A DNA stretch of 64,000 nt from Rossellomorea marisflavi (lineage in GTDB: Bacteria > Bacillota > Bacilli > Bacillales > Bacillaceae_B), in assembly GCF_009806575.1 (NCBI RefSeq), contig NZ_CP047095.1, forward strand, positions 3,042,001 through 3,106,000. Reading direction: 5' to 3'. The notes below the pieces were generated by a model. The model had not been told where the DNA came from. It did not search any database and was given only the letters and a program-made list of their open reading frames with translations. Positions 1 through 64,000 of the stretch are shown piece after piece (within the stretch, counting starts at the first letter, position 1; each line of letters starts with the position of its first letter). Position numbers and translations under genes: made by a program.

Positions 1-640
1 TATACCAGTCTATATACTCGATCCCCTCTTCATTTGCACGTTCTGCAGCCTCTTCCTGTGTTTCCGGTGGAGAGACTACGACTTTGTCACCTGGCTCCCA
101 GTCGGCAGGTGTGGATACACCGTGCTCATCCGTTGCCTGCAGGGCATGGACGAGACGCACGATTTCCTTCATGTTGCGACCCGTTGTGAGCGGGTAATAG
201 ATGATGGAGCGGATCATTTGACGGCTGTCGATCACAAAGACAGCCCGGCTCGTCTCGACCTGGCTCTCCCCGGGCATGATCATGCCATATTTCATGGCCA
301 CTTCTTTGTCCAGATCGGCAATGATGGGAAATTCAATGGTGGTATCAAAGTTCTCTTCGATGCTCCTGATCCAGGCGATGTGGGACGAAACACTATCCAC
401 ACTCAGTCCCAACAGATCGGTATCCAGCTTTTGCAGTTCGGGGTAAATCTCCTGAAATGCGACGAATTCGGTCGTGCACACCGGGGTAAAGTCCGACGGA
501 TGAGAAAATAATACCACCCACCTGCCCTTGTAATCAGACAAGCTGACGTTCCCCCTGCTCGTGGCGGCCGTGAATCCCGGTGCATCGTCACCGATGCGCG
601 GCATGGTAAATTCCTTTGTTTCTGAAGAGATCCCTTGCAT
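1..640 (-). CDS. 1-Cys peroxiredoxin (AhpC/TSA, Prx6-like), 3' end outside window
   Basis: Thiol peroxidase that reduces hydrogen peroxide or organic peroxides in the cytosol. I translated it from the minus strand. It starts MQGISSETKEF and carries the peroxidatic-site motif HPSDFTPVCTTEF near residue 50. The C-terminal region (STPADWEPGDKVVVSPP) is the extension typical of the Prx6/1-Cys subgroup. The ATG at 640 follows GGGAGGAAG. An internal ATG at 604 (MPRIGDDAPGF) also has an AAAGGAAT upstream and is a possible alternative start. The gene runs off the left edge without a stop. It lies where B. subtilis has spoVID after hemL. Family assignment is firm; the physiological substrate is not visible. 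Confidence 0.9.
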   Translation of the reverse strand, partial: MQGISSETKEFTMPRIGDDAPGFTAATSRGNVSLSDYKGRWVVLFSHPSDFTPVCTTEFVAFQEIYPELQKLDTDLLGLSVDSVSSHIAWIRSIEENFDTTIEFPIIADLDKEVAMKYGMIMPGESQVETSRAVFVIDSRQMIRSIIYYPLTTGRNMKEIVRLVHALQATDEHGVSTPADWEPGDKVVVSPPETQEEAAERANEEGIEYIDWY

Positions 641-751
641 TCTATCTTCCTCCCAATCATTTGATTACAGGTACTGTACCACTCCATACATGGCGTCAAT
701 CGCCATCACCAGAAAATGGAACGAAAGTAGGATATGCCTGATTCAATCGAA

Positions 752-1043
752 AAAGAGGTTGGACAAAATGAAAAAGGGACCATTTCATGACGAACACGAT
801 CCGTATAGGTTCTTTATACCTCTCATGAGTTCCGTGCAAGACTTCGCTTTCTGCGGGTAGCCCTTGAGCCTCCTCAAGACTTGCCTGCGGGATGCCGCAG
901 GAGGCTTCGTCTTGCACTCCAATCGACCGCTGGAAACCATTTAAATGGTCATGAAACAAATTAAAACCCGAACCATTTTGCCAGATCGCAGGCAAATGAA
1001 TTCGGGTTTTACTATGACTAAAACACGTTTGTCCAGTCTCTTT
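752..1043. repeat. Dispersed structured repeat, A-type copy 1
   Basis: About 292 bp with imperfect terminal inverted repeats: AAAGAGGTTGGACAAA at the left end, and the reverse complement of the right end reads AAAGAGACTGGACAAA. Inside are an outer stem GTGCAAGAC (834-842) / GTCTTGCAC (909-917), a GC-rich core (GCTTTCTGCGGG ... CCGCAGGAGG), and a hairpin AAAACCCGAA ... TTCGGGTTTT (972-1015) that can act as a terminator in both directions. The right end lies 7 bp from the hemL stop codon. Related copies are at 8101-8341 and 62815-63100. No coding signal was found here. No other feature is seen between 641 and 751 apart from the upstream region of the peroxiredoxin. Confidence 0.85.
972..1015. 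terminator. hemL-side terminator inside the A-type repeat
   Basis: Stem AAAACCCGAA / TTCGGGTTTT with an inner TTTGCC / GGCAAA pairing. A-run on the left and T-run on the right allow termination from either side. It is the first hairpin downstream of hemL on the minus strand. Confidence 0.7.
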
Positions 1044-1049
1044 ACTGAC

Positions 1050-2342
1050 TTATTTTTGTTGGATCTTCTTGAATGCCGCTTCAGCCGCATCGAGGGTCTT
1101 GTCGATATCTTCATCCGTATGGGCGGTCGACAGGAAGAGTCCCTCGAACTGAGAAGGCGGGAGGAAGACACCGTTATGGGCCATTTCACGATAATAGTTC
1201 GAGAACATCTCAAGATCGGATGACTTGGCTCCTTCATAATTGGACACTTCTTCATCGGTGAAGAACAATCCAATCATGGAGCCGGCGCGATTGATCGTAT
1301 GAGGGATCCCATATTTCTCGGCAAGCGTGCTCAAGCCATCTTGGAGGCGATCGGCGATGCGTCCGAATTCTTCATAGCTCTCCGGTGAGAGCTGCTTCAA
1401 TGTCTCGAGTCCGGCCGTCATGGCAAGGGGGTTCCCGGAAAGCGTACCCGCCTGATAGATCGGGCCGCTCGGAGCGATCTGCTCCATGATTTCCGCTTTC
1501 CCGCCGTACGCACCGACTGGAAGACCACCACCGATGACTTTACCAAGGCAGGTCAGGTCAGGTGTGACGCCAAAATACCCTTGTGCACAGTTGTATCCGA
1601 CACGGAAACCGGTCATGACCTCATCAAAGATCAAGAGGGAGCCGTACTGCTCTGTTACTTCCCTGAGTCCTTCTAGGAAACCGGGTTTCGGCGGGACAAC
1701 CCCCATATTACCGGCAACAGGTTCCACGATCACGCCGGCGATGTCATCACCGAACTGTTCGAACGCATAGCGGATGCTGTCAAGGTCGTTATACGGAACG
1801 GTGATGGTATTCTTCGCGATCCCTTCCGGAACTCCGGGACTGTCCGGTAGGCCGAGTGTGGCGACACCGGATCCCGCTTTGATAAGGAGGGAATCGCCAT
1901 GGCCGTGATAGCAGCCTTCAAACTTCAGGATCTTGTTGCGTCCAGTATACCCGCGCGCAAGACGGAGGGCGCTCATGGTCGCTTCCGTACCGGAAGATAC
2001 CATCCGCACAACTTCGATACTCGGCACGCGCTCGATGACGAGGCTCGCCAGTTCGTTTTCGATCTCGGTCGGCGCACCGAAGCTTGTTCCATTTTCGGCT
2101 ACCTTCTTGATTGCTTCCACCACGCGGTCGTTGGCGTGTCCAAGGATCAGTGGTCCCCAGGAAAGGACATAATCGATGTAGTCATTGCCATCGATATCAT
2201 AGATTTTGGAGCCCTTACCACGTTCCATGAAAATGGGATCCATATCAACGGATTTAAATGCACGTACCGGACTGTTCACTCCGCCCGGCATCAATTTTAA
2301 TGCCTCCTGAAAGGCTTGCTTTGATTTTTCATACGATCGCAT
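1050..2342 (-). CDS. hemL: Glutamate-1-semialdehyde 2,1-aminomutase
   Basis: PLP-dependent aminomutase converting glutamate-1-semialdehyde to 5-aminolevulinate, the last step of the C5 route to haem. Protein of 430 aa, usual for the family. Diagnostic sequences are the N-terminal [27 protein letters not shown], the [11 protein letters not shown] aspartate region and the PLP-lysine stretch [16 protein letters not shown] (lysine near residue 267). I chose ATG 2342 ([11 protein letters not shown]) because GGGAGGAATGGAACG precedes it; a longer frame to 2402 has no such site and would overlap hemB. It is last in the hemAXCDBL cluster, 22 bp after hemB, and ends just before an A-type repeat carrying a terminator. 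Confidence 0.97.
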
Positions 2343-2364
2343 CGTTCCATTCCTCCCGTTCCAA

Positions 2365-3345
2365 TTAAGATTCAGATAACCATCTTGCTGCGTCTTTGGC
2401 ATGATAGGTGACGATCAAGTCGGCTCCTGCACGTTTCATGCTTACCAATTTCTCCATGACGATGCCTTTCTCGTCGATCCAGCCGTTTTGTGCGGCCGCT
2501 TTGACCATGCTGTATTCACCGCTCACGTTATAGGCGACAACAGGAGCATTGAAGCGATCCTTCACATCACGCATGATATCAAGATACGATAGGGCCGGTT
2601 TGACGATTAGGAAGTCGGCACCTTCCTCTATATCCGACTGCGCTTCCCGTAATGCTTCCAGGCGGTTCGCAGGGTCCATCTGGTACGTCCTGCGGTCTCC
2701 GAATTGAGGAGTGGAATGGGCGGCATCACGGAAAGGACCGTAGAAGCTGGATGAATATTTCACGGCATAGGACATGATGGGAACATCGGTGTAGCCGGCT
2801 TCATCGAGACCGTGACGAATCGCAGCTACGAATCCGTCCATCATATTGGACGGTGCGATGATATCGGCACCCGCTTCTGCCTGGCTGACAGCGGTTTTCG
2901 CAAGCAGGTCAAGGGTCGGATCATTCAGGATCTTACCACCTTCGACGATGCCGCAGTGACCGTGGCTCGTGTATTGGCACAGGCACGTATCTGCAACCAC
3001 CACCATTTCCGGGTAGCGCTCCTTCACGAACCGGGTCGCCTGCTGGACGATGCCGTGATCATGATAGGCCTGTGAGCCCATTTCATCTTTTTCGGCAGGG
3101 ACGCCGAACAGGATGATGGATTTGATGCCAAGGGACACGATCTCGTCCATTTCTGCTTGGAGATTGTCCATGGATATATGATAGACATCCGGCATGGAAG
3201 GGACAGGACGTCGGATATTCTCCCCTTCCACAACGAATAGTGGATAGATCAGATCTTCTTTTCGCAAATGTGTTTCCCTCACAAGCGCACGCATGTTCTC
3301 GGTTTGACGCAGGCGGCGGTGACGGTTGAATTGTAATTCAGACAT
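2365..3345 (-). CDS. hemB: Delta-aminolevulinic acid dehydratase (porphobilinogen synthase)
   Basis: Condenses two 5-aminolevulinate molecules to porphobilinogen in the cytosol. 326 aa, full length. The metal-binding cysteine region [17 protein letters not shown] is present, as are both Schiff-base lysine regions: [17 protein letters not shown] near residue 200 and [16 protein letters not shown] near residue 250. ATG 3345 follows AGGAGGGTTACACT. It lies between hemD (22 bp upstream) and hemL (22 bp downstream) on the same strand and is certainly cotranscribed with them. The cysteine-rich site suggests the zinc-dependent form. Confidence 0.97.
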
Positions 3346-3367
3346 AGTGTAACCCTCCTAAAGGAAA

Positions 3368-4153
3368 TCAGTCGTGCTGTTGGATATAGGTTTTAATGGA
3401 TTCTACCATTTCATTTACAGTATAAACCTTTGGGCTGATTTTTACATGTAATCCGTACTGTTCGGCCGTTTCTTTTGTGATCGGACCGATACAGGCCATG
3501 GGGATCCCCTCGATGAAACGCCCGAGGGAATGGGCTTTGACCACCTTCATGAAGTGATGGACAGTGGACGAACTTGTGAACGTGATGATATCCGCTTCCT
3601 TCCGTTCAAGGACATTCTTGAGCCTATCACCGCTTTCCACGGGAAGCACCGTCTCATAGACGATCCATTCGTGACACATCATGCCGGACCGGTTCAGCTC
3701 CTCACTGATCACGTTCCGGGCGAGGTTGCCTTTTGGCACAAGGACTTTGGCATTCCCCTCCACCGCATGGATGAACTCACTGGCAAAGGCATCACCCGTA
3801 AATTCCGTAGGAATGAAATCAATGGGGATCCCACGTTTCTCACAGTAACAGGCCGTCTTATCTCCGACGGCTGCGCATCTCACTCCTAAAGATGACAGGG
3901 AGATGCCCATGCGGTCCATGGCCTCCAGGAAGAAATGAACCCCGTTCTTACTCGTGAACAGAATCCAATCATATGTATGTAGGGAGCCCCCCCATTCTTT
4001 CTCCGAGGGATCGATCCGGGCTTCGAACTTCAAGAGGGGCACCACAACCGGGATGCCCCCTTCCGCTTGAATCCTTGAAGCCGTTTCACTGGCCCCTGAT
4101 TGACCGCGGGTGATGAGGACCTTTACACCATCTAAAGGCTTACCCCCGCTCAT
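3368..4153 (-). CDS. hemD: Uroporphyrinogen-III synthase
   Basis: Cyclises hydroxymethylbilane to uroporphyrinogen III with inversion of ring D. 261 aa with the two-domain HEM4 pattern: LDGVKVLITRGQSGASETA at the N-terminus, YDWILFTSKNGVHFFLEAM near residue 85, and ADIITFTSSSTVHHFMKV near 185. The family is poorly conserved, so the call also rests on position. Its ATG shares one base with the hemC stop codon (TAATG at 4153), which indicates translational coupling. Confidence 0.93.
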   Translation of the reverse strand: MSGGKPLDGVKVLITRGQSGASETASRIQAEGGIPVVVPLLKFEARIDPSEKEWGGSLHTYDWILFTSKNGVHFFLEAMDRMGISLSSLGVRCAAVGDKTACYCEKRGIPIDFIPTEFTGDAFASEFIHAVEGNAKVLVPKGNLARNVISEELNRSGMMCHEWIVYETVLPVESGDRLKNVLERKEADIITFTSSSTVHHFMKVVKAHSLGRFIEGIPMACIGPITKETAEQYGLHVKISPKVYTVNEMVESIKTYIQQHD

Positions 4154-5085
4154 TACTGGTCAAGCTCCTCTTTCACCTGATCGATCAGGGCCTTTGCACC
4201 CTGATTCGTCAAACTTTCCGCCACGGCCTTCCCAAGCTCCTCGGGATCGTGTCCGACTACGTACTCCTTGTAGATGGTCTGTCCATCGGGAGAAGCTACC
4301 AGACCGGTGAGGGCGATGGATCCGTCAGGCTTTTCTTCCGCGAATCCTGCGATCGGAACCTGGCATCCACCTTCCATCTTATGAAGGAAAGCACGCTCTG
4401 CCGTGACCGTCCTGGTCGTTTCCCCGCACGCAAACTGATCGAGGAGCGCCAAGAGCTCTGAATCGCTCTCGCGGCACTCGATGGACAATGCCCCTTGGCC
4501 GACAGCCGGAAGGCAAAGATCGGGATCGAGGAACTCCGTTACCACGTCCCTTGTCCAGCCCATGCGCGAAAGTCCTGCTGCCGCCAGGATGATGGCATCA
4601 TATCCATCTGTCTCAAGCTTCGAGAGGCGTGTATCGATATTCCCGCGGATCCATTTGATCTCAAGGTCCGGTCTCACGGAAAGAAGCTGTGCACCGCGTC
4701 GAAGGCTGCTCGTTCCGATGATGGATCCGGCCGGCATATCCTTCAGGCGCACATGGTTTCTGCTGATGAAGGCATCACGGAAATCCTCACGCTCCGGGAT
4801 ACACCCGATGGTCAGTCCTTCCGGGAGGACAGCAGGCATATCTTTCATGCTGTGAACGGCCATGTCGATCTCACCGTCAAGCATCGCCTGCTCGATCTCT
4901 TTGACGAAAAGGCCTTTCCCTCCCACTTTTGAAAGGGTCACATCAAGGATGCGGTCTCCCTTTGTGACGATTTCCTTCAGCTCGAAGTCGAATGAAGGAT
5001 CGAGTGCCTTCAGCTGATCGATCACCCAGTTAGATTGGGTGAGTGCTAGTTTACTGCGTCTAGAGCCTACAATGATTTTTCTCAT
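4153..5085 (-). CDS. hemC: Porphobilinogen deaminase (hydroxymethylbilane synthase)
   Basis: Polymerises four porphobilinogen units to hydroxymethylbilane on a covalently bound dipyrromethane cofactor. 310 aa. It begins [21 protein letters not shown], has the catalytic aspartate region [15 protein letters not shown] near residue 80, the arginine-rich [11 protein letters not shown] near 130, and the cofactor cysteine in [12 protein letters not shown] near 240. ATG follows GGGAGGTCATT. It overlaps hemD by one base and lies 17 bp after hemX. Confidence 0.97.
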
Positions 5086-5102
5086 AATGACCTCCCAAAA
5101 AC

Positions 5103-5936
5103 TTATGAATACCAGAAATGGAATGATGACAGCCTGCTTCCGAGGAAGAAGTTGATCAGGATGATCAGGAACGCTGCCACATTCAGGAGTGCAAGGTTCT
5201 TGCCGAATACATTTTTCTTCAATCGCAGATAGAGGAAGATCCCGTATAGAATGAGCAGGATGAATGAACCGATGATCTTCGGATCATACCAGACAAAGTC
5301 CGGAAGCCGTATATATGCCCACTGCAGCCCCAAGATGAGACTGAGGAGGAGCATGGCCACCCCGATGGCATTCAGTATGTACGAAAACATCTCAAGCCGC
5401 GACAGATCCGTGATCCTCCAAAGCCGCTGCCCCCACTTCTTCTCCTTCAGCAGTTTGAACTGCAGAAGGTAAAGGAGGGAAAAGACGAATGACAGGGAAA
5501 ACGCCCCATAAGAAAGGATCGCCATCGTGATATGGATGAGGAGCAGTTCCGATACAAGCTGCTCCGCCATGGCCTGGGATTCGATCTGAACCGGTGCGAA
5601 CGTATGGATCGCCATGATGATGAAACCCAGGATATTGGTGAAGAATACGATGAAATCGACGCGGAGGAACCGGTTGATCACCAGCGACAGGGTGATGAGG
5701 ATCCACGCGTAGAAATACAACCCTTCAAATATAGTGAGGACGGGGAATCTTCCCGTGTCCATCATATAGAGAAATAAAAAAATTGTTTGAAGGACCCAAA
5801 CAATCGCAAGGAGCCAGAAGGCCACTGTATTGGCCTTCCGGTTTTTGTTTAAAAAATCGATGAAGTAAAAAAGAATACTAATGGCATAAAGGACGATCAT
5901 CAGTTCATGCAGTCTGGTCATCGTTTGTTCAAACAT
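5103..5936 (-). CDS. hemX: HemX, integral membrane CcsA/cytochrome c assembly-like protein
   Basis: Polytopic membrane protein of the CcmF/CcsA/HemX family. In B. subtilis, HemX lowers the amount of glutamyl-tRNA reductase (HemA). 277 aa with about eight hydrophobic segments, including [36 protein letters not shown] and the C-terminal [18 protein letters not shown] chose ATG 5936 ([11 protein letters not shown]), about nine bases after GGAGGG. A TTG at 5945 sits directly on the Shine-Dalgarno and is unlikely. It lies directly after hemA and before hemC. Whether it handles haem itself cannot be read from the sequence. Confidence 0.92.
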
Positions 5937-5951
5937 AGACTCCAACCCTCC

Positions 5952-7303
5952 TTAAAATTGAAAAGAAGGTTGCGGCGATAGCGAGTGACTGCTCTCATTC
6001 TTTTCTTCCGACTCTTTGGCCTGTTTCTGTTGGAGCACCTGCTCTTCGATGTTGAAGATATCGATGAACAGATCCAGTTTTTCTGATGCGTCAGGCTTTC
6101 CGGCAAATTCCTTCGCCTGCAGGATCGGATCCTTCAGCAGCTGGTTGATGATGCTCTTCGTATGCTTATTGAGCACCTTGCGCTCACGGTCGGTAAGATT
6201 CGGCATCTTGCGCTCGATGCTGACCATCGTTTCAGCCTGGATCGACAGGGCTTTCTGACGAAGAGCGGAAATGACCGGAACGACGCCCAGCATATTGAGC
6301 CACTCTTTGAAGGCGAGGATCTCCCCTTCGATCATGATTTCAATCTGCTCGGCGGCTTTTTGACGCTCGGCTAGATTGGCTTCCACGATGTCTTCCAGGT
6401 CATCGATATCATAGAGGAAGACGCTCTCGAGTTCCGCGATGGAAGGATCGAGGTCACGCGGCACGGCGATGTCCACCATGAAAAGGGGACGGCCTTTCCG
6501 CATGCGCTCCACATGGGCCATCGTTTCCTTCGAGAGGACAAAATCCTTGGAGCCGGTGGAACTGATCAGGATATCAGCTTCGACAAGGGAGCATTGGAGC
6601 TCCTGTAGCGTCTTCGCCTGTCCATCGATCTTACCGGCAAGGGCCTCTGCTTTTTCGAACGTGCGGTTGATGATGGTGATCTGTGTTGCACCGCTTCCCT
6701 GAAGGTTCTTGATGGCCAGTTCCCCCATCTTTCCTGCCCGAGGACGAGGACGTTCTTTTTGCTGAGGCTGCCGAATACTTTCTTGGCAAGCTCGACGGCC
6801 GCATAGCTGACGGATACGGCGTTGGACCCGATCTCGGTTTCGGCATGGCCTTTTTTCCCGAGTGTGACGGCCTGCTTGAATAGATGATTGAAGACCGTAC
6901 CGGTTGCTCCTGCCTCTTGTGCAAGAAGGAAGCTTGAGCGGACCTGCCCAAGAATCTGGGTTTCCCCGAGAACCATGGAGTTGAGGCCGGTAGCCACCTT
7001 GAAGAGATGTTCCACCGCTCCCTCCTGTTCATAAATGAACAAGTAAGGGGAGAATTCCTCTTTATCTATATCAAACCATTGGGATAAGAAATCTTTAATA
7101 TAATAGCGGCCTGTATGAAGCTGATCGACCACCGCATACACTTCCGTGCGGTTGCATGTGGAAACAATCACATTTTCCAGGATGCTTTTTTTCTCCTTCA
7201 GCGCCTTCATGGCCGAAGCAAGATCAGTTTCATTAAAAGATAGACGTTCACGAATCTCTACAGGGGCCGTTTTATAATTTAAACCAACTACAATTGTATG
7301 CAT
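5952..7303 (-). pseudogene. hemA: Glutamyl-tRNA reductase, one-base frameshift as sequenced
   Basis: Reduces glutamyl-tRNA to glutamate-1-semialdehyde with NADPH, the first committed haem step. The 5' part (from ATG 7303, [19 protein letters not shown]) holds the catalytic cysteine in [14 protein letters not shown] and the [16 protein letters not shown] motif. The reading frame breaks in the NADP-binding loop: VLVLG is followed by QERWGNW instead of AGKMGEL. Restoring one G in the CCC run at 6737-6739 (plus strand) joins it to the 3' frame [22 protein letters not shown] and gives a normal protein of about 450 aa. Because hemA is needed for haem and both halves are otherwise intact, a homopolymer sequencing error is the likeliest cause. 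First gene of the hem operon. Confidence 0.9.
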
Positions 7304-7323
7304 AAGTGCGTGACACCCCCAAA

Positions 7324-7338
7324 TTAAAATCATTCTTA
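7324..7338 (-). promoter_or_regulatory. PerR/Fur-type operator upstream of hemA
   Basis: On the minus strand this reads TAAGAATGATTTTAA, matching 11 of 14 defined positions of the 7-1-7 PerR/Fur-family box TTATAATNATTATAA. It lies immediately downstream of the -10 hexamer, where a bound repressor would block transcription. The B. subtilis hem operon is a known PerR target, so PerR is the most likely regulator; the specific regulator here is inferred. Confidence 0.6.
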
Positions 7339-7346
7339 TTATAACA
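7338..7346 (-). promoter_or_regulatory. Extended -10 promoter of the hem operon
   Basis: On the minus strand the site reads TGTTATAAT: a perfect TATAAT with the TGn extension. The -35 position (CTGAGT) is weak. It lies about 35 bp before the hemA ATG and overlaps the proposed PerR box. Confidence 0.6.
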
Positions 7347-7435
7347 TGTCCTACTGCATCACTCAGGATAAAATGTGAACAGAAAATGAAACCTATGTTT
7401 GCCATGGAAAGCGGAATGCTTGAAACTTACCCATG

Positions 7436-7461
7436 GTTTGATTTACTGTATAATTGGGTTC
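7436..7461 (+). promoter_or_regulatory. Possible sigma-B-like promoter for the LiaI/LiaF-like gene
   Basis: GTTTGA, 14 bases, then GGGTTC resembles the general-stress consensus GTTTAA-N12-15-GGGTAT. It lies about 145 bp before the ATG at 7607. A TATAAT (7449-7454) falls in the same stretch without a good -35. The rest of the 303-bp gap between hemA and this gene shows nothing else I can support. Confidence 0.3.
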
Positions 7462-7606
7462 TTCCTTCAATCTGAAAGCATTTACATTCCGTTGCAAAAA
7501 AGACGGACTTTCGACAAGTCCCACCTATGTAGATTATCAAATCAAGCTATAAGAATCAAGTGAGTGAAACACGAAAAGCAGTCATTCCATAAGACGGAGG
7601 AACCAT

Positions 7607-8092
7607 ATGAAGCAACAGCGGATTTTCCCCGGAGTCATCCTCCTGGGATTCGGTGCTTACTTTTATCTTCAACAGGCACATATCATCTTATTCAGCGAGT
7701 TTTTCACCTGGCCGACCCTGCTCATGATCGTCGGCATCGCCTTCCTGGCTCAAGGATATGTCGGGAAGGACTATGAAGCGATCCTTCCTGGGACGATCCT
7801 CGTTGGATTCGGCCTGCACTTCCACCTTGTCAACAGGATGCCCGTCTGGCCGGATCATATGGGCGTATTCGTCCTGATCCTCGCCCTCGGCTTCCTTCTG
7901 CGCTATCAGAAGACGGGAACAGGGATGTTCCAGGGAGGGCTGTTCCTTGTCCTGTCGATCCTCATGTTATTCTCAGATCGAACGGCAGGCTGGTTGGGCT
8001 TCCTCGGAGGACAGGTCGGTTCCATCGTCAGCCTCTGGCCTTTCGTCCTCATCCTCATCGGGGCATTCCTTCTCTTCTTCAAGAGAAAATAG
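7607..8092 (+). CDS. Small integral membrane protein, LiaI/LiaF-like transmembrane region (possible YsxD counterpart)
   Basis: 161 aa, almost wholly membrane embedded: FPGVILLGFGAYFYLQ, WPTLLMIVGIAFLAQ, LPGTILVGFGLHF, GVFVLILALGFLLRY, GGLFLVLSILMLF and LWPFVLILIGAFLLFF. The alternating (L/F)PG-(V/T)ILLGFG and WP-LL-I-G patterns are those of the LiaI/LiaF-type transmembrane domain. No soluble domain follows, so it is not a full LiaF. ATG 7607 follows GGAGGAACCAT. It is on the opposite strand from its neighbours, divergent from hemA. B. subtilis has a membrane protein of similar size, YsxD, between hemA and ysxC, and this may be its equivalent; that is inference from size and position. Confidence 0.85.
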   Translation: MKQQRIFPGVILLGFGAYFYLQQAHIILFSEFFTWPTLLMIVGIAFLAQGYVGKDYEAILPGTILVGFGLHFHLVNRMPVWPDHMGVFVLILALGFLLRYQKTGTGMFQGGLFLVLSILMLFSDRTAGWLGFLGGQVGSIVSLWPFVLILIGAFLLFFKRK

Positions 8093-8100
8093 GCGTACAT

Positions 8101-8341
8101 AAACACGATCCGTGTAGATTCTTTATGCCGCTCATGATTTCCGTGCGAGACTACGCTTTCCGCGGGTAGCCCGTGAGCCCCTCTGCAAGCTGTGGGGAGC
8201 CACTCTTCCCGCAGGAGTCTTCGTCTTGCACTCCAATCAACCGCTGGAAAGTTGGTCATGAAACCAATGAAAAACCCGAAGTCATTTGCTTTAGGTAGCT
8301 GACTTCGGGTTTTACTTTGACTACCGTTTTTCTCCCAGCCT
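8101..8341. repeat. Dispersed structured repeat, A-type copy 2, left-truncated
   Basis: Aligns by eye with copy 1 (752-1043) from AACACGATCCGT onward, so roughly the first 40 bp, including the left terminal repeat, are missing. It keeps the core GCTTTCCGCGGG ... CCCGCAGGAGTC, the outer arm GTGCGAGAC/GTCTTGCAC, the terminator hairpin AAAACCCGAAGTCA ... TGACTTCGGGTTTT (8271-8313) and a degenerate right end (TCTCCCAGCC). It fills the gap between two convergent genes, ending about 8 bp from the stop of the ABC ATPase gene. Confidence 0.8.
8271..8313. terminator. Bidirectional terminator inside the A-type repeat
   Basis: Fourteen-base arms AAAACCCGAAGTCA / TGACTTCGGGTTTT. It serves the plus-strand membrane protein gene and the minus-strand ABC transporter operon. 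Confidence 0.75.
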
Positions 8342-8348
8342 TCTTCTC

Positions 8349-9083
8349 TTATAATACCGCATCAAGGAACGCCTTGGTCCTCTCCTCTTTAGGCGAACCG
8401 AACATTTCCCCGGGATGCCCGACTTCGACGATCCGCCCGTCGTGCATGTAGACGACCCAGTCGGCCACTTCCCTCGCAAACCCCATCTCATGAGTGACGA
8501 CGATCATCGTCATCCCCTCGTGTGCGAGCTGCTTCATCGTGGCCAGCACTTCCCCGACCAGTTCGGGATCGAGGGCAGAGGTCGGTTCATCGAACAGCAT
8601 GATATCGGGCTTCATGGCAAGGGCCCTGGCGATGGCGACCCGCTGCTTCTGCCCGCCGGAGAGCTTCGATGGATAGACCCCTTCCTTGTCGGCCAGGCCG
8701 ACTTTTTTCAGAAGCTCCTTCGCTGTTTTCCTTGCTGTTTCACGGTCCATCCTTTTTACATGGACCGGCGCTTCCATGACGTTCTCTAGGACCGTTTTAT
8801 GGGGGAAGAGATGGAAGTGCTGAAACACCATCCCCACTTTCTCACGGATCTTGTTGAGGTCATGCGTCTTTTGATCGATGTCATCACCTTCGATGACCAC
8901 TCTCCCTCCGTCCTTCAGTTCAAGGAAATTGAGACAGCGAAGCAGCGTACTCTTCCCCGAACCGCTTGCTCCGATGAGGCAGACAACGTCGCTTTCGTTC
9001 ACGCTCATATCAATATCCTTCAGGACATGGAGATCACCGAAGGATTTATTCAATTTTTCCACCTTGATCATCTCTTTACTCAT
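8349..9083 (-). CDS. Polar amino acid ABC transporter, ATP-binding protein
   Basis: Cytosolic ATPase that drives uptake of a polar amino acid. 244 aa. Walker [10 protein letters not shown] near residue 37, Q-loop [10 protein letters not shown] near 90, signature LSGGQKQR near 143, Walker [15 protein letters not shown] and the switch-histidine region [11 protein letters not shown] follow in order. It belongs to the GlnQ/ArtM/TcyN-type family. ATG 9083 follows AAGGGGGAAGACTT. It is the last gene of a three-gene operon (binding protein, permease, ATPase). The sequence does not settle which amino acid is carried. Confidence 0.93.
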
Positions 9084-9095
9084 AAGTCTTCCCCC

Positions 9096-9743
9096 TTAAT
9101 CACTTACCGATAATCGTTTCTCGATGATGTTGACGATGATTGTAAACACGAATACGAGTACGAGGTAGTAAATTGCGACAACAAGCAGGTACGTCATATA
9201 ATCGAAATTATTGGAGCCGAGCGTCGTCGCTACGCTGAATAGCTCGTACATGCCGATGAATGAGGCTAGGGACGAGTCCTTCACGGCGATGATGAACTGA
9301 TTCCCGAGTGGCGGGAGGGCCCGCTTGAACGCCTGCGGGAGGATGATCCTCCTCATGGTCAGGCTCATGGACATTCCGAGGGATCGCCCTGCCTCCATCT
9401 GGCCGCGATCCACAGACTGGATCGAGCCCCTGAAGATCTCTGCGATATACGCTCCGTTGTGGAACGCCAGCCCCAGTGCAACTGCCCAGAAGCTCGGAAG
9501 GTTGATCGAGGTGAGGCCATAGTAGAAGATGAAGATCTGGACGATCAACGGTGTCCCCCTGACGACGAAAATATATAAGTCCGCGATATACTGGAGGATC
9601 TTCACCGGTGAAATCTTTAAAAAGGCGAAGAACAATCCGATGACGATGGCAATGAGAACCGCGATGGCGGTTAGCTGAAATGTGAGCAGCATCCCCTTCA
9701 GGAAGATGGGGTATGTGTCGATTACGATCTTCAAAAAATCCAT
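9096..9743 (-). CDS. Polar amino acid ABC transporter, permease
   Basis: Membrane channel subunit of the importer, 215 aa, HisM/GlnP family. Hydrophobic segments include MLLTFQLTAIAVLIAIVIGLFF, LYIFVVRGTPLIVQIFIFYYG and YLLVVAIYYLVLVFVFTIIV. The EAA loop that contacts the ATPase is EAGRSLGMSMSLTMRRIILP near residue 140. I chose ATG 9743 (MDFLKIVIDTY) because GGGAGGAAAGC precedes it; an upstream in-frame start at 9767 has no such site. It lies 12 bp before the ATPase gene. Only one permease is present, so a homodimer is expected. Confidence 0.93.
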   Translation of the reverse strand: MDFLKIVIDTYPIFLKGMLLTFQLTAIAVLIAIVIGLFFAFLKISPVKILQYIADLYIFVVRGTPLIVQIFIFYYGLTSINLPSFWAVALGLAFHNGAYIAEIFRGSIQSVDRGQMEAGRSLGMSMSLTMRRIILPQAFKRALPPLGNQFIIAVKDSSLASFIGMYELFSVATTLGSNNFDYMTYLLVVAIYYLVLVFVFTIIVNIIEKRLSVSD

Positions 9744-9773
9744 ATGCTTTCCTCCCGGCTGTTTCATTTAAAA

Positions 9774-9801
9774 GACGGATGCGCATGACTGCGCATCCGT
9801 C
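9774..9801 (-). terminator. Intercistronic hairpin between binding protein and permease genes
   Basis: Perfect 11-bp stem GACGGATGCGC with a 6-base loop, followed on the minus strand by TTTTAAA. It lies in the 71-bp gap after the binding-protein gene. Such a hairpin can act as a leaky terminator or protect the upstream mRNA, giving more binding protein than membrane parts. Confidence 0.65.
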
Positions 9802-9814
9802 CCACGCTTACGCT

Positions 9815-10594
9815 TTACTCACTTGGATCCGTCGTAATATCTGAGTCGAAATATTTTTCACTGATTTTCTTCAATGTCCCATCGTCCCTCAGTTTTTCAA
9901 GGGCAGCATTGATCTCTTTCAAGAGTTTGGGATTATCCTTGCTCACGGCGATGGCCTGCTCACTCCGTCCGAGGAGCTCCTTCGCATCCAGCTTCATCCC
10001 CGACGAGATCGCCTCCTTACCGGTTACAAAGTCCGTTATGACGGCATCATGCTTCCCCTTGCTCAATGCTTCCAGGGCCACGACATCGCTATCGTACTGC
10101 GGGATATTATCAGTGACGGCTTCTGCTTCCTTGGCATAGGATGAGCCTTTGGAAACCGCGATTTCTTTTCCTTTCAAATCGTCGAGCGTTTCGACGTCGC
10201 TATCCGGTCTGACGAAGATCTGGGGTCCGGAATAATAATACGGTGTCGAGAAGTCGACTTCTTTGGCACGATCCTCCGTGATGGTGTGTGAAGCGACTGC
10301 TGCATCGAACCGTCCGGATTTCACGCCTTCCACGATCCCGGCGAATTTAAATTTCTTCTGATCAGGTTTAAGACCCAGCTCCTTGGCGACGGCTTCCGCC
10401 ACGTCGATGTCGAATCCTTCCATCTTCCCTTCGCTATTGGTATAGCTGAAAGGCTTGAATTCACCAGATGCAGAGAAGGTGAAGGTATCCGCTTTTACGA
10501 GGTCAGCCCCGCCTTCGGTTGTTGCCTTTGACCCACATGCCGTGAGCATCACGGCGAGTGCGACGAAAAGCGTCAGTCTTGTCCAAATTTTCAC
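9815..10594 (-). CDS. Polar amino acid ABC transporter, substrate-binding lipoprotein
   Basis: Extracellular, lipid-anchored receptor of family 3 solute-binding proteins. About 259 aa. Signal peptide VKIWTRLTLFVALAVMLTAC ends in the lipobox LTAC, so Cys20 should be lipidated. Family motifs are FKPFSYTNSEGKMEGFDIDVA near residue 45 and RFDAAVASHTITEDRAKEVDFSTPY near residue 90. I chose the GTG at 10594, preceded by AGAGGGGGACG; the longer frame upstream lacks a ribosome site and would bury the signal peptide. The ligand could be cystine, glutamine or a basic amino acid. Confidence 0.92.
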   Translation of the reverse strand: MKIWTRLTLFVALAVMLTACGSKATTEGGADLVKADTFTFSASGEFKPFSYTNSEGKMEGFDIDVAEAVAKELGLKPDQKKFKFAGIVEGVKSGRFDAAVASHTITEDRAKEVDFSTPYYYSGPQIFVRPDSDVETLDDLKGKEIAVSKGSSYAKEAEAVTDNIPQYDSDVVALEALSKGKHDAVITDFVTGKEAISSGMKLDAKELLGRSEQAIAVSKDNPKLLKEINAALEKLRDDGTLKKISEKYFDSDITTDPSE

Positions 10595-10632
10595 GTGTAT
10601 ACGTCCCCCTCTTTTTTTCACTACTCTGAACA

Positions 10633-10661
10633 ATTGTATCAACAATAAACAATATTCACAA
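10633..10661 (-). promoter_or_regulatory. Sigma-A promoter of the amino acid transporter operon
   Basis: On the minus strand: TTGTGA (10656-10661), 17-base spacer, TACAAT (10633-10638). It lies about 40 bp upstream of the GTG start. The flanking sequence is very AT-rich. In the 432-bp gap 10595-11026 I see only this promoter and the terminator at 10920-10958. Confidence 0.55.
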
Positions 10662-10919
10662 AATTCAAATATCATGATATCATTCCATTATTTACCCTAT
10701 GCCAACTTGAGATAAACCCATCTCCTGTAAAGACAAGTATCCGCCCGGATCCTTGAGAATGCGTTATATCCCTCGCTTCTATTAGTGCTTATTGCCTCTC
10801 TCAGTCATCATTTTGGAGCTATCATACTAGGACATTTAGATGGCTGAATCCGAGCATGGGATTGGAACGGACAGTCATCTTTAAAAAAAGCTCTGTTAGC
10901 GTTTATCGTTTATCTAAAA

Positions 10920-10958
10920 GAAAACGGAACTTCCACAAGATTGGAAGTTCCGTTTTTC
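10920..10958. terminator. Strong hairpin downstream of the GNAT gene
   Basis: AAAACGGAACTTCCA, loop CAAGAT, TGGAAGTTCCGTTTT: a perfect stem with A and T tracts on both sides. It lies about 70 bp past the acetyltransferase stop on the minus strand. Confidence 0.8.
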
Positions 10959-11026
10959 TATTGTCTTATGAAACTAACGCCCCTGTTTGTTTAAGCGTAT
11001 TCATTCACAAACAAAGACAATTACAA

Positions 11027-11557
11027 TCATAACTTTTCGTAATCACTTTTAAGTATTGCCATAATAATTTCATCTGAATATTGTTCATTGTAGTATAAGG
11101 ACTGACGTAATACACCTTCTTTTACAAATCCAACTTTTTCATACGCCCTGATTCCACGTGTATTATGACTAAATACTTCCAACTGCAAACGAGTTAATTT
11201 GAGTTGATTAAAAACAAAGCTTAGAACTATATTGATTGCCTCAGTTCCATAACCTTTTCCTGTTAATGAAATAGAAGCCATTGATATTCTGAATCCTGCA
11301 TTTCTATTCTCCTCATCAAGATCAAATATCGATAATTCTCCAATCATTTCATCACTGCTTTTTAAACAAATAGCAAAATCATACCGACTAGAATCATTAT
11401 TGATATTATTTATATGTGTCTTTATTTGTTCCAATGAAAAATCAGAAGTAGTCCCAGTCATATAACGTAATTCTTCATCTAATGTATTTCCTAACATAAT
11501 AGGGGCATCTAACTCGCAAAGCGGTCTTAAATAAATTCTCTCGCTCTCTAATCTCAT
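11027..11557 (-). CDS. GNAT family N-acetyltransferase (RimJ/RimL type)
   Basis: Acetyl-CoA-dependent transferase, 176 aa. The family features are RIYLRPLCELDAPIMLGN at the start, the acetyl-CoA loop region ISLTGKGYGTEAINIVLSF near residue 95 (Q/R-x-x-G-x-G/A variant, here GKGYGT), and the helix NTRGIRAYEKVGFVKEGVLRQ near 130, typical of Acetyltransf_3. ATG 11557 follows AAAGGAGAATATT. Base composition is clearly more AT-rich than the hem and lon genes around it, suggesting recent acquisition. Substrate unknown: ribosomal protein, antibiotic and small-molecule acetylation are all possible. Confidence 0.88.
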   Translation of the reverse strand: MRLESERIYLRPLCELDAPIMLGNTLDEELRYMTGTTSDFSLEQIKTHINNINNDSSRYDFAICLKSSDEMIGELSIFDLDEENRNAGFRISMASISLTGKGYGTEAINIVLSFVFNQLKLTRLQLEVFSHNTRGIRAYEKVGFVKEGVLRQSLYYNEQYSDEIIMAILKSDYEKL

Positions 11558-11571
11558 TTTAATATTCTCCT

Positions 11572-11784
11572 TTATTCTCTTGTTCCAAATTGTTTAGAGT
11601 ATATGTAAATATGATCTAAGCTTCTATTTCCAATATAACACCTAATTAGAAGTGATTGTCGAGCTGAAATTGTGCTCCCTGCGGAGGATGAGACTATTAC
11701 AAATTCTCGCAAACGATGTTTTTCCGCTGGATGAAGCTTTTGGATAGCTTTAAGGAGATCGGTTTCTCTCACAGTCATCACCAA
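11572..11784 (-). CDS. Small hypothetical ORF upstream of the GNAT gene
   Basis: A 70-codon frame beginning TTG (or ATG at 11778, MTVRETDLLKAIQKLHPAEK) and ending 14 bp before the acetyltransferase. The first 25 residues look like a plausible charged helix; the remainder (SSSAGSTISARQSLLIRCYIG) does not resemble a folded domain I know. The nearest purine-rich site is too far upstream. It may be a fragment of a larger gene or non-coding. Function not recognised. Confidence 0.25.
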   Translation of the reverse strand: MVMTVRETDLLKAIQKLHPAEKHRLREFVIVSSSAGSTISARQSLLIRCYIGNRSLDHIYIYSKQFGTRE

Positions 11785-11822
11785 CTCATATGTGATAACT
11801 CCGCCTCAAGGAAAAAGCAAAA

Positions 11823-11854
11823 GAAAAAAGCGGTCCGGAATCAATCCGGACCGC
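11823..11854 (-). terminator. Terminator after engB
   Basis: Stem GCGGTCCGGA / TCCGGACCGC (11830-11839 with 11845-11854), followed on the minus strand by a T-rich run. It ends the clp/lon/engB direction of transcription. Confidence 0.85.
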
Positions 11855-11861
11855 TTCCCAT

Positions 11862-12446
11862 TCACTTATAACGTGCTCTGATGGCATCCCATGCCGTATC
11901 TTTCCCGAGTCCTGTTTCAGAAGAGAAGAGGACGCATTCGTCGCCTTCTTCCATCTTCAATGTATCACGGGTGATTTTGAGATGCTTCTGCCATTTGCCC
12001 TTGGGGATCTTATCGGCCTTTGTGGCGACGATGATGCAGGGGATTTCATAGTGCTTGAGGAATCCGTACATCATGACGTCATCATTGGTCGGCGGATGCC
12101 TGAGGTCGACGATGAGGAGGACGGCCTTGAGTTGATCTCGGGACGTGATATACGTTTCGATCATCTTGCCCCAGGCTTCCCTCTCCTTCTTCGATACCTT
12201 GGCGAATCCATACCCGGGAACATCCACATAGTAGAGGGTCTCTTCGATTTTATAGAAATTCAACGTTTGGGTTTTACCCGGTTTCGATGAGATCCTCGCC
12301 ATGCTCTTGCGGCCGATCATCTTATTGATGAAAGAGGACTTCCCGACGTTGGAACGCCCGGCCAGGGCAAACTCCGGAAGATCACCTTCCGGATATTGCT
12401 CCGGCCTGACGGCACTGATCACTAGCTCAACTTGATTTACTTTCAC
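11862..12446 (-). CDS. ysxC: Ribosome biogenesis GTPase YsxC/EngB
   Basis: GTPase needed for 50S ribosomal subunit assembly; essential in B. subtilis. 194 aa. G-motifs are [10 protein letters not shown] (residues 31-40, P-loop), a switch region ending [21 protein letters not shown] (G3) and ATKADKIPK (G4). The ATG overlaps the lonA stop by four bases, so it is translationally coupled to lonA, as in other Bacillus. Confidence 0.96.
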
Positions 12447-14767
12447 TTCTTTTCACCTACTAATGCTTTCTCTAACACTTGATCGATATGGGAAACGAGG
12501 ATGAAGGTCAATTCTTCACGGACGCTCTCCGGTATATCGTCGATATCTTTTTCATTGTCCTTCGGCAAGATCACGGTCTTGATTCCGGCACGGTGGGCGC
12601 TGAGGGTCTTTTCCTTGAGCCCTCCGATCGGAAGAACCCTTCCCCTCAGGGTCATTTCCCCGGTCATGCCGACTTCGCGGTCCACATACTTACCGGTGAG
12701 GGCCGATACCAATGCCGTCGTGATCGTGATGCCGGCAGACGGTCCATCCTTCGGCACGGCGCCTTCAGGAACGTGGATATGAATGTCGTATTTCTCATGG
12801 AATTTTTCATCGATCCCAAGGGATTTCGTGCTCGAACGGACGAAGCTGAAGGCCGTCTGGGCCGACTCTTTCATCACATCTCCCAGCTTCCCTGTGAGGA
12901 CAAGCTTGCCTTTACCTGGTGCGAGGGAGACTTCGATCTGAAGCGTGTCTCCTCCCACAGAGGTGTACGCAAGTCCGGTGGATACACCGACCTGATTCTC
13001 AAGCTCTGCCTGACCGTAGCGGAATTTTTTCTTGCCGAGGAATTCCTCGATGTTTTTGGACGTGATCGTCACGCGCTTCTTGCTGCCTGAAACAATGATC
13101 TTCGCCGCTTTACGGCAGATGGCCGCGAGCTGGCGTTCAAGGCTCCTGACACCCGCTTCTCGCGTGTAGTAACGCACGATATCCACGAACGCCTCATCCT
13201 TCAGCTGCAGCTTGGATTTCGTCAATCCGTGATCACTGAGCTGTTTAGGCAAGAGATGATGTTTGGCGATATTCACTTTCTCTATCTCAGTATAACCTGC
13301 AATCGTGATGATTTCCATACGATCGCGAAGCGGTCCCGGAATCGTGGAAAGATCATTGGCGGTTGCAATGAACATGACCTTGGAAAGATCATACGTTTCT
13401 TCTATATAATGATCGCTGAAATTGGAATTCTGTTCAGGGTCCAGCACCTCAAGCATGGCACTGGATGGGTCCCCGCGGAAATCACTGCTCATCTTGTCGA
13501 TTTCATCGAGAAGGAAGACGGGATTCACCGTTCCGGCTTTCTTCATGCCGCGGATGATCCGGCCCGGCATCGCACCGACATACGTACGGCGATGACCGCG
13601 GATCTCTGATTCATCACGCACGCCGCCAAGGGATACCCGGACGAAATTGCGCCCGAGGGATTCGGCCACAGACCTGGCGAGACTGGTCTTTCCGACACCC
13701 GGAGGACCCGCGAGACAAAGGATCGGTCCTTTCAGGGAGCGTGTGAGCTGCTGGACGGCAAGGTATTCAAGGACACGCTCCTTTACTTTTTCAAGTCCGT
13801 AATGATCCCGGTCGAGGATCATTTCAGAACGGTTGATATCAAGCTGGTCTTCTGTTTCCTTCGTCCATGGAAGGGAGACGAGCCATTCGATGTAGTTGCG
13901 GATGACGGAGCTTTCAGCAGAGCTTGAAGGCACCTTTTCATAGCGCGCCAGCTCCTTCAAAGCAGTCGCTTCGATGTCTTCCGGCATGCCTGCTTCTTCG
14001 ATCTTCATCGTAAGGTCTTCCACTTCGCCGGTCTTGCCTTCCTTATCGCCGAGCTCCTTCTGGATGGCCTTCATCTGCTCGCGCAGATAGTATTCCTTCT
14101 GGGTCCGCTCCATGGAGCGCTTGACGCGCTGGCCAATCTTTTTCTCAAGAGAAAGGACTTCCTTCTCGTTGTTGATGATCTCGATCACCATCTGCAGGCG
14201 CTCTTTGATATCCTGTGTTTCGAGGATATGCTGCTTTTCCTTGATCTTCAAAGGCAGATGGGATGCGATGATATCCGCAAGCCTGCCCGGCTCCTCGATA
14301 TCCGCCACTGTGGAATACGTTTCGGCGGATACTTTTTTGGAAAGCTTTATGTATTGTTCGAAATAGTTCAACAGCGTCCTCATCAGGGCATCGAGCTCAG
14401 AATCCTTCTTCTCGGAATCACTGTGCTCATCCACTTCCACTTCATAGAAGCCCTGATCATTGGAATAGGAAGAGATCGTCCCACGGTTGAGTCCTTCCAC
14501 AAGTACGCGGATGGTTCCGTTCGGAAGCTTCAGCATCTGCTTCACCTTCGTAAGGGTCCCCATCTCATAAAAATCATCTTGGGTCGGTTCGTCTATATCA
14601 GAATCCTTTTGAGTGGTCAAAAAGATCATATGATCATCCATCATGGCTTTTTCCAAAGCCTGCACCGAGCGCTCACGCCCGACATCCAAATGCAGGACCA
14701 TCGTCGGGTAAACCAACAGGCCTCTTAATGGGAGGAGGGGAACTGTTCGTTTTGTTTGATTTGCCAT
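12443..14767 (-). CDS. lonA: ATP-dependent protease LonA
   Basis: Cytosolic AAA+ serine protease that degrades misfolded and regulatory proteins. 774 aa, full length. The N-terminal LON substrate domain ([23 protein letters not shown]) is followed by a coiled helical region, the AAA+ domain with Walker [10 protein letters not shown] near residue 355 and Walker [10 protein letters not shown], and a C-terminal protease domain with the catalytic serine in [15 protein letters not shown] near 680 and catalytic lysine in [14 protein letters not shown] near 720. ATG 14767 follows GGAGGTGTAAGAT. Confidence 0.98.
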
Positions 14768-14862
14768 ATCTTACACCTCCGGATTTATGCTCTAAGCCTT
14801 TGTACAATTCTATCTTATTTACTAGGTAGTGTCTATTAAATTGGACTTGCCGGATGTACTGA

Positions 14863-14895
14863 GGAAAAGCCGATCGGGAATCACCCGAGTCGGCC
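14863..14895 (-). terminator. Terminator after lonB
   Basis: Stem GCCGA-CGGG / CCCG-TCGGC with a short bulge and TTTTCC following on the minus strand. It lies just past the lonB stop and before lonA. Confidence 0.6.
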
Positions 14896-14899
14896 ATGA

Positions 14900-16543
14900 T
14901 TACATGCTTTTCTTGTTTTTTGCATCGTCCATGACGTCTTTGACAAGGGCCAGCTCCATCACTTCTTTGAACTCTTTGACTGGGATCACTTCGATCCCGC
15001 CCACTTCATGGAGGAGGGACTGCTCATTCTCGTGCGGAATGATGACGAGATCCGCCCCTGCCGCCTTGGCTCCTTTGATCTTTGGATAGACTCCACCGAC
15101 CGGTTTCACTTTCCCGTGAATGCTGATTTCACCCGTAAGAGCGATGTTGTGCCTGACGGGGAGCCTGTAGATCGCCGAGTAGATGCCGAGTGCCATGGCG
15201 ATACCCGCCGAAGGTCCGTCCACAGGCACTCCTCCAGGGAAATTCACGTGGATATCGTATTGATCTGCCGGGACCCCCATGGAGCGGAGGACGGTGATGA
15301 CGTTCTCGATCGATCCTTTGGCCATGCTTTTCCGGCGGATCGATTTGCCTTTATCACCGATGCTCTCTTCTTCCACAATCCCGGTTACATTGACCCCACC
15401 CTTATCCGCTGCCGGGATGACGGTGACTTCGATTTCAAGCAGGGATCCGGAATTCGGTCCTGTCACGGCGAGGCCGTTGACGAGGCCGACCGTTGCTTCC
15501 CGGTTGATTTTCTTTTCGTGCCTCGGGGACATCTGGGTCGATTGAATGATCCATTCCAATTCATGATCGGCAATGTGATCGCGATTTTCCGTGATGGCTA
15601 GACCTGCCGCGATCTGGACCAGATTTACCGCTTCACGGCCATTCCTCGCGTAGGACGCAAGAATCTCCAGACCTTCCTTGCTCACGGAAATGTTCACCTT
15701 TTTGGCTGCCCTTGCACAGATTTCTTTCACTTCTTCCCTCTCAAGCTCACGGAAGAACACTTCCATGCAGCGGGAACGGATCGCAGGCGGTATTTCATTC
15801 GGCGTCCTCGTCGTGGCGCCGACCAAACGAAAATCTGCAGGGAGGCCGTTTTTGAAAATATCATGGATATGACTCGGAATTTGATGATTTTCTTCATTAT
15901 AATAAGCACTCTCAAGATAGACCCTGCGGTCTTCCAGTACTTTTAATAATTTATTCATTTGAATCGGGTGTAATTCCCCGATTTCATCAATGAACAGCAC
16001 GCCTCCGTGGGCGTTGGTCACAGCCCCCTGCTTCGGCTGCGGGATGCCGGCCTGTCCCATGGCTCCCGCCCCCTGATAGATGGGATCATGAACCGAACCA
16101 ATAAGGGGGTCCGCAATGCCCCGCTCATCGAATCGGGCAGTCGTTGCATCAAGCTCCACAAATACAGCCGATGTCATGAACGGGGATTTCATGTTCTTCT
16201 TCGCTTCCTCCAATACAAGTCGCGCAGCTGCCGTCTTCCCCACCCCTGGAGGACCATAGATGATGACATGCTGTGGATTGGGACTGCACAGCGCTGCCTT
16301 CAGGGACTTGATTCCATCCTCCTGTCCCACAATATCGTCAAAGCTTGCCGGGCGCACCCTTTCAGAAAGGGGTTCAGAAAGGGAGATCGAGCGCATCTTC
16401 CTCAGTTCCTCCATCTCCTTCTTTGATTCCCGGTCGATGGATACTTTTTGTGTCCGTTGGTTCTTCAGCAGATTCCAGAAATACAGGCCGATGATGATGC
16501 CGAAAAAAAGCTGGATAAACAGCGCAATACTTGTAAAGCTCAT
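14900..16543 (-). CDS. lonB: Sporulation-associated protease LonB
   Basis: Membrane-anchored Lon-like AAA+ protease; in B. subtilis it is made in the forespore under sigma-F. 547 aa. One N-terminal membrane helix (IALFIQLFFGIIIGLYFWNLL), then Walker [13 protein letters not shown] near residue 95, Walker B GGVLFIDEIGELH, and a C-terminal protease domain with the catalytic serine in PVDGPSAGIAMALGIYSA. It lacks the long LonA N-domain. I chose ATG 16543 (MSFTSIALFI), nine bases after GGAGG; the ATG at 16552 touches the Shine-Dalgarno. Confidence 0.96.
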   Translation of the reverse strand: MSFTSIALFIQLFFGIIIGLYFWNLLKNQRTQKVSIDRESKKEMEELRKMRSISLSEPLSERVRPASFDDIVGQEDGIKSLKAALCSPNPQHVIIYGPPGVGKTAAARLVLEEAKKNMKSPFMTSAVFVELDATTARFDERGIADPLIGSVHDPIYQGAGAMGQAGIPQPKQGAVTNAHGGVLFIDEIGELHPIQMNKLLKVLEDRRVYLESAYYNEENHQIPSHIHDIFKNGLPADFRLVGATTRTPNEIPPAIRSRCMEVFFRELEREEVKEICARAAKKVNISVSKEGLEILASYARNGREAVNLVQIAAGLAITENRDHIADHELEWIIQSTQMSPRHEKKINREATVGLVNGLAVTGPNSGSLLEIEVTVIPAADKGGVNVTGIVEEESIGDKGKSIRRKSMAKGSIENVITVLRSMGVPADQYDIHVNFPGGVPVDGPSAGIAMALGIYSAIYRLPVRHNIALTGEISIHGKVKPVGGVYPKIKGAKAAGADLVIIPHENEQSLLHEVGGIEVIPVKEFKEVMELALVKDVMDDAKNKKSM

Positions 16544-16648
16544 ATAAGTCATCCTCCAGTTGGTTCAAGTTGTTACGGGTTAGTATCTCCCCGTCCGTTT
16601 GGGAATAACCATAAAATTTGGAGCCGACAGCCTTGCAGGATAACGAAA

Positions 16649-16684
16649 AAAAGCCGGTAATCCCCTGGGGGATTACCGGCTTTA
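16649..16684 (-). terminator. Terminator after clpX
   Basis: Long stem AGCCGGTAATCCCC / GGGGATTACCGGCT with T-rich sequence after it on the minus strand, 10 bp past the clpX stop. Confidence 0.85.
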
Positions 16685-16692
16685 ATTTATAA

Positions 16693-17964
16693 TCATGCGG
16701 AAGTTTTTTCTTCATTCGGATCGATGATCGTGCCATCTTCAAGCATCAGATGAGGAGCTGCATCCTCAAGGATGGTTTCCTTCGTGATGATGCATTTTTT
16801 GATGTCATCACGGGACGGAAGTTCGAACATGACGTCGAGCATCATCGTTTCAATGATGGAACGAAGTCCACGGGCACCCGTTTTGCGTTCGATCGCTTTT
16901 TTCGCAATTTCGAATAGGGCCTCTTCAGTGAAATCAAGCTCTACATCGTCAAGCTCAAGCATTTTTTGGTACTGCTTCACAAGAGCATTCTTCGGCTTGG
17001 TCAAGATCTCAACCAACGCTTCCTCATCAAGAGGAGTGAGGCTTGAGATAACAGGTAGACGGCCGATGAACTCTGGGATCAGACCAAAACGGAGAAGATC
17101 TTCCGGAACGACTTTGGCAAGGAGGGATTTATCCTCTTTCACTTCAGCGTTCTTCGGATCAGAGCCGAACCCGATGACTTTTTGTCCAAGACGGCGTTTG
17201 ATGATCTGCTCGATTCCATCGAATGCCCCACCACAGATGAATAGGACGTTCGACGTATCGATCTGGATGAATTCCTGATGAGGATGCTTACGGCCACCTT
17301 GTGGCGGAACGCTCGCAACGGTACCTTCAAGGATCTTCAAGAGAGCCTGCTGCACACCTTCACCTGATACATCACGCGTGATGGACGGGTTTTCGGATTT
17401 ACGGGCCACTTTATCGATTTCATCGATGTAGATGATGCCTTTTTCCGCTTTTTCCACGTCGTAATCCGCAGCCTGGATGAGCTTCAACAGGATATTTTCA
17501 ACGTCTTCCCCTACATAACCGGCTTCGGTGAGGGACGTTGCATCCGCGATGGCGAATGGCACGTTCAAGATGCGTGCAAGTGTCTGAGCAAGAAGCGTCT
17601 TACCGCTACCTGTCGGACCGATCATGGCAATATTACTTTTGGAAAGTTCCACGTCATCCACTTTACTGTTTGAATTGATCCGTTTGTAGTGATTATATAC
17701 GGCTACAGCAAGGGATTTCTTCGCTTGATCCTGTCCGATGACGTATTCGTCAAGGATTTCACGGATCTCACGCGGTTTCGGAACATCTTTGAATTCCACT
17801 TCTTCTTCTGTACCGAGCTCTTCTTCCACGATTTCCGTGCAAAGCTCGATGCATTCGTCACAAATATATACGCCCGGTCCAGCTACCAGCTTACGGACCT
17901 GGTCTTGTGTTTTACCGCAAAAAGAACATTTCAACTGCCCTTTTTCATCGTTAAATTTAAACAA
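16693..17964 (-). CDS. clpX: ATP-dependent unfoldase ClpX
   Basis: AAA+ unfoldase that feeds substrates to ClpP. 423 aa. N-terminal zinc-binding domain CSFCGKTQ ... CDECIELC (residues 13-38), Walker [12 protein letters not shown] near 118, Walker [12 protein letters not shown] near 180, sensor/arginine region FIGRLPV, and the ClpP-contact loop of the IGF type (VIGFGSDPK). The start is TTG at 17964, preceded by AGGGGTGAACGTCA; the N-terminus [17 protein letters not shown] matches the B. subtilis protein. Downstream of tig on the same strand. Confidence 0.97.
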
Positions 17965-18291
17965 TGACGTTCACCCCTTCGTTTGAGCTTAGTAAAAATC
18001 GTAATGTTTCATCACACGAACGATTTCCTGCTTTCCAATTACCATGAGTTATGTATTGCATTCTATCACATTATATGTCCGTAACGAAATTGATACGATT
18101 CTTATCAATCATCTTATTATGTATTGAGGATTTTAGCAAATTATTTACATAGCCGGAAGCGGGAAGATCGAATCGGGATGCCGGATTTTTTTAACCCCTG
18201 CTTCATAAGGTTTATCCAAAACCGGGGGTTCTTATTCTTCATCGGGAGATTTCCCGGAAGCGCCGCTCGTCTAAACTTCCTAAAAGAGGGT

Positions 18292-18320
18292 AGAAAACAA
18301 GGCGCACTGAGCGCCTTGTT
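18292..18320 (-). terminator. Terminator after tig
   Basis: Stem AACAAGGCGC / GCGCCTTGTT with loop ACTGA, then TTTTC on the minus strand. The 374-bp gap 17965-18338 otherwise contains only AT-rich sequence likely to hold the clpX promoter (TATAAT-like hexamers near 18070), which I cannot define with confidence. Confidence 0.75.
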
Positions 18321-18338
18321 CCTACAATCATATAATGA

Positions 18339-19625
18339 TTATGCTACTGTTTTGCTGTTATCTACAAGGAATTCCAATGCTTTGCGCACTTTAAGGTCTG
18401 CTTTCAACGTATCAAGTCCGCCAAGGGCCTGCTTGATGTTGTCAGCTGACATGTTGTACTGCTCAGCCATTTTCGTAACTTCTTCTTCCGCTTCTTCGTC
18501 TGTCACTTCAAGATTTTCTGCTGCTGCGATCGCTTCAAGCGTAAGGTTTGTGCGTACGCGTTTGCCAGCATCTTCTTTCATTTGACCGCGAAGATCTTCT
18601 TCTGATTGACCAGAGAATTGGAAGTAAAGCTCAAGCGTCATACCTTGCATTTGAAGGCGTTGACCGAATTCTTGCATCATGCGGTCCACTTCAGCGTCAA
18701 CCATAACTTCAGGAATTTCCACTTCAGCATTTTCAGAAGCTTTTTCCACTAGTGCTTCACGTACTGCTGTTTCCGCTTCAGTCTTTTTAGACTCTTTCAG
18801 GCGGTTTTCGATTTTTTCTTTCAGTTCAGCAAGTGTTTCCACTTCTTCGTCTGCATCTTTCGCGAACTCATCATCAAGAGCCGGAAGTTCTTTCGCTTTG
18901 ATTTCGTGGATTTTCACTTTGAATGTTGCTGCTTTACCAGCAAGCTCTGCCGCATGGTATTCTTCTGGGAAGCTTACCTCAACGTCTTTTTCTTCGCCGG
19001 CTGCTACGCCTACAAGCTGCTCTTCGAAACCAGGGATGAACTGACCTGAACCAAGTTCAAGTGAGTAGTTATCCGCTTGGCCGCCTTCGAATGCTTCACC
19101 GTCAACGAATCCTTCGAAATCCATTGTCACTGTGTCGCCTTCTTCAGCTTTGCCTTCTTCTTTGACAACAAGCTCAGCTTGTTTTTCTTGAAGGGAAGTA
19201 AGTTCAGCTTCTACATCTTCAGCTGTTACTTCATCGTCCATTTTTTCTACTTCAAGACCTTTGTATTCGCCAAGCTTCACTTCAGGTTTCACTTGAACTT
19301 TCGCTGTGAAGACAAGATCTTTTCCTTTTTCCATTTGCTCTACGTCGATTTCCGGACGGTCGATTGGCTCGATTCCAGTTTCTTCGATCGCTTTAGCATA
19401 TGCTTCAGGAAGGATGAAATCCAATGCATCCTGATAAAGAGATTCTACGCCGAAACGTTTTTCGAACATGCCACGTGGCATTTTACCTTTACGGAATCCT
19501 GGTACGTTAACTTGCTTCACAACTTTTTTGAACGCAGCGTCCAAACCTTCGTTCACTTTAGCTGCTTCTACTTCGATTGTAAGAACACCTTGGTTCCCTT
19601 CTTGCTTTTCCCATTTTGCAGACAT
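18339..19625 (-). CDS. tig: Trigger factor, ribosome-associated chaperone and prolyl isomerase
   Basis: Binds the ribosome exit tunnel and shields nascent chains. 428 aa. The ribosome-binding signature [17 protein letters not shown] is near residue 44, the FKBP-type domain ([20 protein letters not shown]) near 160, and a long helical C-terminal domain ends [13 protein letters not shown] 19625 follows GGAGGGAACTGT. Strong use of a small codon set fits a highly expressed gene. Confidence 0.97.
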
Positions 19626-19782
19626 ACAGTTCCCTCCAACAATCTATAATTGATTTTTATTTTACGCATAGTAGTAGATAGTCCCGATTGAATCTAGCAC
19701 TATCATCGTAATTATATGAAAGACTTTTACATTACAACCACTACATTATAACATACAGCTTCTGTCTTTCAAGAAGTAGCAC

Positions 19783-20772
19783 TTAAATATTCGGTGAAGA
19801 AATTTCTTCAAGTTCATGAATGAAAGCAAGGACCGTTTTGCTCTCTCCTCCATCCATCTTTTCCTGCAGATCCTTCTCCAATTCTTCGTCCCCGAGGATG
19901 CCTGCTGCATAGTGACCATAGGCCAAGGCGATGTCATCGGGATCCCATTCCATATCAAAGGGATAAAGAAGGAAAGCATGGCGCTTCAGCACTTCTTCTG
20001 CATGACGGATCAGGGTCGGGCTGTCCTGAAGGAGGAGCTCCTCCAGGGAAAGGACCGCTTCACGGAATGCGTCAGACGTGAAAACCTCCGGAAGGTTCTC
20101 AGGCTGAACGACTCCTTCCCTTCCAAGCTTTTTCACGAGGATCTCACTTGCCACCCCATGCTCCCTCAAGACATTCACGATCATCGTCTGGACGAAGGGA
20201 TGCATGTCTTCATCCTGCAGGCCCTCTTCAAGTTCCTTCCTGTACGGTCTGATATTGCGCTGAACCAATCCGGCTGTGATGATGATCTGTTCTTCAAGGC
20301 TTTTTCCTTCGAGAAGGAGAGGTCCGTCGGCTTCTTCCTCCGTTTCTTCTGCCGGTGCATTCAGCATCTTCTCGCTGAATTGAAGGAGCTTCCTGAAATG
20401 CTCTTCCTTCTCAAAAGGGACCTCCTTCTCATCGAAGAGGGCATGAAGTGTATCCACCACATCCTGATGCTCATGCAGCTGGATGAGGATCATGAGGTAC
20501 ATGTCGACCGTTTCGAAGTAATCACCGACCCCCTCAAGGAGCATTTCCCTGCAGATTGCCTGCGCCTCCTCGTACTCCTTGCACTCATACAAGGCAAGGA
20601 CGAGGGCCGTGCTGATTTCGGGATTCAACGATTCAAGCTCGTATGCCTGTGAAAGAAGATCGCATGCTGCATGCGCATCCCCCTCCTCCAGGGCTTCCAC
20701 CCCTTTTTCGAACAGTCGGTCCTTCAGACCGGGAAAGGCAATCACCTTCCCGAACTCATCTTGATTTGTCAT
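19783..20772 (-). CDS. ysoA: TPR-repeat protein YsoA
   Basis: 329-aa soluble acidic helical protein. Repeating helix pairs (LFEKGVEALEEGDAHAACDLL, LALYECKEYEEAQAICREML, MYLMILIQLHEHQDVVDTLH) fit tetratricopeptide repeats in the first 130 residues; the rest is helical without a recognised catalytic motif. B. subtilis has ysoA in the same place, next to tig. Role unknown; protein-protein binding is likely from the fold. ATG 20772 follows CAGGTACGAATT. Confidence 0.85.
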   Translation of the reverse strand: MTNQDEFGKVIAFPGLKDRLFEKGVEALEEGDAHAACDLLSQAYELESLNPEISTALVLALYECKEYEEAQAICREMLLEGVGDYFETVDMYLMILIQLHEHQDVVDTLHALFDEKEVPFEKEEHFRKLLQFSEKMLNAPAEETEEEADGPLLLEGKSLEEQIIITAGLVQRNIRPYRKELEEGLQDEDMHPFVQTMIVNVLREHGVASEILVKKLGREGVVQPENLPEVFTSDAFREAVLSLEELLLQDSPTLIRHAEEVLKRHAFLLYPFDMEWDPDDIALAYGHYAAGILGDEELEKDLQEKMDGGESKTVLAFIHELEEISSPNI

Positions 20773-20864
20773 AATTCGTACCTGCCTAACACTAGAATTG
20801 CTTTAAGTGTAGCATGATTGCTGATGGAGCACAAAATGGCGGCTGAATCTCCCTTTGATGCAAT

Positions 20865-20892
20865 AAAAAAATACCCCGCCGATCGGCGGGGT
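20865..20892 (-). terminator. Terminator after tRNA-Arg(CCT)
   Basis: Palindrome TACCCCGCCG / CGGCGGGGTA followed on the minus strand by TTTTTTATTG. It separates the tRNA gene from ysoA. Confidence 0.85.
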
Positions 20893-20937
20893 ACGTAACG
20901 AATGCAGTCATCCGACTGCATTATGTATGATAGATGG

Positions 20938-21011
20938 CGTCCCAGGCGAGATTCGAACTCACGACCTACAGCTTAGGAGGCTGTCGCTCTATCCTGCTGA
21001 GCTACTGGGAC
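20938..21011 (-). tRNA. tRNA-Arg, anticodon CCT
   Basis: On the minus strand the cloverleaf folds cleanly: acceptor GTCCCAG / CTGGGAC, D-arm GCTC-AGCAGGAT-AGAGC, anticodon arm ACAGC-CTCCTAA-GCTGT with anticodon CCT, T-arm with TTCGAAT loop, discriminator G. The CCA end is not encoded. It reads AGG codons. Confidence 0.95.
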
Positions 21012-21111
21012 AGCTTTCGTTTCAAGCAGTGCAAGTAATAGAATACCCCAGAATCGAGTGGAATTCAAGGATTTTTTCTTCTTTCAATCTATTTTTTTGT
21101 GAGATGGCCAG

Positions 21112-21142
21112 AATAGAAAAAAAAGCCCCATTAAAATGGGGG
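21112..21142 (-). terminator. Terminator after the coiled-coil gene
   Basis: Stem CCCCATT / AATGGGG followed on the minus strand by a run of eight T, directly at the gene's stop. Confidence 0.8.
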
Positions 21143-21143
21143 T

Positions 21144-21812
21144 TCACTCGACCGGCGTCAGGACCGTGGGCATGGTGGATTCAATGATGTCACCTTCATC
21201 GGCAAAGAAGATATGCTCGGAAACCCCGTAGTCCGATCCGAGGATCTGATTGACCTTGAGATCACCAAAGCTACTGTATACAACGAAGTTACCGCTTTGA
21301 CCGGCTGAACTGGCGGAATACCTCAAAGCCTTTACATCCTTGCCGACGATGAAGGTACCGGAAGGCAGGCTGACAGGAGCGGCATCGAGCTTCTTGATGT
21401 CGCCCTTCCTAGACTTGATGTCTTCATCCAGGTCGGCGATTTTGGTTTTCTTTTCTTTGATCTTGTCATCAAGGACCTGGACTTCCTCCTTCAGTGCATC
21501 GATCTCTCCCGCTTTTGCATTCGCTTCATCGATCATGGAGGCGGCCTCCGCTGCCTCTTCCTTCTTTTCACTCAGAGACGACATCACACGTTCAAGCTCA
21601 TCCGTTTTAGAGGACAGCTCTCCCTCTACCCCTTCCAGTTCCCCCGATTTCCCTTCAAGGGAAGAAAGGATCTCATCATACGATTTCTTCACGCCGTCCA
21701 CTTCCGTTCGTGCGCTGCTGTATCCTATCCACGCACAAAGCGACATAAGCACAAGGACGCTCACGACCCCCACCCAGACCTGCCACTTCTTGATCCACCC
21801 GAAACCCTTCAC
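21144..21812 (-). CDS. Membrane-anchored coiled-coil protein of unknown function
   Basis: About 222 aa from a GTG at 21812 (VKGFGWIKKWQVWVG), chosen because GGAAGGGG precedes it by eight bases; longer frames to 21860 lack a ribosome site. Layout: a short basic cytoplasmic tail, one membrane helix (VGVVSVLVLMSLCAWIGYSSA, roughly residues 12-32), about 110 residues of heptad-rich coiled coil (SYDEILSSLEGKSGELEGVE ... DDKIKEKKTKIADLDEDIKS), then an 80-residue C-terminal domain (SGTFIVGKDVKALRYSASS ... GVSEHIFFADEGDII) facing outward. I do not recognise the terminal domain. It lies between two tRNA-Arg genes and has its own terminator. Confidence 0.75.
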   Translation of the reverse strand: MKGFGWIKKWQVWVGVVSVLVLMSLCAWIGYSSARTEVDGVKKSYDEILSSLEGKSGELEGVEGELSSKTDELERVMSSLSEKKEEAAEAASMIDEANAKAGEIDALKEEVQVLDDKIKEKKTKIADLDEDIKSRKGDIKKLDAAPVSLPSGTFIVGKDVKALRYSASSAGQSGNFVVYSSFGDLKVNQILGSDYGVSEHIFFADEGDIIESTMPTVLTPVE

Positions 21813-21990
21813 CCTCAATTCCCCTTCCATTCCGGCCATATGAAACGGTACGAATGGCACGGCTGATGGAACTAGTATATTGGGAGGGCCCTGACCATAT
21901 TCACATATTCTTCTAAGGGGGGACGGCAGAGCGAACCAGCTCTTCCTGTTAAAGATGTCTTGCCTGCATCCACAGAAAACCGGATAGACA

Positions 21991-22032
21991 ACAAAAAAAC
22001 ATCCTGTGTTGAAAGATTCAACACAGGATGTT
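21991..22032 (-). terminator. Terminator after tRNA-Arg(TCT)
   Basis: Stem ACATCCTGTGTTGAA / TTCAACACAGGATGT with a T-run following on the minus strand, eight bases from the tRNA 3' end. Confidence 0.85.
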
Positions 22033-22039
22033 TGTCGTA

Positions 22040-22113
<74 letters not shown>

Positions 22114-22224
22114 ATGTGCATTATGTAAGTGTCCGTGTTTCTTGAGGACATTTATTATTATATTCGTATACCAAAGGAAAGTCAACGGTTTTTCGAAAAA
22201 ACTTCCGAGATCTTCATTTGGAGT

Positions 22225-22252
22225 AAAAAGGAGCCTGCATGGCAGGCCCTCC
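22225..22252 (-). terminator. Terminator after ysnB
   Basis: Hairpin GGAGCCTGC / GCAGGCCCTCC followed by CTTTTTACTCC on the minus strand. Confidence 0.65.
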
Positions 22253-22254
22253 CT

Positions 22255-22758
22255 TTACATGTCGAATTCGATTTCCTCGACGAGCTCGTGTTTTTCCGTC
22301 AGGAATTTCACGTGGATCTTGTGCTTAGTTGATTCGATGAGGGCGTACGTTTTCTCGTGCCTTCCCCTTGGCAGGAGGATGCTGCCTGGATTCAGGAATA
22401 GGATCCCGTCCATCAGCTCCGCCCCCAGTTCATGGGAATGACCGAAGAAGACCATATCGGCTCCCAGTTCTTCCGCTTTGTACTTCAGTTTCATCAATGA
22501 CATCTTAATTCCGTATAAATGCCCGTGGGTCACGAGGATTCTCCTGCCGTCCCCTTCTTCAAGATGCGTCTCAGGGAACCGTTGATCCATGTCGCAGTTT
22601 CCGCGGACCACTTTGAAGTGGTCCAGGACTTCGTCATCCGCGCGCAGTTCGGAATCCCCGCAGTGGATCATGACGTCCATCTTTCCCGCATACATCCTGG
22701 ACAGGTCGGCCAGTTCTTCCTTGGACCCGTGGCTGTCGCTTACAACTAAAATGTTCAT
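22255..22758 (-). CDS. ysnB: YfcE/MJ0936-type metallophosphoesterase YsnB
   Basis: 167-aa calcineurin-like phosphoesterase. Metal-ligand motifs in order: VVSDSHG (residues 5-11), IHCGDSE near 33, VRGNCD near 53, VTHGHLYG near 77 and FFGHSHE near 105. This is the compact YfcE family with broad phosphodiesterase activity; the natural substrate is unknown. ATG follows GGGTGAGTAG. It lies 11 bp after rdgB in the rph-rdgB-ysnB operon. Confidence 0.92.
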   Translation of the reverse strand: MNILVVSDSHGSKEELADLSRMYAGKMDVMIHCGDSELRADDEVLDHFKVVRGNCDMDQRFPETHLEEGDGRRILVTHGHLYGIKMSLMKLKYKAEELGADMVFFGHSHELGAELMDGILFLNPGSILLPRGRHEKTYALIESTKHKIHVKFLTEKHELVEEIEFDM

Positions 22759-22769
22759 CTACTCACCCT

Positions 22770-23366
22770 TTACACGAAGTCGGATAGTCTCTCTCTCAAT
22801 TGATCCAGTGCGTGTCCGCGATGGCTGATGCTCCGCTTTTCATCCGGCGTGAGCTCTGCCATGGCCTTTCCGAGTGACGGGACAAAGAAGATCGGATCAT
22901 AACCGAACCCATTGCTTCCCCGTTTCTCTTCGAGGATGACACCTTCACACGATCCGTTTACGGTCTCCGTCTTCCGGCCAGGTCCTGCGATGGCCAGTAC
23001 ACAATGGAAGCGGGCCGTCCGGTTTGCTTCCTCCACTCCTTCGAGTTCGGCAAGGACCTTTTCCATATTCGCTTCATCGCTTTTCGCTTCCCCGGCGTAG
23101 CGTGCGGAATAAACGCCCGGACGGCCGTCCAGTGCGTCGATGCTCAATCCCGAATCATCGGATATGACGAGGCAGTCGAGCTCTTTTGCCACTGTCTCGG
23201 CTTTCAGGATCGCATTCTCTTCGAATGTGACACCAGTCTCTTCCACGTCTTCAATATGTGGTAAATCTAGTAATGTCTGTACCTCATAACCATATGGCTT
23301 AAACATGAGATCGAATTCTTTCGCTTTTCCCCTGTTCTTGGTTGCGATGATGACGTTCTTTGCCAT
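22770..23366 (-). CDS. rdgB: XTP/dITP diphosphatase (RdgB/HAM1)
   Basis: Removes deaminated purine nucleoside triphosphates (dITP, XTP) from the pool. 198 aa. Motifs are VIIATKNRGKAKEF at the N-terminus, VISDDSGLSIDALDGRPGVYSARYAG near residue 65 with the catalytic aspartates, and FGYDPIFFVPSLGKAMAEL and SHRGHAL toward the C-terminus. I chose ATG 23366 (MAKNVIIATK), seven bases after GGAG; the ATG at 23378 touches its ribosome site. Downstream of rph. Confidence 0.96.
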   Translation of the reverse strand: MAKNVIIATKNRGKAKEFDLMFKPYGYEVQTLLDLPHIEDVEETGVTFEENAILKAETVAKELDCLVISDDSGLSIDALDGRPGVYSARYAGEAKSDEANMEKVLAELEGVEEANRTARFHCVLAIAGPGRKTETVNGSCEGVILEEKRGSNGFGYDPIFFVPSLGKAMAELTPDEKRSISHRGHALDQLRERLSDFV

Positions 23367-23381
23367 AGTTTTCTCCATCCC

Positions 23382-24119
23382 TTACTGTATTCTGTCTGCG
23401 AGTTCACCCAGTACGTCCTTTTGAATGTCGAATAGTTCACGGATCCCGGTCTGGCCGAGTTCAAGGAGTTCCTGAAGCTGATTCATCGTGAATGTCGCTT
23501 CCTCCCCGGTCCCCTGCAGCTCGACGAATTCTCCTTCGCCCGTCATGATGATATTCATATCCACCATGGCCTGGCTGTCTTCTACATAATTCAAATCGAG
23601 CACTGCCCCATGCTCTTCCACGATCCCGACGCTGGTAGCGGCGAGGAAGCTCTTGAGCGGGAAGCTGCTGATTTTGTTCTGATCCTGAAGTTTTCCGAGG
23701 GCAAGGGCCATGGCGACGAATGCCCCCGTGATGGAAGCGGTCCTTGTCCCGCCGTCCGCCTGGATGACATCACAGTCGATCCAGATCGTGCGTTCCCCGA
23801 GTGCTTCCAGGTCCACGACGGCACGCAGGGCCCGTCCGATCAGACGCTGGATCTCCATCGTGCGCCCGGAAATCTTCCCTTTGGATGATTCCCTGATATT
23901 CCTCGTGTCGGTCGCGCGCGGAAGCATGGAGTATTCGGCAGTGATCCAGCCCTTTCCGCTGTTTCGCATGAACGGCGGTACGCGGTCCTCGATGCTGGCG
24001 TTGCAAATGACCTTCGTCTCTCCTACCGTGATCAGCACCGAACCTTCCGGATGCTTGATATAACCCGTCTCGATTTCAACCGGCCTAAGCTCCATCTTCT
24101 GTCTTCCATCGTATCTCAT
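23382..24119 (-). CDS. rph: Ribonuclease PH
   Basis: Phosphorolytic 3' exoribonuclease that trims tRNA 3' ends. 245 aa, standard length. It begins [20 protein letters not shown], has [36 protein letters not shown] in the middle (phosphate-binding arginines), and [18 protein letters not shown] near residue 120. ATG follows GGAGGGACTTCA. First gene of rph-rdgB-ysnB. Confidence 0.97.
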
Positions 24120-24180
24120 TGAAGTCCCTCCTGTTTATTGCTTTCTCCCGTTGAACGGGAAGATATGTACTGCTGTTTTT

Positions 24181-24216
24181 CAAAAAAAGAGAAGAGGCGG
24201 CTAATGCCCACCTCTA
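24181..24216 (-). terminator. Terminator after gerM
   Basis: Hairpin AGAGGTGGGC-ATTA-GCCGCCTCT with one mismatch, followed by CTCTTTTTTTG on the minus strand. Confidence 0.65.
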
Positions 24217-24254
24217 CATGTTAGCTTCTTCTATAGTATATCAAAAATGCACGG

Positions 24255-25334
24255 TCAGAAACCAATCGCATTGACATTTTCCGGACGGGTCACCGGTTCT
24301 GTCACGGCTTCTCCATCCTTCGCAACGGACGCCGCTTCCCCGTTCACTTCAACGGATACCCCTTTGATGTCCTTTTGTTCCGTCAATGAGAGGACGAGGG
24401 CGTTCAGCATATGCTCGGAAACGAGTTTTTCCTCCACGCTGCCGTAGACGCCTTCATTGAAGTTCAACGTCACATTCCCATCCTTGATCTTCGGATCATC
24501 TAGAAGTTCCGCCCCTGTGAAATCACTGACGAGGGAGGATGCATATCCCGGTCCTTCGATAAGCTCATTCACCACGGCCTTCACATTATCGGTTTCATTC
24601 GAACTCACCCGCTTCGTGACCGGTACATAATACGTTTCCTTGTCGGTCTGGGACACATAATACACCGTCAATGGCTTCGTGCTTGTCGGATCGGCAATCC
24701 CGCTCGTATCGACATTGATACCGGTTTTCCGGGTCAGACCGTCTTCACTGATCGGCGTTCCGCCAACCGGCATTTCCGTCAGCGGATAGCCGTTCACACG
24801 GAGTTCCACTTTTTCCACGGAATCAAACTGGGTAAGCGTCCAGGTGATGGACTCGAGGATCCGCTGCTCATCTTCAGGCTGATATTCCTTGAACTCAGGG
24901 GAGAAATCGGCTACCGCCACTCCGTCCTTGATGTCGACCGATACCTGGGTATCAGCAGGGATCACGGCCCTGAATCCGTTCGGCAGCACTTCTTGCACCG
25001 GGCCGTTCACGACCAGATGTTCAAGCGCCTGTTTGGCCACACTTTCTTTGCCTGGCAGCAGGATCGACTGGGAGACGACGTACCCGTTCTTGTCGATGAG
25101 ATAAAGCTCCGTCATGACGCTGTTTTCAGTCGCTTCTTCTTTTTTGGCAGAGGTTTCCTTGCCTTCATCCTTTTTGGCTGTATCTACTTTCTCACCTTCT
25201 TTTAAATACGAGGTATCCTGAGGGGGATCGATCTTTTCCTTCTTATCCCCAAAGCTGAACAACCCACACCCCGACAGATACACAGAAGATGCTAATACCG
25301 TTACTGCAATGGACACTTTCGCTTTTTTCGCCAT
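24255..25334 (-). CDS. gerM: Germination/sporulation lipoprotein GerM
   Basis: 359-aa lipoprotein with signal SIAVTVLASSVYLSGC (lipobox LSGC). A linker rich in Lys and Glu (residues about 40-75) is followed by two GerM domains, recognised by ELYLIDKNGYVVSQSILLPG ... VVNGPVQEVLPNGFRAVIP and by the second YYVPVTKRVSSNETDNVKAVVNELIEGP. GerM works in the engulfment-to-germination programme, probably at the septal/outer forespore membrane. I chose ATG 25334 (MAKKAKVSI) because CTAGGAGGTTTACCG precedes it; the longer frame has no start signal. It lies after racE, as in B. subtilis. Confidence 0.95.
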   Translation of the reverse strand: MAKKAKVSIAVTVLASSVYLSGCGLFSFGDKKEKIDPPQDTSYLKEGEKVDTAKKDEGKETSAKKEEATENSVMTELYLIDKNGYVVSQSILLPGKESVAKQALEHLVVNGPVQEVLPNGFRAVIPADTQVSVDIKDGVAVADFSPEFKEYQPEDEQRILESITWTLTQFDSVEKVELRVNGYPLTEMPVGGTPISEDGLTRKTGINVDTSGIADPTSTKPLTVYYVSQTDKETYYVPVTKRVSSNETDNVKAVVNELIEGPGYASSLVSDFTGAELLDDPKIKDGNVTLNFNEGVYGSVEEKLVSEHMLNALVLSLTEQKDIKGVSVEVNGEAASVAKDGEAVTEPVTRPENVNAIGF

Positions 25335-25433
25335 CGGTAAACCTCCTAGAAAGACAGTTTGTACTACTATGTATACGAGCCCTTCGGGAAAATAGACCGA
25401 AAGTTTCTTAAAAACTTCCCCTCTTGTCAAAAG

Positions 25434-25468
25434 CCATAAAAAAACCACCCGCATTACTCAATGCGGAT
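25434..25468 (-). terminator. Terminator overlapping the 3' end of racE
   Basis: On the minus strand ACCATCCGCATT-GAGT-AATGCGGGTGGT then TTTTTTT. The stem includes the last codons and the stop of racE, so the coding end and the hairpin share bases. Confidence 0.8.
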
Positions 25469-26248
25469 GGTTTCGGCCAGGATCTCCCCGTCGAGCCAGT
25501 CGGAGGCGATCCCGGAGAAGATCGTAGAGGAGCCCGTCGTGAAGAAACGGTGTTCAGGGGGATGGACCCCTCTATATAGTAGATTGTAGTAGTCCAGGAT
25601 CGTGCTCACTTCACTCGCCGTCTCGTCCCCTGAGCTGATGACGCTCACAGAAGGACCCATGAATGCCTGGATCTTCGGCTGCAGAAGCGGATAATGGGTG
25701 CAACCCAGGATCAGGGTATCAAGATCGAGCCCCTTCAATCCTTCCAGGGTTTCACTGATGATGCGATCGGCCACGTCGCTTCCGTATTCCCCACTTTCCA
25801 CGAGAGGGACGAACTTCGGACAGGCGAGGGACGATACCTCAAGGCCCCCGTGAAGGGAGTGCAGGGCATCGGGGTAGGCCTTGCTGTTCACGGTCCCGAT
25901 CGTCCCGAGTACGCCGACCCGTTTATTGCGCGTTCGCTTGATCGCTGCCCGTGCTCCCGGATGGATGACCCCGATGACGGGGATATCCAGATGCGTCTGG
26001 ATTTCATCCAGGGCGGCGGCAGTTGCCGTATTGCAGGCAATGATGAGCATTTTCATATCATACTGGAGCAGATACCGGGTCATGTCCCAGGTGAACTGCC
26101 TTACTTCTTCCACGGTCCTTGGACCATACGGGCATCTCGCTGTATCCCCTAGATAATAGATGGTTTCTTTCGGCAGCTGGCGCATGATTTCCTTGGCCAC
26201 CGTCAGGCCACCTACGCCAGAGTCGATCACGCCTATAGGTTGAATCAC
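25454..26248 (-). CDS. racE: Glutamate racemase
   Basis: Supplies D-glutamate for peptidoglycan. 264 aa. Start [20 protein letters not shown]; the two catalytic cysteines are in [11 protein letters not shown] (near residue 73) and LGCTHYPLL (near 184); the substrate loop [12 protein letters not shown] is near residue 34. The start codon is GTG at 26248, preceded by TGAGGGAATAAC. It follows the MarR regulator ysmB by nine bases, so the two are likely cotranscribed. Confidence 0.97.
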
Positions 26249-26257
26249 GTTATTCCC

Positions 26258-26710
26258 TCATTCTGGTTTGATTTCTAGATGTAATTTCGAGAGGTTTTGC
26301 TGAAGCTGAAGCACTTCATCGTATGAGAAATCCGACAGCACGCTCTCCAAATAATTCTGCCTTTTATTGATCACTTCTTCAATGATCCTTTCGCCCTCTT
26401 TCAGCATATGGATCCTGACGACACGACGGTCCTTCTCATCCCTCACCCGTTCGACGAGCTGATTTTTTTCCATCCTGTCCACGAGGTCGGTCGTCGTGCT
26501 GCAGGCGAGATACATCCGGTTCGATAGATCCCCGATCGTCATATCACCGAATTCAAACAGCCACTGAAGGGCGATGAACTGAGGAGGTGTGATTGTATAC
26601 TGACTGAGGATTTCACGCCCTTTTTGTTTAATGATGGACGAGATGTACCTTAGATCTTTCTCAATATCCGCTACCACTCCGGCCGCGGCCGCATCCTTCA
26701 CATTTCCCAT
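26258..26710 (-). CDS. ysmB: MarR-family transcriptional regulator YsmB
   Basis: 150-aa winged-helix protein. The DNA-binding part reads TPPQFIALQWLFEFGDMTIGDLSNRMYLACSTTTDLVDRMEKNQLVERVRDEKDRRVVRI, with the typical MarR wing DEKDRR. B. subtilis has ysmB in the same place between gerE and racE. Ligand and targets are unknown. ATG follows GGGGAATTGGA. The gap to gerE is about 200 bp and contains the gerE terminator. Confidence 0.9.
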   Translation of the reverse strand: MGNVKDAAAAGVVADIEKDLRYISSIIKQKGREILSQYTITPPQFIALQWLFEFGDMTIGDLSNRMYLACSTTTDLVDRMEKNQLVERVRDEKDRRVVRIHMLKEGERIIEEVINKRQNYLESVLSDFSYDEVLQLQQNLSKLHLEIKPE

Positions 26711-26847
26711 TCCAATTCCCCTTTATCGTTAACGTCTCGTATGTACATCCGATTTCAGCGTACACATCCTTATAAGCATTTTCACCTTTTTTTGCGAAAA
26801 TTTCAAGGAGTAGCTTTTACGATGCCGGATGTCTTACCTGTGTCCAT

Positions 26848-26913
26848 ATGAAAAGAGACTGACTCCCCTCCAAACAATCCCACGAATCGTTTGCCGTCCG
26901 AATCAGTCTCTTA
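26848..26913 (-). terminator. Long hairpin after gerE
   Basis: Ten-base arms AAGAGACTGA / TCAGTCTCTT enclose about 40 bases and are followed by TTTTC on the minus strand. The outer arms are perfect; the loop is larger than usual for an intrinsic terminator. Confidence 0.55.
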
Positions 26914-26916
26914 TGG

Positions 26917-27141
26917 TTAAAGCTTTAGTTCCCCCATGCGAAGAAGCTCTACAACAGCTTGAGATCGCCCCTTCACTCCAAGCTTTTGCATGGCGTTGGA
27001 AATATGATTCCGAACTGTTTTTTCACTGATGAATAAATCACCGGCAATTTCCTTGGTGGTTTTGTCCTGTACCAACAGTTCGAATACTTCTTTCTCTCTT
27101 TTGGTGAGCAACGGTTTGTGTGTAAAATCATTGTCCTTCAA
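26917..27141 (-). CDS. gerE: Late mother-cell transcription regulator GerE
   Basis: 74-aa LuxR-type helix-turn-helix protein without a receiver domain. It switches on the last spore-coat genes and represses sigK in the mother cell. The sequence KPLLTKREKEVFELLVQDKTTKEIAGDLFISEKTVRNHISNAMQKLGVKGRSQAVVELLRMGEL is almost identical to B. subtilis GerE and the same length. A sigma-K type promoter lies upstream. Confidence 0.98.
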   Translation of the reverse strand: MKDNDFTHKPLLTKREKEVFELLVQDKTTKEIAGDLFISEKTVRNHISNAMQKLGVKGRSQAVVELLRMGELKL

Positions 27142-27207
27142 TTATGGTAACCCTCCTTGCCTTCGCCAGCTTTAAACCGCGGGGATGGGTATTGTCGGTC
27201 GTCAAAA

Positions 27208-27235
27208 TATCATATGTGAAGAGCTGGGTCAGAGT
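27208..27235 (-). promoter_or_regulatory. Sigma-K type promoter of gerE
   Basis: Minus strand: TCAC, 17-base spacer, CATATGATA, matching the sigma-K pattern AC-N17-CATANNNTA exactly. It lies about 67 bp before the gerE start. gerE is known to be sigma-K dependent in B. subtilis. Confidence 0.7.
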
Positions 27236-27273
27236 GACATGGAGGAACGACTCTCATAAAAAATAGGCAGCCG

Positions 27274-27741
27274 TTATGACATCGATCCTGAAGGGCTCTC
27301 ATTGAACCTGTTCTTCATCTCATCCGTCCATGGAGCACCTTTCCCGGTCCTTTTTGATATTTGGACCATGGTTCCTCTTCCGACGAAGCAGATGTCATCC
27401 TTGGCGTTCACGCCCATATAGTGAAGGTCCACGGAGGAATTCCCGATCTCCCCTGCCTTCACATAGAGCCGCACATGCTCATCGAAATAGACCTGCCTCG
27501 CAAAATCACACTGAAGATCCGCCACGACGATCATTGTTTCATGATCGGGCTTCACCCAGTCCTGCATGAATCCGAGACTCTTGAAATAATCGATCCTTGC
27601 CTGTTCAAAGTAAACAAATGGAACGGTATTGTTCATATGGCCGAACATATCCACCTCTGAAAACCGCACCTTGACATCGATGAAAAATGAAAACCCTTCC
27701 TTCCACGTATTTACATCCTCAATATATGTAACGTTCTTCAT
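27274..27741 (-). CDS. ysmA: Hot-dog fold acyl-CoA thioesterase YsmA
   Basis: 155-aa 4-hydroxybenzoyl-CoA thioesterase-type protein. The motif VRFSEVDMFGHMNNTVPFVYFEQARIDYF near residues 25-55 carries the conserved aspartate and the D-x-x-GH-x-NN pattern of the YbgC/FadM group. I chose ATG 27741 (MKNVTYIEDV) because GGAGGAGCCAAA precedes it. Located between sdhB and gerE as in B. subtilis. It probably hydrolyses medium- or short-chain acyl-CoA; substrate not known. Confidence 0.88.
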   Translation of the reverse strand: MKNVTYIEDVNTWKEGFSFFIDVKVRFSEVDMFGHMNNTVPFVYFEQARIDYFKSLGFMQDWVKPDHETMIVVADLQCDFARQVYFDEHVRLYVKAGEIGNSSVDLHYMGVNAKDDICFVGRGTMVQISKRTGKGAPWTDEMKNRFNESPSGSMS

Positions 27742-27813
27742 TTTGGCTCCTCCATTCACGTATTTATCTGGCGCATTTCCCCAAAGGGGAAGCTTCCTTC
27801 AATCTGAAAGGTT

Positions 27814-27843
27814 AAAAAAAGCACTTTCCATCCGGAAAGTGCT
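27814..27843 (-). terminator. Terminator after sdhB
   Basis: Stem AGCACTTTCC-ATCC-GGAAAGTGCT followed by TTTTTTTAACC on the minus strand. Confidence 0.88.
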
Positions 27844-27855
27844 TTTCAATGTTGT

Positions 27856-28623
27856 TTATGAATCCACCATGTGGTCGCTTCCGAAGAAGTTTTTGAACAT
27901 CTGGAAGGTGGTCTCCCTGTTCAATGCTGCGATGGAGGTTGTCAAAGGGATCCCCTTCGGACAAGACTGCACGCAGTTTTGAGAGTTCCCACAGTTCGCA
28001 AGCCCTCCGTCGCCCATGATGGCTTCAAGACGCTCATCTTTGTTCATGGCACCCGTCGGATGCGCATTGAAGAGGCGTACTTGTGATAGCGGAGCAGGAC
28101 CGATGAAGTCCGACTTGCTGTTTACATTCGGACAAGCCTCAAGGCAAACACCGCAGGTCATGCATTTAGAAAGCTCATACGCCCACTGACGCTTTTTCTC
28201 AGGCATACGCGGACCAGGTCCAAGATCATACGTACCATCGATCGGGATCCAGGCTTTCACTTTCTTCAGGCTGTCGAACATCCTGCTGCGGTCCACCTGC
28301 AGGTCGCGTACGACCGGGAAGGTGCGCATAGGCTCAAGACGGATCGGCTGCTCGAGCTGATCGATCAGGGCCGTACAGGATTGTCTCGGTTTCCCGTTGA
28401 TGACCATGGAGCAGGCTCCACATACTTCCTCAAGGCAGTTCATATCCCAGTTGATCGGTGTCGTGCCTTCCCCTTTCGCATTGACCGGGTTACGACGGAT
28501 CTCCATCAAAGCGGAGATCACGTTCATATTCGGGCGATAATCAAGGGCGAACTCTTCTTGATAAGGGGCGGCATCCGGGCCTTCCTGACGGGTGATGACA
28601 AAACGGATCTTTTTCTCAGCCAT
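27856..28623 (-). CDS. sdhB: Succinate dehydrogenase iron-sulfur subunit
   Basis: Electron-transfer subunit of complex II. 255 aa. [2Fe-2S] ligands lie in MNCLEEVCGACSMVINGKPRQSC (residues about 60-85); the second and third clusters use CMTCGVCLEACP near residue 153 and CGNSQNCVQSCPKG near 210. Its ATG shares one base with the sdhA stop (TAATG). Last gene of sdhCAB. Confidence 0.97.
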   Translation of the reverse strand: MAEKKIRFVITRQEGPDAAPYQEEFALDYRPNMNVISALMEIRRNPVNAKGEGTTPINWDMNCLEEVCGACSMVINGKPRQSCTALIDQLEQPIRLEPMRTFPVVRDLQVDRSRMFDSLKKVKAWIPIDGTYDLGPGPRMPEKKRQWAYELSKCMTCGVCLEACPNVNSKSDFIGPAPLSQVRLFNAHPTGAMNKDERLEAIMGDGGLANCGNSQNCVQSCPKGIPLTTSIAALNRETTFQMFKNFFGSDHMVDS

Positions 28624-30386
28624 TAGTTAGAACCCCCTTTTTTCTTAGAGTAGTCACGTTTACGCGGTTTGATCAACGATGTATCCACTTCTTCGTAATG
28701 GAATTCCGGCGCATTGGCGGAAGCATTGAACTTCGCCATCGTCGTCTTGAGGAAGTCCTCGTCATTACGCTCAGGGAATTCAGGCTTGTAGTGGGCACCG
28801 CGGCTTTCATTCCGGTTCAAGGCACCGATGGTGATGACGCGGGCAAGCTGCAGCATGTTCCAAAGCTGACGCGTGAACATGGCACCCTGATTGCTCCACT
28901 TAGCCGTGTCATTGATGTTGATCTTTTTATAGCGCTCCATGAGCTCTACGATTTTCTTATCGGTTTCCACAAGCTTGTCATTATGACGAACGACCGTCAC
29001 GTTATCCGTCATCCACTCACCAAGCTCTTTGTGGATCACATACGCATTCTCGGTTCCATCCATGCTCATGATTTCGTTCCATTTCTCTTGCTCCTGCTTC
29101 ACATGGCGCTCGAATACAGATGCAGGTACGGTTTCGACTGAGCTTTCAAGCCCCTCGATGTACTTGATCGCATTCGGGCCGGCCACCATACCGCCATAGA
29201 TTGCGGAAAGCAGGGAGTTGGCTCCAAGTCGGTTCCCACCATGCTGGGAGTAATCACACTCACCGGCAGCAAACAGTCCAGGGATATTCGTCATCTGATC
29301 GTAATCGACCCACAGGCCGCCCATTGAATAGTGGACCGCAGGGAAGATCTTCATCGGAACCTTGCGTGGATCATCACCCATGAACTTCTCATAGATTTCG
29401 ATGATGCCGCCGAGCTTGATGTCGAGTTCCTTCGAATCCTTATGGGACAGATCAAGATACACCATGTTCTCTCCGTTGATGCCGAGCTTCTGATTCACGC
29501 ACACGTCGAAGATTTCACGCGTCGCGATATCACGCGGTACGAGGTTTCCGTATGCCGGGTATTTCTCTTCAAGGAAGTACCAAGGCTTTCCGTCTTTGTA
29601 TGTCCAGACGCGTCCGCCTTCCCCACGTGCCGATTCACTCATGAGGCGGAGTTTATCGTCCCCTGGAATCGCTGTCGGATGGATCTGGATGAACTCACCG
29701 TTCGCATAATACGCACCCTGCTGATACACGATGGAAGCAGCGGATCCTGTATTGATGACGGAGTTCGTTGATTTTCCGAAGATGATGCCGGGTCCTCCCG
29801 TTGCCATGATGACGGCATCGGCCGGGAATGACTGGATTTCCATTGTTTGAAGGTTCTGGGCGACGATCCCGCGTGCCTTGCCTTCATCATCGATGATGAC
29901 ACCAAGGAATTCCCATCCTTCATATTTATTCACGAGCCCTGCCACTTCATGGCGACGGACCTGCTCGTCCAATGCGTACAATAACTGCTGACCGGTTGTC
30001 GCACCGGCGAACGCAGTACGGTGATGCTGTGTTCCACCAAAGCGGCGGAAGTCAAGCAGGCCTTCCGGTGTACGGTTGAACATGACGCCCATCCGGTCCA
30101 AAAGGTGGATGATGCCTGGTGCTGCTTCTGTCATGGCCTTGACCGGCGGCTGATTCGCCAGGAAGTCTCCTCCATAGACCGTATCATCGAAATGTTCCCA
30201 AGGAGAATCCCCTTCTCCTTTTGTATTGACCGCTCCGTTTATGCCACCCTGTGCGCAAACGGAGTGGGAGCGCTTAACTGGCACCAATGAAAATAGATCG
30301 ACCGGTGCGCCTTTTTCTGCTGCTTTGATGGTGGCCATCAGACCGGCTAATCCACCACCGACTACGATGATTTTCCCTTTACTCAT
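28623..30386 (-). CDS. sdhA: Succinate dehydrogenase flavoprotein subunit
   Basis: Oxidises succinate to fumarate with covalently bound FAD. 587 aa. FAD fold GGGLAGLMATIKAAEKG at the N-terminus, the flavinylation region KRSHSVCAQGGINGAVN, substrate-binding FGGTQHHRTAFAGATTG, active-site SARGEGGRVW and the C-terminal RGAHYKPEFPERND. It faces the cytosol, anchored through SdhC. ATG follows AAGGAGTGAAGGACG, 62 bp after sdhC. Confidence 0.98.
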   Translation of the reverse strand: MSKGKIIVVGGGLAGLMATIKAAEKGAPVDLFSLVPVKRSHSVCAQGGINGAVNTKGEGDSPWEHFDDTVYGGDFLANQPPVKAMTEAAPGIIHLLDRMGVMFNRTPEGLLDFRRFGGTQHHRTAFAGATTGQQLLYALDEQVRRHEVAGLVNKYEGWEFLGVIIDDEGKARGIVAQNLQTMEIQSFPADAVIMATGGPGIIFGKSTNSVINTGSAASIVYQQGAYYANGEFIQIHPTAIPGDDKLRLMSESARGEGGRVWTYKDGKPWYFLEEKYPAYGNLVPRDIATREIFDVCVNQKLGINGENMVYLDLSHKDSKELDIKLGGIIEIYEKFMGDDPRKVPMKIFPAVHYSMGGLWVDYDQMTNIPGLFAAGECDYSQHGGNRLGANSLLSAIYGGMVAGPNAIKYIEGLESSVETVPASVFERHVKQEQEKWNEIMSMDGTENAYVIHKELGEWMTDNVTVVRHNDKLVETDKKIVELMERYKKININDTAKWSNQGAMFTRQLWNMLQLARVITIGALNRNESRGAHYKPEFPERNDEDFLKTTMAKFNASANAPEFHYEEVDTSLIKPRKRDYSKKKGGSN

Positions 30387-30448
30387 CGTCCTTCACTCCT
30401 TTTCCTACCAAACTTCAGAGCACTTGCATGATCTATTGAATGTGTTCC

Positions 30449-31060
30449 TTATACGATAAAAGCAAAGATGGCGCGCATACCCACGATGGAAAGCGCAAGG
30501 AAGATCCCGATCGTCACGTATGTAGCGATGCGCTGTGAACGCGGTGTGACCGTGATTCCCCAGCTGACGCAGAATGACCATAGGCCATTGGCGAAGTGGA
30601 AGATCGTAGACAGGACACCCAGCACGTAGAATGCGACCATGAATGGGTTGGAGAATATCTCCTCCATCATTTGGAAGTTCACTGTCGCGCCGAAGAATAC
30701 AGCGACCCGTGTCTGCCAGACATGCCATGTGACGAAGATGAACGTGATGACGCCGGATACACGTTGAAGAAGGAACATCCAGTTACGGAAGAATCCGAAT
30801 CTGCTGGCGTTATTCTTGGACGTGAACGCAATGTAGATTCCATAGATTGCATGGAAGTACAATGGAAGGAATATGATGAAGATCTCCAGGAAATAGCGGA
30901 AAGGTAGACTTTCCATGAAATGTGCTGCCTGGTTGAACGACTCTTCCCCGCCAGTGGCAAAATGGTTCACCACTAAATGTTGCGTTAAGAATAATCCAAC
31001 CGGAATCACACCTAGTAATGAATGAAGCCTGCGAAAATTAAACTCTCGATTTCCAGCCAT
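30449..31060 (-). CDS. sdhC: Succinate dehydrogenase cytochrome b558 subunit
   Basis: 203-aa membrane anchor of the single-polypeptide, di-haem type found in Bacillus, with five membrane helices. Candidate axial histidines are in TQHLVVNH (His28), PLYFHAIYG (near 70), VTWHVWQ (near 113) and STIFHFANG (near 155). It transfers electrons from SdhB to menaquinone. First gene of sdhCAB, with a good sigma-A promoter upstream and a leader of about 100 nt. In B. subtilis this leader is a target of an iron-sparing small RNA; no such site was identified here. Confidence 0.96.
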   Translation of the reverse strand: MAGNREFNFRRLHSLLGVIPVGLFLTQHLVVNHFATGGEESFNQAAHFMESLPFRYFLEIFIIFLPLYFHAIYGIYIAFTSKNNASRFGFFRNWMFLLQRVSGVITFIFVTWHVWQTRVAVFFGATVNFQMMEEIFSNPFMVAFYVLGVLSTIFHFANGLWSFCVSWGITVTPRSQRIATYVTIGIFLALSIVGMRAIFAFIV

Positions 31061-31164
31061 GATTTACCCCCCTTAATCATAAAATATGAATCTTCCAACT
31101 AATCTCCGCATAAAAATTAGATTTTTATTCATATTTTATATTGTAACAATTATGTGACACATCC

Positions 31165-31193
31165 ATTTTACTCCCATGGAGTGACAGCGTCAA
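31165..31193 (-). promoter_or_regulatory. Sigma-A promoter of sdhCAB
   Basis: Minus strand: TTGACG (31188-31193), 17-base spacer, TAAAAT (31165-31170), about 105 bp before the sdhC ATG. The 330-bp divergent gap 31061-31390 also has to hold the yslB promoter; TATAAT at 31360-31365 is a candidate -10 for it without a clear -35. Confidence 0.7.
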
Positions 31194-31390
31194 GAAAACG
31201 TATACATAAATTCGACAATATCGGAAAAATAATTTCGTCCGGAAATTGTCACAAAATCGTAAGAAAATTCAATCAAAACAGACAGGATTTATTATTGCGG
31301 CAAAATATCCCATGAACACTTTTTTTCGAGTATGGGATGATTAATTCCCCTCTCATGTATATAATAGTTTTATAGAAAGAGGGGATATAT

Positions 31391-31831
31391 TTGGAACAGA
31401 AAAAAGAAGAAGTCGTAGAGTCCCAGTCCGTTCCCATCTTCGGATATGAACTGATACGCGATCTGCTGCTACCCGATATCCTCGGGAAACACACACCCGA
31501 TATTCTTTACTGGGGCGGAAAACAGCTTGCCAGGAAATTCCCCCTGCCATCCAATGATGAACTGATATCTTTCTTCCGTGAAGCAGGATGGGGAGATCTC
31601 GCCATCATCGACCAGAAGAAGAACGAAATCACGTTCGAACTCAGCGGGGAATTCGTCAAGCGCCGCAATTCATTGAAATCGGATGCCTCCTTCAAATTGG
31701 AAACGGGCTTCCTTGCCGAATTTGTCCAAATGCAGAATAAATTCGTCACAGAAGCGACTGATGAACTACATAAGCGAAACCAGACCGTCAAGATCACAGC
31801 TGTCTGGGATGACAAAGACCGGGTCGAATGA
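31391..31831 (+). CDS. yslB: YslB, DUF2507 family protein
   Basis: 146-aa soluble protein with the DUF2507/TRAPP-like-fold pattern (VPIFGYELIRDLLLPDILGKH, then ILYWGGKQLARKFPL, and AEFVQMQNKF). It starts with TTG at 31391 after AGAGGGGATATAT. Same position as B. subtilis yslB, between sdhC and lysC. Function unknown. Confidence 0.88.
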   Translation: MEQKKEEVVESQSVPIFGYELIRDLLLPDILGKHTPDILYWGGKQLARKFPLPSNDELISFFREAGWGDLAIIDQKKNEITFELSGEFVKRRNSLKSDASFKLETGFLAEFVQMQNKFVTEATDELHKRNQTVKITAVWDDKDRVE

Positions 31832-31837
31832 CCACAG

Positions 31838-31876
31838 AAGGCAGGCCCGCTCCCATGAGGAGCGGGCCTGCCTTTT
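31838..31876. terminator. Bidirectional terminator between yslB and lysC
   Basis: Sixteen-base arms AAGGCAGGCCCGCTCC / GGAGCGGGCCTGCCTT with loop CATGA and TTTTG on the plus side. It serves the convergent yslB (plus) and lysC (minus). Confidence 0.9.
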
Positions 31877-31881
31877 GATGC

Positions 31882-33120
31882 TCACAGAGTGATTTCTTCC
31901 ACTTTCACTTCATCAAGATGGAAGGAGGAGTGCAGCACCTGTGCCGCTTTATTCATGAGATCCTCGTCCACGACGACGGATACTTTGATTTCAGATGTGC
32001 TCACCATCTTGATGGTGATCCCGTTATCTGCGAGCACTTCGAACATTTCTGCTGCGACACCAGGATTCGAGATCATGCCCGATCCGACGATGGATACCTT
32101 CGACAGTCCCCCTTCATGTTCCACATGGGTGAAGCCGAGGGATTCTTTGTGCTGTTCAAGGACCTCGAGGGTCTCTTCAAGATCATGCCCTTTGATGGAG
32201 AACGACAGATTGGTCGTATTTTGTTCTGTTTGACTCTGGATGATGATATCGACATTCAGGTGATGCTCCGCCAGTGTGGTGAAGATCGATGACAGCCCCT
32301 TCAACGCATTATTCAGACCGAAGACCGTCACCCTTGTGATTTCATTCTCGAACGCTACGCCGCGTACAACTAGATTTTGTTCCATGCTTGCTTCCTCCTC
32401 AATATAAGTACCTTCGATCCTCTCGATGCTTGAACGGACTTCCAATGGAATCTGATAGTTTTTGGCAAATTCCACGGCCCTCGGATGGAGGACGCCCGCC
32501 CCAAGATTGGCAAGCTCCAGCATTTCATCATAGGAGATACTGGAAAGCTTCCTGGCTCCTTTTATATAACGGGGGTCGGATGTGTAAACCCCATCTACGT
32601 CCGTATAAATATCGCAGCGTTCCGCCTTCAGGGCTGCTGCGATGGCGACGGCCGTCGTATCGGATCCGCCCCGGCCAAGGGTGGTGATTTCTCCTGATGC
32701 AGTCATTCCCTGGAATCCTGCCACGATGACGACCTTCCCTTCATTCAGATGGGATGCCAATTTTTCCGTGTGGATATTGGTGATCCTGGCATTGCTGTGG
32801 ATGGACTCCGTCTCGATCCCGGCCTGCCAGCCCGTAAACGAAATGGCATCCTGGCCGACTTGGATAAGGGCCATCGTCAATAGTGAGATGGTCACCTGCT
32901 CTCCTGTAGACAGAAGCATATCCATTTCACGTTTGCTCGGCTGCGAGCAGATTTCCTTTGCCATGCCTACAAGGGCATCCGTCGTTTTTCCCATTGCGGA
33001 AACGACGACGACGACGTCATTCCCCTTTTCCTTCTCTTCCACCACACGTGAAGCCACATGCTGAATTCGTTCCACTGATCCCACCGAAGTTCCGCCAAAT
33101 TTCTGAACGATTATACCCAA
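31882..33120 (-). CDS. lysC: Aspartokinase II (lysine-sensitive type)
   Basis: Phosphorylates aspartate, opening the route to lysine, diaminopimelate and threonine. 412 aa. Kinase motif VQKFGGTSVGSVERI, LGRGGSDTTAVAIAAAL near residue 150 and DVDGVYTSDPR near 180; two ACT domains follow residue 260 (VTVFGLNNALKGLSSIF and VSIVGSGMISNPGVAAEMFEVL). B. subtilis lysC also yields a short subunit from an internal start; an internal ATG (MEQNLVVRGVAFE) is present near residue 245. The start codon is TTG at 33120 after AGAGGGAGAAGCA. Controlled by the lysine riboswitch upstream. Confidence 0.96.
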   Translation of the reverse strand: MGIIVQKFGGTSVGSVERIQHVASRVVEEKEKGNDVVVVVSAMGKTTDALVGMAKEICSQPSKREMDMLLSTGEQVTISLLTMALIQVGQDAISFTGWQAGIETESIHSNARITNIHTEKLASHLNEGKVVIVAGFQGMTASGEITTLGRGGSDTTAVAIAAALKAERCDIYTDVDGVYTSDPRYIKGARKLSSISYDEMLELANLGAGVLHPRAVEFAKNYQIPLEVRSSIERIEGTYIEEEASMEQNLVVRGVAFENEITRVTVFGLNNALKGLSSIFTTLAEHHLNVDIIIQSQTEQNTTNLSFSIKGHDLEETLEVLEQHKESLGFTHVEHEGGLSKVSIVGSGMISNPGVAAEMFEVLADNGITIKMVSTSEIKVSVVVDEDLMNKAAQVLHSSFHLDEVKVEEITL

Positions 33121-33234
33121 TGCTTCTCCCTCTTTCTTCTTGATTGGATGCGGAGCACCCTGATGGACTAGAGCTACTATCTGATTCCGGCTTTTGGCAT
33201 CCCCATGTCGGGGACACCGTCATGCAGCAGGTAT

Positions 33235-33275
33235 AAAAAAAAGCAATGAGACGAAGCATCTCATTGCTTTTTGAA
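33235..33275 (-). terminator. Riboswitch-controlled terminator of lysC
   Basis: Minus strand: AAGCAATGAGATG-CTTCG-TCTCATTGCTT then eight T. It lies about 115 bp upstream of the lysC start and just after the aptamer, so it is the expression platform that forms when lysine is bound. Confidence 0.88.
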
Positions 33276-33289
33276 CACTGCATACGAAC

Positions 33290-33480
33290 AAAAAAGGTTC
33301 AGTCGGCATTGTGAGATAGCTCTCCAAGATGAATCATCTTGACAATCCTGCATCTATTAAATGCAGAACCAGCGCAGCCGATATGAGTGCGGCTTCACTT
33401 CGGCGGTCCTCCCCTTTCCAGTCACATCTCCAGAGCTCATACTCTTCCGTGAACCGTACTATTGAAGTCCGCACCTCTAT
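33290..33480 (-). ncRNA. Lysine riboswitch (L-box)
   Basis: The minus strand has the conserved aptamer elements TAGAGGTGCGGACTTCAATAG near the 5' end, GGAAAGGGGAGG and CGCCGAAGTGAAGCC in the middle, and a closing pairing near TCGGCTGCGCTGG. These match the L-box consensus, and position ahead of lysC confirms it. With the following terminator it should cut off lysC transcription when lysine is plentiful. An outer hairpin (33481-33497) precedes it. Confidence 0.93.
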
Positions 33481-33518
33481 CACCACTTAAAAAGTGATAA
33501 TGTTTTTAATTTTTGTTC

Positions 33519-33547
33519 ATTATAGCACAATCATTTTGGGGTATCAA
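33519..33547 (-). promoter_or_regulatory. Sigma-A promoter of lysC, overlapping the uvrC 3' end
   Basis: Minus strand: TTGATA (33542-33547), 17-base spacer, TATAAT (33519-33524). The -35 lies inside the last codons of uvrC, whose stop is at 33531. Transcription would start near 33512, just before the riboswitch. Confidence 0.75.
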
Positions 33548-35333
33548 CGTCCTTTTCACCATTATCATGAAGTTTTTCATGAAGTTGCATGGCGACACGC
33601 TCCGGGATCCCGAGCTCCCTGAACTCTTCCAAGGTTGCTTCCTTCATCCGTTTCATCGATCCGAAATGTTTCAACAGCTGTTTCTTACGCTTCGGACCGA
33701 TTCCATCAATATCGTCCAGCATGGATTGGAACGCACTCTTCCCCCTGAGCTGTCGATGGAAGGTGATGGCGAACCGGTGGACTTCATCCTGTATGCGCTG
33801 AAGCAGATAAAATTCCTGGCTCCGTTTCTCTAAAGGAATGATCTGGAGGGGATTCCCGTACAGCAGTTCCGATGTCTGATGCTTGTCGTCCTTTGCGAGG
33901 CCGCCTAGAGGAACATCAAGACCCAGTTCATTCTCCAGCACTTCCCGGGCCGCTTCGATCTGTCCCTTCCCGCCATCGATGACAATCAGGTCAGGGAGGG
34001 GCAGTCCTTCTTTCAATACCCTCGCATACCTTCTCCGGATCACTTCCCTCATGGATTCATAGTCATCCGGTCCGGTGACGGTCTTGATCTTATACTTCCG
34101 GTATTCCTTCTTAGCCGGCTTCCCGTCCAGGAACACGATCATGGCCGAGACGGGGTCCGATCCCTGGATATTGGAGTTATCGAATGCCTCGATCCGGAAC
34201 GGTGTATAAATGCCCATCTGTTCACCGAGTCTTTCGACCGCTTTGATCGTACGGTCTTCATCCCGTTCGATCAGGGCAAACTTCTCGTTCAGTGCCTGCT
34301 TGGCATTTTTCTCGGCAAGGCGCACCAGTTCCTTCTTCTTCCCGCGCTTCGGCTGGACGGTCCTTACTTCAAGGAGTTTCTCCACGAGTTCCACATCGAT
34401 TCCTTCCGGGAGGAAAATTTCCTTCGGTTTGAAGTGATTGGACTTGGAATAAAACTGGCCGAGGAATGTAAGGAACTCATCCTCCGGTTCATTATAGATC
34501 GGGAACAGGGAAACATCCCGTTCGATGAGTTTCCCTTGCCGCACGAAGAACACCTGGACGCACATCCAGCCCTTGTCAATGCCGTAACCGAACACATCGC
34601 GATCGGTGAAATCCGTCATGGTCATCTTTTGTTTTTCCATCGTTGCCTCGATATGCTGGATCTGATCCCTGAATTCCATGGCACGCTCGAATTCCATCTT
34701 TTCAGAGGCTTCCTGCATCTTCACGGAAAGCTGTTCCTTGATTTCCTTATAGCCGCCATTCAGGAAACGGGCGATTTCATCCGTCATCTCGCGGTACGTT
34801 TCATTATTCACTTCCTTGATGCACGGCGCCAGGCATTGTCCCATATGGTAGTATAGGCATGCCCTGTCCGGCAGCGTGGTACATTTTCGCAGTGGATACA
34901 GGCGATCGAGCAATTTTTTCGTTTCGTTCGCGGCTCCTGCATTCGGATACGGACCAAAGTACCGTCCCTTGCCGCGCTGCACCTTGCGGGTGGTGATGAG
35001 CCTTGGGTGACGCTCATTGGTCAGCTTGATGAACGGGTAGCTTTTATCGTCTTTGAGCATGACGTTGTATTTCGGGTCATACTTCTTGATCAGATTCATT
35101 TCGAGCACGAGTGCTTCGAGGTCAGATGAAGTCATGATGTATTCAAAGTCCTCGATTTCACCGACGAGGCGCTGGGTTTTCGCATCATGGGACCCGGTGA
35201 AGTAGGACCGCACCCGATTTTTCAGCACTTTGGCCTTTCCTACGTAGATGATCGTCCCTTGACGATCTTTCATGAGGTAGCAGCCGGGCTGATCGGGCAA
35301 GAGGGCCAATTTATTTGAAATCATTGTATTCAC
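33531..35333 (-). CDS. uvrC: Excinuclease ABC subunit C
   Basis: Makes both incisions in nucleotide excision repair with UvrB-bound DNA. 600 aa. GIY-YIG domain [20 protein letters not shown] at the N-terminus, a cysteine-containing region [21 protein letters not shown] near residue 155, UVR motif [14 protein letters not shown] near 210, RNase H-like endonuclease region [21 protein letters not shown] near 370, and helix-hairpin-helix repeats [19 protein letters not shown] near the C-terminus. I chose GTG 35333, eight to nine bases after GAAAGGGAG; the ATG at 35363 lacks a site. Confidence 0.96.
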
Positions 35334-35519
35334 GGTCGCTCTCCCTTTCTTACGATCGTTCATGGTTGTCGATCAGTTGTTTCCTTTTACTTGAAGTATA
35401 CACGAATTGGCGGAGCACTTCTATGATTGGGGCTTTGGTGAGGGAGGATGTTCTATTTTCGTATCGAGCGTACTTTCTTATTGGATTGCTGGTCCTATTC
35501 GGGATATGGTGAGCGGTTG

Positions 35520-36300
35520 GGATTAGACCGTTTCATTGCGCTTCGGGCACTTGCTTTCCACGGGGAGGGTGTCGAGCCTCCTCGGCAGGCCTGCGGGGTC
35601 TCGATCATCCCTCTTTTCCCGTTGGAGTCAAGCGCCCTTCGCTTCATTTCACTCTTTGGTGCTTGATCATTGTGTACTCTTTCTTTAATGGGGTGTGCGG
35701 GTACTCCCCTACTATGGGACAGGATATTAGGTAAATCATTTCGGCTCCCTTTTAAAATCGGGTTATCAGGAAAAAGGGGACCGTTCCTTTGCGCTTCGGG
35801 CACTCGCTTTCCATGGGGAGGGTGTCGAGCCTCCTCGTGCCTGCGGGATCTCGATCATCCCTCTTTTCCCATTGGAGTCAAGTACCCTTCGCTTCATTCC
35901 TCTCTTTGGTGGTTGATCAGTATGTGTTCTTGATCCTTTTGGGTTCAGGTACTACTCTTTCTAAGAGGATAGAATGCATCTGCTGAATCATTTTCGGTTC
36001 CCTCAAAGGATTTGGGTATCAGTGAGAATATGGACCGTTCCATTGCGCTTCGGGCACTTGCTTTCCATGGGGAGGGTGTCGAGCCTCCTCGTGCCTGCGG
36101 GGTCTCGATCATCCCTCTTTTCCCATTGGAGTCAAGTGCCCTTCGCTTCATTCCACTCTTTGGTGGTTGATCATTGTGTACTCTTTCTTCATTGGCATAT
36201 GTGGTATTTCCCTTACTGTGGGACTTGCTGATGAATCGTTTTCCTTTTTCTTTAAGGGTTTGATCATCAGGAAGAATGTAGACCGCTCCATTTCACTCTG
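35520..36300. repeat. Tandem array of three B-type structured repeats, about 253-bp period
   Basis: The 1.1-kb gap between uvrC and trxA (35334-36443) holds no gene. Three units start near 35526, 35780 and 36032, each with a 135-bp core (TTGCGCTTCGGGCAC-TGCTTTCCA-GGGGAGGG ... TTTTCCC-TTGGAGTCAAG-CCCTTCGC) and a less conserved spacer that begins GGTGGTTGATCA. A decayed fourth start (GACCGCTCCATTTCACTCTG) is near 36280. In unit 3 the arms GGGCACTTG (36052-36060) and CAAGTGCCC (36133-36141) pair perfectly. Short reading frames across the units repeat with them and look non-coding. Confidence 0.9.
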
Positions 36301-36400
36301 AATATTTCTCGTATTTAGAGGACGAATCGCCTGTCTAAATCAAACGGGTATGCATCATCTTTCACATAATGTTCCCCATCCCCATTGGTTTAAATAAAAC

Positions 36401-36435
36401 AAAAAAGCATCCGGCTATGGGCCGGATGCTTTTTG
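36401..36435 (-). terminator. Terminator after trxA
   Basis: Stem AGCATCCGGC / GCCGGATGCT with loop TATGG and TTTTTTG on the minus strand. Confidence 0.88.
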
Positions 36436-36443
36436 TGGCGTCC

Positions 36444-36758
36444 TTACGCGTGTTTGTTGACTAGTTCAGCAAGTGCTTCTTTCGGTTGGAAACCGATGAC
36501 TTTATCTACGACTTCTCCGTCTTTTAGGATAACGAGAGTCGGGATGCTCATTACGCCGTATTTTCCTGCTGTTTCTTGGTTTTCGTCCACGTCTACTTTG
36601 ACGATTTTTACTTTTTCGCCCATTTCGCTGTCCAATTCTTCAAGTACTGGAGCGATCATTTTACAAGGTCCACACCATGGAGCCCAGAAGTCCGCAAGTA
36701 CGAGACCAGAGTTTGTTTCAGCTGTGAAGTTTTGATCAGTTGCATGTGTAATAGCCAT
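36444..36758 (-). CDS. trxA: Thioredoxin
   Basis: General disulfide reductase, 104 aa. The active site WAPWCGPCKM is at residues 26-35; the cis-proline region MSIPTLVILKDGE is near residue 72. ATG follows GGGAGGCACATTTAA. Neighbours match B. subtilis (etfA on one side, uvrC on the other). It has its own terminator and so is likely monocistronic. Confidence 0.98.
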   Translation of the reverse strand: MAITHATDQNFTAETNSGLVLADFWAPWCGPCKMIAPVLEELDSEMGEKVKIVKVDVDENQETAGKYGVMSIPTLVILKDGEVVDKVIGFQPKEALAELVNKHA

Positions 36759-36875
36759 TTAAATGTGCCTCCCAAATCTTAAAATGTATCGTAAGTATAT
36801 CACCGTAACCGGTAGGATGCTATAAATCTGCTCGTAGCTACTTTCCCCCTGCCGGCAGCGGTTTATACCCCATTC

Positions 36876-36912
36876 CAATAAAATAAGGAGCAAGCATCCG
36901 CCACTCCTTATT
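36876..36912 (-). terminator. Terminator after etfA
   Basis: Stem AATAAGGAG / CTCCTTATT with a 13-base loop; on the minus strand the closing arm runs into TTATTTTATTGG. Confidence 0.65.
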
Positions 36913-36976
36913 CTTCTTTTCTTATCCTATGTGTTCATCCGGTGAAATTCCACCCTGAAACCCAGTCCTTTTTAGA

Positions 36977-37957
36977 TCAGGAAGAAGAAACTTTCAGCTT
37001 TTTGAATTCTTCCGTGAGGAGAGGTACCACTTCGAACAGGTCCCCTACGATCCCATAGTCGGCTACATTGAAGATGTTCGCTTCCGGGTCTTTGTTGATG
37101 GCGACAATGACCTTGGAGTTGGACATTCCCGCAAGATGCTGGATCGCTCCGGAAATCCCGCAGGCGATGTAAAGATCCGGTGTGACGACTTTGCCGGTTT
37201 GCCCGATTTGAAGGGAGTAATCGCAGTAGTCTGCATCACACGCACCCCTTGATGCCCCGACGGCACCGCCAAGGACGTCGGCAAGTTCTTTGAGGGGGTT
37301 GAACCCGTCTTCACTCTTCACGCCGCGTCCTCCTGCGATGATGACTTTTGCCTCTGACAGGTCGACCCCTTCGCTTGCTTTGCGGACGACATCCTTGATG
37401 ATCGTTCGCAGATCCTTGATATCCACGGATAGGGAAGCCACGTCACCTGTGCGTGACTCATCCTTTGCCAATGGCTCGATATTATTCGGTCGGATCGTTG
37501 CAAAGATCACTCCGTCCGTTACGATTTTTTTCTCAAAGGCTTTCCCAGAATAGATCGGTCTTGTGAAAACAAGATTCCCACCTGCCAGTTCCAAATCGGT
37601 TGCATCGGATACGAGACCGGTCTTCAGTTTGCCTGCGAGCTTCGGTGAGAGATCTTTCCCTAGTGCCGTATGGCCGAAGATGATCCCCTCCGGAGATTCC
37701 TGTTCGATCACAGCCATCAACGCCTGTGAATAGCCATCCGGCGTATATTGGGCCAGCTTTTCATCTTCGACGGTGATGACACGGTCCGCTCCATAGTGGA
37801 CCAATTCTTGACCGAGGCTACCCACCGATTGGCCGACGAGCACGCCTACGACTTCTCCGCCTTCCGCTACCGTCTTCGCTGCCGCAATGGCCTCGAAAGA
37901 TACATTACGCAATGATCCGTCCCGAACTTCACCAAGTACTACTACTTTTCTTGCCAT
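36977..37957 (-). CDS. etfA: Electron transfer flavoprotein, alpha subunit
   Basis: Carries electrons from acyl-CoA dehydrogenases to the respiratory chain with EtfB. 326 aa. The FAD-binding C-terminal domain is clear: [40 protein letters not shown] near residue 205, [25 protein letters not shown] near 250, and [25 protein letters not shown] follows AGGGGGTTATAAGC, 37 bp after etfB. Confidence 0.97.
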
Positions 37958-37994
37958 GCTTATAACCCCCTGATTGTATTGGTATGCTGGTCGA

Positions 37995-38768
37995 TTAGAT
38001 AACTTTCGCTTCCGTGCGGAGTAGCTGTACCAGTTCGCTCACCTGTACGGCCACATCTCCTTCGAGCACCCTGCCGGCCTCTTTTTTCGGCGGAAGATAA
38101 ATTTCGATTGTTTTCGTTTTCGCTTCCACGTCCTCTTCTTCCAGATCAAGATCATCCAGTTCAAGCTCTTCAAGAGGCTTTTTCTTGGCTTTCATGATTC
38201 CCGGAAGCGAAGGGTAGCGCGGCTCGTTCAACCCTTGCTGAGCTGTGACAAGGAGGGGAAGGGATGTTTCGATCACTTCGGAGTCTCCCTCGACGTCACG
38301 CGTTACCGTTACGGTTTCACCAGCGATTTCAAGCTTTGTAATGGTGGTGACGAACGGGATATCCAGTTGTTCTGCCACCCTTGGCCCCACCTGTCCGGAT
38401 CCTCCGTCGATGGCCACATTGCCCGCCAGGATCAGATCGACTTCCTGATCTTTCAAGTATTCAGCGAGGATTGTCGCCGTCGTGAATTGGTCACCATGGT
38501 CGAGATCATCTTCTGTATTGATGAGGACGGCTTTATCGGCACCCATGGCCAAAGCTGTCCTGAGCTGCTTCTCGCTCTCTTCCCCACCGACCGTGATAAC
38601 GGTTACATCTCCCCCGTGATTGTCACGGACCTGGATCGCTTCCTCCACGGCATATTCATCGTACGGATTGATGATGAACTCTGCGCCGTCTTCTGCAATG
38701 CGTCCATTTTGGATCGAGATCTTCTCTTCCGTGTCAAACGTTCTTTTCAACAGTACATAGATGTTCAT
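37995..38768 (-). CDS. etfB: Electron transfer flavoprotein, beta subunit
   Basis: AMP-binding partner of EtfA. 257 aa. Family motifs are NPYDEYAVEEAIQVRDNHGGDVTVITVGG, LAGNVAIDGGSGQVGPRVAEQLDIP near residue 120, and RYPSLPGIMKAKKKPLEEL near 190. ATG follows AGGAGGGACTGCAGA. In the fadR-fadB-etfB-etfA order of B. subtilis, so it belongs to the FadR-controlled fatty-acid degradation unit. Confidence 0.97.
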   Translation of the reverse strand: MNIYVLLKRTFDTEEKISIQNGRIAEDGAEFIINPYDEYAVEEAIQVRDNHGGDVTVITVGGEESEKQLRTALAMGADKAVLINTEDDLDHGDQFTTATILAEYLKDQEVDLILAGNVAIDGGSGQVGPRVAEQLDIPFVTTITKLEIAGETVTVTRDVEGDSEVIETSLPLLVTAQQGLNEPRYPSLPGIMKAKKKPLEELELDDLDLEEEDVEAKTKTIEIYLPPKKEAGRVLEGDVAVQVSELVQLLRTEAKVI

Positions 38769-38896
38769 TCTGCAGTCCCTCCTGGTATTTGTCTATGGTA
38801 ATCGAAACAATGTTTTAAATACAGCATCTCTTGGGAAGATTCGGACAATTGTGGTCCGAAGAAGGGATAGCGGTTGTGCACCCGCTATCCTGCTGC

Positions 38897-39667
38897 CTAC
38901 CCTTTGAAATGGGGTTCGCGTTTTTCAATGAAGGCGGATATCCCTTCCTTGGCATCCTCTGAGACGAAGATTTCACCGAACATATCGGCTTCACGCTTCA
39001 CGCCTGCATAGAATCGGTCATCTTTTGTGTAGCTGAGCAATTCGATGGCAGCCTTCATGGCCACCGGACTCTTCTTCGCGATTTTCGCCGCAAGCTCCGA
39101 AGCCTTTTCAAAAAGTTCCTCTTCAGGGTACGCCTTATTGGCAAGGCCCCATTGCACCGCTTCGGTCCCTGAGATCGGCTCACTTGTCAGGAGCATCTCC
39201 GCTGCTTTGGCGCGCCCGACGAATTTCGGCAGCCGCTGTGAGCCGGCGAAACCTGGCACAAGTCCAAGCTGGAGCTCGGGAAGACCAAGCTTTGCGTTCT
39301 CACTCACGAGACGGATATGACATCCCATGGCAAGCTCGAGTCCGCCTCCCAGTGCAGCACCGTGAATGGCGGCAATGATCGGTTTCGGGAAGTTTTCCAT
39401 GCGCTCGAATACTTCCTGTCCTCTTGCGGCGAGCTTCGAGAACTCTTCTCCGGTCTCGATGGTGGTGAATTCCTTGATATCGGCTCCCGCAGAGAAGAAT
39501 CGGCCTTCTCCCTTCAAGAGGATGACCCGGACATCCCGGTTCCCCTCAAGCTCATTCAATAGAGCATCTATTTCAGAAATGAGCCCGCTTGCCAACGCAT
39601 TGGCAGGGGGTCTCTGAATGAGCACGGATGCTACATTCCCTTCCAGTGTCCACGAAAGATTCTCCAT
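38897..39667 (-). CDS. fadB: Enoyl-CoA hydratase (beta-oxidation)
   Basis: Hydrates trans-2-enoyl-CoA. 256-aa crotonase-fold protein. Oxyanion-hole regions are FSAGADIKEFTTIETG near residue 62 and AAIHGAALGGGLELAMGCHIRL near 105; catalytic glutamates lie in LGLPELQLGLVPGFAGSQRLP. I chose ATG 39667 (MENLSWTLEGN) because AGGGGGATGAAA precedes it. The fadR stop is two bases away, so the genes are coupled. The symbol follows B. subtilis FadB, a single-domain hydratase. Confidence 0.94.
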   Translation of the reverse strand: MENLSWTLEGNVASVLIQRPPANALASGLISEIDALLNELEGNRDVRVILLKGEGRFFSAGADIKEFTTIETGEEFSKLAARGQEVFERMENFPKPIIAAIHGAALGGGLELAMGCHIRLVSENAKLGLPELQLGLVPGFAGSQRLPKFVGRAKAAEMLLTSEPISGTEAVQWGLANKAYPEEELFEKASELAAKIAKKSPVAMKAAIELLSYTKDDRFYAGVKREADMFGEIFVSEDAKEGISAFIEKREPHFKG

Positions 39668-39669
39668 TT

Positions 39670-40275
39670 TCATCCCCCTAAACTGATTGTGTTCCTGCCG
39701 CCGCATCCTTGAAGCAGCAGCTTGTGGATCGTCGGTACCTGGGCCGTCAGATCATATTTCTGTTCATTCATCACCCAGGTGGTGACCATTTCATCCAGCG
39801 TGCCGAAGATCATCTGCCGTGCAAGCCTTACATCGAGATCCGCTGCAAACTCGCCTGACTCCACTCCGCTGACCAGGATGGTATCGATCAGCTTCAGATA
39901 TCCTTTCAGGACATCATTGATCTTGAGACGGATCTCCTTATTGGATTGCCGGAGTTCCAGCTGTGTCACGATGGCCAGGTGATGATCATCCGACAGGATC
40001 TTACAATGATTTTCGATCATTACTAATAATTTCTCTGAAACTGTCTGTTTTCCTGCAATAACTTCCTCGATTTTATCCACGAACAGGCCCATCTTTTCTT
40101 TGAAGAGGGAAATCAGGATGTCTTCTTTGTTTTTGAAATAAAGATAGATCGTCCCGTCCGCCACTCCTGCCTGCTTGGCGATCTTGGAAACCTGCGCCTG
40201 ATGGTAGCCGTTTTCTGCAATCACAATGACCGCGGCATCGATGATCTGTTTATATTTTGGTTTATTTCGCTTCAT
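39670..40275 (-). CDS. fadR: TetR-family fatty-acid degradation repressor FadR
   Basis: Represses beta-oxidation genes; long-chain acyl-CoA releases it from DNA. 201 aa. N-terminal helix-turn-helix KYKQIIDAAVIVIAENGYHQAQVSKIAKQAGVADGTIYLYFKNKEDIL is typical TetR; the C-terminal ligand domain is helical. I chose ATG 40275 (MKRNKPKYKQI), after AAGGCAGG. A close match to the FadR operator lies just upstream, so it probably represses itself. Confidence 0.94.
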   Translation of the reverse strand: MKRNKPKYKQIIDAAVIVIAENGYHQAQVSKIAKQAGVADGTIYLYFKNKEDILISLFKEKMGLFVDKIEEVIAGKQTVSEKLLVMIENHCKILSDDHHLAIVTQLELRQSNKEIRLKINDVLKGYLKLIDTILVSGVESGEFAADLDVRLARQMIFGTLDEMVTTWVMNEQKYDLTAQVPTIHKLLLQGCGGRNTISLGG

Positions 40276-40302
40276 AGGTTTTTGACCTGCCTTATAGAAT
40301 AA

Positions 40303-40320
40303 TGAATGACCATTCATTCA
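40303..40320 (-). promoter_or_regulatory. FadR operator in front of fadR
   Basis: The 18-bp palindrome TGAATGACCATTCATTCA matches 16 of 18 positions of the B. subtilis FadR consensus TGAATGAMTASTCATTCA. It starts about ten bases downstream of the -10 hexamer, over the expected transcription start. Confidence 0.8.
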
Positions 40321-40329
40321 TATTTCTAT

Positions 40330-40356
40330 ATTATAAGGTTCTCCTGTGATTGTCAA
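40330..40356 (-). promoter_or_regulatory. Promoter of fadR-fadB-etfBA
   Basis: Minus strand: perfect TTGACA (40351-40356) and perfect TATAAT (40330-40335) with a 15-base spacer; a TAATAT two bases downstream gives a 17-base spacer. Confidence 0.65.
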
Positions 40357-40375
40357 CAGCCTGTACCATCCGACA

Positions 40376-40402
40376 ACAAAAAAGAAGGAAGGATTCTCCT
40401 CC
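40376..40402 (-). terminator. Terminator after lcfA
   Basis: Minus strand GGAGGA-GAA-TCCTTCC then TTCTTTTTTG; the stem has one bulged base. It partly separates lcfA from fadR, which has its own promoter. Confidence 0.6.
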
Positions 40403-40408
40403 AACAGT

Positions 40409-42106
40409 TTAACTTAATTTCTTCTCTTCTTCCAGCTTGACGCGTTCTTCTTCCACCAGCGCTCTGCGGAGGATCTTTCCGACAGCTGTTTTCGGGAGCT
40501 CTTTCCTGAACTCATAAATCCTCGGGACTTTATACGCGGCAAGATATTTCCTGGCGTACACGTTGAGCTCTTCCTCTGTAAGGGTCTCCCCTTCTTTGAG
40601 GACGACATATGCTTTTACGGTTTCCCCCCGGTAGGCATCAGGCACTCCGGCTGCGACGACTTCCTGGATGGCAGGGTGTTCGTACAGGACTTCTTCGATT
40701 TCCCGCGGGTAGATATTGAAGCCTCCGGCGATGATCATATCCTTCTTGCGGTCCACCACGAAGAAGTATCCGCGTTCATCCATATAGCCGACGTCACCTG
40801 TGAGGAGCCAGCCGTCCTTCAGCGTCTGCTCGGTTTCTTCAGGGCGGTTCCAGTACCCTTTCATCACCTGCGGTCCCTTCACGGCGATCTCACCGATTTC
40901 ATTCGGCGGCAGCGGTTCCCCCGTTTCCATGGACAGGATGACGCTGTCGGTATTCGGCCAAGGGACGCCGATGCTTCCCTTCACCCTCTCCTTATCCCAC
41001 AGGAAGTTGGAATGTGTGACCGGCGATGATTCCGTCAGACCATATCCTTCGACGAGCTTTCCGCCTGTGACACTCTCGAACTGTTGCTGCACCTCGACGG
41101 GGAGCGATGCACTTCCGCTGATGCACGAATCGATGGAGGAGAGATCGTACTTCTTGAGATCCGGATGATTCAGCAATCCGATATAGATCGTCGGTGCTCC
41201 GGGAAACAGGGTCGGCTTTTGTTTTTGGATTGTCTTCAAGGTCGTGGTGGCATCGAATTTAGGAAGGAGGATAAGGGTATACCCCTGCATGATGGATAGC
41301 ACCATGACGGCTGTCATCCCATAGACGTGGAAGAATGGGAGGATGCCAAGGACCCTTTCTTCACCCTTCCGGCATTTATAGAGCCAGATATCACACATGG
41401 ACGCATTCGCCACAAGGTTTTGATGGGTGAGCATGACCCCTTTCGGGAACCCCGTTGTCCCTCCCGTATACTGAAGGAGAGCTAGATCTTCTGCAAAATC
41501 AAACGCCTCCGGTACCGGAAGTTCCCCTGCATGGCCCTTCATGATCTCCGTATAAAGATGGATCGTTTCCGATGGTTCCACTTTGACGACGATGCCGTAC
41601 TGTTTCTTCTGGATGAATGGATAAATCCAATTTTTAGGGAAGGGGAGACAATCCTTGATAGCGGTTACAATTATGTGTTCAAGCTCGGTTTCCTTCATCA
41701 CCTTCGTGACCCTCGGATAGAGGATATCCAGGGTCAGCATCACCTTTGCACCCGAGTCCTTCATCTGGTACTCGATCTCGCGCTCCATATACAGTGGATT
41801 CGTCTGCACGACGACTCCCTCGGCATAGAGGATGCCATAGTAGGCGATGACCGATTGCGGCGTGTTCGGGAGCATGATGGCGACCCGGTCTCCTTTTTCG
41901 ATCCCGAGTCCTTTCAGGTAAGAACCGAATTTGAGAGCCGATTCATGCACCTCCCTGTAGGTCAACTCCTTGCCCATGAAATGGATCGCGGTTTTCCCGC
42001 CATATTTCTCCGCCGCGTCAGTCAGATAGCTCTGAAGCGGTTTCTCCACCAGCGTAAACTCCTTCGGAATCTGCTCGGGGTATTCAGCGAGCCAGGGTTT
42101 ATTCAT
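40409..42106 (-). CDS. lcfA: Long-chain fatty acid-CoA ligase
   Basis: Activates fatty acids to acyl-CoA with ATP before beta-oxidation. 565 aa, ANL superfamily. P-loop LLQYTGGTTGFPKGVMLTH near residue 215, A5 motif LVEGYGLTESSPVTH near 350, A7 region DGWLLTGDVGYMDERGYFFVVDRKKDMIIAGGFNIYPREIEE near 440, and catalytic lysine in LPKTAVGKILRRAL near 545. ATG follows GGGAGGGATCACT. It lies upstream of fadR, as in B. subtilis. Confidence 0.97.
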   Translation of the reverse strand: MNKPWLAEYPEQIPKEFTLVEKPLQSYLTDAAEKYGGKTAIHFMGKELTYREVHESALKFGSYLKGLGIEKGDRVAIMLPNTPQSVIAYYGILYAEGVVVQTNPLYMEREIEYQMKDSGAKVMLTLDILYPRVTKVMKETELEHIIVTAIKDCLPFPKNWIYPFIQKKQYGIVVKVEPSETIHLYTEIMKGHAGELPVPEAFDFAEDLALLQYTGGTTGFPKGVMLTHQNLVANASMCDIWLYKCRKGEERVLGILPFFHVYGMTAVMVLSIMQGYTLILLPKFDATTTLKTIQKQKPTLFPGAPTIYIGLLNHPDLKKYDLSSIDSCISGSASLPVEVQQQFESVTGGKLVEGYGLTESSPVTHSNFLWDKERVKGSIGVPWPNTDSVILSMETGEPLPPNEIGEIAVKGPQVMKGYWNRPEETEQTLKDGWLLTGDVGYMDERGYFFVVDRKKDMIIAGGFNIYPREIEEVLYEHPAIQEVVAAGVPDAYRGETVKAYVVLKEGETLTEEELNVYARKYLAAYKVPRIYEFRKELPKTAVGKILRRALVEEERVKLEEEKKLS

Positions 42107-42241
42107 AGTGATCCCTCCCGTCTAATTATTTGAAAATTTATTCTATTCCCATTATAAAACATCAGGACTTCAGATACAATTTGTAATCCCTTACCAGTCC
42201 TTCTTTTAGCCTATGGTCATCCTCTTGCCAGGAGAGATTCC

Positions 42242-42281
42242 ATAAAAAAAAGACTGTCACCACTACTGTATGACAGTCTTC
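42242..42281 (-). terminator. Terminator after the 27-aa membrane protein gene
   Basis: Minus strand AAGACTGTCA / TGACAGTCTT with an 11-base loop, followed by TTTTTTTATGG. It closes the yshE-small gene unit before lcfA. Confidence 0.85.
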
Positions 42282-42299
42282 CTTTCAATATTAAGGCGG

Positions 42300-42383
42300 T
42301 CAAGCAAAGAAAACCATATAAATGATGCCCACCACGATGAATCCTCCGCAAAGGACCAATAATACTTTCGCCAGTTTCTCCAT
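42300..42383 (-). CDS. 27-residue small membrane protein
   Basis: A frame too short for normal gene calling: MEKLAKVLLVLCGG at the start and IIYMVFFA at the end. It is one charged N-terminal turn followed by a single hydrophobic helix. ATG 42383 is preceded by AAGGAGAGGGAAT, as strong a ribosome site as its neighbours have, and it lies 11 bp after yshE with a terminator about 20 bp past its stop. These signals support translation. No known function; a regulatory or stabilising partner of the DUF350 protein YshE is possible. Confidence 0.65.
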   Translation of the reverse strand: MEKLAKVLLVLCGGFIVVGIIYMVFFA

Positions 42384-42394
42384 ATTCCCTCTCC

Positions 42395-42802
42395 TTATGA
42401 AATTCCTGCGCCGATGACGTAGGATAGTCCGACGGAAATGACGAGGGAAATAAATCCTACAGCGCGGTTATCATTGGCAATCTCTTCGTCGATCTTAAAT
42501 CTAGGTGTCAGGAACTCAAAGATGAAGTAACCGATCAGCAGGAGGGCAAAGCCGTAGACACCCCATCCGATCGTCGTGATGATCGTATCATTATGATCGA
42601 TGGAATGACTGAAGATATTGGCAATCCCGAAGATCTTCCCTCCGGTAGCCATGCCCACGGCAAGATTCCCCTTCTTGATTTCTTCCCAGTTCTTATACTT
42701 CGTGACAAGCTCAAAGACCGCCAGGAAAAGAACAAGGCAGAGGATGACGACGCTGTAGTTCGCAGCGGTCTTCACCAACACATTCTCCCAGATTTTCTCC
42801 AC
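42395..42802 (-). CDS. yshE: YshE, DUF350 membrane protein
   Basis: 135 aa with four hydrophobic segments (YSVVILCLVLFLAVFELVT, NLAVGMATGGKIFGIANIF, WGVYGFALLLIGYFIFEFL, VGFISLVISVGLSYVIGA). Two internally similar halves, each with a charged loop followed by N-(L/R)AVG, are typical of DUF350. The start is GTG at 42802 after AAGGGGGATTCCTA. Same place in B. subtilis, next to mutS2. Function unknown. Confidence 0.9.
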   Translation of the reverse strand: MEKIWENVLVKTAANYSVVILCLVLFLAVFELVTKYKNWEEIKKGNLAVGMATGGKIFGIANIFSHSIDHNDTIITTIGWGVYGFALLLIGYFIFEFLTPRFKIDEEIANDNRAVGFISLVISVGLSYVIGAGIS

Positions 42803-42826
42803 TAGGAATCCCCCTTCTCTCCTCTA

Positions 42827-45180
42827 CTACTTAAATTCGATGACCGTTACCCCGGTACCGCCTTCACTGGCATCACCGAATCGGGCCTTCTTGACGGCAC
42901 GATGGTTCTTCAGATATTCCTGGACACCCTGCCGCAGGGCTCCGGTGCCCTTGCCGTGGATGATGGAAACCCGCGGATAGCCAGCAAGGAGGGCATCATC
43001 GATGTATTTATCAACACGGGCCAAAGCATTTTCATAGCGCTCGCCCCTGAGGTCGAGTTCAAGATTCACATGGAAGTCCTTTCCTTTCACTGTGGAAAGG
43101 GACTTGGTTTCCACCTTCTGCTGGGATTGGATGAATTCTAGGTCGGATTCCTTCACTTTCATCTTCATGATCCCCATCTGGACCTGCCATTCTTTATTGG
43201 ATACCTTCTCGACAAGATGGCCTTTCTGGTCGAAGCTGAGCACTTTCACTTCATCTCCCGGTTGCAACGTGCGTGCCGTCGATTGTTTTTTCGGTTTCGA
43301 CGATTGAGGCAGGTTCGGTGCTGCATCTTCAAGATGTTTTTTCGCCTGGATCAGCTGATGCTCCTTGATCCCGGACGAACTTTCCTTCTGCATCCTTCTC
43401 AGGTCGCGGATCACTTCCTCCGCTTCCGCTTTCGCTTTGTCGACGACTTCGGATGCTTTTTTCTGCGCTTTCTCATAGAGGGAGTCCTTTTTCTCGTAGT
43501 ACTCCATCATCTGTTTTTGCATGTCTTTATGCATCTTCTCCGCTTGTCTCAAGAGCTCATGCGCTTCTTCGAGCTCTCGCTCACCCTGCCTGCGATTGTC
43601 CTCGAGGGAAGCAATCATGTTCTCGACTTCCTTGCTGTCGGTCCCTATATGGGATTTCGCACGCTTGATGACCCGTTGGGATAACCCCAGACGCTCGGAG
43701 ATCTCGAATGCATTACTCCGTCCCGGTACCCCGATCAAGAGCCGGTAGGTCGGACTCAGTGTTTCGACGTCGAACTCGACGCTTGCATTCACGACGCCTT
43801 CACGGTTATAGCCATATGCCTTCAGTTCCGGATAATGTGTCGTTGCTACCACTCTCGCACCGGTCGCATGGACTTCATCAAGGATGGAGATGGCCAGCGC
43901 CGCCCCTTCCTGCGGATCGGTCCCCGCCCCGAGCTCATCAAAGAGGACAAGGCTGTCGAAATCGACTTTATCGAGGATCCCGACGATGTTCACCATATGG
44001 GAGGAGAACGTACTCAAACTCTGTTCGATGGACTGTTCATCCCCGATATCGGCATAGACGGTCTTGAAGACCCCTACCTCGGATCCATCCAGCGCCGGGA
44101 TCGGAAGGCCGGCCTGTGCCATGAGGGTCGTCAAGCCGAGTGTTTTCAAGGTGACGGTTTTCCCCCCCGTATTCGGTCCGGTGATGACAATCGCCGAAAA
44201 ATCATCCCCGAGTTCGATGTCATTGGCCACGGCTTCATCCATCGGCAACAGCGGGTGACGGGCTTTGTTCAGCCTGACCCGCTTATCCTGGTTGACGATC
44301 GGTTTCGTCCCCTTGATGGAACGGCCGAACTTCGCCTTTGTGAACATGAAATCCACATCCGTCAGGACCGATACGATGTAGAAGAGCTCACTTGAGAATT
44401 CATGCACCTTCTCCGTCATGGCGAGCAGGATCTTTTCGATCTCGGTCTGCTCTTTCAATTTCAGCTCCCTGAGCTGGTTATTGAGCTGCACGATGGCCTC
44501 GGGCTCGATGAATAGGGTCTGACCAGATGAACTCTGATCATGGATGATGCCGCCATAATGGCCGCGATATTCCTGTTTCACCGGGATGACGTAGCGGTCG
44601 TTCCGGATCGTGATGATGGCATCCGACAGCATCTTCTGGGCATTGGAGGAGCGGATCATCCGCTCAAGCTTCTCTCTGATCCTTCCTTCGTTCGCCCTGA
44701 GCTGGGTACGGATGTTCCGCAGGGAATCACTGGCTGAATCGAGTATGCCCCCGTTTTCATCCACCACCTGGCGGATTTCCTGCTCAAGGTGTGGAAGCGG
44801 CGTGACGGATTCCATCTTCTCCTGCAGGAGAGGGATTTTCACTTCCTCTTCCTTCAGTTCTTCCACGAAGCGCGTCAGCTTGCGGCTTGCACGGATTGTG
44901 CTCGCCACCTGTACAAGTTCGGCGGGAGAGAGCATGCCGCCGATCTGGGCACGCTTCACATGGGGCCTGATATCGAAGATCCCTCCGAGGGGGCGTGCCC
45001 CTTGAGGCGGAGGATCGTCATGGCTTCATCCGTTTCTTCGTGGAGCGCCAGGATCTCGTCATAATCGACGGATGGTGTGAGGGCCGTCACCTTGGCAAGA
45101 CCCAGGGCAGATGCCGCGTATTCTTTCAGCAGTTCTTTGATCTTATCAAATTCTAATGTTTTCAGTACTTTGGAATTCAC
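42827..45180 (-). pseudogene. mutS2: MutS2, one-base frameshift as sequenced
   Basis: ATPase with MutS-like core and C-terminal Smr nuclease domain; acts on branched DNA and, in B. subtilis, on collided ribosomes. The 5' frame from GTG 45180 (MNSKVLKTLEFDKIKELLKEY) ends LRLKGHAP and then shifts; the 3' frame picks up at the expected [16 protein letters not shown]. Adding one G/C to the G5 run at 44989-44993 (plus strand) restores a 784-aa protein of normal length. The intact part has Walker [32 protein letters not shown], a coiled coil and the Smr motif [17 protein letters not shown]. Sequencing error is likelier than real decay. Confidence 0.92.
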
Positions 45181-45195
45181 GATACTCCACCTTTA

Positions 45196-46908
45196 TCATT
45201 TGTTTCGTTTCAGGAACTTCATGAGTTCGTCTGTATCTTTCGTATTGAGGACCGAATCGGTTTTGATCCATCCTTTTCGTGCAGTCGAGACGCCGATTCC
45301 CATAAACTCAAGGTGATCATGGCTGTGTGCGTCCGTATTGATGACCAGGGGAACACCGCGTTCCTGAGCTTTTCGCACATGTTCTGCACATAGATCGAGC
45401 CGGTTCGGGTTCGCATTGAGCTCCAGTGCGGTTCCGGTTTCTGACGCAAGATCGATCAAGGCATCCATGTCGACGGCATATCCTTCCCTTCGGCCGATGA
45501 TCCTGCCTGTAGGATGAGCGATGAAGTCCACATGGGGGTTCTCCAGTGCCGTTTTCAACCGGTCCATGATTTTGTCTTGTGACTGCGAGAAGCTGGAATG
45601 GATCGAGGCGATGACCACGTCCAGCTGGCTGAGCACGTCATCGTCATAATCGAGCGTTCCGTCAGGCAGGATGTCCATCTCGATTCCCGCAAGCACCTCG
45701 ATATCATCATAGCGCTTATTGATTTCTTTTATTTCTTGAATCTGTTTCAGCAGTCGTTCTTCGGTCAGGCCATTGGCTACCCTCAAGTATTGGGAGTGGT
45801 CCGTGATGGCCATATAGGAATACCCTTTCGCCCGGCACGCCTCCACCATCTCTTCGATGGAGTACGCCCCGTCAGACCAGGTGGTATGCATATGAAGGTC
45901 CCCTTTGATGTCTTCAAGTGAGATCAATGGGTAGTCCTTCTTGAACTCTTCCACCTCGCGGCCATCTTCCCTGAGTTCAGGCGGAATGAAAGGGAGACCG
46001 AAGTGACCGTAGAATTCTTCTTCCGTTTCAAACGTCGTCACTTCACCCGTTTCGGCGTTCTCCACCCCGTATTCGCTGATTTTCTCTCCACGCTCTTTCG
46101 CGAGCTGGCGCATCCGGACATTGTGATCTTTCGAGCCCGTGAAATGATGGAGGGCCGTGGCGAATTCCTTCGGTTCGACAATCCGGAAATCGACGCTCAC
46201 ATCCCAGCTGTACCGGAGCGTCAATGATACCTTCGTGTCTCCCGCTGCGATGGTCTCCACGATACCGGGAAGCTCCAGGAGGGCTTCCTTTACCTGTGAC
46301 GGCTCATCAGTGGAGAGGATGAAATCAAGATCCTTGATGGTTTCGCGTCCCCTCCGCAGGCTGCCGGCACGCGAGTAGGTTCTGATGCTATCCATGTTGC
46401 CGAGGAAGGATTCGATTTCGACTGCCACTCCTTCCATGAAGCCGATGGGAAGGCGGTCCGGCCGCTTGCCGACCTGTTCGATGGCGGCGATGATCTTCTC
46501 TTCCGTCTTCTTTCCGAAACCGGCCAGGGCCTGGACTTTTTCGTTCCGGCACGCTTCTTCCAGGTCTTCGATTCCTTCCACGCCAAGCTCGCTGTACAGC
46601 TTCGCAATCTTCTTGCCCCCGAGTCCGGGGAGTTGAAGAAGGGGAACGAGGCCGGCAGGAACCTGTTCCTTCAACTCTTCCAATACCGATGAGGTGCCCT
46701 CTTCGATATATTCTTCGATGACGCCCGCCGTCCCTTTTCCTATACCGCTTAGCTTTGTAAAATCATCTATTTCACTTAAACTGCGATCATCATTTTCAAG
46801 AGCTGCAGCCGCTTTGCGGTAAGCCGAGATTTTGAATGAGTTCTCGCCTTTGAGCTCCATATAGATAGCAATCTGTTCTAATAGTTTAATGATATCTTTT
46901 TTATTCAC
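45196..46908 (-). CDS. polX: DNA polymerase/3'-5' exonuclease PolX
   Basis: Family X repair polymerase with a C-terminal PHP exonuclease. 570 aa, same as B. subtilis. N-terminal HhH region LSGIGKGTAGVIEEYIEEG, polymerase motif GSLRRGRETIKDLDFILSTDE near residue 185 (metal aspartates), PHP motifs DLHMHTTWSDGAYSIEEM near 340, ITDHSQYL, and INTDAHSHDHLEFM at the end. I chose GTG 46908 (MNKKDIIKLLEQ), which follows AAGGTGA and aligns with the B. subtilis start; GTG 46917 is an alternative. Confidence 0.94.
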   Translation of the reverse strand: MNKKDIIKLLEQIAIYMELKGENSFKISAYRKAAAALENDDRSLSEIDDFTKLSGIGKGTAGVIEEYIEEGTSSVLEELKEQVPAGLVPLLQLPGLGGKKIAKLYSELGVEGIEDLEEACRNEKVQALAGFGKKTEEKIIAAIEQVGKRPDRLPIGFMEGVAVEIESFLGNMDSIRTYSRAGSLRRGRETIKDLDFILSTDEPSQVKEALLELPGIVETIAAGDTKVSLTLRYSWDVSVDFRIVEPKEFATALHHFTGSKDHNVRMRQLAKERGEKISEYGVENAETGEVTTFETEEEFYGHFGLPFIPPELREDGREVEEFKKDYPLISLEDIKGDLHMHTTWSDGAYSIEEMVEACRAKGYSYMAITDHSQYLRVANGLTEERLLKQIQEIKEINKRYDDIEVLAGIEMDILPDGTLDYDDDVLSQLDVVIASIHSSFSQSQDKIMDRLKTALENPHVDFIAHPTGRIIGRREGYAVDMDALIDLASETGTALELNANPNRLDLCAEHVRKAQERGVPLVINTDAHSHDHLEFMGIGVSTARKGWIKTDSVLNTKDTDELMKFLKRNK

Positions 46909-46978
46909 GTCATTCACCTTCAATCTCCATCATGAAAATGGTTTCTCCACTCTCTATAGTAGCAAACTCCGCATCAAA

Positions 46979-47021
46979 AGAAAAAGACTGAATCCGGAAC
47001 GGCATCGAATGCTTCGGTTCC
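46979..47021 (-). terminator. Possible terminator between cvpA and polX
   Basis: Minus strand GGAACCGAAGCAT-TCG-ATGCCGTTCC with internal mismatch, then a TCTTTTTC stretch. It follows the cvpA stop; read-through into polX is possible. Confidence 0.5.
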
Positions 47022-47038
47022 TGGACCCAGTCCTGTTA

Positions 47039-47578
47039 TCAAGCTGATTTCCCCATCCACCATGATTGAATCATGTCGGAGAAGATCGGGGTGTTTTTGA
47101 CCATCCCCTGCCCAAGGAAGGATCCTTGAATGGCCGACTGCACGGAATCCATCGGCAGGAGGGCCCCGATGAACAGCAGGATGAGAAGGATCAAGTACGT
47201 TTCCGCAAATCCCAATAGTCCCCCGCCCAGTTTGTTCACCTGCTTCAAGATTGGAAGGTGGGCGACAAAATCAAGCATGGAGCCGATGATCTGCAGGATG
47301 ATCCTCACCGCAATGAAAATGATCGTGAACGCAATCACCCTGTAGTAGGCGTCTTCCATATTCCCCGCCTGGAAAATCATCTTCAACGCCATCTGGTCGT
47401 CAAGATTCGGGTAAGGAATCCACAAAGTCAGCTTGGGAGCAAGCTGATCATAATACAAATATGCTACAATGAATGAAGCGATGAAACCGAATATATGTAT
47501 CACCTGCAGGATGAATCCCCGTTTCAATCCAATGAGGAATCCAAAAAGCAGGAGCACGAGCAGTATGATATCCAACAT
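47039..47578 (-). CDS. yshB: CvpA-family membrane protein (YshB)
   Basis: 179 aa with four hydrophobic helices (LDIILLVLLLFGFLIGLKRGF, IFGFIASFIVAYLYYD, FTIIFIAVRIILQIIGSML, YLILLILLFIGALLP). The first helix ends GLKRGFI, and the third is preceded by a region typical of the CvpA/colicin V production family. Same position as yshB in B. subtilis, beside zapA. Role unclear. Confidence 0.88.
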   Translation of the reverse strand: MLDIILLVLLLFGFLIGLKRGFILQVIHIFGFIASFIVAYLYYDQLAPKLTLWIPYPNLDDQMALKMIFQAGNMEDAYYRVIAFTIIFIAVRIILQIIGSMLDFVAHLPILKQVNKLGGGLLGFAETYLILLILLFIGALLPMDSVQSAIQGSFLGQGMVKNTPIFSDMIQSWWMGKSA

Positions 47579-47585
47579 AGTTACT

Positions 47586-47846
47586 TCAATCCTTTAATTG
47601 TTTGATTTGCCGTTCGAGGTCTTCGTACTTCTCTTGAAGTTTGATATAATCATTCACGGCGTTCACGGCTGTCAGGACAGCAAGTCTTCCCGTGTCGAGA
47701 TACGGATTCGCAGAGTTGATTTCCCTCATTTTGTCATCGACTTTGGAGCAGACGAAGCGGATCGTATCAGGCGCCTCTGTCCCGACGATCGTATAATGCT
47801 GACCATATATATCCACAGTAATGCGATTTTTTTCTGCTTCAGACAA
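47586..47846 (-). CDS. zapA: Cell division protein ZapA
   Basis: 86-aa FtsZ-binding protein that bundles FtsZ filaments. N-terminal beta region RITVDIYGQHYTIVGTEAP, then a coiled coil (YIKLQEKYEDLERQIKQLK). The start is TTG at 47846 after CGGGGGTC. Divergent from rnhC, seven bases before cvpA. Confidence 0.93.
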   Translation of the reverse strand: MSEAEKNRITVDIYGQHYTIVGTEAPDTIRFVCSKVDDKMREINSANPYLDTGRLAVLTAVNAVNDYIKLQEKYEDLERQIKQLKD

Positions 47847-47974
47847 TCCGAAAGACCCCCGTTCACTTAAAAATTCTACACACTATCATACCATGTACCT
47901 GTTGAGAATGGTAGAACATTGTCATATGAACTCATTTCCATCGTACCATACTTGTAAAGAAGGAGAGATCCGTT

Positions 47975-48898
47975 TTGGCCAATACCGTCATTCAAACGAC
48001 ATCTGATCAGATACATAAAATGAAAGAACACTATTCTTCCGTCCTCACAGGCAAGGTTCCGCCCGGAGCCGTCTTCTCTGCCAAGCCTGCAGGGTGCACC
48101 GTCACAGCCTATAAATCGGGAAAAGTCCTCTTCCAGGGAGCAAGGGGTGAAGACGAAGCATCCCAATGGGGATCGAAGGTTGCTCCTAAAGTAAAGAAGT
48201 TCGATAAAAAGACCACTACCCTTCCCGAAGACTTTGCTTCGTGGTCGGTGATCGGATCGGATGAAGTCGGGACCGGTGACTTCTTCGGGCCGATCACCGT
48301 CGTCAGCGCCTATGTGAAACGGGAACATCTCGAACTTGTGAAGGAACTCGGTGTCCAGGACTCCAAAAATTTGACGGACGAGACGATCAAGCGCATCGCC
48401 AAGGATCTGATCCAAACGATTCCATACAGTCTTCTCATCCTTCATAACCCGAAGTACAATGAGCTCCAGGAAAGCGGCATGTCCCAAGGGAAGATCAAAG
48501 CCCTGCTTCACAATAAAGCGATCCTGAATCTGATGGACAAAATCGCCCCTGAACAGCCGGAAGCGATCCTGATCGATCAGTTTGTGGAGAAGAATACGTA
48601 CTACAGGCATATCGCTTCCCAGAAAAAAATCCAGCGGGACCGGGTCTATTTCAGTACGAAAGGCGAAGGCATGCATCTGTCCGTCGCGGCGGCATCGATC
48701 ATAGCCCGCTATGCGTTCCTGAAGGAGATGGACAAGCTGAGCGAGAAGGCCGGCGTGACGATCCCGAAGGGTGCCGGAAGCGCCGTAGATATCGCTGCGG
48801 CCAAGATCATCAAGCGCAGGGGCGTCGACTCACTGAAGAATATGACGAAGTGGCATTTTGCCAATAGTGATAAAGCAATCAAGATTTCGAGGAAGTAG
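47975..48898 (+). CDS. rnhC: Ribonuclease HIII
   Basis: Degrades the RNA strand of RNA-DNA hybrids. 307 aa. N-terminal TBP-like domain (GTVTAYKSGKVLFQG-type segment, residues 40-57), catalytic domain with IGSDEVGTGDFFGPI near residue 95 (the DEVG motif), DSKNLTDE near 131 and the C-terminal SVAAASIIARYAFL near 232. It starts with TTG at 47975 after AAGGAGAGATCC. One of few plus-strand genes here. Confidence 0.96.
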   Translation: MANTVIQTTSDQIHKMKEHYSSVLTGKVPPGAVFSAKPAGCTVTAYKSGKVLFQGARGEDEASQWGSKVAPKVKKFDKKTTTLPEDFASWSVIGSDEVGTGDFFGPITVVSAYVKREHLELVKELGVQDSKNLTDETIKRIAKDLIQTIPYSLLILHNPKYNELQESGMSQGKIKALLHNKAILNLMDKIAPEQPEAILIDQFVEKNTYYRHIASQKKIQRDRVYFSTKGEGMHLSVAAASIIARYAFLKEMDKLSEKAGVTIPKGAGSAVDIAAAKIIKRRGVDSLKNMTKWHFANSDKAIKISRK

Positions 48899-48899
48899 A

Positions 48900-48935
48900 G
48901 GGAGGTGTCATCCTTTTGGGGTGGCATCTTTTTTG
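48900..48935 (+). terminator. Terminator after rnhC
   Basis: Stem AGGTGTCATCC / GGGTGGCATCTT with G-U pairs and TTTTTT after it. Confidence 0.75.
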
Positions 48936-48947
48936 ATATTTAATAAG

Positions 48948-49075
48948 GCCCGTTCCTCTCCGCTCCAGGCAGCCGCTTTCCACGGGGCGTGCGGTGAGCC
49001 GCTTCGGCAGGCCTGCAGGGTCTCACCCTGCCCGCTTTTCCCGTTGGAGTCGGCTGCCTTCCGCTCCGAGGAACT
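48948..49075. repeat. B-type structured repeat, single copy
   Basis: Shares the core of the 35.5-36.3 kb array (GCTTTCCACGGGG ... GAGCC ... GGCAGGCCTGC ... TTTTCCCGTTGGAGTC) but has different outer arms. GTTCCTC (48952-48958) pairs with GAGGAAC (49068-49074), and GGCAGCCG (48968-48975) pairs with CGGCTGCC (49051-49058). It lies between the convergent rnhC and pheT, flanked by a terminator on each side. Confidence 0.85.
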
Positions 49076-49138
49076 CTGTGATTTTTGAATGGAAGCCCAT
49101 AGCCTATCTTCACCCCACCTGGTGTGTGAAAGGCACAC

Positions 49139-49172
49139 AAAAAAAGATGCCGGAATCACTCCCGGCATCTTT
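49139..49172 (-). terminator. Terminator after pheT
   Basis: Minus strand AAAGATGCCGGG-AGTGATT-CCGGCATCTTT followed by TTTTGTG. Confidence 0.85.
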
Positions 49173-49182
49173 CTTTGTATGA

Positions 49183-51594
49183 TTATCCCCTAAGTTCCGC
49201 TCCGGCTTTCGCTTTGACGGCTTCAAGGACTTTGTTATGGACTTTCACGACTTCTTCATCGGTAAGGGTTTTGGCCGGGTCGAAGTATTTGAGGGAGAAG
49301 GCCAGGGATTTCTTACCTGGTTCCATATGCTCTCCTTCGTAAAGGTCGAAGACGGAAACTTCTTTGAGAAGTTTTCCTCCTGCTTCTTTGATGATGGCTT
49401 GAACGTCTCCTGCTTTCACATCCTGCGTGACGACGAGGGCGATATCCCTTGTGATCGACGGGTGACGCGGAATCGGTGAGTAGCCGAGTGGTGCTTTATC
49501 ATATCCGAATACCGGTGCAGCCTTCAGTTCGAATACATATGTTGCATCGAGATCAAGTTCTTTTTCCACTTCCGGATGAGTGGCACCTACGAAACCGATG
49601 ACCTCATCGTTCAAAAGGATTTCCGCTGTCCGTCCTGGGTGCAATCCGTCGATGACGGCTTGACGGTAGCTGATGGCATCGGATACGCCAAGCTTCTCGA
49701 ACATTCCTTCGAGGATCCCTTTCGCCACGTAGAAGTCAACCGGCTTCTTCTCTCCCTGCCAAAGATGCGAATGCCACAGACCGGCAAGGGCCCCTGCGAT
49801 GTGCTCTTCTTCGCGTGGAAGTTCTTCCCCTTCATTCAGGAACACGGCTCCGACTTCATAGAACGCGAGGCTGTCGTTTTGACGGGCCTTATTGTATGAA
49901 ATGACTTCAAGAAGCTGCGGGACGATGCTCAGGCGCAGATTGCTCCGTTCTTCACTCATCGGCATGAGGAGGCGGACCGGCTCTTTCACATCGAGTGCGT
50001 ATTGAGTCGCTTTCTTATCGTTCGTCAGGGAGTAAGTGATCGCCTGAAGGAGACCCGCTCCTTCCAGGTAGCGGCGGACAGCGCGACGCTTCGCCTGATA
50101 TGGGCTCAACCCGCCGGCTGTTGATGCCCCTTGAGGAAGGGTCATCGGGATGTGGTCATAGCCGTAGAGGCGTGCCACTTCTTCCAATAGATCTTCTTGG
50201 ATCGTGATGTCCCCTCTTCTTGTCGGGGCCGTCACGTGGAAGGTTTCACCGTCCACTTCAACGGGGAACCCGAGACGGCGGAAGATGCCTTCCACTTCTT
50301 CAGCGGTGATGGCTGTTCCGAGTGAAGAGTTGATCTTCTCAAGGGTGATGGATACGCGTGCAGGCTGGACGGTCAATTCATCAAAGAGGACCGTGCCTTT
50401 GAGGACTTCTCCTCCGGCATACTCAGCCATGAGCTGGGCGGCACGTTCTCCCGCTTTCAGGACGCGCTCGGGATCGACGCCTTTTTCATAGCGTGTGCTC
50501 GCTTCACTGCGGAGCCCGTGATGCTTGGAAGCTCCTCTCACGATGGCACCTGTGAAATACGCTGCTTCCAATAGGACGGTGGTGGTGTCCTGCTGGACTT
50601 CAGAGTCTGCTCCGCCCATGACACCGGCGAGGGCGACTGGTGCCTTGCCATTCGTGATGACAAGCTGATCGTCAGACAGTGTGCGCTCCGTATCATCGAG
50701 TGTCACGATCTTCTCGCCATTATGCGCGCGGCGTACTACGACCTCTTTCGATCCGAATCGGTCGTAGTCGAAGGCATGAAGAGGCTGACCGTACTCAAGG
50801 AGCACGTAGTTCGTGATGTCGACGACATTATTATGCGGTCGGATGCCCGCTGCCATGAGGGCGTGCTGCATCCATGCAGGTGAAGGACCGATCTTCACGT
50901 TCTTGATGATCTTCGCCCCATACAATGGATTGTCTTCTTTCGCTTCCACACGGACGGAAACGTAGTCTGACGCTTTCTCGCCGGATTCGCTCACGGATGG
51001 TTCCGGAAGCAACACATCCCGGTCGAGGATCGCTGCCACTTCGTAGGCAACACCCAGCATGCTCAAGCAGTCCGAGCGGTTAGGGGTGAGTCCGAGCTCA
51101 AGGATGGAATCATCCAGGCTCAAGCGCTCGACTGCATCGGCTCCGACTTCCTCGTTTTCAGGGAATACGTAGATCCCGTCTGCATGCTCTTTCGGCACAA
51201 GCTTGCTTTCGACGCCGAGCTCTTGAAGGGAACAGATCATTCCTTGGGAGACCTCTCCGCGGAGCTTCGCTTTCTTGATTTTGAAATTGCCTGGAAGGAC
51301 AGCCCCTACCTTGGCAACGGCCACTTTCTGGCCTTGGGCGACATTGGGTGCCCCACAGATGATCTGAACGGGTTCTTCTTCTCCGACATCCACGGTGCAG
51401 ATGTTCAGTTTATCCGCATCAGGATGCTGCTCGCATGTGAGGACATGGCCGACGACGACGCCCTTGATGCCGTCCCCGATCCGCTCCACTCCTTCTACCT
51501 CGATCCCGCTGCGGGTGATCTTTTCGGCAAGTTCTTCAGGTGTGACACCTGACAGGTCCACGTAGTTTTCCAGCCATTTATATGAAACGTACAT
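49183..51594 (-). CDS. pheT: Phenylalanyl-tRNA synthetase, beta subunit
   Basis: 803 aa, standard length. N-terminal EMAP-type tRNA-binding domain ([26 protein letters not shown] near residue 45), B3/4 editing domain with [22 protein letters not shown] near 250, B5 domain [25 protein letters not shown] near 460 and C-terminal FDX anticodon-binding domain ([18 protein letters not shown]). ATG follows GGAGGTACAAGA. It follows pheS in a T-box-controlled operon. Confidence 0.98.
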
Positions 51595-51639
51595 TCTTGT
51601 ACCTCCTATCGATTTGTCCGGTGCGCCATGCGCCTCCGA

Positions 51640-52677
51640 TTATTCCTTCTCGCTGAACTGTTTGAGGAAACGCGTATCGTTCGTATAATAGTGACGGATA
51701 TCATCGATTCCATACTTCAGCATGGCAATCCGTTCAGGTCCCATCCCGAAGGCGAACCCGGAGTACTTGCTTGAATCGAATCCGGCCATCTCCAGTACAT
51801 TCGGATGGACCATACCGGCACCGAGGATTTCGATCCAACCGGTCCCTTTGCATACGCGGCATCCTTCACCGCCGCAGATCTTACAGCTGATATCCATTTC
51901 GACGGAAGGCTCCGTGAACGGGAAGAAGCTTGGGCGGAGTCGGATTTCCCGGTCTTCCCCGAACATCTTCTTGGCGAATACATTCAATGTTCCTTTAAGG
52001 TCACTCATGCGGATGTGTTCATCGACGACAAGTCCTTCGATCTGTGTGAACTGATGGGAATGGGTCGCATCATCGGTGTCACGGCGATACACTTTCCCAG
52101 GGCAGATGATCTTGATCGGTCCTTTTCCATCTGCCATCTCCATCGTCCTTGCCTGTACAGGGGACGTATGGGTGCGCAGGAGCGTTTCTTCCGAGATATA
52201 GAATGAATCCTGCATATCTCGCGCCGGGTGTCCCTTCGGAAGGTTGAGCGCCTCGAAGTTGTAGTAGTCCTTCTCCACTTCCGGGCCTTCGGCAATCGTA
52301 TAGCCCATGCCGATGAACAGATCTTCGATTTCTTCGACGATCATGGTGAGGGGATGATGATTCCCGCTCTTCACAGGGCGCCCTGGAAGGGTCACATCGA
52401 TCGTTTCCGATTGGAGCTTTTTCTCCACCGCTTCCTTCTCAAGGATGGCCTGCTTCGCTTCGATGGTCTCGGTGATGGCTCCGCGGACTTCATTGGCCAG
52501 GGCACCCATTTTCGGACGCTCTTCTGCAGAGAGTTTTCCCATGCCTTTCAGCGCTTCAGTCACGGGGCCTTTCTTGCCGAGATAGGCAACGCGGACATCA
52601 TTCAGCGCTTTTAAATCCTGTGCTTCATTTACTTTTTCGATTGCTTCCTGTTGAAGGGATCGTAATGTTTCCTCCAT
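51640..52677 (-). CDS. pheS: Phenylalanyl-tRNA synthetase, alpha subunit
   Basis: Catalytic subunit, 345 aa. Helical N-terminal arm (residues 1-90), then class II motifs: motif 1 region [22 protein letters not shown], motif 2 [27 protein letters not shown] near residue 200 and motif 3 [22 protein letters not shown] near 310. ATG follows GGAGGATGTTCC. Downstream of a T-box leader. Confidence 0.98.
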
Positions 52678-52730
52678 GGAACATCCTCCTTTTTATCTTG
52701 CGGTCTCAGTGGACCGGTCCTTTTTTGACC

Positions 52731-52990
52731 AAATAAAAAAACCCCATCCCGGAAAGGGACGAGGTTTGATCGCGGTACCACCCTTATAAGCAGGCAGCGT
52801 TCGCCCACTCACTTCATTCGGATAACGGCATATGCCGGTACATCATTACATTGCCTGGGCAATGGTCCCGATGCCAACTCGAGAGGTGAAATTTCACAGC
52901 TGTCCTTCATAAGAGTGCTTTCAGTCGAGGCACTCTCTCCCTGGAGGAATTCCAGATGCTACTTTCCTCTTTCAACGTTTTTCATATATG
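52731..52990 (-). ncRNA. T-box leader of pheST
   Basis: The minus strand carries the T-box sequence GGGTGGTACCGCG (52771-52783), followed by a terminator hairpin (AAACCTCGTCCC-TTTCC-GGGATGGGGTTT plus a T-run, 52731-52767). Upstream lies the large stem I region with paired arms around AGAGTGCC and GCACTCT. Uncharged tRNA-Phe is expected to bind and prevent termination. A TTC in GGAATTCC near 52957 is a candidate specifier, not proven. Confidence 0.93.
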
Positions 52991-52996
52991 AGAACT

Positions 52997-53025
52997 ATTA
53001 TAGTGAATTATCGGGGAGAATTCAA
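52997..53025 (-). promoter_or_regulatory. Sigma-A promoter of pheST
   Basis: Minus strand: TTGAAT (53020-53025), 17-base spacer, TATAAT (52997-53002). The -35 overlaps the last codons of ysgA. Confidence 0.75.
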
Positions 53026-53789
53026 ACCCTTTTCGGTGTGTTCTGCTTAAAATGATACATAAGGATGCCTGCAGCGATGGCAACATTCAATGATTCACTC
53101 TGCCCGTATATCGGGATGTAGAGATTCTTGTCCGTCATCTCGAGTGTATGCGGGGACATGCCATTTCCCTCATTCCCCATGATGAGGGCGTAGGATGAAG
53201 CAGGCTCCACTCCAGTGTATTCAACCCCATTTTCAAGGGCCGTGCCATAAACCGGGATCCCCCGTTCCTGCAGCTCGGGGATCAGTTGTTCAAGATCCAT
53301 CCGCACGATCGGAAGGTGGAAATGACTGCCCTGGGCTGAGCGGAGGACCTTTTGGTTATAAGGGTCCACTGTCCCCTTCCCGAGGACGACCATGTCGATC
53401 CCTGCCGCATCAGCCGTCCGGATGATGGTGCCGATGTTGCCTGGATCCTGGAGCCCGTCCAGGAGAAGGAACGTACTCGCTTCTACCATGTCTTCCTCCC
53501 GTTCCTGCTGCCGGCAGATGGCGAAGATCCCCTGGGTGGTCTCCGTATCGGCGAGGAGACTCCCGACCTCAGGTGATACGGTGGTGATGGATTCGGCCTC
53601 AAAGGTCCTCGGCACCTCCACTCCTTCCACGACGATCAGTTCCTGTACGATCCCATCCTGCTTCAGCGCTTCCTCTACAAGATGGAATCCTTCGACGATA
53701 TAGGTACGGGTGAGATCCCGTTCTTTTTTGGTCAACAGCTTCTTCCATTGTTTCACGATGGGGTTCTTTGAGGATTGAATATACTTCAA
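53022..53789 (-). CDS. ysgA: SpoU-family RNA 2'-O-methyltransferase YsgA
   Basis: 255-aa TrmH/SpoU-type methyltransferase. The substrate-binding N-domain (SSKNPIVKQWKKLLTKKERD ... YIVEGFHLVEEAL) is followed by the SPOUT knot: LLDGLQDPGNIGTIIRTADAAGID (motif 1) near residue 115, IMGNEGNGMS (motif 2) near 205, and IPIYGQSESLNVAIAAGILMY (motif 3) near 230. I chose TTG 53789 (MKYIQSSKNPIVK) because GAAGGAGCGG precedes it; the ATG at 53837 has no site. Target RNA unknown. Confidence 0.92.
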   Translation of the reverse strand: MKYIQSSKNPIVKQWKKLLTKKERDLTRTYIVEGFHLVEEALKQDGIVQELIVVEGVEVPRTFEAESITTVSPEVGSLLADTETTQGIFAICRQQEREEDMVEASTFLLLDGLQDPGNIGTIIRTADAAGIDMVVLGKGTVDPYNQKVLRSAQGSHFHLPIVRMDLEQLIPELQERGIPVYGTALENGVEYTGVEPASSYALIMGNEGNGMSPHTLEMTDKNLYIPIYGQSESLNVAIAAGILMYHFKQNTPKRV

Positions 53790-53912
53790 TCGTATCCGCT
53801 CCTTCAACGTTCTATTCAAATGTCCATTATACCTCAACTTCCATACATAATATACGGGATTTGAGAGACGATAACAATGAATTCCTCATCAACCATAAAG
53901 GAGCTGGGCATA

Positions 53913-54128
53913 ATGAGCTTGAATCTACGCAAAGCGATCATACACAACGTGCAGGGCAATTCACAGGATGAACTCCGCGATACCATCGTCGACGCCATTC
54001 AGGGAGGCGAAGAAAAGACGCTCCCGGGGCTGGGTGTCCTCCTCGAGGTCTTCTGGCAGAACGCCGATCCGAATGAACAGAAGATGGTCCTTGAAACGCT
54101 TGAAAATTCCCTTCAACAGCCTCATTAA
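53913..54128 (+). CDS. sspI: Small acid-soluble spore protein I
   Basis: 71 aa, same length as B. subtilis SspI. Sequence features are [10 protein letters not shown] at the start and [25 protein letters not shown] in the middle. Made in the forespore under sigma-G; I could not fix a convincing promoter, though CATTATA and CATAATA upstream resemble a sigma-G -10. I chose ATG 53913, preceded by AAAGGAGCTGGGCAT; the ATG at 53877 has no site. Confidence 0.95.
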
Positions 54129-54137
54129 ACAGACTGG

Positions 54138-54165
54138 CGCGCCTTCATGCAGAAGGCGCGTTTTC
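54138..54165 (+). terminator. Terminator after sspI
   Basis: Stem CGCGCCTTC-ATGCA-GAAGGCGCG followed by TTTTCATTT. Confidence 0.85.
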
Positions 54166-54256
54166 ATTTCCCTCCAAAAGCCCCATCCGTTGAACGTTTG
54201 AGTGGGTTCGTAAGTGGTAAAGAAAGGCTAAAAGCATGGAAGGGAGAATGATACAT

Positions 54257-54805
54257 ATGAGTAAAGATAACACCGCACTTCTCGTGATCGATATGATCAA
54301 TACATTCGACTTCGATGGAGGGGAAAACCTGCTTGAACATACCTTGGACGTCGTCGATCCGATCCGTGGCCTGAAGAAAAAGGCGAAAAATGCGGGGATT
54401 CCCATCATCTATGTCAATGATAACTATGGACTGTGGCAGGATAATATGAACGATATCATCGAGCACTGCAAAAAAGGGAAGGGCCGGAAAGTCATCGAGC
54501 GGCTTCATCCCGATACCGATGACTACTTCATCATCAAGCCGAAGCATTCGTGTTTCTTCGGAACCCAGCTTGAGATCCTCCTTCACCAGCTGGATATCCA
54601 CCACTTGATCCTGACGGGGATCGCAGGGGATATCTGCGTCCTTTATACGGCGAATGATGCATATATGAGGGAATATGAGCTGTCCATCCCGACCGACTGT
54701 GTCGCTTCCGAGACGACTGAAGACAATGACAATGCCTTCCGGATCATCACAAAGACCATCGGGGCAGATCTGACAGATTCCCGTCAGATCGATTTTGACG
54801 ACTGA
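54257..54805 (+). CDS. Cysteine hydrolase, isochorismatase family
   Basis: 182 aa. The catalytic triad is visible: aspartate in ALLVIDMINTFDF (residue 14), lysine in FIIKPKHSCFFGT near 99, and cysteine in LTGIAGDICVLYTANDAY near 132. The family includes nicotinamidases, isochorismatases and other amidases; nothing here decides between them. I chose ATG 54257 (MSKDNTALLVID), ten bases after AAGGGAG. Single gene between two terminators. No equivalent at this place is expected from the B. subtilis core order. Confidence 0.9.
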   Translation: MSKDNTALLVIDMINTFDFDGGENLLEHTLDVVDPIRGLKKKAKNAGIPIIYVNDNYGLWQDNMNDIIEHCKKGKGRKVIERLHPDTDDYFIIKPKHSCFFGTQLEILLHQLDIHHLILTGIAGDICVLYTANDAYMREYELSIPTDCVASETTEDNDNAFRIITKTIGADLTDSRQIDFDD

Positions 54806-54815
54806 TCATCAGCAT

Positions 54816-54845
54816 GAAAAAAGAGGCGCCCTCGGGCGCCTCTTC
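54816..54845. terminator. Bidirectional terminator
   Basis: GAGGCGCCC-TCG-GGCGCCTC with A-run before it and TTC after it. Shared by the plus-strand hydrolase and the minus-strand ysdC. Confidence 0.8.
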
Positions 54846-54849
54846 AAGG

Positions 54850-55935
54850 TCAATCATACGTGATTTTATCGACGGTTTCGCGGTCGAGCTTCTTGATGAC
54901 CTCCGTGATGAGTTTCACTGTGTGCTCATAATCATCCCGATGCAGCATGGCCGCATGACTGTGGATGTAGCGGGTGGCGATGGTGATCGACAGGGCCGGT
55001 ACCCCGTTCGCCGTCAGATGGATCGAACCTGAATCGGTCCCTCCTCCAGGGATGCTATCGTACTGATACGGGATGCCCAGTTCGTCCGCCGTGCTGGTGA
55101 CAGCATCACGGAGCCCTTTATGGGATACCATGGACGCATCATACAGGATGATCTGCGGTCCATCTCCCATTTTGCTTGAAGCTTCCTTATCGGAAATTCC
55201 CGGTGTATCCCCGGCGATCCCGACATCCACGCCAAAGGCGATGTCCGGTTCGATCTTCGCTGCCGATGTACGGGCACCACGGAGTCCGACTTCCTCCTGG
55301 ACCGTTCCGACACCGTACACGATATTCGGATGCTCGGCATCCTTCAGGTTTTTCAGCACATCGATGGCGATGGCACAGCCGATGCGGTTATCCCACGCTT
55401 TGGCAAGGAGCATCTTTTCATTGTTCATCACCGTGAATTCGAAGTATGGGACAACCATATCCCCCGGCTTGACTCCCCATTCCGCTGCTTCCTCGCGGCT
55501 GGAAGCACCGATATCGATGAACATATCCTTGATGTCCACCGGCTTCTTGCGCGCTTCAGGAGGAAGGATATGCGGCGGCTTCGAACCGATCACACCCGTG
55601 AGTTCCCCTTTATCGGTCACGATGGTCACCCTCTGGGCAAGCATCACCTGGGACCACCAGCCTCCTACCGTTTGGAAACGGAGGAAGCCCCTGCCGTCGA
55701 TCTGGGTCACCATGAAGCCGACCTCGTCAAGATGACCGGCCACCATGATCTTCGGACCGTTCGCCAAACCGGTCTTCTTCGCAATCAGGCTTCCCAGGTT
55801 ATCCGTAGTGATTTCATCGGCAAATGGCTCTATGTATGTTTTCATCACGTTCCGTACTTCGCGTTCATTTCCCGGTACTCCTTTGGCATCGGTCAAATCC
55901 TTTAGCATCGTCAACGTTTCGTCAAGTTTCGTCAT
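54850..55935 (-). CDS. ysdC: M42-family aminopeptidase YsdC
   Basis: 361-aa di-zinc aminopeptidase of the M42 (glutamyl aminopeptidase/TET) family. Metal and catalytic motifs in order: [12 protein letters not shown] near residue 66, [14 protein letters not shown] near 181, [15 protein letters not shown] near 213 (catalytic EE), [13 protein letters not shown] near 235 and [17 protein letters not shown] near 323. These enzymes form large tetrahedral dodecamers. Often annotated as endoglucanase, which is a historical misnaming. ATG follows GGGGGCGAAACA. Confidence 0.94.
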
Positions 55936-56003
55936 TGTTTCGCCCCCCTAAATAACGTTCCTATTTATTATACTTGAACCCTTCAGATTCATCAAAATAT
56001 TCA

Positions 56004-56489
56004 TTAATATCCTTCTTGCTGGCGCTGATAATTCACCTCGTTCTTCTTCAGGTAGGACTCATGGATGTCTTCCGACTTGAAGCCGAGGATCCGCCCAAGC
56101 TGAAGATACTGCTGGAAGAGGGTGAGAAGGTTCTCGACGGAGCGCTCCTCTGAGAATCGATTCACTTCACTGTACACCTTGAGGAATTCCTCTGTCGGAT
56201 CCCCTTCTTCCAGTACCTCGGGCTCATCGATGGAACGGATGCCGATTTCGATTCCAAGGGAGAGGATGAAGTGGATCCCGTCCACGTACTCTTCAAGGAT
56301 GACTTCTTTTTCGGAAGGGGCCTTCTTGCTCCAAAACTTGAAGCACCTCGTTTCATTCGCCAGTTCCCCGAGTTCGACGAGGAGGGCCAGGATCTTTTTG
56401 TCCACCAGATCGGCGTCCTGAAGTCCGTGTTCCCTTTCGATGTGCCGATCCAGTCCGTTCTGCATGTTCAATAGTTGATTCCAATCCAT
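56004..56489 (-). CDS. Dimeric all-alpha dUTP diphosphatase
   Basis: 161-aa MazG-like dUTPase_2 family protein that hydrolyses dUTP to dUMP, keeping uracil out of DNA. Features are QNGLDRHIEREHGLQ, then KILALLVELGELANETRCFKFWSKK (the E-x-x-E metal site, residues 35-60) and EEYVDGIHFILSLGIEIG (second metal site near 80-95). I chose ATG 56489 (MDWNQLLNMQ), eight bases after AAAGG; a GTG at 56498 is possible. B. subtilis has similar proteins elsewhere. Confidence 0.9.
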   Translation of the reverse strand: MDWNQLLNMQNGLDRHIEREHGLQDADLVDKKILALLVELGELANETRCFKFWSKKAPSEKEVILEEYVDGIHFILSLGIEIGIRSIDEPEVLEEGDPTEEFLKVYSEVNRFSEERSVENLLTLFQQYLQLGRILGFKSEDIHESYLKKNEVNYQRQQEGY

Positions 56490-56554
56490 TGTGTTCACCT
56501 TTCCTTTCTACTTTATCTAGTATGACAAATTTTCCGATGAATTTTAAATAAAAC

Positions 56555-56579
56555 GAAACCTTTTTTTCATCCATCCGTA
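56555..56579 (+). promoter_or_regulatory. Sigma-W type ECF promoter of ysdB
   Basis: CGAAAC with exactly 16 bases between GAAAC (56555-56559) and CGTA (56576-56579), matching the sigma-W consensus TGAAAC-N16-CGTA but for one base. The spacer has the T-run common in these promoters. It lies 40 bp before the ysdB ATG. ysdB belongs to the sigma-W regulon in B. subtilis. Confidence 0.8.
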
Positions 56580-56618
56580 TGTACATGAAGAATCCTTATG
56601 CCTACGGAGGTAATTTTC

Positions 56619-57008
56619 ATGTTTTTACTGATCCGACTGGTCCTTTTTTTGTTCATTCTTTATCTTTTGTACCGCTGTGTGAAATATATCCTCAATCCGA
56701 AAAGAAAGCTTGAACTGGCAAAGGAACAGCGCAGGTTTTATTTTCTGGATGATCAGGAAAACGTGCACAAGAATTTTCATGTCACCTACAAAGGGGTACT
56801 ATTCGAAGGGGAAAAGTATATGGGGTCCACCGATCATTCATTCGAAGTGGTGTCGATCTTCGTATGGGCGGAGAACATCTCCGCTTTGAAGGGGATGAAC
56901 CGCGAGGACTTCCACTACGTCCAGAATGAGATCAAGGAGCGGTATCCTGCCGCCAAGATCGACTGGAAGAGTCCCATTCATGAACTCCTGAAGAAAAAAG
57001 AACAGTAG
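56619..57008 (+). CDS. ysdB: YsdB, sigma-W-dependent membrane-anchored protein
   Basis: 129 aa: one N-terminal membrane helix (LLIRLVLFLFILYLLYRCVKYI, residues 3-24) and a soluble basic domain facing the cytosol (EQRRFYFLDDQENVHKNFHVTYKGVLFEGEKYMG, then VVSIFVWAENISALKG). I chose ATG 56619 (MFLLIRLVL), eight bases after GGAGG. It is likely induced by cell-envelope stress through sigma-W; molecular role unknown. Confidence 0.9.
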   Translation: MFLLIRLVLFLFILYLLYRCVKYILNPKRKLELAKEQRRFYFLDDQENVHKNFHVTYKGVLFEGEKYMGSTDHSFEVVSIFVWAENISALKGMNREDFHYVQNEIKERYPAAKIDWKSPIHELLKKKEQ

Positions 57009-57011
57009 CAC

Positions 57012-57047
57012 AGCAAAGGGGGCGTCCATTACGGACCGCCCCCTTTC
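57012..57047. terminator. Bidirectional terminator between ysdB and the VTT gene
   Basis: AAAGGGGGCG-GTCC-type arms (AAAGGGGGCGTCC / GGACCGCCCCCTTT) around ATTAC, with A/T tracts on both sides. Serves the convergent genes. Confidence 0.85.
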
Positions 57048-57617
57048 TTATTTACTCGGAAAGAATTCATTCCATGAAATGATCCGAACCTTTTCCCTGA
57101 GGAGATAAAACAGGACAGCCAGGGACAGGATGATCATGACGATGATCGGCGGGGAGAACGTCGTGATGTATTGACCGAATACCGTATAAAAGAATGCCAG
57201 GGGAATGTTCGAGAGGAAAGCCGCCCTGAGGAACGGTTTGAATTCCCTGTGACGCTCAAGGAGACACAGATTGAGGAGCTGATAGTGGACGAACGGGATC
57301 AGCTTCAATACCGCGATCTGACCGGTCGTCAATACGGCATTCCGGCCGAACCACTTTTCCTTCAGCTTCAGGAGCCTTTCGGCAAACGTCGGCACCCCCT
57401 TGATGACAAAGAAGAAAAGGACGGATAAGAGCGTCAACCCGATCAAGGAATAAATCGTCCCGAACACACTTCCGAACAACAGACCTCCCGCCATGCAGAC
57501 GAGTGCGACCGGGATGAAGAGGAACTGCCTTAAGATGTGGAACAGGATGAACAGGAAAGGGGCAATGAAACCACTCGCTTCCATGACGGCAAATGCAGCG
57601 ACTAAACGATCATCCAT
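57048..57617 (-). CDS. TVP38/TMEM64 (VTT, DedA-like) membrane protein
   Basis: 189 aa. The VTT signature is FILFHILRQFLFIPVALVCMAGGLLFGSVFGTIYSLIGLTL (residues 22-62) and later VLKLIPFVHYQLLNLCL with LSNIPLAFFYTVFGQ. Several hydrophobic helices and re-entrant loops. Related proteins are thought to flip or move lipids; the substrate is unknown here. ATG follows GGGGGTTTTGCATC. Confidence 0.88.
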   Translation of the reverse strand: MDDRLVAAFAVMEASGFIAPFLFILFHILRQFLFIPVALVCMAGGLLFGSVFGTIYSLIGLTLLSVLFFFVIKGVPTFAERLLKLKEKWFGRNAVLTTGQIAVLKLIPFVHYQLLNLCLLERHREFKPFLRAAFLSNIPLAFFYTVFGQYITTFSPPIIVMIILSLAVLFYLLREKVRIISWNEFFPSK

Positions 57618-57695
57618 GATGCAAAACCCCCTACTATGCCTCTGATGATGTTCACGTGCTATTCTATCCTATGAGACGGCTCCCACTGTCAGAAC

Positions 57696-57967
57696 TTACA
57701 AGACGAACCAGATATAAAGTCCCCCGTGCAGGATGACCAGGAGGGGCAACCCGAGCCTGAACGCTGCATGCTTCGTTTTATGGCGATGGATGCGCATGCC
57801 GAAGTAACTGCCGACGCTCCCTCCGAGGATCGCCACCTGCCACAGCGTCCGTTCGCTGATCCGGTACTCCCCCGCCTCGCCTTTTCCTTGTCGCGGCCCA
57901 TGAGGACGAAGCCCGCGATATTGATCACGATGAGATACAGATTCAATACGATGATCCACGTTTCCAT
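57696..57967 (-). pseudogene. ysdA: YsdA, DUF1294 membrane protein, one-base frameshift as sequenced
   Basis: The 5' frame METWIIVLNLYLIVINIAGF ... GRDKEKARRG shifts out; the continuation EYRISERTLWQVAILGGSVGSYFGMRIHRHKTKH is in the next frame and runs to the stop at 57696. Adding one base to the C5 run at 57869-57873 (plus strand) gives a 90-aa DUF1294 protein, normal size, with the GG-x-x-G-x-x-x-GM-x-x-(R/H)-H-K-T-K-H signature. Two membrane helices. Same place as ysdA in B. subtilis. The run-length deficit matches those in hemA and mutS2. Confidence 0.88.
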
Positions 57968-57988
57968 GCAATCTTCCTTTCTCTATGC

Positions 57989-58016
57989 AAAAAGGACCGG
58001 CCACTGGGCCGATCCC
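57989..58016 (-). terminator. Terminator after rplT
   Basis: Minus strand GGATCGGCC-CAGT-GGCCGGTCC followed by TTTTTGC. Confidence 0.8.
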
Positions 58017-58025
58017 TCAACAAGA

Positions 58026-58397
<372 letters not shown>

Positions 58398-58415
58398 CTA
58401 TTTCTTACTTGCTTT

Positions 58416-58616
58416 TTATTTAAGGTTGTCAAGCATATGACGAATGCGTTTGAAATCTCCTTTAGAGACAACAGCAGCTTTACGTAGCTTACGTTTTGCT
58501 TTAGTAGATTTATTAGCGAATAAATGGCTTGTGTAAGCGTGAGAACGTTTAAGTTTACCAGAACCTGTTTTCTTGAAACGCTTAGCTGAGCCGCGGTGAG
58601 TTTTCATTTTTGGCAT
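58416..58616 (-). CDS. rpmI: 50S ribosomal protein L35
   Basis: 66 aa, basic: [20 protein letters not shown] at the start and [10 protein letters not shown] at the end. ATG 58616 follows a GAGGAAAAGC site. Between infC (22 bp upstream) and rplT (30 bp downstream). A much longer open frame exists upstream but it is out of frame with infC and has no start. Confidence 0.98.
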
Positions 58617-58638
58617 GTGCTTTTCCTCCTCGGGTCGA

Positions 58639-59154
58639 TTATTTTTCGTTGACTGGTGCGAGCACCAAGAACATGCTGCGACCATCCATTTTAGGCTTTG
58701 ATTCAACGGTTGCAACGTCTTTGCACTCATCGGAGAAACGATCGAGTACACGTTGGCCGATCTCTTTGTGCGTGATCGCACGGCCTTTAAATCGGATAGA
58801 CGCTTTAACTTTGTCTCCTTTTTCAAGGAACTTACGAGCATTGCGAAGTTTCGTATTGAAATCATGGTCATCGATCGTCGGGCTCAGGCGAACCTCTTTC
58901 AGATTGATGATCTTTTGATTTTTACGGGCTTCTTTTTCTTTCTTCTGTTGTTCGAACTTAAACTTTCCGTAGTCCATGATACGGGCAACGGGTGGTTTTG
59001 CAGTTGGAGCAACGAGAACAAGATCAAGATTGACGCGTTCTGCGATTTCTAGGGCTTCGTTCTTGGATTTGATTCCAAGCTGTTCACCATTCTGATCGAT
59101 CAGACGCACTTCACGGGCACGAATCGTTTCGTTTAAGATCATGTCTTTGCTAAT
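58639..59154 (-). CDS. infC: Translation initiation factor IF-3, AUU start
   Basis: Prevents premature 70S assembly and checks the start codon. 171 aa. N-domain [21 protein letters not shown], linker with [14 protein letters not shown], and C-domain [38 protein letters not shown]. The start is ATT at 59154 (reading [10 protein letters not shown]), nine bases after GGAGG; an ATT start is known for infC in related bacteria and lets IF-3 limit its own translation. An in-frame ATG exists four codons later but lacks the spacing. Confidence 0.95.
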
Positions 59155-59225
59155 AACTAGCCACCTCCAAGGTAATTTAAAAGAATACGCGGTATTGGTT
59201 TGCAGCACCCTTACTCATTCAGAAA

Positions 59226-59259
59226 CAAAAAAGATGCGAGTGTCGAAACACCCGCATCT
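59226..59259 (-). terminator. Leader terminator of the infC operon
   Basis: Minus strand AGATGCGGGTGT-TTCG-ACACTCGCATCT followed by TTTTTTG, about 75 bp before the infC start. Attenuator of the L20-controlled leader. Confidence 0.85.
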
Positions 59260-59385
59260 GATTATAAAGCACATCGCTTAATTATCATGAAAGTTACCTG
59301 GTAACTGCAAAACGCGTCATTCAGGTGAGAAGCGGGATGCCTCTACTTGTACCAAACTGTATTCAATTCACCTTAGATACTATAC
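59226..59385 (-). ncRNA. L20-type ribosomal protein leader of infC-rpmI-rplT
   Basis: The transcribed leader includes a folded region (near 59290-59360, with CAGTTACCAGGTAACT hairpin) ahead of the terminator. Position, terminator and downstream genes match the L20 leader of B. subtilis, in which L20 binding favours termination. I identified it by context and hairpins, not by a full consensus fit. The gap 59155-59524 holds nothing else I recognise apart from thrS 3' flank. Confidence 0.7.
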
Positions 59386-59524
59386 CATAAGACAATACCA
59401 AAGTCAAACCGGTTTGTCACAACGTATTTCATGATAGCATTCATCCCGGCAGAGTGCAACCTTTTTTTGAGGATTTCCCAAAAGATGCATGCAATTCCCG
59501 GAATAATCGGCGGAAAGAAGGACG

Positions 59525-61459
59525 TTATCCGCGTTTCGCTTCTGATTTCACCATATCGGCAAATGCATCGAAGGAAAGCGTTTCTGACTTCTGTTCGCCA
59601 TACTTGCGGACATTGACGGCTTTTTCCTTGATTTCGTTATCCCCGACGACGAGCATGTATGGAACCTTGCTCATCTGGGCTTCACGGATCTTGTAGCCGA
59701 TCTTTTCGTTCCGGTCATCGATATCGACACGCAGCCCTTCAGCCTGGAGTTTTTCCTGTACTTCTTTGGCATAATCGAAATGCACGTCCGGTGATACCGG
59801 GATGACTTGTACCTGAGTCGGTGCGAGCCATGTCGGGAATGCCCCTTTGTACTCTTCGATGAGGAAGGCCACGAAGCGTTCCATCGTCGATACGACACCG
59901 CGGTGGATGACGACCGGGCGATGCTGCTTCCCGTCTTCACCGACATATGTGAGGTCGAAACGTTCCGGAAGAAGGAAATCGAGCTGGACAGTCGAGAGCG
60001 TCTCCTCTTTGCCGAGGGCGGTCTTCACCTGTACGTCAAGCTTCGGTCCGTAGAAGGCCGCTTCCCCTTCTGCTTCGAAGTAGTCGATTTCCAGTTCATC
60101 CATGGCTTCTTTCAGCATGCCTTGAGCCTTGTTCCACATCTCGTCATCATCGAAGTATTTCTCTTTGTCTTCCGGATCGCGGTAAGACAGACGGAAGGAA
60201 TATTCATTGATATCAAAGTCTTTATATACTTCCTGGACCAGGTGGACCACACGCTTGAATTCGTCCTTGATTTGATCCGGGCGGACGAAGATATGGGCAT
60301 CATTCAGCGTCATGCCACGTACGCGCTGGAGGCCTGAGAGGGCACCGGACATTTCATAACGGTGCATGAGACCCAGTTCCGCGATGCGGATCGGCAGCTC
60401 ACGGTAGCTGTGGATGCTGTTTTTATAGATCATCATGTGATGCGGACAGTTCATCGGGCGGAGTACAAGATCTTCGTTGTCCATTCCCATGATCGGGAAC
60501 ATATCTTCCTGATAGTGATCCCAGTGACCGCTTGTTTTATAAAGTTCGACGCTGGCGAGTGCCGGAGTATACACGTGGTTGTAGCCCAGGCGTTCCTCTT
60601 TATCCACGATGTAACGTTCGACGATGCGGCGGACAGTCGCCCCTTTCGGAAGCCACATCGGCAGCCCCTGACCGACCTTTTGGGACGTCATGAACAGATC
60701 CAGTTCCTTCCCGATTTTGCGGTGATCGCGTTCCTTCGCTTCTTCGAGGAGGCGGAGATGCTCGTCCAGGTCTTCCTTTTTGAAGAAAGCTGTTCCATAG
60801 ATCCGCTGCAGCATTTTGTTGTCGCTGTTCCCGCGCCAGTAAGCCCCTGCGATGCTGAGGAGTTTGAATTCCTTGATTTTGTTTGTCGACGGGATGTGGA
60901 TCCCGCGGCAAAGGTCGAAGAATTCGCCTTGTTCGTAGATGGACACCTGCTCCCCTTCAGGGATGGCATCAAGAAGCTCAAGCTTGTATTCATCGCCGAC
61001 TTCCTGATAAATGCGCTGAGCTTCGTCACGGCTCACCTCTTTACGGATGACTTCGAGGTTTTCACCGGTGATTTTTTTCATTTCCTTTTCAATCAATGGA
61101 AGATCTTCAGGGGTGAAGGTATGCTCGGAATCGACATCATAGTAGAATCCACCTTCAATGACAGGCCCGATCCCAAGTTTCGTTTCAGGGTACAGGCGTT
61201 TGATCGCCTGAGCCATCAAGTGGGCTGTACTGTGGCGCAGGATCTCCAGGGCGTCTTCACCAGGCGGAGTGATGATCTCGATGCTTCCATCGCTTTCAAT
61301 TCCTGTACGGAGATCGATCAGATTCCCGTTCACTTTTCCCGCCAGTGCCTTTTTCTTAAGACCCGGGGAGATCGAGGCTGCGATTTCCTCTGTTGTTGTC
61401 CCTTTTGGGAACTCCTTCACATTCCCATCAGGGAACTGCATTTTCACTACTTCTGACAT
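59525..61459 (-). CDS. thrS: Threonyl-tRNA synthetase
   Basis: 644 aa, full length. TGS domain ([31 protein letters not shown]), editing domain with [16 protein letters not shown] near residue 75 and the CRGIHIPST-type region near 185, class II catalytic core with [29 protein letters not shown] near 335, [10 protein letters not shown], and C-terminal anticodon-binding domain ([19 protein letters not shown]). ATG follows AAAGGAGTGATACGCT. Preceded by its own T-box. Confidence 0.98.
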
Positions 61460-61510
61460 AGCGTATCACTCCTTTTAAGATTCATCATTGGCCAAGAAGC
61501 GGCCGAATAA

Positions 61511-61790
61511 AAAACAAAAAACCCCGCCCCTCCGTAAATATACGAAGGGACGAGGTTGCACTCGCGGTTCCACCCAACTTTTCATCCCCGAGACGGGAAT
61601 GACTTCATTGTTTTGATAACGGCGTTTCGCCGTCGATGACTACTGGGGAAATACCCGTTCGCAATCGAAGTTCAGAGGTGGTCAATTCATCCTTGCTGAT
61701 AGGAAGCTTGCAGCCATTCGGCTTCCCTCTCTGTAATCCCGTCCGGAAGATTGTTGTCCTCATCATAACCTGTTTGTATGCACATAGTAT
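61511..61790 (-). ncRNA. T-box leader of thrS
   Basis: Minus strand holds GGGTGGAACCGCG (61563-61575), the T-box sequence, followed by the terminator AACCTCGTCCCTTCG / CGGAGGGGCGGGGTT plus T-run (61515-61557). The upstream stem I region extends to about 61780. It should respond to uncharged tRNA-Thr. Specifier codon not fixed by eye. Confidence 0.93.
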
Positions 61791-61796
61791 GTAGGT

Positions 61797-61825
61797 ATTA
61801 TAATCGGTTATGTTACGAAAAGCAA
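61797..61825 (-). promoter_or_regulatory. Promoter of thrS
   Basis: Minus strand: TTGCTT (61820-61825), 17-base spacer, TATAAT (61797-61802), just before the T-box leader. Confidence 0.6.
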
Positions 61826-61842
61826 GAGGGCGTCATCCATTC

Positions 61843-62691
61843 CTATTCGTTGGCAAGATCGAGGGGGATGCACGGATCCGGGAAGTAGCTGACCGGAAGG
61901 ATATCCAGTCGATCTTCAAAAATATTCCTCAGGGTGGTGACGATCTTCTCCTCTTCCGAGCCGTATACAAAGATGCTTCTCGGTGCCAGCGACAGCAACG
62001 GAGCGATGGTGGAGGAGTCTACATACAGGGGATGCTGAAAGAACAATCGTTTGTCGATGGCGTTCATCAGCTCTTCCTTCGTCACCTCTGCATAGTGGCC
62101 ATCGAAAAAACGAAATCCCGTACTGGAAGGATACAAATGGATCGTATCGGTCCTCTGTCCCCTTGAAGCGAGATACTCCCTCAGCATCTGGATGAATACT
62201 TGATATTCCTGTTCCATCTTATACTCATCTATCGCCAGGCCGAGCATTTCCCTCCACTTGTCCTGGAGTTTCTTCAGCCTGAAGGTGGCGAAAGCATCAA
62301 ATGTGACTGGTTCCGGATGGCCGAGGAGGTTCTGCACTTCTTCCAATACGTGCCCCCACTCATCCCAGTCGGTCAAGAGCTCCGTCAGTTCCGGCCGTTC
62401 GCCGCTTCGCATCTCGGAAATGATGGCGCAGATCTGACCCACTTCCTCCGGATCATCGTAATAGTAATCCGTTCTCAGGGCCTCTTCCGTCCATCCCTTC
62501 CACATCTCGTTGATGATGAAGGTTGTCAGGCATGTTTTAAGCCTGGCCATTTCACGCCCGGTCTTCGCTTCTATCGTAATCGCATAGTGGCTGCTTCTTT
62601 CAATCCGCGTTTCCTTTATCCAGGATGGTGCACCCAGATGCTTTTGACATCGCAGTGCATCAGCCTCTCGTCTGAAAATCAATTCTACCAA
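61843..62691 (-). CDS. ytxC: YtxC-family sporulation-associated protein
   Basis: 282 aa, the same length class as B. subtilis YtxC and in the same dnaI-ytxC-thrS position. Mostly helical and acidic, with FATFRLKKLQDKWREMLGLAIDEYKMEQEYQVFIQMLREYL near residue 150 and HLYPSSTGFRFFDGHYAEV near 200, which are family features. No catalytic motif seen. I chose TTG 62691 (MVELIFRREADALR), nine bases after AAGGAGG; the ATG at 62715 lies upstream of that site. Function unknown. Confidence 0.88.
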   Translation of the reverse strand: MVELIFRREADALRCQKHLGAPSWIKETRIERSSHYAITIEAKTGREMARLKTCLTTFIINEMWKGWTEEALRTDYYYDDPEEVGQICAIISEMRSGERPELTELLTDWDEWGHVLEEVQNLLGHPEPVTFDAFATFRLKKLQDKWREMLGLAIDEYKMEQEYQVFIQMLREYLASRGQRTDTIHLYPSSTGFRFFDGHYAEVTKEELMNAIDKRLFFQHPLYVDSSTIAPLLSLAPRSIFVYGSEEEKIVTTLRNIFEDRLDILPVSYFPDPCIPLDLANE

Positions 62692-62814
62692 TCGATCCCG
62701 CCTCCTTATAGCCATTTCCCTGCTTTATGTATATGGGGGCCTGGTCAAATTAGAAGTCGGGGATGAATAATTTTACCGGACTTATCCGGGGCGGACTCGT
62801 TTTCCGGACCACGC

Positions 62815-63100
62815 AAAGGAGGTTGGGACAAAACGAAAAGGGTACCCTTTCATGACGAAGACGAGCAGTGCAGGCTCTTAATGCCGCTCATGATTTCCGT
62901 TTCCACAGGCGGCCCGTGAGCATGACTGTGGGGTCTCACGTAAGCCACTCTTCCCGCGGGAGTTCTTGTCCTTCAACCGCTAGGAACAAGTAACTAGTCA
63001 TGTTCATGAAATAAATTAAAACCCGAACTTCTTTGCCTGATCGTAGACAAATGAATTCGGGTTTTACTATGACTAAAACACTTTTGTACCAGCCTCTCTC
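62815..63100. repeat. Dispersed structured repeat, A-type copy 3
   Basis: About 286 bp, the same plan as copy 1: left end AAAGGAGGTTGGGACAAAA, right end TTTTGTACCAGCCTCTC (imperfect inverted repeat), GTGAGC-containing core with CTCTTCCCGCGGGAGTTC, and terminator hairpin AAAACCCGAA ... TTCGGGTTTT (63019-63066). The last 30-odd bases before the right end (GGTTTTACTATGACTAAAAC) are nearly identical to copy 1. It separates dnaI from ytxC and ends 10 bp from the dnaI stop. Confidence 0.85.
63019..63066. terminator. dnaI-side terminator inside the A-type repeat
   Basis: Stem AAAACCCGAA / TTCGGGTTTT with inner pairing, as in the other A copies. First hairpin downstream of dnaI on the minus strand. 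Confidence 0.7.
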
Positions 63101-63110
63101 GTGGTGCAGC

Positions 63111-64000
63111 CTATTCCCGCCTGTTGCGTCCGTCGATCAGAACGGGAGCGGCCAGGTACTTGATCCTTTCCATGATCCTCGCGGCTTTCAGTTTTTCCTC
63201 TTCACCACGCTGTGAATAGGTAAGATGATGGGTCAACTCGCTATGGTTGAAATTGGAGGTGAAGAAGGTCGGCAGGTTTTCAAGCATCCTGTACTGCAGG
63301 ATCGTACCGAGGATCTCATCCCGCCCCCAGCTCGACATCGTTTCCGCCCCGATATCATCGAGCATGAGGATCGGAGCCGTTTTGACGGCATCCAATTTTT
63401 CATTGGTTGTATGATCCCCGAGGGACTGCTTGATTTCACGGAAGAACTCCGGAACATAGACAATCATGGACGAGATCTTCTTCTCGGCGAGCTCATTGGC
63501 GATCGCACCGAGGAGATACGACTTTCCGACACCGAATTTCCCATAAAAATAAAGGCCCTTCATCTTCTTGCCTTCTTCGTAATCGCGTACGAAGGCCATG
63601 GCCTGACGGATTGCTTCCACCCTTCCCTTGGAATCGGGCTCGAGGTCCGTGAAGGAGGCATGCAGGATATCTTTCGGCACGTACAGACTCTTGATCAAAC
63701 GCTGAGAACTTGTCCGTTCGTCGTGCACGACCTTCCTGGGACAGCGATGATACTCGATATCGATGACACGGCCCCTCACGACTAGATGGGGCTCATATCC
63801 CTCCATCATATTCTTGCACTCAGCCAGCGACGGACATCCGCTGCATTCCTTGCTCTGGGAAATGTATTCATATAATTTCATGAGATTCGCATCGATCACA
63901 TCCGCAGGGACATCCTCCTTCCTGACGAAATCCTTCACATCGGGATTCGCCAGGATCTCTTTTCTCATTGCGTCATACCGCTCTTGAAAAGAACCGGATG
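63111..64000 (-). CDS. dnaI: Primosomal protein DnaI (helicase loader), 5' end outside window
   Basis: AAA+ ATPase that loads the replicative helicase DnaC. The visible part covers about 295 residues; the frame continues past the first ATG (63968) to the window edge with SGSFQERYDAMRKE, which aligns with the N-terminus of B. subtilis DnaI, so the start is outside. A zinc-binding N-domain (CSGCPSLAECKNMMEGY and YHRCPRK), Walker A FYGKFGVGKSYLLGAIANELA, Walker B ILMLDDIGAETMSSW and arginine-rich C-terminus YSQRGEEEKLKAARIMERIKYLA are all present. Confidence 0.95.
   Translation of the reverse strand, partial: SGSFQERYDAMRKEILANPDVKDFVRKEDVPADVIDANLMKLYEYISQSKECSGCPSLAECKNMMEGYEPHLVVRGRVIDIEYHRCPRKVVHDERTSSQRLIKSLYVPKDILHASFTDLEPDSKGRVEAIRQAMAFVRDYEEGKKMKGLYFYGKFGVGKSYLLGAIANELAEKKISSMIVYVPEFFREIKQSLGDHTTNEKLDAVKTAPILMLDDIGAETMSSWGRDEILGTILQYRMLENLPTFFTSNFNHSELTHHLTYSQRGEEEKLKAARIMERIKYLAAPVLIDGRNRRE

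Follow-up and report, generated by a model that had tools for sequence, protein, structure and literature searches.

A probable IS1182/IS1272-type MITE that replaces terminator hairpins with its own predicted terminator in Rossellomorea marisflavi

IS1272, an IS of the IS1182 family, takes the place of a hairpin target without target duplication (PMC5678879). It was shown that IS1272 and TnSha1 replace or partly delete inverted-repeat targets, with no duplication in either case (PMC5678879, PMC4923244), and RNA-seq has confirmed that several of the TnSha1 targets are terminators (PMC4923244). The IS1182 family consists of DDE-type ISs with terminal inverted repeats (PMC5678879). The repeat element that we describe here shares with it a hairpin target that has no sequence consensus and is replaced without duplication, and the congener ISs whose ends are identical to those of the element belong to this family. 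It differs from IS1272 in being a 300-bp MITE without a transposase, present in tens of copies and carrying its own terminator. TnSha1 and TnSha2 are similar to the element in that IS1272-type ends move passenger DNA into terminator hairpins, with deletion of the hairpin (PMC4923244); the TnSha1 passenger is a gene plus an IS, whereas that of our element is a terminator and no gene.

Other short intergenic repeats are less close. SPRITE, BOX and RUP are likewise short and non-coding, with inverted ends and stable folds, and SPRITE contains a terminator-like sequence; the portion of the source available to us does not describe replacement of a native terminator by MITEs of this type (PMC10969869). 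IStrons (PMC4227781) resemble the element in that a passenger function renders the insertion harmless to the host. The IStron passenger is a self-splicing intron and that of the element a replacement terminator, which makes the IStron an analogue and not a member of the same group.

The repeat family and its position at gene ends

The window, a stretch of 64,000 nucleotides of Rossellomorea marisflavi, holds three copies (752-1043, ~8101-8346 and 62815-63099) of one related, structured repeat family, as the initial annotation had recognized; the genome holds about 60. The features of the window copies are:

752..1043, minus strand: copy 1, downstream of hemL in a tandem context, with its terminator end adjoining the hemL stop
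1027..1043, minus strand: gene-proximal inverted repeat of copy 1 (AAAGAGACTGGACAAAC)
963..1010, minus strand: predicted built-in terminator hairpin of copy 1 (AAAACCCGAA...TTCGGGTTTT), with A/T tracts on both sides
830..935, minus strand: GC-rich, palindromic core of copy 1, the consensus of which is an IS110 target
752..768, minus strand: distal inverted repeat of copy 1 (AAAGAGGTTGGACAAAA on the plus strand)
8101..8346, minus strand: copy 2, downstream of an ABC-transporter ATPase gene, without the distal inverted repeat
8271..8313, minus strand: predicted terminator hairpin of copy 2
62815..63099, minus strand: copy 3, downstream of dnaI, with inverted repeats at 62815-62833 and 63082-63099
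63018..63065, minus strand: predicted terminator hairpin of copy 3

Imperfect inverted-repeat ends had been proposed for all three copies. They are found in copies 1 and 3, while copy 2 retains the gene-proximal repeat only (to ~8346). The element consensus is 316 nt long (real copies have ~300 bases) and consists, in the reading direction of the upstream gene, of an inverted repeat AAAGAGGCTGGGACAAAC, a hairpin with the arms AAAACCCGAATTCATTTGCC...GGCAAATGAATTCGGGTTTTT, the GC-rich palindromic core and a second inverted repeat GTTTTGTCCCAACCTCTTT. The inverted repeats measure 17-19 bp and are retained in most copies; no credible long ORF was found within the consensus. The 750-1045 strand has a fold 5-7 SD more stable than those of dinucleotide-shuffled sequences, and the fold of the element is far above shuffles in stability on both strands. 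Rfam covariance models at gathering score match the element to no family, and a literature text search with the repeat sequence strings returned unrelated papers only. The Rfam features of the window itself, all on the minus strand, are ordinary: a lysine riboswitch (33309-33487), two T-box leaders (52752-52984 and 61543-61775) and an L20 leader (59222-59354).

The initial annotation had named two outcomes that would refute its proposal, a genome with three copies only and copies with no positional preference; neither was borne out. BLAST located ~40 places (with 40 of 77 candidates scored), and a covariance model built on the left 105 nt gave 61 forward copies in the analysed genome (G000, the source of the window) among the matches listed. 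The two closest relatives, G027 and G034, hold ~80-95 copies each. The totals of covariance-model matches, which include some palindrome echoes, are 94 in G034, 85 in G027, 79 in G016, 78 in G001 and 64 in G000. Copy 1 of the window is also present in G027.

Several copies depart from the consensus. A 126-bp mini version (L080, G000:C1 ~3666517-3666642) has both inverted repeats and the terminator without the core, so the core is dispensable in that copy; it spans a convergent gene pair from stop to stop. A diverged copy (L118, G000:C1 3336424-3336517) has a different terminator hairpin, TCCGAACGAATTC...GAGTTCGTTCGGA, and no recognisable distal repeat; it is possibly a separate subfamily, and its site differs in G027 too. 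Another copy (L040, G000:C1 2402447) is broken by ~1.4 kb of other DNA, the translation of which, judged by eye, resembles an IS3-type transposase. In G010, G017, G029 and G032 the element halves (1-179 and 178-316) are set ~120 bp apart, as a longer core variant.

Genes were called with a simple ORF/hexamer program of our own that overlooks some of the small ones. The gene-proximal ends of copies 1, 2 and 3 lie 6, 3 and 11 bp from stop codons, distances that replace the 7-11 bp first reported. Genome-wide the preference for stop codons is clear: the terminator-proximal end lies within -20 to +30 bp of a same-strand stop in 43 of the 61 copies and at least one end is at a stop in 51, while only 4.7% of the remaining intergenic bases of the window are within 15 bp downstream of a stop. 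Convergent genes flank 25 copies and divergent genes none, and many of the former occupy the whole stop-to-stop gap with 0-14 bp left over. Orientation, described as always the same, is indeed constant among the three window copies. Between tandem genes across the genome the terminator end is beside the upstream stop in 19 copies and reversed in 7 (binomial p=0.03), which is a bias and not a rule.

Loss of the target hairpin without duplication

Comparing G000 with G027 copy by copy, at a flank identity of ~90%, we found five G000-specific copies with a clean empty site in G027 and 16 G027-specific copies with a usable empty site in G000. From the 28 unmatched G027 copies, 12 were excluded for lack of a G000 stretch, an unrecognised end or an oversized gap; most of those that were readable likewise show a hairpin. 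This insertion polymorphism between close relatives (5 + 16 sites) demonstrates recent insertions and bears out the earlier suggestion that the element is or once was mobile and acts as a 3'-end module.

In all 21 site pairs the strongest hairpin within 80 bp has its centre inside the lost bases, where random placement would put it at 4.4 of 21 sites (P ~1.5e-15). The element replaces 22-119 bp, mostly 22-55, and the centre of the lost segment is at most 3 nt from the hairpin centre in 14 pairs. Hairpins in this count were located by a stem scan; an earlier automatic measure, for which some hairpins were wrong or over-long, gave a mean of 71% of the hairpin lost against 34% at random. The 21 replaced hairpins are unrelated in sequence and give no target consensus. 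Since gene ends usually carry terminators, a nearby hairpin is not telling by itself; the loss of the hairpin, and of the hairpin only, is.

No target duplication was seen in the 21 occupied/empty pairs. The element has the other properties of a MITE: it is short, lacks a transposase gene, carries terminal inverted repeats equal to those of an autonomous element (the IS1182-family ISs) and occurs in ~60 dispersed copies. In place of the usual target site duplication the target hairpin is lost, and the replacement of a hairpin without sequence consensus at 21 of 21 sites is the mark of stem-loop-replacing elements. The absence of a duplication, as reported for IS1272, argues for the IS1182 subtype and not against mobility.

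One possible option is that an ordinary duplicating MITE inserted beside native terminators, which then became redundant and decayed. This could likewise leave a lone element at a stop codon, and old copies would look the same under both histories, yet we consider it very improbable. In the ~90%-identity flank pairs no remnant of the native hairpin is seen although the bases outside it are retained, the hairpin is at the centre of what was lost, and there is no sign of a duplication. Gradual decay also predicts intermediates, and none of the 21 pairs shows the element together with the native hairpin.

Two convergent loci extend the comparison to other congeners. At the first, a compact native terminator fits exactly between the stop codons in nearly all the congeners examined; at the second, such a terminator is found in many congeners and is commoner than not. 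At both loci G000, G027 and G034 hold the element, with no remnant of the native hairpin.

IS1182-family relatives and the source of movement

Searching congeners for a transposase domain of the IS1182 type turned up ISs of 1.81-1.84 kb with the ends AAAGAGGCTGGGACATAAC and AAAGAGGCTGGGACAAAAC, an inverted repeat identical to that of the MITE. The inverted repeats of the element (AAAGAGGCTGGGACAAA) match those of 1.83-kb IS1182-family elements, and the end form shared by the MITE and the 1.81-1.84-kb ISs is AAAGAGGCTGGGACA(A/T)AAC. The transposase of these ISs belongs to the IS1182 family (NF033551, E=1e-124). Beyond the inverted repeats no obvious common sequence is seen between the MITE and the ISs. 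The element itself encodes no IS1182 transposase, which makes it a dependent relative and not an IS1182 member.

In G026 the IS1182-family IS is separated from the two convergent stops by 5 and 2 bp. At this SDR-gene locus the native hairpin is kept in G003 and G010 (arms AAAAGGCAGCCTTC...GAAGGCTGCCTT in G003), the IS has taken the place of the hairpin in G026, and in G013 the hairpin has given way to the MITE, which is reversed and truncated at its far end. The IS and the MITE have thus each replaced this target once, and no other single observation links them as strongly. The identical ends and the replacement of the same target hairpin suggest that an IS1182 transposase may mobilise the MITE in trans.

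Another reading dispenses with a transposase: recombination among terminators, such as gene conversion at common A/T tracts, may spread the element. The A and T tracts that flank native terminators and element ends alike would fit this, as does the host genome search, which found no transposase. We regard it as scarcely probable, because the native hairpins have almost no sequence in common with the element, and most copies retain inverted repeats identical to the ends of a genuine IS, which replaces sites of this very type.

A local IS1182 partner was rejected, which weighs against the IS1182/IS1272 reading: G000, G027 and G034 yielded neither an IS1182-type transposase nor a piece of one. 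Private copies in both G000 and G027 indicate that movement went on after their split, so the source was recently lost, external or undetected. Among 36 Rossellomorea genomes the MITE-rich ones are mostly without the matching IS, and in most carriers of the IS the MITEs are few or absent; high MITE number and the matching IS1182 are nearly mutually exclusive, with both present in G005.

Pairs of inverted repeats 2 kb apart in G000, considered as autonomous copies, proved to be MITEs into which an IS110-family IS had inserted. This IS (1,756 bp; PF01548/PF02371, NF033542) was also rejected as the mover of the element, as it inserts within the core and its ends differ. Its eight near-identical copies in G000, which use the MITE core or a standalone relative of it as a landing site, have an identical insertion point, GACTCC^/CTCCTGCGG, and are located as follows:

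G000:C1 near 522509, 2181828, 2797169, 2938733, 2972524, 3347472, 3847936 and 4179605: IS110-family loci L321, L329, L333 and L335-L339

Five are inside MITE cores and three inside standalone core-like repeats. By analogy with the family, insertion may be guided by a bridge/seek RNA. IS110-family ISs that target REP elements likewise have a single, fixed insertion point within an intergenic repeat (PMC1525189); the target here is the MITE core and its standalone relatives instead. Core-like sequence without the rest of the element was found in congeners, and in the window lone GC-rich core-like repeats stand at 35528-35681, 35778-35931, 36032-36185 and 48950-49088, the first three in a row with ~250-bp spacing (35528-36185). 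They are probably a second repeat type, related to the core of the element.

The internal hairpin and a proposed mechanism

In the 61 copies the internal hairpin has a median dG of -26 kcal/mol and is flanked by A and T tracts; among the eight bases after the stem the median number of T is 5, on the gene strand as well as on the opposite one. With a GC-containing stem followed by a T tract, the hairpin has the form of an intrinsic terminator. A strict terminator pattern scan did not flag copy 1, the loop and tail of which do not fit within the limits of the scan.

In an alignment of 32 copies pairing in the internal hairpin reaches 94%, and for 10 of the 21 base pairs there is a copy in which both partners have changed, for example from CCCGAA/TTCGGG to CCCGCA/TGCGGG. 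The outer stem is 82% paired, with changes on both sides in 8 of 16 pairs, each in a single copy. In core helices 6-12 such changes are found in 1 of 51 pairs. Over the whole structure, changes on both sides are no more numerous than in slid controls, and therefore we argue for maintenance of the terminator helix only. Template switching can re-symmetrise palindromes with short loops, so the compensatory changes are no proof of selection. Structure, position and covariation together suggest that the internal hairpin takes over termination.

The second option of the initial annotation was a conserved structured RNA. Taken as a 3'-UTR RNA, either cis-regulatory or a small RNA, with its whole fold maintained and inherited vertically, it is hardly credible: the fold is very stable on both strands and its site at gene ends is fixed, but the sites differ among close relatives, a presence/absence pattern that largely refutes this reading, the core helices are nearly free of compensatory change, Rfam gives no match, and some copies are truncated, core-less or broken by other ISs.

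The explanation that we find very probable is a non-autonomous IS1182/IS1272-type MITE that replaces terminator hairpins without duplication and brings its own hairpin as a predicted terminator. A transposase provided in trans would act on the 17-19 bp inverted repeats and insert the element at an intrinsic-terminator hairpin, which would be lost during insertion by stem-loop-replacing transposition with no target duplication; the enzymology is modelled on IS1272. The hairpin of the element, placed with its A/T tracts near one end, would terminate the upstream gene and, read in the opposite direction, presumably the convergent gene. Because the terminator function would pass over in the same event, insertions would be tolerated and copies would accumulate at stop codons, while selection would preserve the pairing of the internal hairpin and the remainder would drift. 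The siting at stop codons would then follow from the element taking the place of the native terminator hairpin, swapping terminators instead of destroying them, a cause that was not visible to the initial annotation.

Stem-loop-replacing transposition was described in staphylococci, at a modest number of sites. While the process is known already for IS1272, a terminator-carrying MITE that uses it genome-wide is new as far as we could find, and no description of one was found in the open-licence literature searched. The finding offers an explanation of Bacillaceae intergenic repeats of a type that has, as far as we found, no accepted name or function. The dozens of copies in each genome and the 21 base-level before/after pairs, together with the locus that has native, IS and MITE states, make the rule that the target is a hairpin and not a sequence directly testable.

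We think it likely that in this MITE lineage each jump removes a gene-end terminator and installs its own, so that many gene 3' ends then depend on one mobile terminator. If so, tens of unrelated gene 3' ends per genome, in several Rossellomorea genomes, would rely on one selected mobile terminator, and the lineage would harbour a natural, genome-wide terminator-swapping system. With a replacement built in, such a MITE would be expected to spread at little cost to its host. This suggests a route by which a mobile element may colonise gene ends while transcription termination stays unbroken, and a way in which one sequence can replace many terminators of a lineage.
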